Origin: Ascidia mentula
Lineage: Eukaryota > Chordata > Ascidiacea > Phlebobranchia > Ascidiidae
NCBI GenBank assembly: GCA_947561715.1
Contig: OX387202.1
Span: 11,049,001-11,113,000, forward strand
Length of the DNA stretch: 64,000 nucleotides
Direction: 5' to 3'
The translations under genes were made by a program, and so were the position numbers. The notes under the pieces are model-generated. The model searched no databases. It had not been told where the DNA came from and worked only from the letters and a program-made list of their open reading frames with translations. Below, in pieces: positions 1-64,000 of this stretch (its first letter is position 1; every line of letters begins with the position of its first letter).

Positions 1-470
1 AACAACTATAATATTGACCAATCAAGCAGCTGCAAGAAATATAAATAAGTTCTTCCGTGCCGTTAGATAATGCCCGAATCACATCAATTAAGTCTGGATT
101 TTATCAACGTCACACAAACGTTTTCTGCGGCTCTAAGTTTAATGTAGTCATCACTATGTGGCGCAAGAATTGAATGATATGGATTTGGGTAAAGATTGAC
201 GCGACCTTGTTCACCACCTTATGATTGGAGGCAGTGGCCACAGCAACAGATCAAAAACGTTTGAAAGACTCAGTTAGTGTCAAACAATTCGCAACATATG
301 AAGTGAAAGAAAATGTTTACAATCGAGACAATTTATTTTTCTGTTCCTTGTTCCACCGACGCTTTTGCAGCCATTCACGCTAAAATGACAACACAGGTAA
401 TGAAAAATGAAGTTTGTATCTTGGAATCTCTTGTATTTTTGGCCAACAAAGACTAAGTAAAAGAATTTTG
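1..470. repeat. Interspersed repeat, inverted copy at 47.4-47.7 kb
   Basis: About 300 bases here match the reverse complement of 47395-47715, including a shared stretch of AACGTTTGAAAGAC and GAAGTGAAAGAAAAT. A sub-block around 185-215 (AAAGATTGACGCGACCTTGT) recurs at about 35730, 60025 and, inverted, 50960. This marks a repeat family with at least four members in the window. The short reading frames inside are not conserved as protein. Class unknown; no terminal repeats were found. Confidence 0.65.
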
Positions 471-539
471 CAACAGCTCCTGTAAATAATCCTAAGTCGT
501 TTGTTTGACGATTTTCCTGTTTCTTTAAGCATGAATGAA

Positions 540-1000
540 AAGTTGCAATGTTGTATTTAAAATTCATGTGCGAGGCCACCTTTGTTTGTGCCAATGCTTT
601 TCAAGCTGTGTGTCACGACGACCTGGTGCTTAGTTTTCGAGATTGCCATACAGTCCCTATTTTAAAGGTGTACCGCTCTACATCAATTGCGCATCGTACG
701 TAGATATATTTTGTAATTCGGGTTCTCATTGAAATATCCAACCTAGACTTAACTGTCAGAGTAACGGATTATCGTCTCATTCATTTTAATAGCGATCCAG
801 TATGAAGAAGCTCAGAACCAAAATCACGAACCCTTGTTAGGGCCGGCCCTGAATATTATTTCCTGCAACATCGAAGGTCTCTCAGGAGCCAAACAAGATC
901 TGTTTGCAGTAATCACAGCTTTGGCATCGTTTACATATATGAAAGTCATCACTGACGACCATATGCGCTCTCTCATACCAAGCATGTCCCATAAGTAGTA
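540..1000 (+). mobile_element. LINE 5' fragment: leader plus start of endonuclease
   Basis: The stretch 838-990 reads as the start of an apurinic-type endonuclease: after GGGCCGGCCCT comes a peptide beginning LNIISCNIEGLSGAKQDL, the usual first strand of LINE endonucleases. The leader before it (about 540-830) recurs at 54236-54450, and the leader plus endonuclease start at 55650-55910; another leader piece is at 56270-56370. The family differs from the LINE at 21-23 kb. Only the 5' end is present, so this is a dead fragment. No target-site duplication was seen. Confidence 0.6.
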
Positions 1001-1019
1001 GGAATGAGCCGAGTAGCAT

Positions 1020-1143
1020 AGGCACTCTTCACTTATTAGGGATCGGGCATTTTTTACTTGGTTTGAGATCGGGCACTCTTCACTTGGTTAGAGATCGCGC
1101 ACTGTTCACTTATATGGGATCGGCACTGTTCACTTATGTGGGC
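1020..1143. repeat. Short tandem repeat, about 27-bp unit
   Basis: About five degenerate copies of a unit containing GATCGGGCACTCTTCACTT lie head to tail. No coding sense was recognised. Confidence 0.6.
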
Positions 1144-2870
1144 TTGGTCACATATTGCAGAAAAAATAACTTAGAGTGGTTCATTTGGTGAATGAGTTGG
1201 TCGAGTAAGGACGTAAACCCAAGTGAGAAGTTTTTTGAATGAGCATTGGTCACTAGATGGTATAAAAGAGTTGTGGCTGTGAAGGCTTTCGGTTTGTTCA
1301 GTTTTGTGGCGAGGTCAAATCTACAAAGGCATTTAAAAAATACTTGCCAGAAAATCCTCGGTTCAAGAAAGAGGTAAGTTTGCATGAAATTGTTTTACAT
1401 TTCTATGATCTAATGTATGTTTCTGCAGTAGAACGACAAAACGTACATCGGACACTGACAATTGTGGAGCATAAGTCCGGAAAAGGCCAAGGTAAATGGA
1501 GTTGTCGTTAAAAATTAAAATATGTGCTTTTGACGATTTGTCGTGAAAAGAACAGATAATTCAGACGTTGATAAATCAATTGCCGACACCGCAAATCCAC
1601 CACCAACGCTAACAAGACAAAATATGGGACTCACCGTTGACAAATCAGTGAATTTGGCAAGTGATCTGTCAAACCAAGTCACTACTGACAACATTCTAAA
1701 TCAAGAACCTATTTTTGGAGCATTAAATATGTAAGACCTAAAAGGTCTCATCAGTGCAGCTGGTGTGACCATAAGACGACTTTGCTGACCAAACGGCCAA
1801 GAAAAGACTTCCACTTTGTGGTGACTATACAATCACCGTCATCCGTTGGGCACCAAACTAGGTGCAACCTTACGGAGAAAACAAGGTGGAAACACTACGG
1901 CCAAGCAAGCTCAACCAATAGTGCCGTCAGTCCCTGTGTCACAATCACAATAAAATTTATTTGTTTCAGTAAAACTTTTGTTAAAATATTTGTAAACTTA
2001 ATGCGTTTATGAGGACTAGAACCCAAAACGCGCTGTGGTTTTATGCGGCGAAATCAGACGTGAACTAATAGTTGAAGTGGAACATCCCTTGTCACCTTTT
2101 ACAGCTTCACAATAATTGAAATGTGAGGAAAATTGCAGGGCTGCAGAAGCGAAACTTTGTAGTGCTCCGTCCCGTATTCAAAGGGGTTGGTAAGTTGCCA
2201 GACCTGGTTGCCCTGGATCCCAGAATTATATCCATTTTTCTTGCAGTGGAAGCAGTGGTGAAGCCCAATAACGACCACAGGAAAATGAGCGAGATAGACT
2301 CATCGCTCAGAACATCGGAGCCATTCAAACACACCGAAGAATCGAATCGGTAAAGTGACAAGCGTCTTCAACGTCCGCGCACCAATATCCTACGAAAATT
2401 CAAATAATATTGCCGATGAAGTTTTGCGCTTTGGCAATCGAGCCTTCAGGATTAAAGACAAAGATGACTTAGAAAGTGTGCTACTTCTGTGACCTGGAAA
2501 CCTAGCGAAATTTTAAATGTAACCTTTTATGTTTACTACACGAACAGCCAATTAATTGGATAGGATTAAAATTTTGTCGTCGTACAATTTTTGTCGTTGA
2601 GACCAAAACACTGCGAACGAATGTCTTATTCCGCTGCCTCTGTTTTTTTCATTAATTTGCAATACATTTTGTGGGAATTAAACTATGTAAACAGTTTCAT
2701 TCATGTCGCTTTAATCACATTTATTTTGAAAATGTCTTCCACTTGGTTGCTTGTCAAGTGTAAACTTATTTGGTGCCGTGTTGCACGCTTTAATGACGAG
2801 CGAGGATCCGATGCTAAAGCTTAATAAACATTTCAGCTACATTTTTTCGGTTTAGAAAATTTACAAGCTC
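1144..2870. other. No recognised gene; unassigned small open frames
   Basis: Small plus-strand frames occur at 1543-1734 (63 codons, rich in Asp, Asn and Thr) and 2123-2353 (76 codons), and an open stretch around 2360-2470 leads into a CYFC peptide. None matches a family I know and no splice-linked model could be built. Position next to the Polinton and LINE pieces suggests transposon debris, but this is inference. Confidence 0.4.
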
Positions 2871-2879
2871 TTCGTGGAT

Positions 2880-4020
2880 CGGGGCACGCCCGAACGTGTC
2901 AAATAACTCGCCCCGTCCTTCGCATCAAATACATCGCAAGCCAATGGATTCCGGGTCTATCTCTGGGATCAGTATTCACAACATATGCTTTGAGATAGGG
3001 GTGATTCAACGTGGTGAGTTTATGCCGCGCATAGACACCATAAAACACGGATCCAATGGCTTGGTCACGAGATAAAATAGAGGCGATTTGAAGTTCGTCC
3101 ATTTAAGCCGAGTAATCGAAAATTACGTTTTTGAATTTGTCAATCTCCAATACATTGTCATATTCCGCGTACACCAAGATATTTATAGTGTTCGCGAGAG
3201 CCGTGCCAAAGTGAGCCTCCAAACGAATGTTACCATGCTTCACCAAATCAAAGGTAGCCAGATCCGCCGTAGAGTGTGAATCCCTGGCCATATTCGGAGA
3301 GTGATATTCCACCACCGGCGTTTTCAAAAAATGTTTCCATCCCAGTAAAAATGATAAAGCTCCTCGCATAATTTTTTGATGTAAAATTTGGTTGAAGCGC
3401 TTTCCCTGGCACGATTTTCCCGTCATGGTACAGAGCCAGGTAATTCACATCAAAGTGTTTAAAATTAAATCGATTTTTCGCATAAGGTCCATTAAATGCG
3501 TCGTTGTCAACAAACCCCACCACTACTCGCTTTGGGATCTGACCACGTATAAATGTGTCATGTGTCATTGGAAGGTTTCCACGTGGGACCGAGTACACTT
3601 GCACAAATGTCCTCGTGATTGGATATTTGGCAGTAGCCTTCTCCAATGCTTTTATATGTCCCATCAAAACGGGGCACTCGGACGTACTTTACGAACATAC
3701 AACCGAACCTTGTAACCGGTATCCGCCCATGCCATAATCGAAAACGGATCTTTGCTCCTGATCAAGCGGATCTTGACGTCAACGCCATTTAATAAAAAAC
3801 GAAAATGATTCATGAAGTCGATATGGAGCTTGCCTAACATTTCAATGTCGCGACTACCACTTGCACAGTCGCGTCTGGTGATATCTCCAGCATTTCCAGT
3901 ACCCAAAGTCTCAAACTTTCCTGCCGTATCTTTATGCCACATTGCCGCAGTTAATTGGGATTCTTTTGCATTATTTCAGAAGGTTAAAATTCTCTCGAGG
4001 TAAACACGGTAGGGATGAGT
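2880..4020 (-). pseudogene. Polinton (Maverick) capsid-type gene, fossil
   Basis: Minus-strand peptides resemble the F54H12.2-like proteins that are common in invertebrate genomes and belong to Polinton virion genes. They include a stretch starting LHIDFMNHFRFLLNGVDVKI and one ending GQGFTLYGGSGYL. The gene lies directly downstream of the penton-like fossil and in the same direction, which is a usual Polinton arrangement. It carries several breaks and is certainly not functional. Confidence 0.7.
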
Positions 4021-4924
4021 GTTGCTAGCAGGTGTGACAACTTTGTTGTTCAAGTAGCGGTAGTGCAGCCCTACCAAGACTCGCAAACACACTACCCAAT
4101 CCGTCGCATTGACGCTTGCATTCTCCCTCTAAATGTGTAAGGGTGTTTTCCGAAAGTGAAGTGTAGCGATCACCCGACCGCTTTCAAATAGAACAAATCC
4201 CCCGAATTCGTTTCTTAAACTTAGTTCTACACTCGTGATGGTACTTCCACGTAACGGTTGATACGATAGACGTTAGAACCTTATAAACACTGTGTCTCCA
4301 GGCTCCCCTTGAGCTGGGATCGTATCAAGAAAGGGAACAAGTGAATCGCCCACTATACGCGGTTCAACGAGATCAAATTAGACGAAAATCGTCGAAAATT
4401 CATTCTCGAGAGTGCACCTTCCTTCGGTTGTGTGTCTTCCTTCGTAAAGGTGTGGGACTGGAGTTGTTTGAAAGCCCAAAAGTTGCCAAAGATCATCAGA
4501 GAGCGCCATTTTACATCCGCTAGGATGCTTGACAGTGGTTAAACGCGTCATCGGATACAAATAAATTATTAATCACACCCCCATCGGGGTTAAAATCATC
4601 GGTTTCTGATTCCTGAAGAAGTAGTTTGAATTCCTTGGTGCCTTCTGTTTTAACTAATTTTGTCATTGTACTTGCAAGTACCTTTCCCGATTTATAAAGC
4701 CCGCTTGGAAGCGTCAACTTTTTAGTAACTTGATCCCACACACTTATTCCGAACCACACTTCCGACCCAATATTTTGCCATGAGTAGGGATATTGAATGT
4801 AACTTAAGCCCACCTCCCATTTTCCCTGATCCAAGTGAATGCTTTTGGGAAGTTTAATTTTGTCGTTGTATTTTCGGGGGAAAAACTCTAAACTACTATT
4901 GCTCGGACGAGTCACGTAAAACAT
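4021..4924 (-). pseudogene. Polinton minor capsid/penton-like gene, fossil
   Basis: The N-terminus MFYVTRPSNSSLEFFPRKYN followed by KWEVGLSYIQYPYSW is the hallmark start of the Polinton/adintovirus penton-like protein. Further along, a peptide containing SVELSLRNEFGGFV and IATLHFR fits the C-terminal half of the same family. The gene is broken in several places. It is the middle part of the 2.9-6.2 kb Polinton remnant. Confidence 0.75.
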
Positions 4925-5079
4925 TCTTGCTTTTCAAACTCGTTGCTGGCAAAAGATAACCAACCTCACTTGCCAGTAAGGCTGTCCAAAGATTAGGGTT
5001 TGGGTGTTCCAACGTCAAATTCACAAGACTAGTGATGACTACAACAAAAATGAGAAACACTTGACAACAATTTTGAAGA

Positions 5080-5700
5080 TGAAAGCCGAAGCTAAAATGC
5101 TGTTATACATTAGAAATAGTAAACGTTTCGAACACTAACTGCGTTCATCATCAGTACTACAATGAGTGCATGCAAGAAAAGCGTCAGGGTAATAAAGGAC
5201 TGAGCAGGCAGAAGGGAAACAGCAGCAGCACCAACACGCAACAAGCCAGAGGCATGTCGCGTGACAACAACATGGGAGCACAGCAGCGACGTCATCATTA
5301 ACTTTGCTAGCTTTAAATGCAGCTGTTCAAGACTGCGTAAAGTACGCAGACAAGAGACTCCATAACGGCGACCAATATACTTGGGTGCAAAATATTTGGA
5401 GTTAATAACTTTGAAGATGAAAGCCAAAGCTAAAATGCTGTTATACATTAGAAATAGTAAACGTTTCGAACACTAACTGCGTTCATCATCAGTACTACAA
5501 TGAGTGCATGCAAGAAAAGCGTCAGGGTAATAAAGGACTGAGCAGGCAGAAGGGAAACAGCAGCAGCACCAACACGCAACAAGCCAGAGGCATGTCGCTT
5601 GACAACAACTTCTTCACGTGGCAAACTTCGCCCACACCACACCCAATACCCTCTTGAAGTCATTGACATGCTATGCGCTATAATGTACGACGTCATCTAC
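5080..5700. repeat. Tandem pair of hammerhead-like repeats inside the Polinton remnant
   Basis: Two near-identical blocks (about 5080-5270 and 5415-5610) each carry, on the minus strand, CTGATGATGAAC, a short hairpin and GTTCGAAACG, then a conserved tail with TTTAGCTTTGGCTTTC. The same tail follows the motif at 63.5 kb. The blocks separate the penton-like and integrase fossils, so the insertion is younger than the Polinton. The core resembles a hammerhead ribozyme (CUGAUGA, stem II, GAAA), as known from Penelope-like elements and retrozymes, but has one extra base before stem II. Confidence 0.6.
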
Positions 5701-5856
5701 GTTGACCCACGAATCTCGGGGTAGTCGACCTATTTTATAAGCCATTGCTCTACCCCGTGCCTTTTTCGCCTTTTCAATATCTTCTCAATGTTATAAAGGT
5801 CCTTTTCCACACTTTGGAGTTTCTCTTCATAGAACGACCCTTCTTTTGGTTCACGA

Positions 5857-6200
5857 TTATAATCGACTAGAGAATAGGTATAGGGATTGGTTCTGCGCCG
5901 GGATTTGACAAAAGCACTTCTTCCGGATTAATGCGATTCTAACTGGCGAACCCTCTGCAAACTTCCAGGACATAGGTGGATGCGATATATAGCCGTACAA
6001 ATTTTCCCAGACAGAATCCTGATTATCTCGTTTCACGGACGAGGGAATATTTCGAATGCTGCGCTGATAGCTGTTGTTGTAGCTTGCTACTACATCATCT
6101 AGCACGTCAATATATTTCGATGTCTGGGCATAGGTGAAGTACCGCCATAAACCGATTAAATCGCTCAACAATGGAAGCCTTTGTTTCGTCGTTGTATACG
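5857..6200 (-). pseudogene. Polinton retroviral-type integrase, C-terminal part, fossil
   Basis: The minus-strand peptide has the features RYFTYAQTSKYIDVLDDVV, then SYNNSYQRSI and VWENLYGY. This is the C-terminal part of the rve-family integrase of Polintons, where a peptide of the type YNNSxHRSI is typical. The upstream catalytic part is not recognisable. Its order and strand relative to the two capsid-type fossils support one element spanning about 2.9-6.2 kb. No terminal inverted repeats were found. Confidence 0.7.
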
Positions 6201-7035
6201 TCGTAAAAAAATGAATACTGTGATTTTGTAACCAATACTAAAAAACTTTATTCACAAAATCTTTGCCACGATATGTCTGTAATTTCTGTGGTTGGCAGGG
6301 CTTTGATTTTGGGGGTCCTGACCGAGGCTGTTAACATTAATGGTACAAATCTTTAAATACGACGCCATAAATAAATAAACAAACACACAATAAAATGGTG
6401 GGGAAGGAGTTGGTTAAAAACATGATAAGTTAAAATCATCTGGGATTACTGCTTATACAACTGCACACTAATTTATCTCCCGGAAGTAAACCTCTTCTGG
6501 GGCCCAGTTACCACATCTGACTTAAGGTTCAAGCTGCCACAAAGTCATTTTATATTCTCGCCTGTTGTGTACGCTGCACTGCATCAGGGTCTTTTCTTTG
6601 ACTTTGAGGTGGTTGGACTTGTCTTCAGTTGAGGTTTGGCTTGGGGGTGAAAGTTGCTGATGGGGATGGTTGCACGCTGTTGGCTGAGATTGGGGCGGTA
6701 TTATTTTTTATGTGTTTTTTTTACTACACCTGGATTTAAACCCAGGATATTCTGGGCACGATCCCGATCAGGTTATCTTTTTAGTATATGGGTCGGGCGC
6801 TTGACCAATGCTGGCAATCACCTGCTGGCTTTGGCATACTGTGGTGGTGCATCGCCTCTAGTGTCTTCACTTCGCTTTACACAAAAGGGTTGTGCCTCTG
6901 ATAGCTTCGCGCAGCGTTAGGTGCCGTCACGGTTGGCGGCGCACAGTCAGCGACGTCAGCAGTCGCTTCTTTCTCTGCTTACCTGGTGTGACGTCAGTCG
7001 TCACAGATGGTGGCGGAAGATCAGTGACATCAGTT
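6201..7035. other. No gene seen
   Basis: An AT-rich then GT-rich stretch with no protein similarity that I recognise. The plus-strand frames at 6654-6920 and 6921-7130 look like chance. Confidence 0.4.
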
Positions 7036-7460
7036 GTCGCATTAAAATGTTATCGGTGACGTTTGGTGTCATATATGGCACATGCAGGTGCACAGGTGGT
7101 GCGACACCAACTGGCAATTCTTCGTTGTAGACTGGCACGCGTGTTCCCCTCTGGCGCCTTTCTAAATTTACATTCAGCGGGAAGGACCGCGTCGGCTTCT
7201 ACGTTAGGCGCTGTATCGTCGGTTTTGCCACCTTCCGCAGTTGCGGCCCGTTTACAGTCTTCTACATGCTTTGCGAAGCTGGGGCAATTGCTTTTCGTGT
7301 GGCCCATTTCAATGCAAAACTCACATTTCTTCGCTATATTTAATTTCAACAAACGTTCTATCAAGGCAAATGTAGACGCTCGGGAAACGGATTTTTCCTT
7401 AAGACTGAGGCCTTCATGACAATTACGCGTCTGCCTCCATATAAACCGAAGTCATCAAAT
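7036..7460 (-). mobile_element. LINE ORF1 (gag-like) fragment with CCHC zinc knuckle
   Basis: On the minus strand a peptide DDFGLYGGRRVIVMKASV (about 7395-7455) is followed by CEFCIEMGHTKSNC (about 7280-7330), a CX2CX4HX4C knuckle. This order (RRM-like strand, then zinc knuckle) is that of ORF1 proteins of non-LTR retrotransposons. The two parts are in different frames with stops between them, so it is a dead fragment. It could belong to the L1/Tx1-like LINE at 21-23 kb, but no overlap proves that. Confidence 0.55.
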
Positions 7461-7520
7461 AACTTCAACCAACGAAGCGTCGAGGCGTATTTAGAAAAAT
7501 ATACAAGGAGCGATTGCATT

Positions 7521-8463
7521 GTGGCGTGCGGGGAACACTAAGCTCTTGCCTTTTAGGGTACCTCGCTAGCAAAAATTTAACTGGCGCAACGAAATTCATA
7601 TCGTAACAAAACGTGTGCCAAAAAAACAATACACACGCAGGCCACTTACAGCTCATAACTATTACGAAACAATATAGTAGCCTTAAAAAGAGCCGGGCTA
7701 ACTAAGCAAGTGACATCAAGCCTTTTGTGCACTTTCATATAAAGGTCAACAATTCTCGCCTCAAAGGAAGTTTCAATGAATGTGATTAGGCCTTTCGAAG
7801 ACTTTCTTTGACCAACCAGAATATTAATACAGATTTATGCGGATGAGGAGGATAGCCTGAAACAAGGGAAAATACCCCCAAAACCATTGAAGCGTGAAAC
7901 GCCAACTTAGGTATAAAATGCAACAGGGCAAATTTTGTGTCACCTTACAACTACTAAACAGCTTAAACTGTACTGACTGTAGTGGAAACGTCACTGTTCG
8001 TTTGTGAGTTACTTGGATGGCGCGTTTGTAAAGCCGAAACATGACCACGTGGTGTCGCTGTGCTTACATTTAACTGAGCAATCTGGAGCGGGAATACGAC
8101 GGAATATCAGTGGATTTTACACATCAGTAAAAACCAACACTGATCAACTTTTAAGTTTCTGGTAAATATTTTAACGGGTTTTCTTTTCTTTGAACAAAAT
8201 GACGTCAGCTTTGATTTAGTATTTATCGCATATTCCTTTATGACATGAAAATTATGTTGGAAAATACACAAAAGTTGAATAAATATAGTAGAAGCTACTT
8301 AGAACAGTAGCCTGAGTAAATACGATAATCGTGATGTTTATTGTGATTGTTACCGATAGTAAACGCTTTCCAATCAGAAATAATTATTCCCCGCCATCAT
8401 AGTCATTTCGTCATGGACGTCTTGTGACGTAACAACTAAGCTCTGATAGTAGAAAGTTCGTAC
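7521..8463. other. No gene seen
   Basis: AT-rich intergenic DNA up to the edge of the tandem array. No splice-linked coding blocks or repeats were recognised. Confidence 0.35.
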
Positions 8464-11400
8464 AGTTGTATGTTGAGGCTGGGTAATTTGGGCGCGCTTG
8501 GATCACATTTTTAGTTGAATGGAACAATCGTTTTGCATTAGATGATTTAGCAAAGCAGCTTGGTAAATGTGCTATTTTTGTTTAGCTTAAAGGTGATGGG
8601 AGTACGTTGTGTTTCTGGTTTAATCAGAAACCTCTCCAGTTCCGGTGACTTGCTGTCGCATTCCGCTGATCTGTTGAATGCAAGAGTGTGTTATGTTCTG
8701 TGTGCTGGGTGAAGGCATAAGCGGAATTTTGGAGCACGTTCGCTAGACAATTTGCAATTAAAACACGGGAACCGCAGTTTGACGTATGAGGTTACCAATC
8801 GGTCAAATAATGAGCACGTTATAATGTTGCCGTGTATAAACAACATCTATGATTTATATAGAAGATTTGACTGAACACATTGCAAAATCAAAAGGAACAT
8901 GATTTGTTGGTTCATTAACAAATTATGCCACTCATAATAGTTACTGCACTCACATCGAATTCAATGTCTTATTAAATAAATAATTATCAATAAAATTAAG
9001 CTTGAATTTGAGAAAATTTGCACAAAAATTAAAAGAAGTTGATTTGCGGAGATTTGTTGATTTCTAATTAATTGGTTCGATGAAATTATATTGCGAAACG
9101 TATGCAATGTGATTACAACGTAACATACCATCACTTTGGTAATATGGTTATTGGGTTTGAAATATTCATGGACAACAGGATTCCTTTTTCTAATGGAAAC
9201 TTGGTTTTATTATTAAAATATTACTTGCAAATTATTCAAATCATGACGGTTTACTCGCTGTATCAAAATGAATGAAATTCCATTGATCGGTCAGCAATGT
9301 GTAAATTTAGTCGAGAAAACGATTGAAAAGAAACCATTCAAAAGATTTTGAAGCAATTACATATATTTGTTTTTTAACGTTAAAGTATCAACATTTGAAA
9401 CAATGTTGTGGGGTTTTAATCACTAAATGTCCAAAGTAATTGTATGTTGTGTTTTATATTCTGGGTAATGTTTTGGGAGGTGTTTTAGGCGCGCTTGCAT
9501 AAATTTTTCATTGATTGGAACAATCGTTTTGCATCAGATGATTTCACAAAGCAGCTTGGTGAATGTGCTATTTTTGTTCAATTTAAAGGTGGTGGGAGTA
9601 CATTGTGTTTCTGGTTTAATTAGAAACCTCTCCAGTTCCGGTGACTTGCTGACGCATTCCGCTAATCTGTTGAATGTCAGAGTGTGTTATGTTCTGTGTG
9701 CTGGGTGAAGGCATAAGCGGAATTTTGGAGCACGTTCGCAAGACAATTTGCAATTAAAACACGGGAACCGCAGTTTGACGAATGAGGTTACCAATCGGTC
9801 AAATAATGAGCACGTTATAATGTTGCCGTGTACAAACAACATCTATGATTTACAGAGAAGGTTCGATTGAACACATTGTGAAGTCAAATGTAACATGATT
9901 TGATGGTTTCCTAATTAATGATATCACTTATAATAGTTACTGCACTCACATCGAATTCAATGTCTTATTAAATAAATAATTATCAATAAAACTAAGCTTG
10001 AAGTTGCGATAATTTGCACAAAAATTGAAATAAGTTGATTTGCGGAGATTCGTTGCTTTCTAATTGAGTGGTTGGATGCTTTAGGCGCGCTTGCATAAAT
10101 TTTTCGTTGATTGGAACAATCGTTTTGCATCAGATGAATTCACAAAGCAGCTTGGTGAATGTGCTATTTTTGTTCAGTTTAAAGGTGGTGGGAGTACATT
10201 GTGTTTCTGGTTTAATTAGAAACCTCTCCAGTTCCGGTGACTTGCTGTCGCATTCCGCTAATCTGTTGAATGCAAGAGTGTGTTATGTTCTGTGTGCTGG
10301 GTGAAGGCATAAGCGGAATTTTGGAGCACGTTCGCAAGACAATTTGCAATTAAAACACGGGAACCGCAGTTTGACGTATGAGGTGACCAATCGGTCAAAT
10401 AATGAGCACGTTATAATGTTGCCGTGTATAAACAACATCTATGATTTATATAGAAGATTTGACTGAAAACATTGTGAAATCAAAAGGAACATGATTTGTT
10501 GGTTCATTAACAAATTATGTCACTCATAATAGTTACTGCACTCCCATCGAATTCAATGTCTTATTAAATAAATAATTATCAATAAAATTAAGCTTGAATT
10601 TGAGATAATTTGCACAAAAATTAAAAGAAGTTGATTTGCGGAGATTTGTTGATTTCTAATCAATTGGTTCGATGAAATTATATTGCGAAACGTATGCGAT
10701 GTGATTACAACGTAATAGACGATCACTTTGGTAATATGGTTATTGGGTTTGAAATATTCATGGAAAACAGGATTCCTTTTTCTAATGGAAACTTGGTTTT
10801 ATTATTAAAATATTACTTGCAAATTATTCAAATCATGACGGTTTACTCGCTGTACCAAAATGAATGAAATTCCATTGATCGGTCAGCAATGTGTAAATTT
10901 AGTCGAGAAAACGATTGAAAAGAAACCATTCAAAAGATTTTGAAGCAATTATATATATTTCTTTTTTAACGTTAAAGTATCAACATTTGAAACAATGTTG
11001 TGGGGTTTTAATCACTAAATGTCCAAAGTAATTGTATGTTGTGTTTTATATTCTGGGTAATGTTTTGGGAGGTGTTTTAGGCGCGCTTGCATAAATTTTT
11101 CGTTGAATGGAACAATCGTTTTGCATCAGATGATTTCGCAAAGCAGCTTGGTGAATGTGCTATTTTTGTTTAGTTTAAAGGTGGTGGGAGTACATTGTGT
11201 TTCTGGTTTAATTAGAAACCTTTCCAGTTCCGGTGTCTTGCTGACGCATTCCGCTAATCTGTTGAATGCCAGAGTGTGTTATGTTCTGTGTGCTGGGTGA
11301 AGGCATAAGCGGAATTTTGGAGCACGTTCGCAAGACAATTTGCAATTAAAACACGGGAACCGCAGTTTGACGTATGAGGTTACCAATCGGTCAAATAATA

Positions 11401-11990
11401 AGCACGTTATAATGTTGCCGTGTACAAACAACATCTATGATTTACAGAGAAGGTTCGATTGAACACATTGTGAAGTCAAATATAACATGATTTGATGGTT
11501 TTCTAATTCATGATAGCACTTATAATAGTTACTGCACTCACATCGAATTCAATGTCTTATTAAATAAATAATTATCAATAAAACTAAGCTTGAAATTGCG
11601 ATAATTTGCACAAAAATTGAAATAAGTTGATTTGCGGAGATTCGTTGCTTTCTAATTGAGTGGTTGGATGCTTTAGGCGCGCTTGCAAAAATTTTTCGTT
11701 GATTGGAACAATCGTTTTGCATCAGATGATTTCACAAAGCAGCTTGGTGAATGTGCTATTTTTGTTCAGTTTAAAGGTGGTGGGAGTACATTGTGTTTCT
11801 GGTTTAATTAGAAACCTCTCCAGTTCCGGTGACTTGCTGTCGCGTTTCATTGTTCTATGTGAAATGCAAGAGTGTGATATGTTCTGTGTGCGGGGTAAGC
11901 CATACGTGGAATCCCGGAGCGCGTTTGCAACATTTAGTTTTTGTCGAAGCACCAAAATGAATTCAACTCGTTGATGGACAAGAAATGGTT
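8464..11990. repeat. Higher-order tandem array, 1.59-kb period
   Basis: The block starting GGCGCGCTTG recurs at about 8489, 9488, 10083, 11079 and 11675. Spacings are 999, 595, 996 and 596, so a long unit (about 1.0 kb) and a short unit (about 0.6 kb) alternate and the true period is about 1592 bp. The long unit has about 400 extra bases (for example 9075-9475) with ATTATATTGCGAAACGTATG. Long-to-long and short-to-short copies are nearly identical; the first and last copies are the most diverged. Similar 65-78-codon plus-strand frames occur in four copies, but recent duplication explains that. The array ends about 460 bp before the start of the LCCL-EGF-FBG gene. Confidence 0.9.
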
Positions 11991-12452
11991 TAAATTTAGA
12001 CAACTAATGGGTGAGATAGCATATGACTGAATGATGAATTGTGGGAACCAAAGTAATTGATTGAACTAATGGTTATGCACACAGCGCCTGTCCCGAATGG
12101 GTGATGATCAGTAACAATTTCAGTTGGAGTTAATTAAATCAAAAATCATTATGCCTTCTAAAAATGGTTTCGTCGTTTCGTCATCTTCTTAAACAATTGC
12201 AATACACGGGTAAAGTTTAATGAAACAAATAAACATATATCAGTAGGTTGTGGTTTTGCCAGTAGATACGAAACTTTGAACTCAGTGTAAAGAACTTTTT
12301 ATAAACAGAGGCATATTTTTGAGAGTAAAATACATCGCAAACCCATTTTCGGAAATATATACGAGATAAAACTATTAATATTGCGATTTTTATTTTTATT
12401 TATAGCATTAAGTTTTCTGTTTACTGGTAGCGCATGTTCTTTCATTTTAGCA
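11991..12452. other. Presumed 5' flank of the LCCL-EGF-FBG gene
   Basis: AT-rich, without recognised coding sequence. An AG at 12449-12450, just before the ATG, could be a splice or trans-splice acceptor. No promoter element can be named with confidence. Confidence 0.3.
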
Positions 12453-15400
12453 ATGATGTTAAAGTATTATTTTCAAGCCTTCCTGTTTTGTTATCTGCAA
12501 TGCAGGAATCAATGCAATTCGTTGACAGGTAAGCTGCGTTTTAAATTTACAAAATAAAATTTGTACTGCTTATAAATCTATTAAATATTTCGTTTTCACA
12601 GCAACGTGTGACACAAAGTTATCAAATTTAAATCACTCAATTTCAAAAGTAATCTGCCCACCCAACTGCTGGAGACAATATTCGGATTTGTGTGGAAGTG
12701 ATGATTACGCCTCTGGTCCCCTTTGTCTGGCTGCAATGCATGCAGGACTGATGGATAGTAAGTTACAATGACAGTACCTGGCATGTTTACCGGAATTTCT
12801 TTGATATGAACTCAAACCAAATATTTTTGTAAAGATGATGGAGGCTACTTTGAAGTATACAAAAGTGACCCAATACATGAATATAAAGGATTGGACAGGA
12901 ACGGAGTGAGAAGCAAATCTTGTTCGTTTGCTAGATGGTCGTACACATTTGAAAGTAAGCTATGCTCCGGGTAGCGTTTTTGGTTGGAATAAACAATTAC
13001 TATTTATGTAAATATAGTGAAATGCAGCACGACAGGAAACAGTGAGTTTTCTGTAACTGATGTATTTTGTCCACCTGGTTGTTCGTCCAACTACGTCTGT
13101 GGAACAAATTCGTACAACAAGAATTCCTCGGTTTGTGCCTCTGCCATTCACGCTGGTATCTTGTCGCGTAAGTTGGTGTAATTAACACTTTGTGGTTTGT
13201 TTGAATCAACCATGAATATTTTCAGGAAGTGGAGGATACGTGACGTTTTATTCAAGAAACGGAAGACGCTCATTTATTAGTTCGACCAAGGGTGGTGTAA
13301 CCAGCGAATCGTGTGGTTCATCAAGTCAATACTTTTCGTTGACTCGTAAGTTAACAAAAAGCCTTCTAACAGATAAACAGGGATTGAAAGTGAAAAGAAG
13401 TGATAAATGAAATAACGCTTGTTTTCCAATCAATATTTCAGATGAAGATTGTTTGAGAACTTGTTCTAACAACGGTAAATGTTTGTCTGGAGTTAACGAC
13501 CAACATTGTTCCTGCAGCCCCGGGTTGATCGGGTCAGATTGTGAAATAGGTAAGAAATTGCCCTGAAAGCTGGAATATTTGGTACTAAGATAAATGTGCC
13601 AGGAAAATCGCAAACGAAATGAAAATTAAGACAAATCCTGCATAACGTAAACGCCCCATGCACCTATTTCATGTTGTAATGTTTTTCATGATTAAGAGGC
13701 AGAATATTTGATAGTTCTGAAAATTCGACCTTACTTATAGCCATGTTGAAGGTGCTGTTTATAATGAAGTTCATGCCCCTAAATGCATGTGACAGTCCAC
13801 TGAAATTGATCGTAATTATTATATTCAGACATAAACGAATGCGCGAACGTAATGCACAACTGTCATCAACATGCAACTTGCATCAATACCGTCGGCAGTT
13901 TTCAATGTTCTTGCAACGCAAACTACACCGGAGATGGCATTGATTGTTGTAAGCTTGAAGTCGTTTTTACAATATTCAAATACAGGGATTCCAACATCAC
14001 CGGTTTGAGTCCGTGATGCATTCGTAACCGGTCAGTAGAAAAGAGAAAAATGATGGCTCTTTTCGAGGATGCTGCGTGCTGTATGATGATCAGCTAAACG
14101 AAATAGCCTTGGGTGCTTAACTGTGGTTGTAAGCGAATTGCAGACTAAATAAACTACTTTTTACACAACCTATTACCCTAGTGTTGTGTAGGGCAGGAAT
14201 GTCAACTCTTACCTGGGAGTAGGAATGCAAATTCAGATTATAAATCTCGATTCCTTCTTAGATCCAGATTTCTGTGCACAAAATCCTGATATTTGCCAGA
14301 ACAATGGAACTTGCATTGACACAAAAACATCCTACAATTGTTCATGTGCCCACGGGTACAGCGGATCACATTGCGAAAAAGGTAAGATTTTGTAGTTTTT
14401 GTGTTTGGTTCCTCTTTGGATGAAATGAATGCAATTTATTAACAATGTTCATGGTGTTCGAAACATAGGCTTGTTTCCAACCTGCAAGGACGCATTACAA
14501 AACGGCTTTAACGTAAGCGGAGACTACAATTTAACTTCTCCTCTGACTTTCCAGGGATATTGCTACATGGATGGTGGAGGTTGGCTGGTGAGTTTGCCTC
14601 TCGAGGCTGGAACTGTATCCTAAGTTTTATAGTTGGGAAGCGTTCGGTGGACGTTTACATGTAAAGTTATTGTCTGAGCACCTTACCTTGGTTATGATAA
14701 ATACCAGGTGTTCCAGCGTCGTTATGATGGATCTGTGAGTTTCGACAGAGATTGGGTGGATTACAAGTACGGGTTTGGGAATCTATCAACAGAATTTTGG
14801 ATGGGTTTGTATTCCGATAAAGCAATCCTTAAAGCAAAATAAACCTCTTACAAGTATTAAAACTTACAACTGCGGTTCAATTTTAATAATAGTGGGTTTT
14901 AAATTTAATGCATTTCGTGGACATTTACTAGTTGTGATTGTTCACACTCAGTTAAATATACAGACCTACCAAGCAAAACGTTTTAAGTACGCTACGTAAC
15001 AATCTTAGAGTCGATACAATAGCATCAGTTAATCCAATTTAAATTCCAGTGTTTTCAGAAATATTATTACAACCAACAAATTCTATCAGGTTTGGTGAAT
15101 CTGCATCAAATCACCAGTGCGTCCACTAGATGTCGCCTTCGTGTTGATCTTCAGGATTTTTCCGGAGGTGAAGGATTTGCCGAGTATAGGTAAGACTATG
15201 ACGTATTTAACGTTTTTAATTTATTGCCATTTTTCCAACGATAATTTACCCGATGCTGCCAGAGTGTCATAACTAACAAAATCTTAAAAGACATTAGGGA
15301 AATTTAATACGTCCGATTCCCAAAAAGCTTGAAGCAACACAGAATTTTCTTGCTCTGTTTCAATGCAATTACTCGGTTCGGAATAATTATAAAAACAAAA

Positions 15401-17699
15401 AGTTTAGATACCGCACACACATAGGAATGGTAATCGACTCGTAACGACCCCACATCACCTTTCTTGAGGTTTGCGCGATCGCTTGGACACCAACGCATAA
15501 TTCAGTGTTTTAAATTTCGATTTTCTGCCCAGCATGCTTGGCTACCAAAGTTTTGAATAAGGCAACAAAAATCCCGTAATCGCGACGTGTAAGACGCTGG
15601 CGCAACCTGATTGTCAGTGTATAAGTTGTATAGTGTAAACTCTCTGTGTTCTTTTTGCCCAGCCCTGGGTTAGCTACTGGTCATTGCAAAAGTTGCCGAA
15701 TTAAATCGGCCGAATAAACCGAAACTAATTTTGGTATTCATCTCTTTAAACGCAATAAATTTAAACAAAACATGTACTGGATTGGATCTAATCCTATATC
15801 ATACAGCCTTTTCTGGCGCTTAAAGAATAACCTCGTCTTCTGTACCAACTGCTTTAAAGTTGATTTTCATCATTTCTGTGAAAATAAACAAATGAAACTA
15901 TCACATTCGTACAGTTTAAACAATGATTCCAACCTTTTCTAAACTTAGCGTATCAAAGTTACATGCAGTAAAAAAGAATAATTGCGAAAACCTTAGTATC
16001 GGCCGAATAAATTCGGCAAACCACACTTTCGGTGCATCCCTAGTTTTAATTTGCTTAAAAATGGACCTCAAGTCGTTTGTGAACTTAAACTTGAAAAATG
16101 TCTGGGTTTCCTTCTCAAAACTTCTAATCCCATTCTGAATACTTGCTTAGTTCTTAATACAAATAATTATCCCACACAACACAACGCGACACATGTCGTT
16201 TATTACATCATAAAGTGTTTTATGTTTAACCATCATTTCTATGAGCAACAAACCAATGTAAGCGGATTGATTTAAAACAGTGGTTCCCAAAGTGGGCGCC
16301 AGCGCCTCTCTGGGGCGTTTGCAATCGTACGGGGGGCGCTGGATACCAAATGGGCGATTGGGGGGCGCTAGGAAATAAATGACCGATTGGTGGGCGCTTG
16401 GTCATAGGGCAAATTTTCTCTTATAGCGTAGGTCAGTGTTTCTCAACCGGTGGTACGTACCACTAGTTGTACGCGACCGCATTCCAGGAGCACCTCTATG
16501 TAGTTTGCGGGTATAGTTCGAATTTAAAAAATCGTAACTAATTTCCAAATTTTCGATAGTTCATACTCAAGGCTACTTTGTAACACTCAGAAAGGTGGCA
16601 CAAGACGAAATTGTTTTACCTCCAAATGATACGCAACCACAAAAAGGGTGGGAATCACTGGGCCAAATGATTCTGTCCAATCTTTGTATAATTTATGCTA
16701 CTTTAAAAAAGCTTTTTCTCGCATGCTTTTCTCGCACCAAAAGTTATTGATTCTGACGTCACAACGAATTTTATGTATGTCACAATGTGTCATCAATCAA
16801 CGCTAAATAACCGCTATTCGAAAATGAGGATTTGGTATGGTTTACTTGTTTTTAACAAGAGTTTGGTATTGAACTATCAGAAATCAGACGAAATTGGCGT
16901 CCTTGCACCAACCCCACCCATCGCATTAATTGACAAGCAACAAATAAATTCGTTATGTTTTTTGTCTGTTCTGTTGGGCGTTGTTAAATGACTAAGGTGT
17001 TTGGGGGCGGTACTGAAAAAAGTTTGGGAAACACTGATTTAAAACAACAAATTATCCGTTGTTATTTAAATTACTTTGCATTCAATTAAACATTATGACA
17101 TTGTTGTTTTCAGCAATTTCAGCATTGGCGATGAAGGAAGTTCTTACACAATTACTATATCCGGATATTCGGGGAATATATCAGATTCAATGATTGATGG
17201 GGTGTACGAAAGTCTAAACGGGATGGGATTTTCAACTCCCAACAGAGACCATGATACGTGAGTAATAATGATACAACGTGTTTGATTATAATTCCGTTTT
17301 ACTAACAAAGTAAAACGACTTTTTTTAAAAAGGTCAAGTGCATTTCCTAGAATAGTTGATTTTCGTTGACAAAGTTAACCCAATAAATCAACAATTGTAA
17401 AAATCAATTGTTCTGGAACAGGGGGTTGCGTTAAACTTGTAGTTAAACACAAGTTTTAACTAAGTTTAAATAAGTTGTAACACAAAGTTGTTGACAACCG
17501 ACTTAATTATACTTTCAGGTTAGGAACTAATTGTGCTGAGTGTTGTGGTGGAGCTTGGTGGCATCGTTGGTGTTCACTTGCCCACCTTAATGGTCCATGG
17601 TCGAGAACTTCTACTAGCGAAAACACTATGAGTTGGTATCAATGGAAGAACTCATGGGGTGGAATATTGAGCTCTAAGATGAAAGTGAAATGCGAATAA
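12453..17699 (+). CDS. Secreted two-LCCL, three-EGF, fibrinogen-domain protein (13 exons)
   Basis: Exons: 12453-12528, 12602-12757, 12835-12954, 13018-13167, 13226-13345, 13442-13549, 13829-13948, 14262-14381, 14469-14587, 14708-14804, 15090-15189, 17114-17257, 17519-17699. All junctions are GT-AG and phases agree; the total of 1611 nt gives 536 aa. Exon 1 encodes a hydrophobic signal peptide ([17 protein letters not shown]). Exons 2-3 and 4-5 each encode an LCCL domain ([23 protein letters not shown]; then [15 protein letters not shown]). Exons 6, 7 and 8 are EGF modules, exon 7 calcium-binding ([12 protein letters not shown]). Exons 9-13 form a fibrinogen C-terminal domain ([39 protein letters not shown] end). 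FBG and LCCL proteins are usually extracellular recognition or matrix proteins; the ligand is unknown. Intron 11 holds a hAT element. Confidence 0.92.
15640..16050. mobile_element. Possible hAT-type MITE in intron 11
   Basis: The segment has GCCGAATTAAATCGGCCGAATAAA near one end and a minus-strand terminus reading CTAGGGATGCACCGAAAGTG, a common hAT-type end, near 16046. The opposite end and target-site duplication were not resolved. The paralogous intron at 39.7-41.1 kb is different here. Confidence 0.35.
16278..17036. mobile_element. Non-autonomous hAT element with 8-bp target duplication
   Basis: The element starts CAGTGGTTCCCAAAG and ends CTTTGGGAAACACTG-like (AGTTTGGGAAACACTG), imperfect inverted termini typical of hAT. 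It is flanked by the 8-bp direct repeat ATTTAAAA at 16270-16277 and 17037-17044. The paralogous intron on the minus strand (about 39425-39440) has one ATTTAAAA and no insert. The element has no transposase frame and itself contains a second hAT MITE at 16434-16660. It sits within intron 11 of the FBG gene and so does not change the protein. Confidence 0.92.
16434..16660. mobile_element. Nested hAT MITE (same family as 45.6 kb)
   Basis: Starts CAGTGTTTCTCAACCGGTGG and ends GGTGGGAATCACTG. The internal CGTACCACTAGTTGTACGCG and AACCACAAAAAG match the element at 45625-45859. No clear target duplication remains. It lies inside the 16278-17036 element, so it is the younger of the two. Confidence 0.75.
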
Positions 17700-17934
17700 T
17701 TGTTGGGGAGGTTTAAGTTACGAAAATTAACATTGCGTCGTTAGTTACCATGACAACGTTGTTTTGATTCACAATTATTGAAAGACATTGAAAATACTTT
17801 CACCAGTTTTGAAAAAGGCTTTAAATCGTAAACATCAGGAAAGCAATTATACCAAACCGCATTTATTCCACAAATCCTTAGAATCTTTGTGTTAATAGCG
17901 AACTTCACCTCCTGCATGTTTGTTATTATCAATG

Positions 17935-18575
17935 TATTTGTAGGGAGTTACTTAAAACGTCTATACAAATAATAACACTGCCGTATATCTGACTCCTGAT
18001 AAAAAGTCTGCTATCAAACCCAAAGTCAATCGATCAGTTTAATACATAATAAACAAGCGCACGAGGATTAACAATAACACGTTACAAACCACGCGTACAA
18101 AAAGTCTCTGTCCTATATGTCCTTTGTCCTCTGTCCCTTCGTATCTTTTTTACGATAAAGACATGTGGCCTATTTAGAAAATGCATACCGGGTTATCTGA
18201 GTTCGGATTACCACGTGACTCATTTAAAAAGGTGGCTTGTTGCTAGTATCAACAAACGAATAGCACGTTCGCCGTAAATAAGTTGAACTTGGTTTACAGC
18301 GTGATTATTATCCAAAGTTAATCAAAAAAACGGTTGATGCCAGAAAAACACAACAAAATAATTGCAATACAATAATTTAAAGCTCATCTGGCAAGAAAAC
18401 TTGTTTGCACGACGTTTCGGTCGTTACACAACAGACCTTCATCAGGACAAGTGTTGTATAACGACCGAAACGTCGTACAAACAAGTTTTCTTGCAAGATG
18501 AGCTTTAAATTATTGAATAATATGGCAGCATCAGCATCAAAAATAATTGCAAATATGACGTCCACACTACTTATT
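17935..18575. mobile_element. Insertion of about 640 bp with hammerhead-like palindrome
   Basis: The 3' flank of the FBG gene aligns with the inverted flank at 38400-38760, but this segment is absent there, which places both ends to within a few tens of bases. Inside, 18376-18520 is a near-perfect palindrome of about 65-bp arms. The left arm, read on the minus strand at 18413-18445, has CTGATGAAGGTCTG, a hairpin and GACCGAAACG, a hammerhead-like core. No protein frame was seen. Penelope-like element or retrozyme debris is the likeliest origin. Confidence 0.6.
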
Positions 18576-18779
18576 ATTACATTTTGTGTGTTTCGGATGC
18601 CACTTCTTCCATAGAATAATGCAACGTGTCAATTAGATATTGACAACATGTTCCGTTTTATCATTCCTTGTATATCATGTCGTTGTTGTAATATCGCATG
18701 CAACCGTTTCCATGCTTTATGTTGATAATCCATGTAAATATAAACTTTGAACCATCAGATTTGACAGTTGATTTTTAAT

Positions 18780-19740
18780 TCGAGGATGTCAGTAAATTTG
18801 ATTCAGTTCAGTTTGGCTTTGTCTGATAAACCCCCAAAATGCAGTCACACCAATTTACCGCAAATATTTACAGAAATGCGCGGATATCGCGGCGCCATTT
18901 GTCCGACTTATGGGAAAGGTTTTATGTGAGGTAAAAAGGATTCTTGTCAACACCCAGGTCCTCATTGCAGTCCAAATGATGACCTTACGGCCGTGGGCCT
19001 TCGAGTGGCGTCAGTCACGTGTTTCATTTGTGTTGTTGTTTTTGTCTGTTCAGTTACCTGCCTACCTCTGCGCACACCTGGCTGCAACTCATTCTTACTT
19101 GACACTGATGATGAACACAGTGGTGTTTAAAATGATTTCTTCGGCATGAGTAGCATACTAGCTTTGGCTTTCCTTTACAAATCATTTTCTTGTCACCTCG
19201 CAAGGTTAGACCTTATACACTCTTGTATAATAACCAAACTTAACACCGTAGTTTGTGGAGGACACAGACGCGTCTGATGCGTCTGCAGGGTGCATTCCAT
19301 GGCAGAATGTAGATGGTATGTAGACAGTGAAATTTTGTAGAATTGATTCCTGAACCCGAAATAAATTACTCGATAAATAGAATTTGCAGCCACCAAAAAC
19401 CAAAGGTCATGACGTCAGATTCAGACCATGTTAAAAACCAGAATTTTCCGACAAGATCTCAAAGTATGAATTTCTATTCGATACCAATTCAGGTTTTGTT
19501 TCTTTTTTAAAACCGAGCGACAGTGAAACAATAGAAGTAATTGGTAAGTAACAATAAGCAATTGTGACATCACAGGCCTCAATTGGCTTGCCGCATACAT
19601 ACAAGGAACTGTGTTTATGAAACAACCAATCGAAGAAGCAATAAATTGATCCAAATGTACAATAAATAATATTAGACAGATTATAATATCTAAGGACAAA
19701 AGGGTTGTATGAAAGCGGTTGGAATATTTCATGTTAAGCG
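18780..19740. other. No gene; one degenerate hammerhead-like motif
   Basis: At 19104 the sequence CTGATGATGAACACAGTGGTG begins like the motifs at 5.1 and 63.5 kb, and GCTTTGGCTTTCC follows at about 19160, but the GAAAC part is lost. The rest is unassigned. Confidence 0.4.
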
Positions 19741-19850
19741 GTGACGTCGTCGTATTGGTGAGATCGTCGTATTGGTGACGTCGTCGTATTGGTGACGCCG
19801 TCGTGTTGGTGACGTCGTCGTATTGGTGAAATCTTCGTGTTGATGACGCT
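19738..19850. repeat. Minisatellite, 18-bp unit, about 6 copies
   Basis: Copies of GGTGACGTCGTCGTATTG lie head to tail with a few substitutions. The period is a multiple of three, so the minus-strand frame 19421-19879 stays open across it, but that frame has no other sign of coding. Confidence 0.8.
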
Positions 19851-19962
19851 AATTTGATATTAAAATTAAACAGAAACACATGTTTAGGATGTGGGTTATG
19901 ATTGGGGGGGGGGAAAAAATTGTGAAATAATATTGAAATTACAAATCACAAGTTGAACAGTC

Positions 19963-20211
19963 GTGAGTGGGACTGGCAACTTTATCGCTGGTTGTGATTT
20001 CTATGGTTATGGAATTTGGTTTACCGAAAACAAACTAGACAGAAAATATCACCAAGTGCTTCAGGAAAAGAAAGAAAATGAATGGCGAAAGAAACATGTC
20101 AAAGTGGCAAAGCAAATGAAAATCCTCACTGCAAGTTTTAAACACTGGAGCGGAGTATTGAGAATGGGCGTAAGCGTATATGCCGAAACTATAAGATACA
20201 TGATCCTGTAA
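19963..20211 (+). other. Unassigned 82-codon open frame
   Basis: A plus-strand frame with a Lys/Glu-rich middle (YHQVLQEKKENEWRKK). No family recognised, no splice partner found, and AT-rich surroundings. It may be chance. Confidence 0.2.
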
Positions 20212-20404
20212 ATAAACCTTATTGGGACGTAAAATACTTTATTCCGCTGTTAAAGCCGTGTTTTAGTTAAGTTTTAACGAGGTGCGCTAGCAAAGCAGAC
20301 TCGGGTCGTGTAATTGCATTGTCTGGTGAATTACGTTTTCGTTTTACTGCAGTTATTTTGTAGTTTGGGTTGCCGGCGAGCCTACGTAGCAAGTAAAATC
20401 CGTT

Positions 20405-20795
20405 TTCGTTGTTGGGGTTGTGAGGGGTAAGTTTCAGCAAGATTTGAAATGTTGGGTAAAAGTATAGTTTTTAAGAGGACGAATTTAGAGTCAAAAGCAA
20501 GAAAAGGGTTGATGGTGCACATATTGGGGAACCTCTTTTTCGAAACTGAATCATTTTCCGAAAAAGGGCATGGGGTAAATAAATGTTTGTTGGGGATTAA
20601 CTGAGAGGAAATATAAATTCTTTCAACACTGGACTGTGTATTTAGGGCACGGCGGGAAAATTAACGGAGGTTTGGGTGAAGAAGCCGAAACGAATCCTTT
20701 AGATCAAAAGTTGTTAATAATTTTGGTTGAAGCTGGGTTGTCGGTTGGGTACTGAGGGGTGCTTGCTCAAGGTAAAGTCAGTTACACAATTAACA
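20405..20795 (-). mobile_element. Inverted fragment of the L1/Tx1-like LINE
   Basis: Read on the minus strand, 20795-20530 matches the endonuclease region at 21366-21625 of the plus-strand LINE (shared GTGCCCTAAATACACAGTCC and TTATTTACCCCATGCCC). Then 20530-20405 matches the RT-distal region at 36915-37020 of the second copy (GACTCTAAAT, AAAAACTATACTTTTACCC). The order is that of the intact element with the middle missing. It is therefore an internally deleted copy lying head to head with the next element. Confidence 0.8.
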
Positions 20796-20939
20796 GGATG
20801 TACGTGCGGGTCATGTTTTAACCTTGCGCCGGGAGAGAAATTGGGGTGCGGTTTTAAAGCAGTAATCCCCGATGAATTTATCTGATCAGGTTTTTAACCA
20901 ACCCTTCCCCCCGTTTTGTTGCATGTTTATTTATTTATT

Positions 20940-23680
20940 TTTTCTGTTTAATTTCGCACGATGGTGTCGTATCTAAAGACTCGTATTTAAAGATTCGCAC
21001 CCTTAATGTTAACAGCCCCGATCAAGCCCCCAAGAGAAAGGCCCTGTTCCGGTACCTTTCCTCTTTATACTTTGACATTTTTTGCCTCCAAGAAACTCAT
21101 TCTTAAACTCGTCACCTCTAAAAGGCCCAGCCTGCGGGGGTGTCGCAGTTCATCTAAACACCTACAATCTTCGAATTCTTAACTCCGTTTCTGACTCTGA
21201 CGGTCGCATAATTGCGGCCGACATTTCAACCCTGACCCACACCTTTCACTTAGTTAACATACACGCACCCTCTGGCACAAATCACTACATACTCAACAAT
21301 AAATTCTTCGATTCTCTCTACCCCTACATTTCTTTTACCCACCCCATTGTATTTAATGGTGACTTTAATTGTGTAACTGACCCTACCTTGGACAAACACT
21401 CACCAGTACGCAATCGACAGTCCAGCTACAACCATATAAAGTTATTAACAACTTTTAAACCTACAGGATTCCTTTCGGCTTCTTCACCCAAACCCCCACC
21501 AATTTTCCCGTCGTGCCCTAAATACACAGTCCAGAATTGATAGAATTTATCTTTCCTCTTCGTTAATCCCCAACAAACTTTTATTTACCCCATGCCCCTT
21601 TTTCGGATCATGATTGAGTTTCGGTTTCCGTCAACCTTATCTCTGCCCTACCCAGGGGATGAGGTACCTGGAAAAATTACACTAAAACCCTTGATGATCC
21701 TCTTTTTCGCCTCGATTTCCACCGCTTTTACCCTCTATGGCAAACTCTCGCACCTTTCCACTCTAACCCCATGGACTTTTGACTAACTCTTAAATTTAAA
21801 TTTAAATCATTGATAAAATCTCACTCGAAACGCCTGGCTCAAGAATCCCGAGACCAAACCTATACCCTGCAGCAACAACTCAACACCGCCCGCCAAATTC
21901 TCAACGACAACCCTTCTTCCGAAAACTTTCGTTCTTTCCAATCTATCAAAAAAAACCTAAATACTCTTTACCTTTTCTAAATCCCGTTCTTCTGTTCTAA
22001 AACGTCTTTTCTCCGACTTCCACTTTAAAAATATAACTGATAAACTTATTTTCTCCCAACTGCTACCCTCACGCCTCCACAGTCCCATACTCGATCTTCA
22101 AGACACTCACGGCCTCCCTCTTCCGGCACCCCAAGAACTTCTTTCCCACACCCAGCAATTCTTCGAAACTCTCCATTCAGATCAACACCTTCCAGTACCC
22201 GACCCTTCTAACTTATTTGTTAAAACTCCTTTAAAAGTAATACCAGATTAATTCCTTGTAACCTTATCGAACCCCATCACACAGCACGAGGTAAGAAAAA
22301 CACTTTCCCTTTATCCTTCTTATCTTACCCTTATCTTCAAGAAAAATGACCCCACTCTCCTTAATAATTATAGACCCATTTCTCTGTTAAATACTGGTCT
22401 TAAAATTCTCCACAAGCTTTTGAACCTAAGACTCAAACCCTTTATACCCAAAAGTCGTTCTTCAAACCGATTCGCTGCCCCCGGTTCATCCACATCCGAC
22501 GCAACTTCACTCTTACGCGATCTTCACCACCACGCATCCTCCATTAATTTGGACACTTTCCTCATTTCCCTAGATTTTAAAAAAGCCTTCGATTCTGTTT
22601 CATTCTCCTGGTTACTTCTTCAGTTAAATCTTAAACGCTTTCCCACTTGCTTTACTAATTACCTTTCTGCCCTTCACTCTAGGGCCAACTCCCGGGCCTT
22701 CGGAAACGAAAAACTTACCCCTTACCACTATCCCACCTTGCCAATTAACATCCTGGCAGCCGGTCGTGACCATGGCGGTAACGGCGCGGCAAACATTCCC
22801 CTCTACGCTGACCTATCACTTCTCTATTCTATCAAACAACATTACAATCACCGCCTTTTGGATTCCCCAACTACTATGCAACTTTCCTTCATAAAATATA
22901 ATTTTGGACTTCCCTTAGTAAACTCTTCAACCTTCGTGCTAGAAATTACCTCCCACACGCAACAACACCTTCTCCCCACTATGTATACATTCTCAACCTC
23001 CTCAAATCTTCAAACCTTACGGAAACCGAACTCATGACCCATAAACTGAAGCCCCTCTATCACCGTATTGTGGACGAAACCAACCCACCCCATCATTTCA
23101 ACGACTGGTCTCAAATCCACCATCCTATTTTCCCGAACTACCTTAAAACTTTTGATTATCGCCTTATCCTTAAAATCCTCCCGTTAAAACGTCAACAAAC
23201 CTATCTTGCCCTGGATCAACAACCCCACTGCTACATCTGTGATTCCTCCTTCGAAATATTTTCTCACCTCTTTAACGACTGTCGATCCATTCAACCTCTT
23301 CTCACCCTAATTAGAAATATTTTCCGAACTTTAACTAACTCAAACTCTTCTCTATTTTATACACCTGTACACATCGTCTTTCCACAACTTCACAACACAA
23401 AACCACACACAAAAACATCAGCAGCATTCCTTAACACCACACTTGCACACATTATTTGGAAAACACGGAACAGAATTAAACACGATATACGACCCATCAA
23501 CGACATTTCCCGGCATTTGGTTTCATCCTTCAAAACCTCTGTACACTTTAAGCTAGCTATCCAACGGAACAGAGTCAACCCTTTTCTCGAGGAAATCTTG
23601 GCTGATGTTGTTAACGCCATACCCAACCAATAAATCACAGAAACCGCGCTCTACCGCCCTCTCCCGAATGACACACCAAA
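20940..23680 (+). mobile_element. LINE of L1/Tx1 type, copy 1, degenerate
   Basis: Parts in order: start of apurinic-type endonuclease at about 21000 (LNVNSPDQAPKRKALFRY, CLQETHS), endonuclease core 21120-21540 (VNIHAPSG, NGDFNCVTDP), reverse transcriptase part 22330-22720 (KILHKLLNLRLKPFIPK, LDFKKAFDSVSFSW), and C-terminal part 23034-23633 with CYICDSSFEIFSHLFNDC (zinc-knuckle type) and IIWKTRNRIKHD. Compared with copy 2, the RT segment with GLKLNPTNTEAI is deleted between about 22720 and 22740. The frame is broken several times. The C-terminal knuckle and W..RN motif favour L1/Tx1 over RTE or CR1, though the clade is not certain. Confidence 0.85.
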
Positions 23681-24991
23681 AAAAATGTTGTCAGTTACAT
23701 GGAGAGACTAATTCATCAAGTATCTGCAATGCGAGCTTTCGAGCGTTTCCTCTTCCTTTTATCGACTACTGGTGAAAAACACTAAAAAGGAGATATAGCA
23801 CATCAAGAAAAGCACGCAAAAATGTTGAGTCGTCGATTAATTTGGTCCTGTGGCATAATGTTGTTGTCATGGTGATTTTCACGCACATTTGCGTGAGTTG
23901 CACAATACCTTTTTTTTGAAAGCCTTTTTTCAAAACAGCATGTCGAGCAGGCCTAACTCTGCCTGCATATTTCGTTCCGTTATATGTGTTCCAGTGTGTG
24001 AGGAATTAGGCCAGGAAACATGCATACTGCTACACAATTGTCTGACATTGTCTGAGTAGCGTTTATTTTACTTTTGCATTGTCCTGTGATGATGTTGTGC
24101 GATTATTGGAAAAATTCCAAGTTTAAGGCACGAAAAACTTAACTGGAGGTAATATTTCTAAAAATATTAGGCTTACAAAAGTTTGGCGTCCCATTATAAA
24201 AATTTGCGCTGCAAGAAAGTGTCAAAAGTATACGAGGACTAAGTTTGTTGCTTTTGTAGCAGGAAAAAATGTTTGGGATTAGGCAATAACTAAGATAATC
24301 ATACGTTAAATTTGGTATTTAGTTTATGTCACAGAAAATGGGCCACAACTCAAAATCATACGTGAAATAAGCTAAATAACAATAAAATATTAGGCAATCG
24401 AATTTCAATTTTTAGCAAATATAACAATTTGCTTATTTGAATATTTGCATAGAAGTAAATTTATCTGGAGTGAGATGGCCAAAAAGTTTCATTATTGTGG
24501 GCGGTTACTGTTCGGCGCAACTAACTGTGACGCAATAGTGGTGATTTTGAGGCGACCAGACAGCCATTAGTCAGACTAAACCACGCAATTGTTAGGTAAC
24601 CCCTCGCCAGCATGTGCGACCGCCCTTTTCTTTATCTGCCATTGGGCTCCGGGGTTGTATATTATAGAACGTGTTACTAAGTCTAATTATATTGTTGGGA
24701 CTCTCTCCACAAATATGCAGATTAGACCCCGGGACAAGATACAGTCAAAATAGGAGGTCTCTGTATTGACCTCCCACCACTGCTATTTAGAAAACACTCA
24801 TTACAAAGAAAATATTTTTTTGTACGAAAATACAGATCGCAAACAAACCGGTTCGTGAAGTGTTTGTTTACCCAGGAATGTTTCTAATAAAAAAATTTGG
24901 TGGTTTGTTCCGTTGTCTTCTACCGCAGCTTATATTGGAAACGCTGTGTTGTGATGTAAAAAAATAATTTATATGTGTGAGGCGGATGTTG

Positions 24992-25310
24992 TTAAACAAA
25001 GGACGCAAGTCGACATTTTAGAATCCATCTATCAAAAATACTGAAATACCAATGGCATAAAATCATGAAAAATGTTAATGCGACGAATCCACGCCCGATG
25101 ACAATTATTCCGTTGATTTCCTGCCTTAAACCAGGGTATGTGGATTGTGACGACTGACAGGAATAAAATAGATCCTCAATTTTAATGCGTGTGACAATTA
25201 TAGAAATAAGTGACAATATTTCAGTGATAATGACATTAATGTACGCACTTCCCTTAATTAATGGTACACACACATGTTGCAACATGTCCTTCTCATTCAC
25301 CTGTAATCAA
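24992..25310 (-). other. Putative exon of an unknown membrane protein
   Basis: Minus-strand frame after a plausible acceptor (TTGATTTTGATTACAG). It has two hydrophobic stretches (YINVIITEILSLISIIV and ALTFFMILCHWYFSIF) separated by a polar loop with a cysteine. The copy at 27.9-28.2 kb has a stop in the loop. Another open stretch upstream on the same strand (about 25390-25500, QRRQEQLKRFRMRFVQTD) could be part of the same gene, but no GT-AG pair joins them. No family recognised. Confidence 0.3.
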
Positions 25311-25720
25311 AATCAAAATTAAATGCAGTAAATCCCTGATAAAAATGAGTTCCAGGAAAATTCATCAACAAGACAAGCATTGAACGACCACCATTTTGCT
25401 ATTGCTGCAGGATCGGTGTTAATTGACACGTCCGTTTGAACGAAGCGCATTCGAAATCGCTTCAATTGTTCCTGTCGACGTTGTTGTAATCCCAAACCAT
25501 TTCCTTATTTTTTTTCTGTGTCCGCTTTGAAATAGATTGACACAAATAATCTTTAAATATCCCTTAATCCTCCAAAACCATTCGAATTTCAAAAGCTGAT
25601 ATTCTGTGTCAAAATACGAAATAAAAAAAATGGTTACAAATTTCATTCGCAAAAGACTTTGATGTTATAAAAGATTTTGAATGTTGTTTGCTTGTTTGTA
25701 GCAAAGTAATGTTTTGAATG

Positions 25721-26352
25721 TGTTACGAATTTTCTTTCCTTCACGTCACCGTTCACTTTGGTTAGTCATTGTATCTATTTCATTGTTTTCACCTCTCTTG
25801 CTGGCACCTTGTAATTTCACTGTTTTCTTTCGTTGTAACCACTTATTTATTATATTGTTTTACGCACGTATATCGCTTCTCTCACTTCACTTTCACCACA
25901 CTGGTTTATTACATTCGTCTCCCCTTTCCTATTATTTTACGCTCCGTTTATTTTTGTATGCCCCGGATGTGCCGCGTGTCGGAAAGGCGCATCCTGATTG
26001 GTTGGCGATTGCATGTAACGAACGATTTCCCTAAAACGAAGAGTCTCCTTCTGGGCGTCGTGTAGTGAGCACCTCTGTTACGGTGTTGTGGATAATTGTG
26101 ATCTTGGCCAGTGTCATTTGTACTGTTTTTATTCGTTTTATAGTTGAACACGACGTCCAATAAGTTAAATCAGCCTGGGTTACTTTGGCTTCGTGGTGAG
26201 CCGTTATTGCAGGGTTCTGGACAGTATCAGAATTAGGGAGGCAGTTTTGTGCAAAGTACCAAATTAGGTAGAAGGGTTAATTGGGGGGTAACATCGCCAC
26301 CCAAAAACATCTAACCGCTTAATTGCAAAGCTGCCGAAATAATTCCGTAACA
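25721..26352. mobile_element. Solo LTR (632 bp), fossil
   Basis: The segment begins TGTTACGAATT and ends AATTCCGTAACA, so it has TG...CA ends with short inverted repeats. It is flanked by the 4-bp direct repeat AATG (25717-25720 and 26353-26356). The other duplicate has one AATG and no insert at about 28606. It contains no protein frame. A Ty3/gypsy-type LTR is the likeliest source; internal sequence is absent, so it is a solo LTR. Confidence 0.8.
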
Positions 26353-26469
26353 AATGCAAACATGGACATCTTTCTAGCGCTTAAAATAAACAAATATAGA
26401 CTTAAACATTTCTCCTCTCTGGATATTTTTTGTTATTTCCCAATGCTTCTTTGAAAGCGATTCTAAAAT

Positions 26470-26726
26470 TCAGTTCATTGCGTTGTGTTGACAGCAAAAT
26501 TGTATAGTCCAACAGCATTCCATAGGTTTGACTGTAAAGTTCTTGAAAATGAAATCCACCTTCCCTCGCGCAACAGACTTTGTCGGGTTTCATTCTTGTC
26601 TGTTGGAATCGGTCCAACACAGTGTGATGGTGCGCCGGGATGGACTGTGTGATTTCCCGAAGCGACACGCCAACGCCCGCCAGCCGCCCTGGCCAAACCA
26701 TCGAGACGGAAATTGTGGCAGTTGTC
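26470..26726 (-). other. Unassigned open frames between the duplicates
   Basis: Two overlapping minus-strand frames (26402-26746 and 26475-26798) are open over a locally GC-rich stretch, which is unusual here. One includes KVCCAREGGFHFQELYSQTY. A glypican-like or other cysteine-rich exon was considered, but the similarity is too weak. No function proposed. Confidence 0.25.
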
Positions 26727-28710
26727 ATGGTGATTTTCACGCACATTTGCGTGAGTTACGTAATACCTTTTTTTTGAAAGCCTTTTTTCAAAATCCAAGC
26801 CTTAATGTCGGGTTTAGTTTCGAGTCGGTAAGCTAACGGGTAAGACAGCAGATATCAACAACAAGATGCCACAAGAAAGGAGTGTCGTCGAGCAGGCTGT
26901 GGGATTTCTACAGGCCAAACTCTGCCTGCATATATCGTTCCGTTATATGTGTTCCAGTGTGTGAGGAATTAGGCCAGGAAACATGCATACTGCTAAATAT
27001 TTGTCTAATATTGTCTGAGTGGCGTTTATTTTTCTTTTGTCCTGTGATGATGTTGTGTGATTATTGCAATAATGCCAATTTTAAGGCACGAAACACTTAA
27101 TACTTTAAAACTGGAGGTCATCTTTGTAAAAATACTGGGCTTGCAATAGTTTGGCGTCCCCACATAAAAATGTGCGCTACAAGAAAGTGTTAAAAGTATA
27201 CAAGAACTAAGTTTGTTTTTGAGTAGCAGGAAAAAATGTTTGGGATTAGGCAATTACCAAGACCATCAAACGTTAAAGGTGGTATTTAGTTCATGTCACA
27301 GAAAATGGGCCACAACTCAAAATCATACGTGAATTAGGTTAAATAATAATTAAATATTTGACAATCGAAATTCATTTTTGAGCAAATATAACAATTTGCT
27401 TCTTTGAATATTTGCATAGAAGTAAATTCATTTGGAGTGAGATGGCCAAAAAGTTTCATTATGGTGGGCGGTTACTGTTCGGCGCAACTAACTGTGACGC
27501 AATAGTGGTGATTTTGAGGCACCCAGACAGCCATTAGTCAGACTAAACCACGCAATTGTTAGGTAACCCCTCGCCAGCATGTGCGACCGCCCTTTTTTTG
27601 TCTGCCATTGGGTTCCGGGGTTGTATATTATAGAACGTGCTACTAAGTCTTATTATATTGTTGCGACTCTCTCCGCAAATATGCAGATGGGACCCCGGGA
27701 CCAGCTACAGTCAAAATAAGAGGTCTCTGTGTTGACCTCCCACCACTGCTATTTAGAAAACACTCATTACAAAGAAAACGTTTTTTTTGCACAAAAATAC
27801 CGATCGCAAACAAACCGGTTCGTGAAGTGTTTGTTTACCCGGGAATGTTTTCTGATAAAATAATTTATATGTGTGGGGCGCATGTTGTCTGTTAAACAGA
27901 GGACGCAAGTCGACATTTTACGATCCATCTATCAAAAATACTGAAATACCAATGGCATAAAATCATGAAAAATGTTAATGCGACGAATCCACGCCCGATG
28001 ACAATTATTCCGTTGATTTCCTGCCTTAAACCAGGGTATGTGGATTGTCACGACTGACAGGAATAAAACAGATTCTCAATTTTAATGCGTGTGACAATTA
28101 TAGAAATAAGTGACAATATTTCAGTGATAATGAAATTAATGAACGCACTTCCCTTAATTAATGGTACACACACATGTTGCAACATATCCTTCGCATTCAC
28201 CTGTAATCAAAAATAAATGCAGTAAATCCCTGATAAAAATGAGTTCCAGGAAAAATTCATCTACAAGACAAGCATTGCTCGAGCACCATTTTGGAATTGC
28301 TGCAGGATCGGTGTTAATTGACACGTCCGTTTGAACGAAGCGCATTCGAAATCGCTTCAGTTGTTCCTGTCGACGTTGTTGTAATCCCAAACCATTTCCT
28401 TATTTTTTTTCTGTGTCCGCTTTGACATAGATTTATACAAATAATCGTTATTTATCCCTTAATCCTCCAAAACTTTTCAAAAGCTGATATTCTGTGTCAA
28501 AATACGAAATAAAAAAAAATGGTTACAAATTTCATTCGTAAAAGACTTTGATATTATAATGGATTTCGAATGTTGTTTGCTTGTTTGTAGCAAAGTAATG
28601 TTTTGAATGCACACATGGACATCTTTCTAGCGCTTAAAATAAACAAATATAGACTTAAACATTTCTCCCCTCTTGACATTTTTTGTTATTTCCCAATGCT
28701 TCTTCAAAAT
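26727..28710. repeat. Direct duplication, copy 2
   Basis: Second copy of the block described at 23869. It lacks the solo LTR and preserves the empty site GAATGCACAC at about 28604-28613. It ends about 130 bp before the first exon of the LDL-A receptor, so the duplication reaches into that gene's 5' flank. Confidence 0.88.
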
Positions 28711-28841
28711 GGATTCTACAAATCGTTGGATAGATTTTAATTGAAAAATCGTCAGAGGATCTTTGTATAGAGGATCGCATTCAAATAATGGTTGATGAAA
28801 TCTTATGTTAATCTGCAGTCGAAGTAGAGAAATCGTTTATA

Positions 28842-31800
28842 ATGCTGAAATTGTTGCTGATGTTTGTGTTGATCGGATGGGCGGAAGGTGAATGTCCGGG
28901 TGAGGACACAAGTTTGGCCCCTCTTCCTATCACAAGTAAGTGTTGCTTTTGCATGAACAACTGTTCGTTTTATTTTTGTTAATAATTGTTGTTTAACTAA
29001 ATTTAACCTACTTTAAGTCACTTTCTGATAAATGAACACAACCTACATTTATGCTTTGTTTTAAACTTCACAACAATTCAAAAAACTTTAAACTTGTAAC
29101 AGAAGATGAAAAGCTACCGGTTTGTCAAGTTCCATATCGTGACTCAAACTGCACTTGTCCCTCGGCCATGTTCGAATGTGCTCGTCATAAGATCGGTAAA
29201 GTCGGATCGAAGAAACCTGGATGCATTAAGTGGTCGAAAGTTAATAACAAAAAAAACAACTGTGGGGATTGGAGTGATGAGTTAAGTGATGTTTGTCCTG
29301 ATAAAAGATTTCAGTGCGATTGTTTTACAACAACATGTCCCGGAAGTAATGGATGTTTGAAAAGTCATGTCCAATGTAATGGAAGAATGAATTGTTTAGA
29401 CGGCAGTGATGAAGTTAACTGCACATGTCCAGCTGATAAGTTTGAATGTCCATGTTACAAAACTAAAAATTGCTCCTCGCTGTTTGGTGGTTGTATCGAT
29501 AAAATTTGGCAATGCGATGGATGGAATAACTGTGGAGATTGGAGTGATGAGGTTAACTGTACATGTCCAGCTGATAGATTTGAGTGTCCATGTTATGAGA
29601 CTAAAAACTGTATGTCAGGAATTGGTTGGTTCGATAAATCAGTACAATGCGATGGACGGAATGACTGTGGAGATTGGAGTGATGAGGTTAACTGCACATG
29701 TTCAGCTGATAGATTTGAGTGTCCATGTTACAAAAACAAAAACTGCTCGTCTTACTGGAGTGCTGGCTGCATCAGACAATCTTTGCAATGCGATAGAATT
29801 AATCACTGCGGAGATTGGAGTGATGAGGTTAACTGCACGAATGAAGGTAAATTTGAGTGTTCTTGTGTTGGAGCAAAACCGTGCCTCGGAATGGATTCAA
29901 ATAGCATTGACCGATCTTTGTTGTGTAACGGAAAAGCTGACTGCATTGATGGAAGTGATGAGACACATTCTAGCTGTAACTGCTCTGGTACTTACGCCAG
30001 ATGTCCATGTAATACAAATAACACACAATGCTCATCGAACGATAGATGTATACCTTTTAACTGGATAAATGATACCTTCGTAGATTGTGTTGATGAAACT
30101 GACGAAATTTGCTCATTTTTCAACATTACATGTCAATCTTGTCATATGATGGCTCTAACATGCCCAAGTGAAAAGGATGCCAGAAATCTTATACACACGG
30201 CTGATCCATATACGTGCAATGATGTTGTTAGTAAAACGTGCGCTTCTGATGTTCATAATTGTGAAGTTGATAAAGCTATTTGTACAATTTCAACATGCCG
30301 TGAATCCTGCAAAAACGTTTTTTTCTGTGAAAATCAACAACTTATTGCAAGTGAATACTTTTGTGACACGCAAGCTGGTTATGGCTGCAAGGACAAAAGT
30401 GACGAAATTTGTCATGGGTTTGGGTTTAAATGTTCTGGGTCAACAAGAAAAGGTGTTTGCGTTTTGCCTCAAACCAACGTCTACGATTCAGTGGCTCAAT
30501 GTTCTGACAATTCAGATATTTGTTTCCTCAATGGACAGTTTAGATGTTTCCAGTGTTTGGACAGAAAACTGATAGTTTCAAGCCAGCAAGTCTGTGACGG
30601 TGTGGTGGATTGCTTCGATATGTCAGATGAATGTTTGTGTAAAAATCAAACATTGTGTTGCGATATAGTAGGAGATTGTGCACACAACCAAATGCATGGT
30701 AAGAACAGTTCAAGATTTGTGAACCAAGATAAGGTGTTGTGTAACACAAGTGTAAAATGCGTCAACCAAACTGACACAAAATATTGTTCAACTGCCACGG
30801 CATCAGTGCAAAGCGAATGTATAGCAGATGGCAGAATTTTCGCACAAAAAAATATGGGTAATGATTCGTTGTGCGTTACAGTTATGACGCAATTGTTTAC
30901 ATCGTATGATTCTACATTTGGAGGGATAGCTGAACTATACTATCCTTTGTGGTGTGATGGATCTGTCAAAGACGGTATCGGAGTTATCGGCGAACGTTTT
31001 TGTCCCAACAGGTTTAAGTGTTTCAGCAATGGAGAAATTAACATAGATAAACAAAGATTCTGTGATGGAATAATTGATTGTGACGACAAATCAGATGAAT
31101 TTCTAGATCTTTGTAACAATACCCGCTACTACTGCAGAAGTAAAGGAAAGATTTCCATACATAGAGATCATGTTTGTAACGGAATAATTGATTGTGACGA
31201 CGAATCAGACGAATTTCTAGATCTTTGTAACAATACCCGCTACTACTGCAGAAGTAAAGGAAAGATTTCCATATATGGAGATCATGTTTGTGACGGAATA
31301 ATTGACTGCGAAGACGAATCTGATGAAAGCAGGAGTCGCTGCGAAAATACCAGGTTTTATTGCACCAACAAACTTCCTTTATCCGTTGAAATACGGCTTA
31401 TACAGAACGGAATCAATGACTGCTCAGACGGAAGTGACGAATGTGTCAATTTGGATAGAAACGCTTTTGCAGACGTCAACGAAATGATCGCAAATCCAGT
31501 TTATCGAGGTATCTTCTGGTTGACAGGCATCTTAGCAATGGGAGGGAATTCGTTTGTATTTGTTACAACCACACTTGATTTGATTAAAGTCAATAAAAAT
31601 AACAATTTGTTTATTAATACAAGCGTTTTTGTTCTTAATCTATGCGTTTCTGACCTTCTCATGGGAGTTTATCTACTGGTAATCATAATACAAGCTACCA
31701 GATATTCTGGATCTTATTGTTTGTTTGATAAAGAATGGAGATCAAGTAACTTGTGTTCAGGACTTGGGGCACTTCAACTGGTATCATCAGAAGCATCAGC

Positions 31801-32653
31801 ACTCACAATGACAGCTATGACAACATTTCGCCTAATATCGGCCTATAAACCTTTCCATATGCGAAATGTCGGTGTTACTAAAACTTTAATTGCTGAATTG
31901 TTTTGTTGGATATTAGCTATTTTGATGGCAACCGTTCCTTTGCTTCAACCAATTTCTGAGTACTTTGTAACTGATGTTTGGTTTCCAAATAACTTTTTTA
32001 AAACAGATTTTGTTTCGAGAGAAAACATGATGTTACTTGCTGAAAGAATTTCGGTATCAGAGCCAGAGTCTTGGTACGATGTTAAGCGTACAATTGTAAG
32101 TGCCTTTCCACGTAATTCTATCAAAAGAGAGTTTGGATATTATGGTGGAACGAGCGTCTGTATGCCACGTTTGTTTGCAACAACCAATGAGTTTGCTTGG
32201 GAATATTCAACATTTCTTATTACAGTCAACTTCCTCATGTTTATCTACATGGTGGTTGCTAATTTACTTGTTTACAAGCGAAGCAACCGCATGAGAGGCT
32301 CCAGAACAACTGACGCCAGCTCCCAGATGCAGAAGAGAATCACAAGGTTGATTTTGACCGACTTTTGTTGCTGGATTCCAATTTGTTTCATGGGATTTTT
32401 GAGTTTTGGAGGAATGAAGATGCCAGGAGATTCTTATGTGCTGAGTGCTTGTATGTTGCTTCCAATCAACAGCGCCCTTAACCCCCTGCTCTACTCCAAA
32501 TCATTAGAAGAGCTATTGTCGAAGATAAAAAAATGGGTCTTTTCCAAAATATCATCATTACGTACATCAAAGAGTCGTTCGTCTGAATTAAGCGTTAGAT
32601 ACAACCCCCGTGCTGAGCAGGATGGGGATCGAGTAATTGAGATTGTTGAATGA
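28842..32653 (+). CDS. LDL-A-module 7TM receptor, LGR-like, 1214 aa (2 exons)
   Basis: Exon 1 (28842-28935) encodes a signal peptide (MLKLLLMFVLIGWAEG); GT-AG splicing joins it in phase to exon 2 (29103-32653). The extracellular part has about 14 LDL-A-like modules (for example CGDWSDEVNC, CDGIIDCDDKSDE, CSDGSDEC), several with the Asp/Glu calcium-binding pattern. From about residue 828 follows a rhodopsin-class 7TM domain: ILAMGGN in TM1, NLCVSDLLMG in TM2, TDFCCWIPIC in TM6 and NSALNPLLYS in TM7. The TM6 motif is typical of LGR/relaxin receptors and of snail GRL101. No leucine-rich repeats lie between the modules and the 7TM domain, unlike in those receptors. The DRY position reads TFR. The ligand is unknown; G-protein signalling at the plasma membrane is inferred. 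Confidence 0.9.
31110..31330 (+). repeat. 105-bp in-frame tandem repeat coding LDL-A modules
   Basis: Within exon 2 of the receptor, two nearly identical 105-bp units encode the module beginning TRYYCRSKGKISI. They share the exact stretch CTAGATCTTTGTAACAATAC. A third, slightly more diverged unit lies just before them. Each unit equals one LDL-A module (35 residues), so the gene has recently gained modules by tandem duplication. Confidence 0.9.
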
Positions 32654-34470
32654 TGTGTGGAGAAGTTTTTTTCCTATCATTTTTGGTTTGAACCTAATTA
32701 ACCTTCTGTAAACAATTACTACATAATTGTGGCCGAGATTGAAACAACAACCAGTCTGACAATCTTTCGAGATTCAGAAATTCTAAACCACGTTTTTAGA
32801 AAAAAAATTCCATTTTTGTCTAATATATGTTGATATCGACTTAGCAAACGTCATACTTAACAAACGTTGCAAACTTTTATTTCAATCCAATTCAATGTTG
32901 TCTGTTCTTGTGATTTGGTTTAGTTACTGCAGTGTAAATAACTTTCCCCGAATTTGTAAATATTTTCTCATTTTTTTGAAAATACTGTTTGTGACGAGTA
33001 TGTAACTTACGTTGTTTCGTAACAGAGAAATTTTATTTGTCAAAGAACTCAATTCCAGGAAATAAGAAAGATGTAGCAGGCAAATCAGGCCCAGGGGTTC
33101 CCAACCATATTGCAACATACAGAAACAACTACAGGCCGTAATGTGTGGGCGTGCGCTTAACATTTGACATATTTTTACGCTGTGAACAAATCTTTCTGTT
33201 GCGGCAGCAGCGCAACTCTACAGGAAGGCCGTCTGTCTGCCACAGAAGATAAAATAAAAAAACACTCCATGGCTGTCTGTCTAAAACGCACAAATATCTT
33301 ATTTTGTATTCGTGAGAAATGGTAACACTATTACGAGATTAACAGAAATCAAACAAACACACGTCACCTGCAATTGATAAAAAACAAGCTTAGGGGTGAA
33401 TAAATACAGCAATACAGTATAGTAAAATGTTTACGAAAAAATAATAACGACCCGCAGCACGAACGCACGACGTCATTAAACAACATTAAAAGCAGTGGTA
33501 AAAGATGTTCTTCATCCATAAAACACAACACCAAACAAAATTGCCAGCAACTAATAACGAATTCGGGGAGAATCATTTGGATGTTTATTGAGGCTTGGGT
33601 GCGGAAAAACAATTTGAAATGGTCAGGCGCGTTCCTGCCAGTGGGTGCGCGTTTGCAAAATGGTGGCGCAGAGCCGTCTTGTCTTTGCTTCCTAAGTCTT
33701 CGAGAAACTTTCAACACAGGTTAAAAGTGGGCCAAGATAAAAGTAGAAATACGATTGCGACAACGGAAAGAGAGCTCTCTCTGACTAACAACAAGAGAAT
33801 CTCGTTCCTAGCAACCACGATCGGAAGACATTGAATAACTGCGAGTATCTCCGTGAAATAATGTCAAATGCACACGTGGGAAAGGTAAAGAGATTTTTCC
33901 TGTCTCCAAGTAGGATAAGGAATCTCAGAGACAGGATGGAAGTCTCCTTTTTCTCTACTCTGTCAGCTTTGTACTATTTTAAATAAATATTAAGAAGCAG
34001 TTCTTTGTTGAGAACGTTGGTACCATTACATAATTTTCCCCACATGAAAAAATAAACTGTGCAGGAATCTCTGTGGAAAAATGTAGCTCAGTTAGGTTAC
34101 GGTCAAGATATTAATTATTGGAAAAACAAAACCTTAGTTTTCCAGTTAGTCGATATTATGATAAGCGTAACCAAGTTGTAACAATTTAACAAGAAAGACG
34201 CCTGACTTGAAAACCCTTATGGCTTTGTCGGCGCCCGTGTTATTTATTTTGCATACTTATTCTTTCGTAAAGTAGGGTGACGTAAATTATTGTGGGGGCA
34301 TTTCCATTTGCAGCTCCAACCAGCAAGAGTTGCAGAACAAAGACATCTCCAGTTTGAGGAGAATGTTTGAAGAATTGGAAGTATAAGACCTACAAGGGAA
34401 GAAGAAGCACTGTAAGTTGATTCGCAATAAAAATTCCGCTTTTTCGTCCAGACCAAATCACCTTATTTAA
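32654..34470. other. No gene seen
   Basis: 3' flank of the receptor and intergenic DNA. At about 33088 a CCAGGGGTTCCCAACC stretch looks like a hAT terminus without a partner. The frames at 33364-33717 and 33595-33834 have no recognised similarity. Confidence 0.35.
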
Positions 34471-34474
34471 GATG

Positions 34475-34735
34475 AATTTCCGAAACTAAAAAGCAAAAGG
34501 TATACGAGTTAATCGCAGATATGCAGGAGCGTGGTGTAATTACCCATTCTGATTCGCCTTGGTCCAGTCCCATTGTACTGGTGCGCGAAAAGGATGGCGG
34601 TACGAGATTTTGCGTTGACTATTGCGCCCTGAACGATTGCACAAAAAGTGTAGCATTCCTCTTTCGCGAGTTGACGACAGCATTGATCAACTGTCGGGGT
34701 GTCGCTGCTTTTTGACACTTGATTTAAATTAAGGG
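34475..34735 (+). pseudogene. Ty3/gypsy reverse transcriptase fragment, fossil
   Basis: The peptide contains GVITHSDSPWSSPIVLVREK and GGTRFCVDYCALND, the classic N-terminal part of gypsy-type reverse transcriptase. It stops near the position where the catalytic palm motif begins. No LTRs, gag or integrase are recognisable nearby, so it is an isolated remnant. Confidence 0.85.
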
Positions 34736-34977
34736 TAACTCATCACTGGTGTAACGTGCTTTTTCTGCGGATCGGCGGCGCTACACGCTACACAGCAGTT
34801 TTTTGGCCTTTAGCCAAAACGCGTCCCACTTCTCCTAGGTAGCCGAGCCCGCGGAACACAACAGACACATGTATTCGATACAGGAACGACCGGCACAACA
34901 ACGCGCCAAAAATGGAACGGTTTCAAACTGTTTTTAGTCCGATCAGTCAGCAGGCAAAATTTCCAAATTTCACACAG

Positions 34978-35009
34978 CTTATTCAAATAGAATCTTATTC
35001 AAATAGAAT
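34978..35009 (-). other. Perfect tandem dimer of the Ciona-type spliced leader
   Basis: On the minus strand, ATTCTATTTGAATAAG is present at 35009-34994 and again at 34993-34978 with no spacer. The sequence matches, from memory, the Ciona trans-spliced leader exon exactly. It is followed by CTGTGTGAAATTTGG rather than a GT donor, so it is not an SL RNA gene. The likeliest reading is the 5' end of a trans-spliced mRNA that was copied back into the genome and acquired a second leader. The downstream sequence (34740-34977 on this strand) shows no recognised protein. Confidence 0.75.
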
Positions 35010-35499
35010 CCTTAGGTTCAAAAACACATTACCAAGCACTAACAACACCAGAAGCCTAACACGCGGTCTGCCCGCGCAGAGCTACTGCGCAGCCTTTGTT
35101 AAGTAAATGCCAAACATAGAAAGCATAACAAAAGCAGTAACGAAAAGAACGAAATTTTGGTTTGGAAATCTACAACTGGTTTACCTAAATGTTGATGTAC
35201 TTGTTAAAGCCACATTTCCTCCACAAATACGCCTTCGCTGCAGTTAACTATTTCCTTGATGGTAAAAAAGCTGTGATGCTTCCCTTTTCAAATGCCAAAT
35301 TGAAAATTTTCAAATTGAAAATTTTTGTTCAAAGGATAACACAATAATTGATATTTCTAAATCCCGCAAAAACATTCGCTATAAAAGTGCCTGATACAAG
35401 TCCCCCGTATATCTACACTCGCAGCATTTAGATTCAGATTGTTTTGCTAAATAAATATCAAATATTTCCGGTATTAGTTTACGCAGGTAAGGTATACAT

Positions 35500-36026
35500 T
35501 GTTGGCAGTTATGTTACTGCATCATATATATTGGTATCTGAGTAAACTTAACAGTAAAAATCGAGATTGAAGTTACAAGCATGTATTCAGCGTCCTGGTA
35601 CTGACTGAAGCACGAATCACATGGACGAAGTCTGTCGATGTTATCGGCTTTGCCACTTGAACGTTTGCTGCGGCACTCAAGTTTAGTTTGCACTCAGCAT
35701 AACGTGGCGTAGGAATACTTCGAATTTGGTTAAAGATTGACGCGACCTTGTTTACAGGTCTTACGATCGCATGCAGTCGCCGAGTCAGTTGGTTTAACGA
35801 CAAAGTAGTTGGTATCAAATAATATGCAGGTAGCTCAAGTCCAGATAGGATATCGCACAGTAATAATTTTTGTCAACAATTCAAATTTCAAGTATTTCAC
35901 CATTTACGTAACATTTCGTTCACTACAAGAAATTGATATAGTTTTTGCAATGGTTTCGTCATTGTAGTATTGCACCAAGCTGTTCTCGATTAGTTTGTTG
36001 ATCAATGCAGTTCCGAATCGTGTGAC
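35500..36026. repeat. Interspersed repeat, inverted copy at 50.7-51.25 kb
   Basis: The block matches the reverse complement of 50690-51250 along nearly all its length (AAAGATTGACGCGACCTTGT, ACGACAAAGTAGTTGGTATC, TGATCAATGCAGT). It is cut at about 36026 by LINE copy 2; the other copy continues past that point. No coding frame is shared. Element class unknown. Confidence 0.75.
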
Positions 36027-37990
36027 ATTTCCACTTTAAAAATATAACTGATAAACTTATTTTCTTTCAACTTCTACCCTCACGCCTCCACAGTCCTATA
36101 CTCGATCTTCAAGACACTCATGGTCTCCCTCTTTCTACCCCCAAGGAACTTCTTTCCCACACCCAGCAATTCTTCGAAACTCTCTATTCTGAACAACACC
36201 TTCCAGTACCCGACCCTTCTAATTTATTTGTTAAAACTCCTTTAAAAGTAATACCAGATCAAAACCTTACAACCTTATCGATCACACAGCACGAAGTAAG
36301 AAAACACTTTCCCTTTTTCCTTCTGTCAAACGGTCTCAGCATCGAGTTTTATTCGCTTTACTCGGACCTCATCGGGGCCAACCTCACCCAAGCTCTCAAC
36401 TTTTCTTATTTTTACTCTTACAACCACAACATAACAAAAATTTTAACCGATGACATCTGACCGTGATCTATATGAAAAACGATCCCACTCTTAAATAATT
36501 ATCGACCCAATTCTCTTTTAAATACTGATCTTAAAATTCTCCACAAACTTTTCAACCTAAGACTCAAACCCTTTATGCCCAAAAGTCTTTCTTCAAACCA
36601 ATTCGCTGCCCCCGGCTCATCCACATCCAACGCAACTTCACTCTTACGCGATCTTCACCACCACGCATCCTCCATCAATTCGGACACTTTCTTCATTTCC
36701 CAAGATTACCAAAAAGCTTTCGATTCTGTTTCATTGTCATGGTTACTTCTCCAGTTAAATTATGGTTTAAAACTCAACCCCACCAATACCGAAGCGATTG
36801 CCATCCTTCGACCTCCCCTTGAAAACCATTAAATACCCCAATAGGCGCACCATCAGACATTACCGCGACGTGGCAATCACCTCTTTGCAATCCCGCACCA
36901 AATTTATCAGGAACCCGTTTTTACCTTTGACTCTAAATGCATTTTAATAAAAACTATACTTTTACCCCAAATTTCATACCTTGCTGAAACATACCCCTTA
37001 CAACCCCAACAACAAAAACGGATCGACGGCATTGTGGTGAAGTTCGTCGTCGGCCCAAGTATTCCCACATGGCCAATTAACATCCTGGCAGCCCGTCGGG
37101 CCATGGCGGTTACAGCGTGGCAAACATTCCCGTCTACACTGACCGATCACTTCTCTATTCTATCAAACAATATTAAAATCACCGCCTTTTGGAATTCCCA
37201 ACTACTCCGCAACCTAAAGGGTTAAACAAATGTAATTTTGGACTTTTCCTCAGTAAACTCTTCAACCTTCGTACTAGAAATTACCTTCCACACGCAACAA
37301 CACCTTCTCCCCACTATCTATACATTCTCGACCTTCTTAAACATTTAAAACTTACCGAAACTGAACTCATGACCCCAAAACTCAAGCCCTCTATCACCGA
37401 ATTATTGGCGAATCCACTGCATCCCATCCTTTCAACGATTGGTATTGTCCCGAACTACCTTAATAGTTTTAATTATCGCCTTACCCTCAAAATTCTCCCT
37501 TCAAAATGTCATTACACCTATCTCCCTGGATCAACAACTCCACTGATACCTTTGCAATTCCTCCTTCGAAACCTTGTCTCACCTCTTTAACAACTGTCGC
37601 TCCATTCAACCTCTTCTCACCCTAATTGGAAATATTTTTCGAACTTTAACCAACTCAAACTCTTCTCTATTTGATACACCTTTACACATCGCCCTTCTAC
37701 AACTTCACAACACAACACCATACACAAAAACATTAGCAGCATTCCTTACAGATACAGACACACCTCACTTACAGACACTATTAGGAAAACACGGAACAGA
37801 ATTAAACACGACATACAACCCATCAACGACATTTCCCGGGATTTGGTTTCATCCTTCAAAACCTTTGTACACTTTAAGGTAGCTATCCAACGAATCAGGG
37901 TCAACCTCTTTCTCGAGGAACTCTTTGCCGATGCTGTTAACGTCAAACGCAGACACCGCGCTTTAGCACCCCCTCCCCGGATGACACCTA
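36027..37990 (+). mobile_element. LINE of L1/Tx1 type, copy 2, 5'-truncated
   Basis: Starts abruptly at CATTTCCACTTTAAAAATAT, equivalent to position 22017 of copy 1, and ends at the same 3' region (about 37980, CCCGGATGACACC). It contains RT pieces (RFAAPGSS-like, QDYQKAFDSVSLSWLLL), the segment GLKLNPTNTEAI that copy 1 has lost, and the C-terminal zinc-knuckle region out of frame. It inserted into the repeat at 35500-36026, so it is younger than that repeat. 5' truncation is typical of LINE insertion. Confidence 0.85.
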
Positions 37991-38399
37991 CGTAAACCTT
38001 TCTCCACGTTATTACCTGGTTGCGTTTTCGCCGTTCTTTTATATTGTATATATTACCTGATTCGCAACAAAAAGCTTGCAACTTTATGACTATCAACTTA
38101 AATTTATGATAATAGGCATGTAGTTACAAATACTGGCAATAAGCCAGAACTATCGACAATTCCTTGCCTTAGCGCCCAACTTTAGAGCATACTGTAAGAG
38201 TTATTTGACCACTTTTTGTCAATGATCGTCAACCCCATTTTGCGTACTGATACTTGGTGTCGTATTGTTTATTTTTCGTTATTGTCCGATATTCGTGGAG
38301 TCTTTTGGTTCCTCGAATAACATAATCACAGTGTATTTGACAAAAAGTGCTGGTTTAAAACCGATTTCTAGTAAATATGGCGGCCTTGGCTTTTCTTTA

Positions 38400-41270
38400 C
38401 GACGCTTACGCCAGTGATTCTGATAGCAAATGTCAAATTTGATGGATCAATGTTTATATTTACATGGATTATCAACATAAAGCATGGAAACGATTGCATG
38501 CGATACAACGACATGATATACAAGGAATGATAAAACGGAATATGTTGTCAATATCTAACTTATACGTTGACGTAATTCTATGGAAGAAGTGGTATCCGAA
38601 ATGCACAAAATGCAACAATACCATGATAATACCAAACATGTGTAGTTTCCGTTATTAAAGGATTTGTGGAATAAATTCGGTTTGGTATAATTGTTTTCCT
38701 GTTATTTACGATTTAAAGACTTTTCAAAACAGGTGAAAGTATTTACAATGACCTCTCCAACATTTATTCGCATTTCACTTTCATCTTGGAGCTCATAATT
38801 TTTCCATAACTGGATTTCCATTTCCACCAAGTCATAGTGTTGATACCAGTAGAAGTTCTCGACCACGGACCATTAAGGCGGGCATATCCACAAGCACGAT
38901 GCCACCAACCTCCACCATCAGTCACAGCACAATTACCTACCGACCTCCTGCAATTACAATTAGAGGATTGTCAACAACTTTGTGTTACAACTTATTTAAA
39001 ATCAGTTAAAAGTTGTGTTTAATTAAAACTTTAACGCAACCCCATGTTTCAGAGCAATTGATTTTTACAATTGTTGATTTAGGGTAGGCGGTTAACATTG
39101 TCAACGAAAATCAACTATTTAAGGAAATGCATTTTATCTTTTTTAGCACAACTCGATTTACTTCGTTAGTAAAACAGAAATATAATCAGACACGTTGTAT
39201 TATTATTACTTACCTATCATTGTCTCTGTTGCGAGTTGTAAATCTCATCCCGTTATTAGTGTGCGACCCCACAGTGATGGAATCTCCTATATTCCCCGAA
39301 TATCCGGATATAGTAATTCTGTAAGAACTTTCTTCGTCGCCAATGCTGAAAGTACTAAAAACAACAATGTAATAATGTTTGATTTTATGCAAAGTAATTC
39401 AAATAACTACGGATAATTTGTTGTTTTAAATCAATCCGCTTACATTGGTTTGTTGCCCATGGAAATGATTGTTGAAAATAAAACACTTTATGACGTAATA
39501 AACGACATGTGTCATACATTGTGTCGTGTTGTGTTGTGTGGGATAATTATTTGCCAACTAAGCAATAAACACAGAGTGGGATTAGAAGTTTTAAGAAGAT
39601 AACAGAGATATTTTTCAACTTTAAGTTCACAAACGACTTGAGGTCCATTTTTTAGCAACCTGAAACCTGTTCCATTTAAATAAGATGCCAATCGAACATA
39701 CGATGCTGACATTGCAAGATGCATTAGGAATATCTTACAGGAAAAGCAAAAGTTAGACGAGTTTTTGCCGAGACTATTCTGTAACCCGCATTTAACTATG
39801 TTGTTTGTGACCGAATTTCTACATGTGTCCGATCCTACGTCACTGGCAGGGGACGTGTGCCTCGGTGTAACGTTTCTTAAAGGCGATTACAAAGAGGCTT
39901 TACTGTAGCTGAAGAACAAACCGGATAATCTAACTTTCCAGTCAAGATGCAACGTTTTGGCAAAGGACAGTACTTGACACTCAAGATTTTACCACGAGTT
40001 GGACAACAACGACCGCATAAATTCATCTGGGCAACAGACTTTCCTGCAACACTGCGATTATCGCGTATGACAGTGGTTCTGAACCTTTTTTATCTCATTT
40101 CCCACTTTCAGTGAAAACGGAATCTTTATTTCCCACTTGTGTTTACATTGTTTAACTAAGAATTTATTTATGGTATTTTCGCTATATCTGTTATACTTTT
40201 TTAACTTTTTCTACCGCATGGCATTACCGATTACCAATAATTGTACAACACACAGTGAATACAGATCATTATATTTCTCTCTCGACTACTTTCTGTATTT
40301 CGGTGGCGACTAATTATTCTTGCATAGAGGCCCAACAATATCCAATCAACCACGTAACGGCCAGCAGCTAACCCAGGGGTGGGCAAAGAGAACACAGAGT
40401 GTTTACACTATACAACTTATACACTGGCAATCAAGTTGCGCCAGCGTCTTGCACGTCGCGATTACGGGACTTTGGTTGCCTCATTCAAAACATTGGGAGC
40501 CGAGCATGTTGGCCAGAAAATCGAAATTTCAAACACTGGATCATGCATGGGTGTTATGTGGAGAACATAATAATCTTTTTATACGATATATCGATGCGGG
40601 ACACAGCACTAATACTCACTGGATTGCTGCCACCAATTGTCAAACTGTTTGGCCGTGGTTAATTTCGCTTGAACTGTCTTCCAGATGCCTACGCTTCAGA
40701 GGATTTGGAATCAAGGGAAAGAAAATTTTCTGCAGCCACATTCTCTAAACGCGAAAAGGTGGCGTACGATCAAATCCGAGCCCCACTGAGCTCGGTCCCG
40801 GCAATCCGCGATCTAGCGATTGCGCAAACCTCAAGAGCGGTGATGTGGGGTTGTTACGAGTTGATTACCATCCCTATGTGTGTGCGGTATCTTAACTTTT
40901 TGTTTTATAATTATTTCGAACCGAACAGATACATTGAAACACAGCAAGAATATTCTGTGTTGCTTCACACTTAAATCCCGATTTTGGGGAATCTGACGTA
41001 ACAAGGGGGGTATTCCCTTTTATTTTTTGTTATAACGACCTGGCAGCATGGGGTAAATTATCGGTGGAATAATGACATTAAATTGAAAACGTTAAATACG
41101 TCATAGTCTTACCTATACTCGGCAAATCCTTCACTTCCGAAAAAATCCTGGAGGTCAATACCAAGGCGACATCTAGTGGACGCACTGGTGATTTGATGCA
41201 GTTTCTCCAAACCTGATAAAATTTGTTCGTTGTAAAAATATTGCTGAAAACACTGGAATTTAAATTGGAT
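38400..41270 (-). repeat. Inverted segmental duplicate of 15.0-18.8 kb
   Basis: Minus-strand sequence matches the 3' half of the LCCL-EGF-FBG gene and its flank: exons 11-13, intron sequence and about 250 bp beyond the stop (for example GATTATCAACATAAAGCATGG against 18680-18740). Exon 10 at 41496-41592 also matches. The hAT at 16278 and the insertion at 17935-18575 are absent here, and this copy has its own extra intron sequence at about 39725-41090. Confidence 0.88.
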
Positions 41271-43477
41271 TAACTGATACTATTATATTGAATCTAGGAT
41301 TGTTAGCGTGCTTGAAACGTTTTGCTTTGTAGGCCTGCATATTAACTGGGTGTGCAGTACTTATCACAAACCGTTCGGTAAATGAGTACATGCATTCAAC
41401 CTAAAACAAACAATTATGCAAAGTTTTGTGACATTTGTACTTAGTTTCTGTTTAAACTTGTAAGACGTTATGGATTGCTTTGTTGGAATACAAACCCATC
41501 CAAAATTCTGTAGTTAGATCCCCAAACCCGTTCTTGTAATCCACCCAATCTCTATCGAAACTCACAGATCCATCATAACGACGCTGGAACACCTGATCAT
41601 AACTTTATTATCAGCCACAAACACTCGAAACGTGGCAATGATAACGACTTGCCAATGCCTGCTCACATACTGTCAGTGTCCAATCAACACGCCCCACGTC
41701 ATGTGAAAGAGCGCAATCTTTCAAGACGTTTTAGCTTAAAGGTTGCAATGGATAGAAACAACACAGTTAAGGTAATTAAACGTCTGTAATATCATCCTGT
41801 GTTGTCAATGAAGTGCTTGTATTTGTCACAATATTAATACAAACACCTGCCAGCCATCTTCACAGTAAACCTCTTCTCCAGATCTGAGACGTTGACGACC
41901 TTGAAATGGTGAGGTTTTGCAAGACACGGGGTGCACAAATTCTTGAAGATTTTGCAGCCCTACAGAAATACTGTGATGAATTCTGGTTGGTTTCAATCAA
42001 CGGACGCATGAAGTGGGTCGAGGTTTTAATATAAAAAAGAGGTTGCTGTTATCTGTTTTCTGGTTTACGTTGATTTGCCGACACATTTGGAGTCAGCAAA
42101 TTTACGATGACTTTGCTAAAAATGTTTTCAAAATGTCCAAATTTGATAATTGTGATAAATTAGTGGCGATTAACCACAAATGAAATGTTTAATGTACGAT
42201 TATGCCCATTGTGCGGTTATCTGCTGAAACTTCTGACAGACGATTTATTTCCTAACTATGGTGATTTTAGATTTACTTTGTCCTAATAAACTCTGTGCCA
42301 TGGGTTAAGAATTTTTGAAAACATTTTTATCTTGTTGTTGCACAAAATCATACTTTACTGCTCCCTGGCTCCGTTGGTGACTATGAGCAACTTAAAAAGT
42401 GTTACTAGTATTCAACACAGGTTAGATTCAAGTTTTAAACTTCATGACTATAATTGTCACGTGATTGGTTAGTACCTTTACCTCTAGGGGCAGAAGGGAG
42501 TCATGACGGGCAAAGGTGTTAGCATTTGTTATCTTGACACATATCTGAGATATCAATTTAAATGAAACAAGACTCAACTGTTGGAAGTGTTACTCAGTTG
42601 ACCTTGCAGTTGATCCACTCTGTTCGAAAAAGCTGTCAACAAAACTTATGTTAACACTGGCAGGTTTTTCGTCAGTCAAAGGGTTTAAGACTAAACGGAA
42701 AAAATATTCTTCCAATTCGATTAATCTTATCAATAAAAGCTTTAGCTAAACCTCTGATAATTTTTGCTTTGCACAAAACAAATCTCTGTTATGCCAGAGT
42801 AATTGAGATAACTAACAATTTGCTTCATAAAAACACAATATTTGACTCAAACAAACTATTTTCAAAAGAATCTGCTTTTGTGTGGGTGGTGCGACATGAG
42901 TGATCCTGTAGTAACCCCGACGGACTGTTCGTTACGGAGGGGGTTTGAGTCTCTACCGATAATTGTCACGTGATTCAGTACGCAGGAATCTACACCGCTA
43001 GGGGCGGAAGGGAGCCATGACGTAACTTACGGGCAAATGTTTTAGCATTTGTTACCTTGACACATATGTGAGATATCAGTTTAAATGAATATGAAACTCA
43101 ACTGTTGGAAGTGTTACTCAGTTGACCTTGCAGCTGATCCACTTTGTTCGACAACTCTGTGAATAAAATCTTCGATGAATTTACTATGATTTTATGACAG
43201 TTCACCGTGTAGGGAATTTGTTGTACTGCTTTGTTTGTATCAAATATCTATCTATACTGCTTGGAGTATTAAAGTTTCCCCAAACAACTATAAATTTTGT
43301 CGAAATGTGTTTAGAGAAGAATCTCATACCTGCAACAAGTTTTATCAAATCTATCTCTGATCCTTGTTCTTGTTCTTGTCCATCGCAAATGGAAACAACT
43401 CTGCATACTTGTTTTTGTTGGTGAGTTATAGCAAGATGGCCGACCAACAAAACTCCAAACAAATTCAATTTCAACAT
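38764..43477 (-). CDS. Secreted coiled-coil fibrinogen-domain protein (8 exons)
   Basis: Exons on the minus strand: 43477-43330, 43156-43103, 42632-42579, 41959-41847, 41592-41496, 41212-41113, 39354-39214, 38947-38764. The junctions are GT-AG with matching phases and total 891 nt, 296 aa. Exon 1 encodes a signal peptide ([17 protein letters not shown]) and two cysteines (VCRVVSIC). Exons 2 and 3 are duplicated 54-nt exons encoding heptad-like [13 protein letters not shown] and [13 protein letters not shown]; exon 4 continues RLQNLQEF and opens the FBG domain. Exons 5-8 complete it ([34 protein letters not shown] end). The plan is that of ficolin/FREP-type lectins, which oligomerise through the coiled coil. 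An immune or recognition role is inferred. Exons 5-8 duplicate the FBG exons of the gene at 12.4-17.7 kb. Confidence 0.88.
39725..41090. other. Extra intron sequence with hAT-like ends
   Basis: This part of the intron between the sixth and seventh exons of the minus-strand FBG gene has no match in the paralogous intron. CAGTGGTTCTGAACC at about 40070 and CCAGGGGTGGGCAAAG at about 40374 look like hAT termini. The frames around 40320-40974 are not recognised. Confidence 0.4.
42440..43165 (-). repeat. Tandem exon duplication (about 190 bp, twice)
   Basis: Segments 42445-42640 and 42960-43165 are direct repeats that share GTGTTACTCAGTTGACCTTGC and TGATCCACT. Each carries one 54-nt phase 1-1 coiled-coil exon of the minus-strand FBG gene. 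A symmetrical exon can be duplicated without breaking the frame, which explains how both can be kept. Confidence 0.85.
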
Positions 43478-44250
43478 TTTCAAGCAAGTTTGACTTTGAA
43501 AACCTGTAAATAGTTGCCCAGTCATCACATGGAAATTAACATAGTAAACGTCAACGTTACATTTGAACAAAAATTACCTAATTAACAACTACATTGAAAA
43601 TATAGAAGATTCACTGAGACTTGCAGGCGAATATCAATAGACATTTATGCTGCGTAGATGAAACAGATATGACAATAATGCAAATGATAAATGTGGAGTT
43701 TTAAGCAAAATTGCACTTAATCCAAGCTTAAACTGTTGACCAATGTTATACGTTACTTCAAGTGCGACCAGCAATTACGCAAGGAAGTGCTCAGTGCGTG
43801 CGTTTGTTGTTTGTTATTTGTTTATTGCGCATAACAGCATTGTCATGACAGAGTGATTTGTCAACTGCTGCGATACAAAAGTCACTTGCCCTTGATTAAT
43901 CACGTTTCAATGATCGTAATGCACGGCATTGACACGCGCCGATCATGCATTCATCACGTGGACCGCTTGGTCTCGACGTAAACCAATGTCGAACCGCAAT
44001 AAAAAAAAAAAAATTTGACGTATTTCCATGTCAATTGGCACTTGTGTGCTAAAGATATTTTGATGTAGTTACAAGTTGCAGCGAACACAGTGAATATTAA
44101 TATAAAAATTTAATATTAGCATTGTTTATATTTCTGACATGTTTCCCACGTACAAATGGACAATCCAGACGTGTGCAATAATAATACAGACCTTCGAACA
44201 AAGACCGCCACTGGTCAAATCAATAACCTCGATTCTAAAGTGTTGTTAAC
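43478..44250. other. 5' flank of the coiled-coil FBG gene; no other gene
   Basis: AT-rich sequence with a run of 12 A at about 44000. No recognised frames. Confidence 0.35.
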
Positions 44251-44254
44251 CTGG

Positions 44255-44460
44255 TCGCTTTGACATGCCACGCGGGCGCCTTTGACCAGTGCCACTATAT
44301 ATAATGATTTGCATTTGCTTGCGTAGGTTGGGGGACGTTAAGGTGAATATCCACCCATTCTGTGGTGATTCCACAAGATTCCATCTCCTGTGGTTTCATT
44401 TGGACTGCTTCCGTACGTTTTAGCCATCTTAATAAAGATTGTCATACATGATTATTGTTG
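44255..44460 (+). repeat. Repeat shared with 62.67-62.85 kb
   Basis: About 190 bp match 62665-62850 in the same orientation (TTTGACCAGTGCCACTATATAT against TTTGACCATTGCTACTGCATAT, then CCACCCATTC, and GATTATTGTTG-like ends). A TATATA-like box is followed by a T- and G-rich part. A transposon end or LTR is possible; no terminal structure was resolved. Confidence 0.5.
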
Positions 44461-45440
44461 GAACGGAGTCTACAGAAGAACACGAGTTAAACGCAAGATT
44501 GGTTCAACCTTCGACGTGGTTTGGTTACTTTAACAACTGGAGGTACAAAAACCGTGAGTGCGAAATCGTGCCTTATCTTTTGAATAAGAATATTTTACGA
44601 GGGGACGAATAACTCGCGTAAGCCTATTAATTTCGGAAGTTCACCATCTGTATGACGTGACGTGCTTTTACCACAAACCGCATTATTCCAAAATTGGCAT
44701 TGTGGATTATGAAGATATTACATTTTTTGATTGCTCTGGAAAGGTCAACTCTTTTTATACACATAAACCGATTGATGACTTTTTACGTATACGAGATATG
44801 AGCCAATCAATATTTGAAGGCCAAATATAACTGAGCCCATTTTTTATACGCGCATATTTTAAGTCGCATGCGGGTCGTTATTTTCTGCATTCACACTTAC
44901 ATATACTTACTTTTTTACCGACCCAAGAGAAAATGCAAACATTTGTTGCGCAGGCTGTAATGGAATTGTGGTTCACTATAATAAAAAATATAATTTTTTA
45001 ACGCAACACGCAATTTTCATTATCGCCTTATTTTGTGAATATACTCTTCTCTCTTTGTTTTCTGCATCGGCATCAATAACGACGTCGATGCAACTTGTGA
45101 TCGTTCATTCAACATACATCAAGCATTGCGTCGGTTTTGGAATTGATTGCGAAAAGATAAGACTCTACCACGTGGAAAAGAGGTAAAAACCTGTACGCAC
45201 GTGTACGTTCGAGTGGACCGACACCAGGCGTCAAATCTTTGTCGCAAATCGTAAATGTCGCACATTGATAATGAAACTAATGATGTTAAATTCATTATAG
45301 TTTGCTCAAAAAAACATCATAAAACATTGTTATGAATTTATTGACCCAAAAATATACACATGATAAAGTTAGGGTATGAGCGCTTGAACATCTTACGAAC
45401 CGCATTGAGGGTGACGAAACACTTCTATTGAGCTGGTAAC
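44461..45440. other. No gene seen
   Basis: The frame at 44968-45186 has no recognised similarity. Nothing else supports a gene. Confidence 0.3.
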
Positions 45441-45444
45441 ACAA

Positions 45445-46130
45445 AGAGATTGTTACGTGGAGAGCAGCATTACAGCATAAATGTACTGCTAATGCTCGCA
45501 ACGCTAGGTGTAAGAAAAACATCCATGTCTAAACAACAAATAACCGAATACCATATTCTGCCGCCGAAAACGTGTCAACGTCAGCTAAACGTGAAAATTT
45601 AACGTTCATATATTTCGCCTAGACCAGTGTTTCCCAAACGGTGGTACGCGTACCACCAGTGGTCCGCGACGGTATTTCATGTGGTACGCGTGCACCTTTC
45701 CGTAATTTGCGGATTTAGTTGAAATTTGAAAAACTCGTAAGTGATCTCAAAATGTTTGTTCATCCCCTAGGTTACTTTGTAACACTTAACTAGGTGGTAC
45801 GTATCGAACTTGTTGTACCTTCATGCGGTACGCAACCACAAAAAGGTTGGGAATCACTGGCCTAGGCAAAAATCTCAAAGAAATCCCTTCTTTTTCCTGC
45901 TCTGTTGTAGAAATTGTGGAGAGCAGCATTACAGCACAAATGTACTAGGTTTGGGTTGCATGCTAATGCTCGCAACGCTAGGTGTAAGAAAAACATCCAT
46001 GTCCAAACAACAAATAACCGAATACCATATTCTGCCGCCGAAAACCTGTCAACGTCAGCTCTTAAACAAAATGTGAAAATTTAACGTTACAATATTTCGC
46101 CTAGACCAGTGTTTCCCAACCGGTGGTACG
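45445..46130. repeat. Local tandem duplication containing a hAT MITE
   Basis: 45455-45660 and 45910-46125 are direct repeats (AGAGCAGCATTACAGCA, AGAAAAACATCCATGTC, TATTTCGCCTAGACC). The first copy runs into a complete MITE; the second includes only the first 30 or so bases of a second MITE end before the sequence changes. The duplication therefore followed, or broke, the MITE insertion. Confidence 0.75.
45625..45859. mobile_element. hAT MITE, complete, 235 bp
   Basis: Begins CAGTGTTTCCCAAACGGTGG and ends GGTTGGGAATCACTG. Flanked by the 8-bp repeat GCCTAGAC/GCCTAGGC (one mismatch) at 45617-45624 and 45860-45867. Same family as 16434-16660. No coding capacity. Confidence 0.85.
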
Positions 46131-46701
46131 AGTACAAATTACTCATTCGGAAATGAAGAATGTTGCACCGTCCAGTCCTTCAGAGTGCCTTGCGTGGAAT
46201 CGTACGTCACACGCATTTCAAATAGAAGTTTTTGAAAGAAAAATAGGTGTTATTTATAAGACATACAATAAGGTCAACCATCAATACCATTGGCCCCGCA
46301 CCACGAAAGTGATAACTCAAAACGCGATACTAACCAGATTTAACCTTTCACATAACCCCATTACTCAGAAAATAACCCCATTTATACCCCTATGGGTCAT
46401 TGAAAGATTAGCACACACTGAAGTTTGTGTCTGGACGCTACAGGTCAAATTTATTTGTCCAACCTTAAAACCAGTAGCGTCTACAAACCAAGTGCAAAAC
46501 TTAAACAGCAAACAAGAACCATATTATCTGGAAATACCTGCCCTTTCTGTGTCAATCCATCATTGGAAACAATGTGAGGCATATAATCGTCTACATAATG
46601 ACGCCGTGTGTACTTGCAACCATTTAGATTTAGAGCCAACTGACTGCGAGCTGCATACACCGGTATTCCGGGAGCCTATAGTACACCCCGAAAGCAATTA
46701 G
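46123..46701 (+). other. Unassigned 192-codon open frame
   Basis: The longest open frame outside recognised genes and elements. It starts inside the truncated MITE end, so its first codons are not credible, but 46140-46700 stays open. Peptides include HWPRTTKVITQNAILTRF and a cysteine cluster near the end (CEAYNRLHNDAVCTCNHLDL). A further open stretch in another frame follows to about 46855 (HTTFQQKNPDISHLECKL). No family recognised. It could be a coding part of an unknown mobile element. Confidence 0.3.
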
Positions 46702-46956
46702 TTCTTCCATCGGGTTTACTTGAACGAATCTAGCGACCAACTGCACACCACCTTTCAGCAAAAAAATCCTGATATATCGCATCTAGAATGCAAATTACAA
46801 TCTGCTGTACTTAAAAAACCATGGATTGAAGAAGTTGTCAACGACCTTCCATAGTGCTCACAAATACTTCTGGCAACCCTAAAAGTTATAAACATTACGA
46901 ACAAGTCTGGAATGCAATACTGTAATTTTGACTTGCAAAGTCAGGTTCTAAATCAG

Positions 46957-47390
46957 TGGTTCTCAACCGGGGGGGGGGGGGGGGGGGGGGTCAACAAAGT
47001 GCTAAGAGGTCCGCAGAAACTTCTAAATACACCGCTATTTGATTGGAAAATATGCAGGTATTTATTTTAATTTGGACTTTATCTTAGTTTTAGACGACGG
47101 TAACGAAAAACCACAGTGCGTCCTATGCTATTCTTAGCAACGAATCGATGAAGCCATCAAAACTTAAGCTTAGACACAAAAAACACATGGAAAATGACCT
47201 ATCATTTTTTCAGAGACTAGAGCAATCTTTAAAACTCCAAAAATCCGATTCTAGTGGGTTTTGTCACCAACAAAGTACTGCAAGCATAGAAGCATCTTTT
47301 GTTTGTGTTTTTAGCAATACTAGTAATGTCTACAATTAACTACGGGCGAAATATATGTATCCAGGAAAATCGTTAAACAAACGACTTGAG
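46957..47390 (+). mobile_element. hAT transposase remnant (BED-finger end)
   Basis: A hAT-like terminus CAGTGGTTCTCAACCGG, followed by a run of over 20 G, lies at 46957-46992. About 120 bp on, a plus-strand peptide reads CVLCYSILSNESMKPSKLKL and then HMENDLSFFQRLEQSL. This is the N-terminal zinc-finger region of hAT transposases of the ZBED5/FAM200 type. The catalytic domain is missing. Confidence 0.65.
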
Positions 47391-47394
47391 TTGA

Positions 47395-47715
47395 TATACA
47401 GGAGTTGATAAAAAAATATGTTGACAAGTCTCTGTTGGCCACAAAAGACAACAAGAGATTCCAAGATACAAATTTTAATTTTTCATTACGTGTATTATCA
47501 TTTTAGTGTGAATGGTTGGAGAAGTGAACATGTTTGCATCGGTGGAACAAGAAACGGAAAAAAAGTGTCGCGATTGTAAATATTTTCTTTCACTTCATGT
47601 GTTGCAAATTGTTCGACACTAACTGCGTCTTTCAAACGTTTTTGATATGTTGCTGTGGTGACTGCCTCCAATCATAAGGTGACAACGCCGATAAAACCCA
47701 CATACGTTATGGGTG
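47395..47715. repeat. Inverted copy of the repeat at 1-470
   Basis: See the entry at 1-470. The match covers about 300 bases, with shared GAAAACGTTTGAAAGAC-type blocks on the opposite strand. Confidence 0.65.
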
Positions 47716-47965
47716 TGATTCGTGCAAAATCTGATGTCACGAAAGTATATCTATAATTATTTATTTATTTTCGTCCATATTTCTTTGGTAAATACTGTTA
47801 ACATTTCTTTGCAGGCAATGTCCGGACAGTCAAACAAACAATTTGATTGCATTACATTTTTTGCAAAGGATAATTCAATTTTTTTCCTGCAAATAATACA
47901 TAAAGCAATTATAACATGTCACAGTTTCGTTGATAGAGATTATTTTTCGCCTGGATCACCATCCT

Positions 47966-50369
47966 TCACAAGCCCCTTACAATTGAACCGTCTACTTGAT
48001 ACCGACACATGCCTTCAGAAATTTCATCCGGGAAGCCACCACATAATGTCAATATGAATTGACCCGGGTGGGAAAGACTAACCTCAAATATCTGTAAACG
48101 TTGATGAGCGTAAATAAACAAAAAAACTCTGTTGTTCTCAGTTTGCACATTCTTACTATTGCGTAATTAAAGTAGTACCACGTAACAGCACCGAGTAAGC
48201 CTACTGCGTCCTGCAATTTGTTTCCAACTTTTTCTTGGAGAATTGACGAGAATGTAAGATCAGTTCTACCCAACGTGTTTTTAAGGGTTACCCTTACAAA
48301 TCCACTCTCGTCTGTTCTTATCATTGCATTTTGATGGGAAAAAAGTTCAACTTGAAGTTTATTGAAGTTGGGATATTTTATGACTGATTTCTGCCCATAA
48401 AATAGGGTGGTTTAAAATATTAACGTCTGAAAGGAATATTGTCGTTTAACTGTAAACTAATCATATATTTTCGAACTAGCACAAAAAATGGTAGTGGGTA
48501 AACAAATTAGGTACTAGATTTGCATACAATAATTACAAGATCCAACGAATGATATTGACTATTGGAAGGTTGATTTTACTTTTTCTTAAAAATATCGCTT
48601 TTCTGGCTATAAATGTAAAAGGAAATACTTTGGAAGAAAAAATAATACGTATTTGTATACCTCAAAATGATCAAGTGTTATTGGTTGATGCAAAAGTTGC
48701 CAAGCGGATTCATCTGGATAATGGGTTGAGATAAACTTGTCTGGATCAGTAAGAAACCAATACTCATTAAACTTGTACGACCTTACCCTTGTTATTTCAA
48801 AAAAAAGTTGATTGGAAAACGAAAAGTTCACCCAGCACTCGACAAAAAAGTTCCATCGTTTTGGTTGTTATTTCGTGTGGATTTGAATTGTGAGCAAAAT
48901 GTTGATTATAATAAACGGTATTTTGACAAATGTGTATGTATAAAATACCGTTTTTTTGTGTATATAATCTAGGTGCCCGCATCAGTAAAAAAATAAATCT
49001 GCAAAAACATGGGATACCGTCTTCAAACATAGCTCCCCAACGGGTGTCAATAAATCTCCATTCATTGAATATCAATACAGCATTCCACCTTCCATGAAAC
49101 TCACCAGGATCGGCAGCAAACGAATGGTCAGGGTAATAGCCAACACCTTTCATGTAACCTTCGATTATTTTACAATGGATAGCAGCGGATCTATACAGAC
49201 CAACAAAATAATAATAAACGTTTTGTGCTTTACTCAGTAAAACAAAGATATCCGAAAAATGAGTTTGGGATATAGTAAAAATAACTGCTTATTATTTAAA
49301 CATTTGCTTTTTTACCTGCAGAGCCGTTTGAACAAATCAGTGTAATCAGTTTTGTCTTCTTTGATAGCTTTCAAATGACCAAGTGGTGAATCGTCATCTA
49401 AATGTTCAGGGAAGTTGATTGCATTCAAATCTTGCGAGCTGACCCAATGGAAAAGTATCCGAACCTAAAACACATATAATGTTTTATCTTTCGTCTCTTC
49501 TCAAATAAAAATAAATTAACCTTTTCCAGATCGGTTAATTTCCAAACGCAGAGCTCGTTCATTAATGCTGGAAAAGTAATGTTCATTGACTCCATGTTAA
49601 TGGCATATTCTTCAAGATCGTTGAATAATGATGTTTCCCTGACTCTGCGCAATTAGGACACATTTATATGTGAGTTTCGATAGAAATCGCCATGAAAAAA
49701 ATTCGGGTGCCAACTTGTACAAATCTGCTTTGCTTGATGATGGTGGATATGGTTCAGGTAGATCACTCATTACTGGCACATACTCTCTTTGATTTTTACT
49801 GTTATAAACCGTTGTCACGTGTGTCGCTGAACTGAAATTCTAAAAACATTCTATTAAACTTTGTATATTAAACAAATACGAAGTCAGTAGAAAGATACAT
49901 ATACCTCTTTCCTGTTTCGTAAATATTCTTCAAGATGTGTTCGGCGCTTTTCTTGGTTTCGTCTCTTGATTTCTTGTTCCCTGAAAATTTTATAGCTCGC
50001 ATTTTCAATGCGAAAATGGTTGAACCTGAGTGCTTTATGGCTTTTATGCAAAACTTAAAAATTTATTTTCCTAATTTCCTTTTCGTGCAACCAACTGTCG
50101 ATTTATTTGTGACATAACGTAAATGCGAAACATAAAGTATGACGGTACCTTTCTATATCCAAGCGAATAATGGCGGCTTTTGTCTCAAAGAATCCACATA
50201 AGGCATTCACTAAAAACACAATTTAAGAATAACGTAACCACGAAGCAGTTCAAAATATTATTGTTTAACATATAACGGTGTTTGAATGCGATGGCACCAA
50301 ATTTAGTTTTTGATGAACTTTATCGAATAACTGCTGAAAGTTTGATGTACCGTTATTGCGCTGCTCCAT
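47966..50369 (-). CDS. Kyphoscoliosis/hillarin-like protein A, 407 aa (10 exons)
   Basis: Exons on the minus strand: 50369-50351, 50209-50149, 49980-49905, 49839-49715, 49644-49521, 49464-49316, 49190-49018, 48797-48661, 48390-48157, 48091-47966. Together 1224 nt, in frame. Exons 1-3 give MEQRNN and a charged helix (REQEIKRRNQEKRRTHLEEY). Exons 5-8 form the transglutaminase-like fold of the KY/hillarin family: INMESMNITFPALM, DYTDLFKRLC, IHCKIIEGYMKGVGYYPD, WRFIDTRWGA, EYWFLTDPDKFI, WQLLHQPITL. The family's catalytic Cys (CxGY) and His (HAWN) positions hold other residues; the Asp in FIDTRWGA is kept. A non-catalytic cytoskeletal role is inferred. Oddity: the base pair before exon 8 is TG, not AG, so exon 8 needs a rare acceptor or the gene is damaged. 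Start codon context is the same as in paralog D. Confidence 0.8.
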
Positions 50370-50689
50370 TGTGCCTCTGAGATAACCGCAAAATGTTGCA
50401 AACGTTGTTTATGACAAGTTAATCTGACATTGCTGCTAAAACAACTTTCCTGCGTTCTAATGAAAGTCACGAATACTCATATTACATTCAGTAAAGGGTT
50501 GACCTTGTAATTACAAGACCTGGTTTTTAAAATCATCAGGCTACACCTGATATAGCTTTAAAAAGTTTAGAAAACCTGCGAATTTAAGAGTAATAGCACG
50601 TTTCAAAGATCGAATAAACAGCATTAAAACTAAGCTCTGGCAGAATGGTTACCAGCATGTCATTGATTTAAAATATCACACGATTCGAA

Positions 50690-51250
50690 ACTGCATTGAT
50701 CAACAAATTAATTAAGAACATCTTCGTGCAAAAGGCTACTACAATGACGAAAACATTGCAAAAACTATATCAATTTCTTATAGTGAACGAAACATTAGGT
50801 AAATTGTGAAATACTGTAAATTTGAATTGTCGAAAAAAATTTCCTGTACGATACCCTATCTTGACTGGAGCTACCTGCTAATTATTTGATACCAACTACT
50901 TTGTCGTTAAACCAACTGACTCGACGACTGTACGCGATCATAAGACCTGTAAACAAGGTCGCGTCAATCTTTAACCAAATTCGAAGTATTCCTGCTCCAC
51001 GCTATGATGACTGCAAACTAAACTTGAGTGCCGCAGCAAACATTTAAGTGGCAAAAGCCAATAATCGCCAGACTTTGTCGACGTGATTCCTGCTACAGAC
51101 AACACCAGGACGCTAAATACACGCTTGTAATTTTGCTAAATTCCCTCATTATATTAATCTCGTCCAAAATCTATATTTTTACTTACAAGATACCAAAATA
51201 TATGCTGCAATAACATAACTTTTTATAAGTTCTTTCAGGATTTAGAAATA
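50690..51250. repeat. Inverted copy of the repeat at 35.5-36.0 kb
   Basis: Reverse complement of 35500-36026 with about 80-90 percent identity by eye. It lies upstream of gene A, outside any exon. Confidence 0.75.
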
Positions 51251-51351
51251 TAAATTATTGTGTTATTTTATGCTGCCCAAGCACAACATCCATTACCCCT
51301 TCATCATTAAATCGTTTATGTGATAACGACATATACCTTAAACGTTTCACC

Positions 51352-51545
51352 AGGCCACAATATACCCCGCGAAACCACTGAACTCATGTAGCTCAGTTGG
51401 TAGAGCGTTGGGCCTGGTTAGCCCAGGGTCGTGAGTTCAAATCTCACCGGGAGCTTGATTTTACAAATCTCGCTCCGACTTGTCAGGAAAAAGTGGCAGA
51501 TCCAGCTAGGCTGCAATGTCTTGGCTGCGAAGCCTGTGAACCTTA
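51352..51545 (+). mobile_element. tRNA-derived SINE, copy 1
   Basis: A tRNA-like head (TAGCTCAGTTGGTAGAGC, anticodon-arm-like TGGGC/GCCCA, GTGAGTTCAAATCTCAC) gives good A and B boxes. The acceptor stem has mismatches and there is an extra base before the anticodon stem, so it is not a working tRNA. It is preceded by GCCACAATATACC and followed by a tail that recurs at 62.0 kb (GCTGCAATGTCTTGGC). Confidence 0.75.
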
Positions 51546-51925
51546 TGATTTGTTGTAACTAATAGTAGGATGAAGGATATACGGCTTCAATACAATCCAA
51601 TATTACATCTACGGTATTAAAAGAACTTAATATCTCAAAAACAAGTTCCATCTCTAATCTTTCATTGAGAAATAAAGAAATGCCTAAAAGTTTATTAAAA
51701 TTTTTAAGAATAACCTGAGCAGCGCTTGCCGGTACAAAATACTTTTGTACAACATAGAAAAAGAGCACATTTTATGTCAGTATCAATAATTCGGGAACAA
51801 GCAATGCGAAAACTTGCAATTTACCTACAACTGTTTGCTATCATGAGTCACAAGATCACTCCCAAGCCTCTTACACCGAATCTTAAGAATAACCGTTTAC
51901 CTTTAATCAGCTGCACTGATGAGAC

Positions 51926-52161
51926 CTTACAGGTCGAAACAGAGCGTGTACACACCCTGCCTGCAGCTTTGCAATAATATGGCTTTTTTGCACATTTATT
52001 ATTCATCATTTGAGTCAGAATTGTGTTAATTTGTGGGTCATCAGTCATTACAAAGTTCCCACCCATCAATTCACATTTCTCCTGTGCAGTGTTCGCATCC
52101 ACAAGATTATCAGATAATATCAAAATGCTGTCTTCGACGACTGCAATTGTCTGGTTGCAGT
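51926..52161 (-). CDS. C-type-lectin-like exon, partial
   Basis: Minus-strand exon between acceptor TTTCTGCAG and a GT donor after ACCTGTAAG. It encodes CNQTIAVVEDSILILSDN, then ANTAQEKCELMGGNFVMTDD and INTILTQMMNNKC, followed by three more cysteines. The pattern AxxxC..mGG.fv..dd..i resembles the first half of a C-type lectin domain. The second half was not found nearby, so this is one exon of an unresolved gene or a remnant. Confidence 0.45.
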
Positions 52162-52564
52162 CTGCAGAAAGTTATCAGAAAATATTTTGCGTGTAAGGTA
52201 TACTGAAACTTACTGCATGCTGTGACATTGCGATAATAATAGATGGATCCACAAAAAATTGAAAACAAGTACTCTTCCCATTGTCACGTTATCCTAATAA
52301 TGACTTTGTAACTAGTATTTGTTTAACAAATATCTTCTTTTTATCATAAATATTTGTTTCTCTTAAAACGAATTATACACTTGTCAGACCCTTACTTCAA
52401 CTGCCACAGTGTTTTGACAACACATATATTCTTTTCTTTTCTTTGTGAACACGCCGTGAAAAACAGATACAAGAATATATATCCGTGTAAGTTCTGATGT
52501 GAAAACGCGCACGTAGAACAAAAAAGGAATTAATAAAACAACATTTTTTCACATTATCACGCAG

Positions 52565-53157
52565 ACGATTACGCCAGAGTAGTATTGGATTCGGCGGGCA
52601 GTGATTACATTAACGCCGCCTACATTCCCGGTTACAAGAATTCTCGAAAGTTCATCGCAACTCAGGGACCTAAAGAGGAAACAATTATATATTTCTGGCT
52701 CATGGTTTGGCAAGAACATACCAGCATTATTGTTATGCTGACTGGTCTGGTTGAAAATGGAAAGGTCAGACCCCGACATTCCTAGCATACATGTCTATCT
52801 AACACTTTATGCACCTAACATTCGTATTGTAGTCAAAGTGTGAACAATATTGGCCAAACATCGGATCTCAGGATAAAATAAAACCTGGATTTACCGTCCA
52901 AATACCACAAAAAATACAAGTTGGTGGAACTATTCAACGGCAGATCATTTTGCTACATGATAAGGTGGTTTGAAAATGCTCTCATTTTCCATTTAGTTTT
53001 ATACGTTGATTCTGCAGGAGAAACGTGAAGTGCCACAGCTTCATTACACAACTTGGCCAGATTATGGAGTTACTGTCACTGCAACAAATATGATCTACCT
53101 ACGAAAGATGGTGGAAGACTTGCACACGACTAATGCTCCAATCATCGTTCATTGCAG
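52565..53157 (+). CDS. Protein tyrosine phosphatase domain, three exons, partial
   Basis: Exons 52565-52764, 52833-52964 and 53018-53157 are joined by GT-AG with matching phase. They encode the classical PTP domain in order: [45 protein letters not shown], then [10 protein letters not shown], then [12 protein letters not shown] and APIIVHC. The last exon ends in HC plus two bases of the next codon, just before the catalytic CSAGxGR loop, whose exon is not found. Upstream exons are not found either. The tandem minisatellite at 53187-53545 and hillarin fragment B follow directly. It resembles receptor-type PTPs; it is either a fragment or its next exon lies elsewhere. Confidence 0.8.
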
Positions 53158-53186
53158 GTAGTGCACAATTTGACATTATGAGCTGT

Positions 53187-53545
53187 TGCAATTGATGATA
53201 AATTGTGAGGCGATGTTTATGTGAATTAGCATTCCTAATGTAGATGAATTGATGATAAATTGTGAGGCGATGTTTGTGTGAATTAGCATTCCTAATGTTG
53301 ATCATATGATGATAAATTGTGAGGCGATGTTTGTGTGAATTAGTATTCCTAATGTTGATCAAATGATGATAAATTGTGAGGCGATGTTTGTGTGCATTAG
53401 TATTCCTAATGTTGATCAAATGATGATAAATTGTGAGGCGATGTTTGTGTGAATTAGCATTCCTAATGTTGATCAATTGAGGATAAATTTTAAGGCGATG
53501 TTTGTGTGAATTAGCATTCCTAAAGTTGATCATTGACGATAAATT
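53187..53545. repeat. Minisatellite, 57-bp unit, about 6 copies
   Basis: Units containing GATAAATTGTGAGGCGATG and AGCATTCCTAATGTTGAT lie head to tail. The period is a multiple of three, so the minus-strand frame 53099-53605 is open with repeated HKHRLTIYHHLINIRN, but nothing suggests that this is translated. Confidence 0.9.
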
Positions 53546-53560
53546 GTGTGAGTTTTTTAG

Positions 53561-53864
53561 GTAAGAGTTCCATTGGATTAGTTTACAAGACCTAAATGTC
53601 ATCAAATTTCCTGACCAACTGATACCAAACTCTCCTTTGGATCAGTTAAAAGCAATCAAGGAAGGAACTGCGGACTACCCGCATGTGTTTCAACGATTGT
53701 GTCGGTAAGTATTCTATTTTTGAAATACAGCAGTTTTGCATAGCTTAGCGGAGTGTATATTTTATGCCAATCCTCATCAATGTCATGGAACTTGGAATGC
53801 TGTTCTTATCAACAATGAGTGAAGGTTTATTGACACCCATTAAAGAGCTAGAAATCGTGATGGC
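53561..53864 (+). pseudogene. Kyphoscoliosis/hillarin-like fragment B
   Basis: 53561-53704 matches exon 6 of paralog C (VIKFPDQLIPNSPLDQLKAI) but lacks 5 bases near its start, which shifts the frame. 53770-53864 matches the 3' half of exon 7 (LINNE, then a stop where C has Trp, then RFIDTH). The other exons are missing. A decayed partial copy of gene C, in the same orientation. Confidence 0.75.
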
Positions 53865-54169
53865 ATTTATTTATAAGTTGCAAAACACAAAAACGTTTTT
53901 ATTTTCCACCAAAAACACTGCCGCGCATATAAACAACACAAATAAAACTTTACAAAATTGGTCGTCGACACAACAAGAATACCAGAGATAAAAGGCGTCA
54001 CACAAAAAAATATGACGTTACAATAGTTTTTATAGAAGCACTATTTGTTATGTTGATTTTTGTGATTAGGTTTGGTGAACAACCCAGCGAACGGGTTTAA
54101 GTATATGCACCTAACAAAAATCGCCGCGGACCTCGTTGATTACGTTTTGGTGAACACTAATCAAACTAT

Positions 54170-54460
54170 CTTTGTTAAAATTTTTGAAATGTATTTATCG
54201 CTTTTTAGGACTACGTATGTATCAAGCATCAATGAACAGTTGCAGTGTCGTATCTAAAATTCTTGTGTCGGCCCACCTTCGTTTATGCCAATGCTATTTA
54301 AGCTGTGTGTCGCGACGACCTGGTACTTAGTTTTTAAGATTGCCATACAGTCCCTATTTTAAAGCTCTACATCAAATGTCCATCGTGCGTGGATATATTT
54401 TGTAATTCGGGTCATTAAAATACCCAACATGGACTCAATAGTAACTGATTAACGTTGCTC
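54170..54460 (+). mobile_element. LINE leader fragment (family of 540-1000)
   Basis: Matches 540-760: CTGTGTGTCGCGACGACCTGG and GATTGCCATACAGTCCC. The endonuclease part of this copy, or of a neighbouring one, is at 55650-55910. Confidence 0.6.
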
Positions 54461-54754
54461 AATCTAAAGGCCTTTCTATGGAAAAGACTTTCTTGATTGG
54501 GAAATGCCCTTCAACAAATCCTGCGTAACAGAGTTAATTGTGTTTAACAATGCAATGGGTCATGCATGGGCGCCAGTGTTTTTGTTGAATGAGCGCAGAT
54601 GAACAGGCTGTTGCCAGGGCGATTTTTAGCATGTTTGGGGCAGTTTTACTATGGTTTTCAGGGTTATTAGTCAGGCAGTAAATTGGAACAGTGCTGTTGA
54701 ACATGTAGCTGAAAAACTACCCAAATATTGAGGTAGATTTTGTGGAAAAATGAA

Positions 54755-54980
54755 GCACAGAAAGTATTGCTGAATACTGCCCTTCAGGCAAATTTTATTT
54801 TATTTACGTTTCTCAACGTTTCGGCTGTTATGCAACAGCCTTCATGTGACCACTTTGCTAAACTTACATTCTTACCTCCTGATGAAGGCTGTTGCATAAC
54901 AGCCGAAACGTTGAGAAACGTAAATAAAATAAAGTTTGCCAGAAGGGCAGTATTCAGCAAAAAATATGCCTGGCAGCATC
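54755..54980. repeat. Inverted repeat with hammerhead-like core
   Basis: Arms of about 65 bp (54770-54836 and 54882-54948) are near-perfect reverse complements. The right arm has CTGATGAAGGCTGTTGCATA then ACAGCCGAAACG (54879-54910), a hammerhead-like core with a stable stem II, followed by a short hairpin ACGTT-GAGA-AACGT and TA. The left arm's core is changed to ACATGA. The layout is the same as at 18376-18520. Confidence 0.7.
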
Positions 54981-55639
54981 AGTAACAATTTATTCACAGA
55001 AAGTATGGTCAATTTGTGTTTTTCTGTTAGTCCCGACCCTTGTCTAGGAATTCTGGTCAAAATTATATTCGAGATAGCTACTTTAACCGCTCCCCCATGG
55101 GCATTTTGCCCACCTGTTGGACATTATTTTGGCTAAAAAAGCAGAAAAAAGTGTAGGTTTGTTTTGTAAAAAAATGAATCACAGAAAGTACCCTCCATTT
55201 GCGATTAAGTGAAGCCACCAACCCTCTTCCACACAATTCATTACGAATTAGATGTCTTGTAACTGTTTTGAGGGCCCTAGGGCTCTTTGTACCCCAAATA
55301 CCGAGCTTTAGAGGTCATCAGACCCGGAAATTGTTTTTGGCAAACAAGAGAAACTGTGACCAGGTGCATGAAGGCGAAACACCTCTAAAGCTCAATTTTC
55401 AAGATTTAATTGTGAGTGACGGCCTAAACCCTAAAGGAAGTAAGCAATCACACGCAATAGAGCAATAAATGTCATTACGAACAGTATCAATACTGCGATA
55501 TAGCAAAACTATTTTGCATCAAATACAGACTCAAGTTGTGTTGTGACGTTGCTTCTTGTGCAACTGAGGAGTCGAATAAGGAGCGTTTACGTCGCGAGCC
55601 TTGTCAGAAAAGTACATTACAGTGAATCCTTCTACCATA

Positions 55640-55910
55640 TTCTTTGTCTCATATCACATTTTAATAGCGATCCAACATGAAAAAAGGCCAATATTTTAAA
55701 GAACCTTAGAAGCAAAAACACGATCCCTTGTAAGGGCCGGCCCTAAATATTATTTCCTGCAACATAGGTCTCTCACGCGCCAAACAAGATCTTTTGGTAA
55801 AAATTTGCAGTAAGCACAGCTGTGGCATCGTTTACATCTAGGAAAATCACGACTGTCGACAAAATGCGCCCTCTCATACTTATTATCGACAGGCCCCATG
55901 ACAAATACAG
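55640..55910 (+). mobile_element. LINE 5' fragment with endonuclease start
   Basis: Matches 785-990: AATAGCGATCCA, GGGCCGGCCCT and TATTATTTCCTGCAACAT. Another leader copy follows at 56270-56370. Both are fragments. Confidence 0.6.
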
Positions 55911-56565
55911 AAGTGCTATTTTAGCGAATAATAACTTGTATACTTCATGAAGAATCTTTGTTTGATAACAATTGCAAACAGTAAGCTCAAAACTCCATAG
56001 TGTTGTATTGCACCTTCACTAACATGTTTCAACTTTCCACACTTCTGCAAGCATAGAACTGTGGTGTGTTTTGTCGACACCAGTCATCAACAATCCCATT
56101 TTATTAGCAGCATTGTGGTTATGAAATTCTCCATGCATTCTTGAGATGAACAATGAACGAACATCATCCATGTAAATACACACGAGTTTGATGATGGGCA
56201 TTGCGCTCAAGCTCATGCAAGGCTGCAGTGCAGTCCGTGTTTTAAAAGATTTGTACTTAATTCGAAGGCCACCGGCTTTACATCAAATGTGCATCGTACG
56301 CAGATATATTTTATAATTCGGGTTCTCATTAAATACCCAATATAGACTGAACTGTCAAGAGTAACTGATTATCGTTCTTTATTTTAAGGAAGTCATAATC
56401 TGAGCAATAAAAGTCATTACGAACCACATCGTAACAATACTTGCTATATAACCAAACAAGTTTTTGCATCAGACACAGTGTTCAGTTTTTCTGTGTGGTT
56501 GCAGCGTGAGTAGTTGATGCCATATCAACTTAACTGCTAGTTTTTTAAAAAAGAGTGATACTTTA

Positions 56566-56853
56566 GTGGAAGTTGAGTGGCAGATATTGTTTCCAAATCT
56601 ATTAATGGCTTGTTTATCTATCGCAAATATTCCTAACAATTACCAACCTTTACCTGTGTTCATGGAGAATGTGTTTAGTAAGATCGAGACACAAATTTCG
56701 TTATATGATTATTTGTTGTTTGATTGCACAAGGAAAAAGTCGTCGTTTGGTAAAGTAGAATCATCTGAACAGAAGATGTCCCAAGAAAACTCCCAATCAG
56801 AAAACGATGATGGAGTTATTTTGCCTAACTTTTTTGGGGTCCTTGTTTATTGA
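56566..56853 (+). other. Open frame upstream of gene C, possible early exon
   Basis: A 95-codon frame just before exon 3 of paralog C, preceded by TTTTAG. It encodes CTRKKSSFGKVESSEQKMSQ and an acidic stretch. It has no likeness to exons 1-2 of A and D, and none of its GT sites has the phase required to join 56885. It may be a new 5' exon of C with an unresolved junction, or chance. Confidence 0.3.
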
Positions 56854-56884
56854 TTTATTTCTCAGTGTTCATTTGTGTTTTCAG

Positions 56885-59159
56885 GGATCGTGAAATTAGA
56901 CTACGTAATCAACAAATCAGACAGAAATATCTAAATGAAAGATTGAGATCAAGAAAAGAGGCAATATTTTTGTTTTTGTGTACATAGTTCACTGATAATA
57001 AAAACTGTATTTTTTTAGAATTTCAGTTCCGCTGAACGTATGGAAGAAATCGTAAACTGTCAAAACGAGAAAGTGCTCATTCCCAAACCGGGCCAAGAGC
57101 CACCACCGATACCACCTATAAAAACAAAAGACACTTTGTATAGGTGATGATACCTATTCGTCTGTGGATTGAGATAAAATTATAATACGGCCGGGTGCTG
57201 ATCTATCGTCCAATGCGACCTGTTGCATCCCATCACCTTCATTTACAATCGGCTGCGATCCAACGACTGAGCGTGATGGTCCGTGAAAAAATCACCATCA
57301 CATGACGGGCGCTTTACGTGATAACCTCTCGGGTTTTAATCGTTGTTAATCCTATTTTAACTTCCACAAGCATACTTTAATTAGGTTTAACTATGTCTTT
57401 TGCGCTATAAACACAATTTGATATGTTTTGTAATTGATATTCAGTGAGCGAGGAATCACCGATTTATTTGATGATTTGGAGCAATTCGCCATCAACATGG
57501 ATTCAGAAAATGTTACTTTTCCAGTTCTAATGAAGCAACCTTTTATTTGGAAACTAGCTGACCTTGAGAAGGTTAGGTTGTTTTTAGCTTTATTCAAGGT
57601 CTAATGTAAGTTTATTAGGTCAGAATATTGTTCCATTGGATCAGTTCACAAGACTTAAATGCGATCAAATTTCCTGACCAACTGATTCCAAACTCTCCTT
57701 TGGATCAGTTAAAAGCAATCAAGGAAAGAACTTCGAACTACTCGATGGTGTTTCAACGATTGTGTCGGTAATTATTCTATGTTTGAAATACAGCAATATT
57801 ACATAGGTTATGTATATATCAGGAGGGGTAGAATAACTTGTCCTTCCCCATGTATGGTTTAATTTGCGAACAAAATTAATTTATGCGTTTTTAAGTGCTG
57901 CTGGAATCCATTGTAAAGTTATAGAAGGTTTCAAAAAAGGGACTCTTGGCTACTTTCCTGATCATTCATTTTCTGCCAATCCTCATCGTTTCCGTGGAAC
58001 GTGGAATGCTGTTCTTATCAACAATGAGTGGAGGTTCATTGACACCAAATGGGGCGCTAGAGAATTTGATGGTAAACTGTTATAAATCACCAAAATCTTT
58101 ACAAAGGCAATGTTTTTAGCAACAACACAAGAAACGGTATACTGTTCTGATGAGTTTTGGTTTCTCACTGATCCAGACAAGTTTATTTCAAGCCATTATC
58201 CAGATGAATCCGCTTGGCAACTTTTACATCAACCAATAACACTTGCCCACTTTGAGGTTTGCAAATATTTGTCATATGTTGTTCCTAATGTAATTAGAGT
58301 AAAATCGGACAAAGAAAACATGAATAAGATCTGCTTGGTGGTGCAAAAATGTAGCATTAAAACGTGTGAAAAATATCGTTCACATCGAGCAAAACTAAAA
58401 CCAGATTGTTACGACCGTAGCGCGTTCTCGCCAAAATAAGAAAACACCGCCTGGACGTTTCTGGCACTTTTTAAACCACCGTATCAGCGCGTCACGCTTT
58501 ATTAAATTTTAAAAGACGTTTAAAACTCTCATTTCCTAATGCAAATCGCTATCAGCAAACACATTTAATGTTTAAGTATTTCTTTAACAAACTTTTGTAA
58601 AATGACACGTTTATCATATTTAAATAAAAGTGGTTATTTTACATAACATTAAGAAGTAAACATAAATCATTCATTCAGTTTGTGAAACATCTAATTAACA
58701 ATTCGAAGCACTTTATTTATTATTATTTCAACACCTTTATTGATAGGCGTCAGTTTTGAAAAATAGAATGTTTTACAAACTTAAACTTGAACTTTCATCC
58801 CATCAAAATGGAATGATAAGAACAGACGAGAGTGGATTTGTGAGGGTTACGCTAAAAACCAAACTGCAACAAAAAGATATTAAATTCTCATCGAGTCTCG
58901 AAGAAAAAGTTGAAAACAAGTTGCAGGAAGAAGTGAAGAAATCTGTTAAAGTTTACAAATTCTCGGACGAATTTGTAAGAGATTTTTGAAACAAAATGAC
59001 TTTTTAACTTTTCCTCACATTTATTCATAGATAATTGAGAGTCGTCTTCCCCATCCTGGGCAATACATTTTAACCTTATATGGTGGTTTTTCGGTTGACG
59101 TTTTCGGCGAAAGCGTTTGTGAATACCAAGTAGACGGTTCAATGATGGAAACAATGTGA
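56885..59159 (+). CDS. Kyphoscoliosis/hillarin-like protein C, 5' end unresolved
   Basis: Exons 56885-56960, 57019-57143, 57445-57571, 57619-57767, 57896-58071, 58120-58256, 58747-58974, 59031-59159 match exons 3-10 of paralog A with equal or codon-multiple lengths. The frame is open to TGA at 59157. Peptides: REIRLRNQQIRQKYLNE, INMDSENVTFPVLM, LFHWISSQDLNAIKFPDQ, IHCKVIEGFKKGTLGYFPDH, WRFIDTKWGA, EFWFLTDPDKFISSHYPDES, HPGQYILTLYGGF, EYQVDGSMM. The donor after 56960 is GC (GAG|GCAATA), a known minor type. Exons equivalent to 1 and 2 (MEQR...) were not found. As in A, the catalytic Cys and His positions are not conserved. It is the best-preserved plus-strand member. Confidence 0.8.
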
Positions 59160-60700
59160 ATGTTCTTCATTCAGTTACAAAACAACACATGTATCGATGA
59201 ATCAACCAAAACCGTGAATCAGTATGAGAACAATTAGTCTGGCCCATATAGCACCAAACATTTTTATTTTGCACGGAAAGTTACAACGCACATAAACAAT
59301 GGACGTGATACACAAAATACCGTCTGCCGTTGGATCGCGGCCTATGTCATTGTTACACTTGGTATGTAGGGTTTCATTGCATGCACTGTAATATATTCTT
59401 TATTATTGTCAAATTCCAGCAATATTTTTTTCGACTACCTTTGGGATTTCTTCCTAATTTTCCTTGTTAAATTACGTGATTCAAGCAGTTTCTGTCTGTC
59501 TTGTATTGGTTGTATTTTGACAAATATATCTTGAAGTGCGTATAAAGATAAGTTTTACCCGTAATTGTTTAACATTTATCCTCGTGGTGTCGCTGTAATA
59601 ATGATGACACGTGTTTGCCTGTATATACTGAAATATCTTTGTATTCACGGAAGACTTGTTTTGTTTAGTTGGAATGTATGTTATCGCTATGATAAGCAAC
59701 TGCTATTTCATCGGGAAAGCCAACTATTCGATGGTTTGGGTTGTTTTCCCATAAGCACCATTGAACTATTTATTTGGATTTAACTACTTAACAAATATTG
59801 TTACCATATGTCTGATTTCTGTACAATCAGAAATTTCAGACACAATAAGGCAACGTCCCATAGGCAATTGGTAAATATTACCGTTTGTTATAAAACCATG
59901 TCTGTGTTTACATATTAATTGTTGATCGAATGGTAAGTTTGTTTTAGTCACTTGAACGTTTGCTGCTGCACTCAAGTTTGGTTTACCGAAAGCCTAGCGT
60001 GGCGCAAGAATACTACGAATTTGGTTAAAGATTGACACGACCTTTGTCCATACGATTGCAAGCAGTAGTGCCGCCAGGTTACTAAAACGCAGCAAAAGTT
60101 CACAGTTAATTTATCAGGTAAATGAAGGTCTAGTAAAGATAAGAGTTAGGAATATTATTTTTATCTTGGCAATCTAACCATATTTACGACAGTTTGTCAA
60201 GTGCCTACTGTAATAAAATCTCAGCACGTATGACGTCACTGAAGTATTGTGTCAATCTGTTCTGGCTTAGTTTGCTACTGAATGTAGTTTGTTAGTATCT
60301 GTACATGTTCGACTGTATTCAGAATTACGATTCATTACTCATACACTTCCTGTGCTTTCCAAAACATTCGATAGTTAAATACGCACAATGTTAAGTTTAA
60401 TTAGTTTAACGTAGAGTTTCCTAAATGGTGCGACTTTCACCTGTCGTATTGATAAAAACTAATTTTAATAAAAAGCGCATTCGTCTCCAAAAAAGGTCAA
60501 CACTAAAGACGGTCAAGTATTTGAGATGGGTCGTCATAATAGTTTGTAACACATATGAGTGCGTACATTGCATTACGCGTAGGCTCATTTGTAATTGTTA
60601 TGCAAAAGCAGGGTTTCGGTTTTTGTTGTAACGAAGTTGCATTAAAAATAATATTTTTTATATTAGAAACAACATTTGCAATTTGGGAAAGTTCCTTGCA
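59160..60700. other. Intergenic, with a repeat member at about 59.9-60.1 kb
   Basis: 59950-60060 shares TTGAACGTTTGCTGCTGCACTCAAG-like and TTTGGTTAAAGATTGACACG blocks with 35650-35760 and 50960-51040. No genes were recognised between C and D. Confidence 0.45.
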
Positions 60701-61939
60701 TCAAAATGGAGCAACGCAAAAATGGTAGGCTATTAGTGTTTACACTAAAATTTACAAATTATTTTGTTTAAAAAAAATTTGGGCCTATCTCAAATTTATG
60801 GTTTCATTGCATACACATAGTTTTATTTAAATCTGGAACTGAAATGTTTTGTAGTAATTCACTGAATATCTTTTTTGATTTAGTGCAAGAATTGCGTGGA
60901 TATTTTGATGCAAAATCTGCCAATATTCGAAAGGATATAGAAAGGTGACGATATGGGTTGTGTTTTATTTTTACGAAATATATTTTATGTAAGAGCCCAA
61001 CCATATCTAAACTAAAACAGCAAATATTGCTGAGTTGTCCTGGAAGAAACTAATGGGGGCACATTCCTCCCTACAAGCTCCTGTGAAATAATTTAAAGAA
61101 TATTTTTATTCAGAGAAAAAGAAATCAAGTGACCAAACCAAGAAAGACGTCGAAAACATCTTGAAGAATATACAAAACCGAAAAGAGGTAATTGTATCGT
61201 TTCTGCCGACTTTGTATTTGTACAAAGTTTGATTATAAACAAATACAAACTTTATTACAAAAAATATAGAATTTCAGATCAGCGACACATGTGGAAATAA
61301 TTCACAACAGTGAAAGGCAAAAGGAGTATGTGCCAATAATGGGTGATCTACCTGCACCATTTCCGCCACTAATAACTAAGAAAGAGTTGTGCAAGTTGGT
61401 AAAATAAAATAATAATATGAATTATGAAAAATAGCCATGCACAAATGATTTATTGTGTTGTAAGGTTTTGACAAAAAAATCCATGTGCTAAGATTGCTCA
61501 CAAGATACAATTTATTTGCACAGGGACAAAGAAACTATATCTTTATTCAGTGACTTAGAGGAATATGCCATTAACATGAACTCAACCAATGTTACATATT
61601 CAGCATTAATGAACGAACTCTTCGTTTGGAAATTAACCGATCTGGAAAAAGTTATTTATTTTATTTTTGATAAGCAATGTGGAGACCTTTTAGATCGAAA
61701 CAGTGACCATCTGTCTGCAGCTTATACACAATTCATTACTAAAAGGGAGTTTAAACATTATTATATGGTTTAGGTTCGGATACTTTTTCACTGGGTCAGC
61801 TCCCAAGATTTGAATGCAATCAACTTTCCTGAACACTTAGATGACGATTCGCCACTTGGTCATTTGAAGGCTATCAAACAAGACAAAACTGATTACTCTG
61901 ATTTGTTTCAACGGATCTGTAGATAAACAATTTAGGTAT

Positions 61940-62100
61940 CTTGCCACAATATACCTGATTTAACCTCTAAGCTCCTGCACTCAGTTGGTAGACTGTTGGG
62001 CCTGGTTAGACCTGATTTTTCAAATCCACTAATCGGAAAAAGCGGCCGATTGAGTCAGGCTGCAATGCCTTGACAGCGAAGGCAATATACATTGTGTTAT
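61940..62100 (+). mobile_element. tRNA-derived SINE, copy 2
   Basis: Contains GCCACAATATACC, CTCAGTTGGTAGACTGTTGG and GCCTGGTTAG, then the tail GGCTGCAATGCCTTG as in copy 1. The B-box half is degenerate. It starts 18 bp after the damaged donor of exon 6 of paralog D. Confidence 0.65.
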
Positions 62101-62524
62101 CTATTGGATAGCAGTGATCGCGTCTGCGCAGTTAATCTTGTCTGTTATGCATTGCATGAAAAACTTTTACAGGGTGTGTATAAGCATTGCGAGTTTGGGA
62201 AAAAAAGTTTGTCGCAACGTTTAAAGTATTTCATCTTTCCAAAATAGCAAGAGATTGTTTGTCTACAAATTTAAAACAATTCATGTTTTTTTACTAGGGC
62301 TGCCGCAATTCATTGCGAAACAACAGAAGGTTACGCAAAAGGATTTGGATACTATCCTGACCATTCATTGTCTGTTGATCCTGACAAATTCCATGGAGCG
62401 TGGAATGCTGTACTTATCAACAATGAGTGGAGGTTTATTGACACCCATTGGGGAGCAAGAAGTCGTGATGGTATTAAGGAGGTTTACTGACATTGTAGCC
62501 AAACTACATCAGCCACTTTTTTGG

Positions 62525-62660
62525 ATTTAAAAGCAAGCTCCCGGTGAGGTTTCAACTCCCAACCTTAAAATGACCAGACCGAACGCTCTGCTGAGGGTAT
62601 ATTGTGGTCAAAACTCGTAGGTGGAAATCCCAGGGAGTTAAACCCTCACCAGGAATTTTA
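62525..62660 (-). mobile_element. tRNA-derived SINE, copy 3
   Basis: Minus strand: CCACAATATACCCTCAGCAG, GAGCGTTCGGTCTGG, and GGGAGTTGAAACCTCACCGG. A second tRNA-like piece follows at 62615-62655 on the same strand. Confidence 0.55.
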
Positions 62661-62664
62661 GTCC

Positions 62665-62850
62665 GCCCTAACATGCCCCGTGCGCGCTTTTGACCATTGC
62701 TACTGCATATAACGAATTGTATTTGGTTGTGTTTGTGGTTGGTGAGGGGGATTCCACCCATTCCAATTCTTCGGGTTTTATTTGAACTGCTGTCTTACGT
62801 TTGTGTCATCTTCAGTAAAAGATTACATATACCTGATTGTTGTCAGATGT
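62665..62850 (+). repeat. Repeat shared with 44.25-44.46 kb
   Basis: See the entry at 44255. Located in intron 7 of paralog D. Confidence 0.5.
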
Positions 62851-63359
62851 ATGGAGATTTAGTCGCACGAAGGAGCAAGTCACGTATAAACAAATACCAA
62901 TATTACAGATGCAGTTTCGTATTTCGTATTAATATTACACTGTGTTCGCTACACTATTTAAGTGTTGTTATTTTTCCCTAAAACTGGATAAAATCATTAG
63001 GTACTCTGTTCACAAAAAGTCTCATTTTTCTATCAGAAACAACAAGAGCATTTACGTACAAATTTGAAGAGTTTTGGTTTCTCACTGATCCAGACATGTT
63101 TATTTCAAGCCATTATCCAGATGAATCCGCTTGGCAACTTTTGCATCAACCAATAACACTTGCTCAGTTTAAGGTAGAAAATTTGTACTTGTTTTAGTAT
63201 GTGGACATCTGGATTCGCCTGGCCTGTATGTTTGGGTGATACATGCAAGATATAACAAACAGCGTTATCATCAGGGGGTTCGTGCTATCCCCTTCTTATA
63301 ACTTGCGAACCGGTAGTTCAATGGCAAAACTCCTTAAATTGGTTCCATCTTCTCAAAAA

Positions 63360-63545
63360 GGAAAGCAAGAGCTACAATGCTGTTTAACGGTAATGTTATT
63401 GTTGTTCCCTTCTTCCTACTGATCCCCTCTTTACCTTGACGCTTTTTTGTAAGCAGTTCATTATAGCACTGATGATGAACCCAGTAAGAGTTCGAAACGT
63501 TTACTTAATATGATAAACAGCATTGTGGCTCTGGCTTTCTATTTT
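63360..63545 (+). repeat. Hammerhead-like repeat with inverted ends
   Basis: 63361-63387 (GAAAGCAAGAGCTACAATGC, then TGTTTA) is the reverse complement of 63511-63537 (TAAACAGCATTGTGGCTCTG, then GCTTTC) with few mismatches. Between them, 63469-63498 reads CTGATGATGAAC, loop, GTTCGAAACG. The 3' part matches the tails of the 5.1-5.6 kb copies. Confidence 0.65.
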
Positions 63546-64000
63546 AGACTTGTCAACTCCAGATATTTCGCACCTGGTTCCATCTTATTCTAACAGAAAC
63601 TCTTCTTAACACTTTTGAGTATCGTCACTGGTTACAAGCCAGATATTTTAAACACTGCATTTGAATTCCAGTTTTCTAATAGACGGCTCCAAGATTAAAT
63701 CCGACACTGAGTGAACGAAGGAGAATACAAACTACAAACTAGTCATGTATATATTCAGTAGTGTGTGTTGCCGGTAACTGAAACGTATACTTGTGCATTA
63801 TTTTCCACTCTTATACAAGCATGTGATCCATAATGTTCGGTAAGCTACTTACAAAGCAAACTGTTTCGACCAATAAGATCTCATCAGTGCAACTGGAGGG
63901 TGTAGTTCTGGACTAAACGGTAAAATTTGTCACGCGTTTTATCGCTTTCGCCTCGTTTAACTGTTGCCATCATGTTAATAAGCAATCTGTCAATAATATT
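63546..64000. other. No gene seen at window end
   Basis: The last exons of paralog D, if they exist, would lie beyond the window. Nothing coding is recognised here. Confidence 0.35.

Follow-up and report, generated by a model that had tools for sequence, protein, structure and literature searches.

The window, i.e., the whole 64,000-nucleotide stretch of Ascidia mentula DNA analyzed here, carries two exact, directly abutting copies of ATTCTATTTGAATAAG on its minus strand, and this pair raises the question of how a spliced leader (SL) came to stand twice, in register, in genomic DNA. The initial annotation took the pair for the front of an mRNA retrocopy derived from a spliced parent gene, whose body would be the downstream DNA at 34740–34977, and noted that CTGTGTG follows the second copy. 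The coordinates of the dimer, its sequence, and the letters after it agree with that description. The origin appears to be a different one: the dimer is probably a tandem repeat inside a Pao/BEL-type LTR, into which the leader may have been written after trans-splicing, with slippage thereafter.

The native leader and its genomic copies

A window-wide search allowing up to two mismatches returned no leader match besides the two copies of the dimer (0.10 expected from shuffles). The exact 32-mer has a single occurrence in the 195.8-Mb genome, at this site (reversed control, 0), and the dimer is the sole perfect abutting pair. A chance origin is excluded by the shuffles and by the controls for the 16-mer and the 32-mer, both of which gave 0.

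The 16-mer itself has 2157 exact matches in the genome (control, 0), 1671 of which continue with GTAAGC; the 100 of these that were listed all lie on one contig, in arrays with a spacing of 718–720 bp. Together, these observations identify the 16-mer as the native leader, a point on which the initial annotation had made its reading depend, and the SL-GTAAGC array copies are SL RNA genes. According to PMC7986045, the SL of Ciona intestinalis is the identical 16-mer. Gene arrays with a 719–720-bp unit (L075 and L076) lie on contig C1, around 15.25–15.29 Mb. A second leader copy, of the ATTCTGTTT type with the variant ATTCTGTTTGAATAAG, is present in each of two array units examined.

Since the dimer is followed by CTGTGTG, without a GTAAGC body, and array copies read SL-GTAAGC, an SL RNA gene or a gene-array fragment is ruled out, as the initial annotation had held. 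That annotation had also proposed a genome search for the 16-mer by its next letters, which shows that leader copies outside the SL-GTAAGC form are indeed common (486 of the 2157 matches): in 241 the next letter is A, C, or T, 146 have GT and then C, G, or T, and the remaining 99, by subtraction, have other G-words. As a practical warning, about 22% of exact SL matches therefore lie outside the gene form.

A solo LTR with an internal leader block

A DNA search with the dimer and its surroundings (461-bp query; 40 of 168 candidates scored) gave at least 69 matches. Among these, ten, including the window, span most of the query, 30 cover only about its last 175 bp, and the rest cover only a stretch near its start. 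On the minus strand, the repeat in the window starts with TGTAGAT and ends with CGTTACA, i.e., it has TG...CA bounds, and the short target duplication ACTGG stands at both sides; accordingly, it is a solo LTR (Table 1), and it contains no pol itself. The dimer begins at LTR base 166. The nine other copies of this family, referred to as family A, are near-full or partial and show 82–93% identity among the matches listed. Both end motifs are present in eight of the ten family-A copies, the other two being truncated, and 5-bp duplications flank five of these eight; of the three that lack one, L045 and L046 are joined to internal sequence, where none is expected. The solo LTR was inserted beside an open stretch on the plus strand (34506–34649), which by eye resembles what we take to be a Ty3/gypsy reverse-transcriptase block; a Pfam search with these 48 aa gave no family at E up to 0.1.

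Table 1. Features of the dimer and of the LTR that holds it.
Feature	Position	Strand	Basis
Target duplication, low-coordinate copy (ACTGG)	34745–34749		Same 5 bp at both LTR sides
Solo LTR, 425 bp, Pao/BEL-related family A	34750–35174	−	Boundaries, 5-bp duplications, sister copies
Second (3′) spliced-leader copy, then CTGTGTG	34978–34993	−	Exact 16-mer
First (5′) spliced-leader copy	34994–35009	−	Exact 16-mer
Target duplication, high-coordinate copy (ACTGG)	35175–35179		Same 5 bp at both LTR sides

This setting bears directly on the retrocopy of a trans-spliced cellular mRNA. The repeat extends upstream of the leaders (35010–35174), which therefore do not mark the 5′ edge of the insertion, and most of what had been read as the downstream DNA of an insert is the second portion of an LTR. 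Although single-SL relics with unrelated upstream flanks exist elsewhere in the genome, here the leaders lie inside a solo LTR that has an LTR-type target duplication of its own, and multiple sister LTRs conserve both sides of the leader. The finding of these nine sisters led us to drop the retrocopied-mRNA reading, which we regard as extremely improbable. A relict-SL retrogene of a cellular mRNA is rejected likewise, since the SL is not a 5′ boundary and the LTR continues on both sides of the dimer.

The affiliation of family A is derived from a sister family, family B. In one family-B element (L072), two 570-bp LTRs, 99.1% identical, enclose a 1548-aa open frame in which Pfam detected Peptidase_A17 (2e-41), Integrase_H2C2, and DUF5641, with RVT_1 below the curated cut-off; these domains place family B in Pao/BEL. 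The two families resemble each other at both ends of the LTR and differ around the leader, which both carry. By eye, three family-A copies (L046, L048, and L049) continue into a leader and gag start shared with family B, and the end of the family-B pol stands before L045. A Pao-type pol lies between two LTRs in family B, and these junctions suggest that a similar arrangement may hold for family A.

The family-B copies examined mostly read SL-GTTTTAG, some read SL-GATGTTAG, and L026 and L027 read SL-CAAAAC. An LTR might itself encode an SL mimic at the 5′ end of its RNA, selected so that the mRNA looks trans-spliced. Such a mimic is consistent with the exact host SL in most examined copies of several LTR families and with the GTTTTAG after the SL in six family-B copies (L050, L052, L053, L054, L064, and L067), a possible 5′ splice site. 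However, the SL does not stand out by its conservation within LTR B: it is intact in 89% of 19 copies, one of which (L064) was cut too long in this test, vs. 76% as the median, and higher scores are reached by 88 of 564 16-nt windows. With these 19 copies and 564 windows, exceptional conservation as a sign of renewal is unsupported, and an SL only somewhat above its surroundings gives no pointer to strong selection. Varying unit numbers and one-base linkers, described below, would also be unexpected for a selected leader, and we consider a mimic quite unlikely.

Within family A, the leader block varies in place. Among the matches listed, the nine relatives of the window LTR carry between one and three leader units at this position: SL-25mer-SL was found in five of the ten copies, 25mer-SL in two, a single SL in two, and SL-SL in one, that of the window. 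The SL-derived 25-mer (25 nt) is composed of ATTCTATTTGAATAA plus TTGTGTTTAG; one three-unit copy has an extra G, and several have point changes. In the flanks, the closest listed relatives of the window copy are L042 (96.9% identity), L044 (96.3%), and L043 (96.1%), all with three units, and FastTree placed L043 beside it with a support of 0.88, with L042 mis-cut in the script for both comparisons. Most parsimoniously, the window copy would have lost the 25-nt middle unit of an SL-25mer-SL array in one step, the three-unit ancestor being a parsimony reconstruction from ten copies with modest support.

Leaders in other repeat families

Tandem leaders are not confined to family A. Genome-wide, abutting leader pairs with up to three mismatches gave 23 matches at 21 loci (control, 0), and pairs with a one-base G linker gave 35 matches at 30 loci at the same threshold (control, 0). 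The one-base-linked matches include two perfect G-linked three-unit arrays and one five-unit array; the longest array seen (L115) has five units with single-G linkers and a 17-base period. Exact leader pairs 0–30 bases apart yielded 10 matches at 8 loci. Most linked copies examined belong to family J, whose LTR end motifs are common to families A and B. In families J and C and in repeat family G, the SL lies between different immediate flanks.

Family C contains one leader unit (L032), two (most copies examined), or three (L078 and L079). The latter two are the flanking copies of one element, 99.8% identical, with three leaders each, so that this array most likely predates the insertion. Three pairs of family-C copies lie about 4.5 kb apart, with pair identities of 99.8%, 96.5%, and 99.7%. 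Because Pfam gave no family for a 454-aa open frame beside family C, its designation as a putative LTR element comes from the three copy pairs and their identity. In repeat family G, the same flanks enclose SL alone (L109 and L110) or SL-C-SL (L116), and L111 has its upstream SL border 14 bases away with an unchanged downstream border. Of 100 listed SL-GT(C/G/T) sites, 41 occur in same-strand pairs 3–9 kb apart, with 28 same-strand pairs vs. 1 opposite-strand pair, as paired LTRs would produce; eight of the 28 (six sites) come from a single cluster that mostly repeats every 3.9 kb and may be a tandem array. Two further repeat families (L001–L003 and L004–L006; alignments of 2.1–3.0 kb) carry an SL followed by GTG near base 1501.

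Such arrays could also arise if a second leader were added in register during retrotransposition, by renewed trans-splicing or by a template switch to an SL-capped RNA, as the initial annotation had suggested. The recurrence of in-register abutting pairs across repeat families points in this direction, as does family C, in which the 3′ unit is degenerate and a unit 5′ of it perfect, and in which one element has three units in both flanking copies. Moreover, TTAG directly precedes the first leader in L080 and L091, and AG directly precedes the leader in L047, a single-SL family-A copy. In the other family-A copies and in the examined copies of B, C, and G, however, AG directly before the first SL is absent, and slippage across a one-base homology is made possible by the 35 one-base-linked matches and by the G that stands both before and after many SLs. 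The window copy is explained more simply by a three-unit array that lost one unit, and we hold in-register addition to be rather unlikely as the source of the dimer.

A different arrangement was observed for leader relics whose next base is A, C, or T. Of 47 distinct SL relics of this kind, 32 have a CTGATGATGC-like motif (up to two changes, within 45 bases), vs. 296 of 20,000 random stretches. This motif, which resembles a hammerhead-ribozyme core, stands shortly after the SL and is usually followed by GAAA, with a covarying stem I. In the 27 of 32 relics scored, among which related copies are not independent, the bases before the motif pair with those after GAAA at 120 of 135 positions (permuted mean, 108.6; reached by 0 of 2000 permutations). 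An Rfam search of 19 loci returned no hammerhead at E up to 1, with sub-threshold miRNA and bacterial small-RNA families only, so that the label of putative ribozyme derives from the motif and the pairing. The relics of this type are L010–L015, L019, L020, L022, L029, L031, L033–L039, L093–L098, L100–L104, L107, L108, and L112, and L035, L036, L038, and L112 are palindromic around the SL. Their differing upstream flanks indicate that the SL is the edge of the insert. The hammerhead-like relics seem to form a second class of retroposed trans-spliced RNA, one with a single leader.

Origin of the LTR leaders and comparison with known systems

In the reading we favor, in which the dimer is a repeat within a Pao/BEL-type LTR, the genomic RNA of such elements would have been trans-spliced and would thus have begun with the SL. 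Reverse transcription would then carry the SL copy into the LTR, perhaps close to the U3/R junction, with both LTRs inheriting it. Tandem units may later be gained or lost as leader units slip or as strand transfer between them is misaligned, and in the window copy the loss of the 25-nt middle unit would leave two SLs exactly abutting. The loci examined included no SL-less parental LTR bearing an AG acceptor where the leader joins.

An extra G before the SL would fit a reverse transcriptase that copies the cap. Such a G precedes 118 of the 241 copies not followed by G. Of these 241, 51 were examined (50 loci, in list order with few skipped), and 28 have G at −1; after merging similar upstream flanks, G occurs at −1 in 26 of 47 distinct flanks, vs. 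an 18.7% background (p = 2e-8). Most of the excess lies in the hammerhead-type relics (21 of 32), and among the remaining distinct flanks 5 of 15 have G.

Extending this reading, the host SL may, in several LTR families, be part of the R region, with a fresh SL rewritten in each cycle via first-strand transfer, occasionally in tandem; the LTR would then record trans-splicing while the SL serves strand transfer. We put this forward tentatively, as a possibility that is still doubtful. What is observed is that the leader is part of retrotransposon LTRs and that tandem arrays are found repeatedly, in more than one family. Should the element RNA be trans-spliced, these LTRs would join two processes usually studied separately and would serve as records of the passage of a leader through reverse transcription.

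Leaders have been associated with transposable elements in other animals. In passages of PMC12582326, flatworm leaders are found on mobile elements, primarily at LTR and LINE loci, and the same origin is suggested; the association is like that in the present case, but the flatworm leaders are partial and mentioned as a filter, whereas those described here are full, present in both LTRs, and often in tandem. In Hydra, the SL was found on about 30% of transposon Iso-Seq reads (PMC12220107), which supports the RNA step, although this is an RNA observation and the passages concerned describe no leader written into an LTR. The spliced mRNA of the LTR element Cer1 of C. elegans can carry SL1, which likewise links an LTR element with a spliced leader; according to the same passages (PMC3315495), its full-length 8-kb RNA is apparently not trans-spliced at that site, so that a leader would not enter the LTR that way.

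The relict leaders of dinoflagellates (PMC6050394 and PMC12014239) resemble the present case in that genomic relics mark retroposition, but they belong to retrogenes of cellular mRNAs, whereas the leaders here lie in LTRs. In the literature surveyed by titles and abstract openings, no tunicate element is described as having a spliced leader within its LTR. Relative to these sources, full leaders standing in tandem inside both LTRs, and their occurrence in a tunicate, appear to be new.
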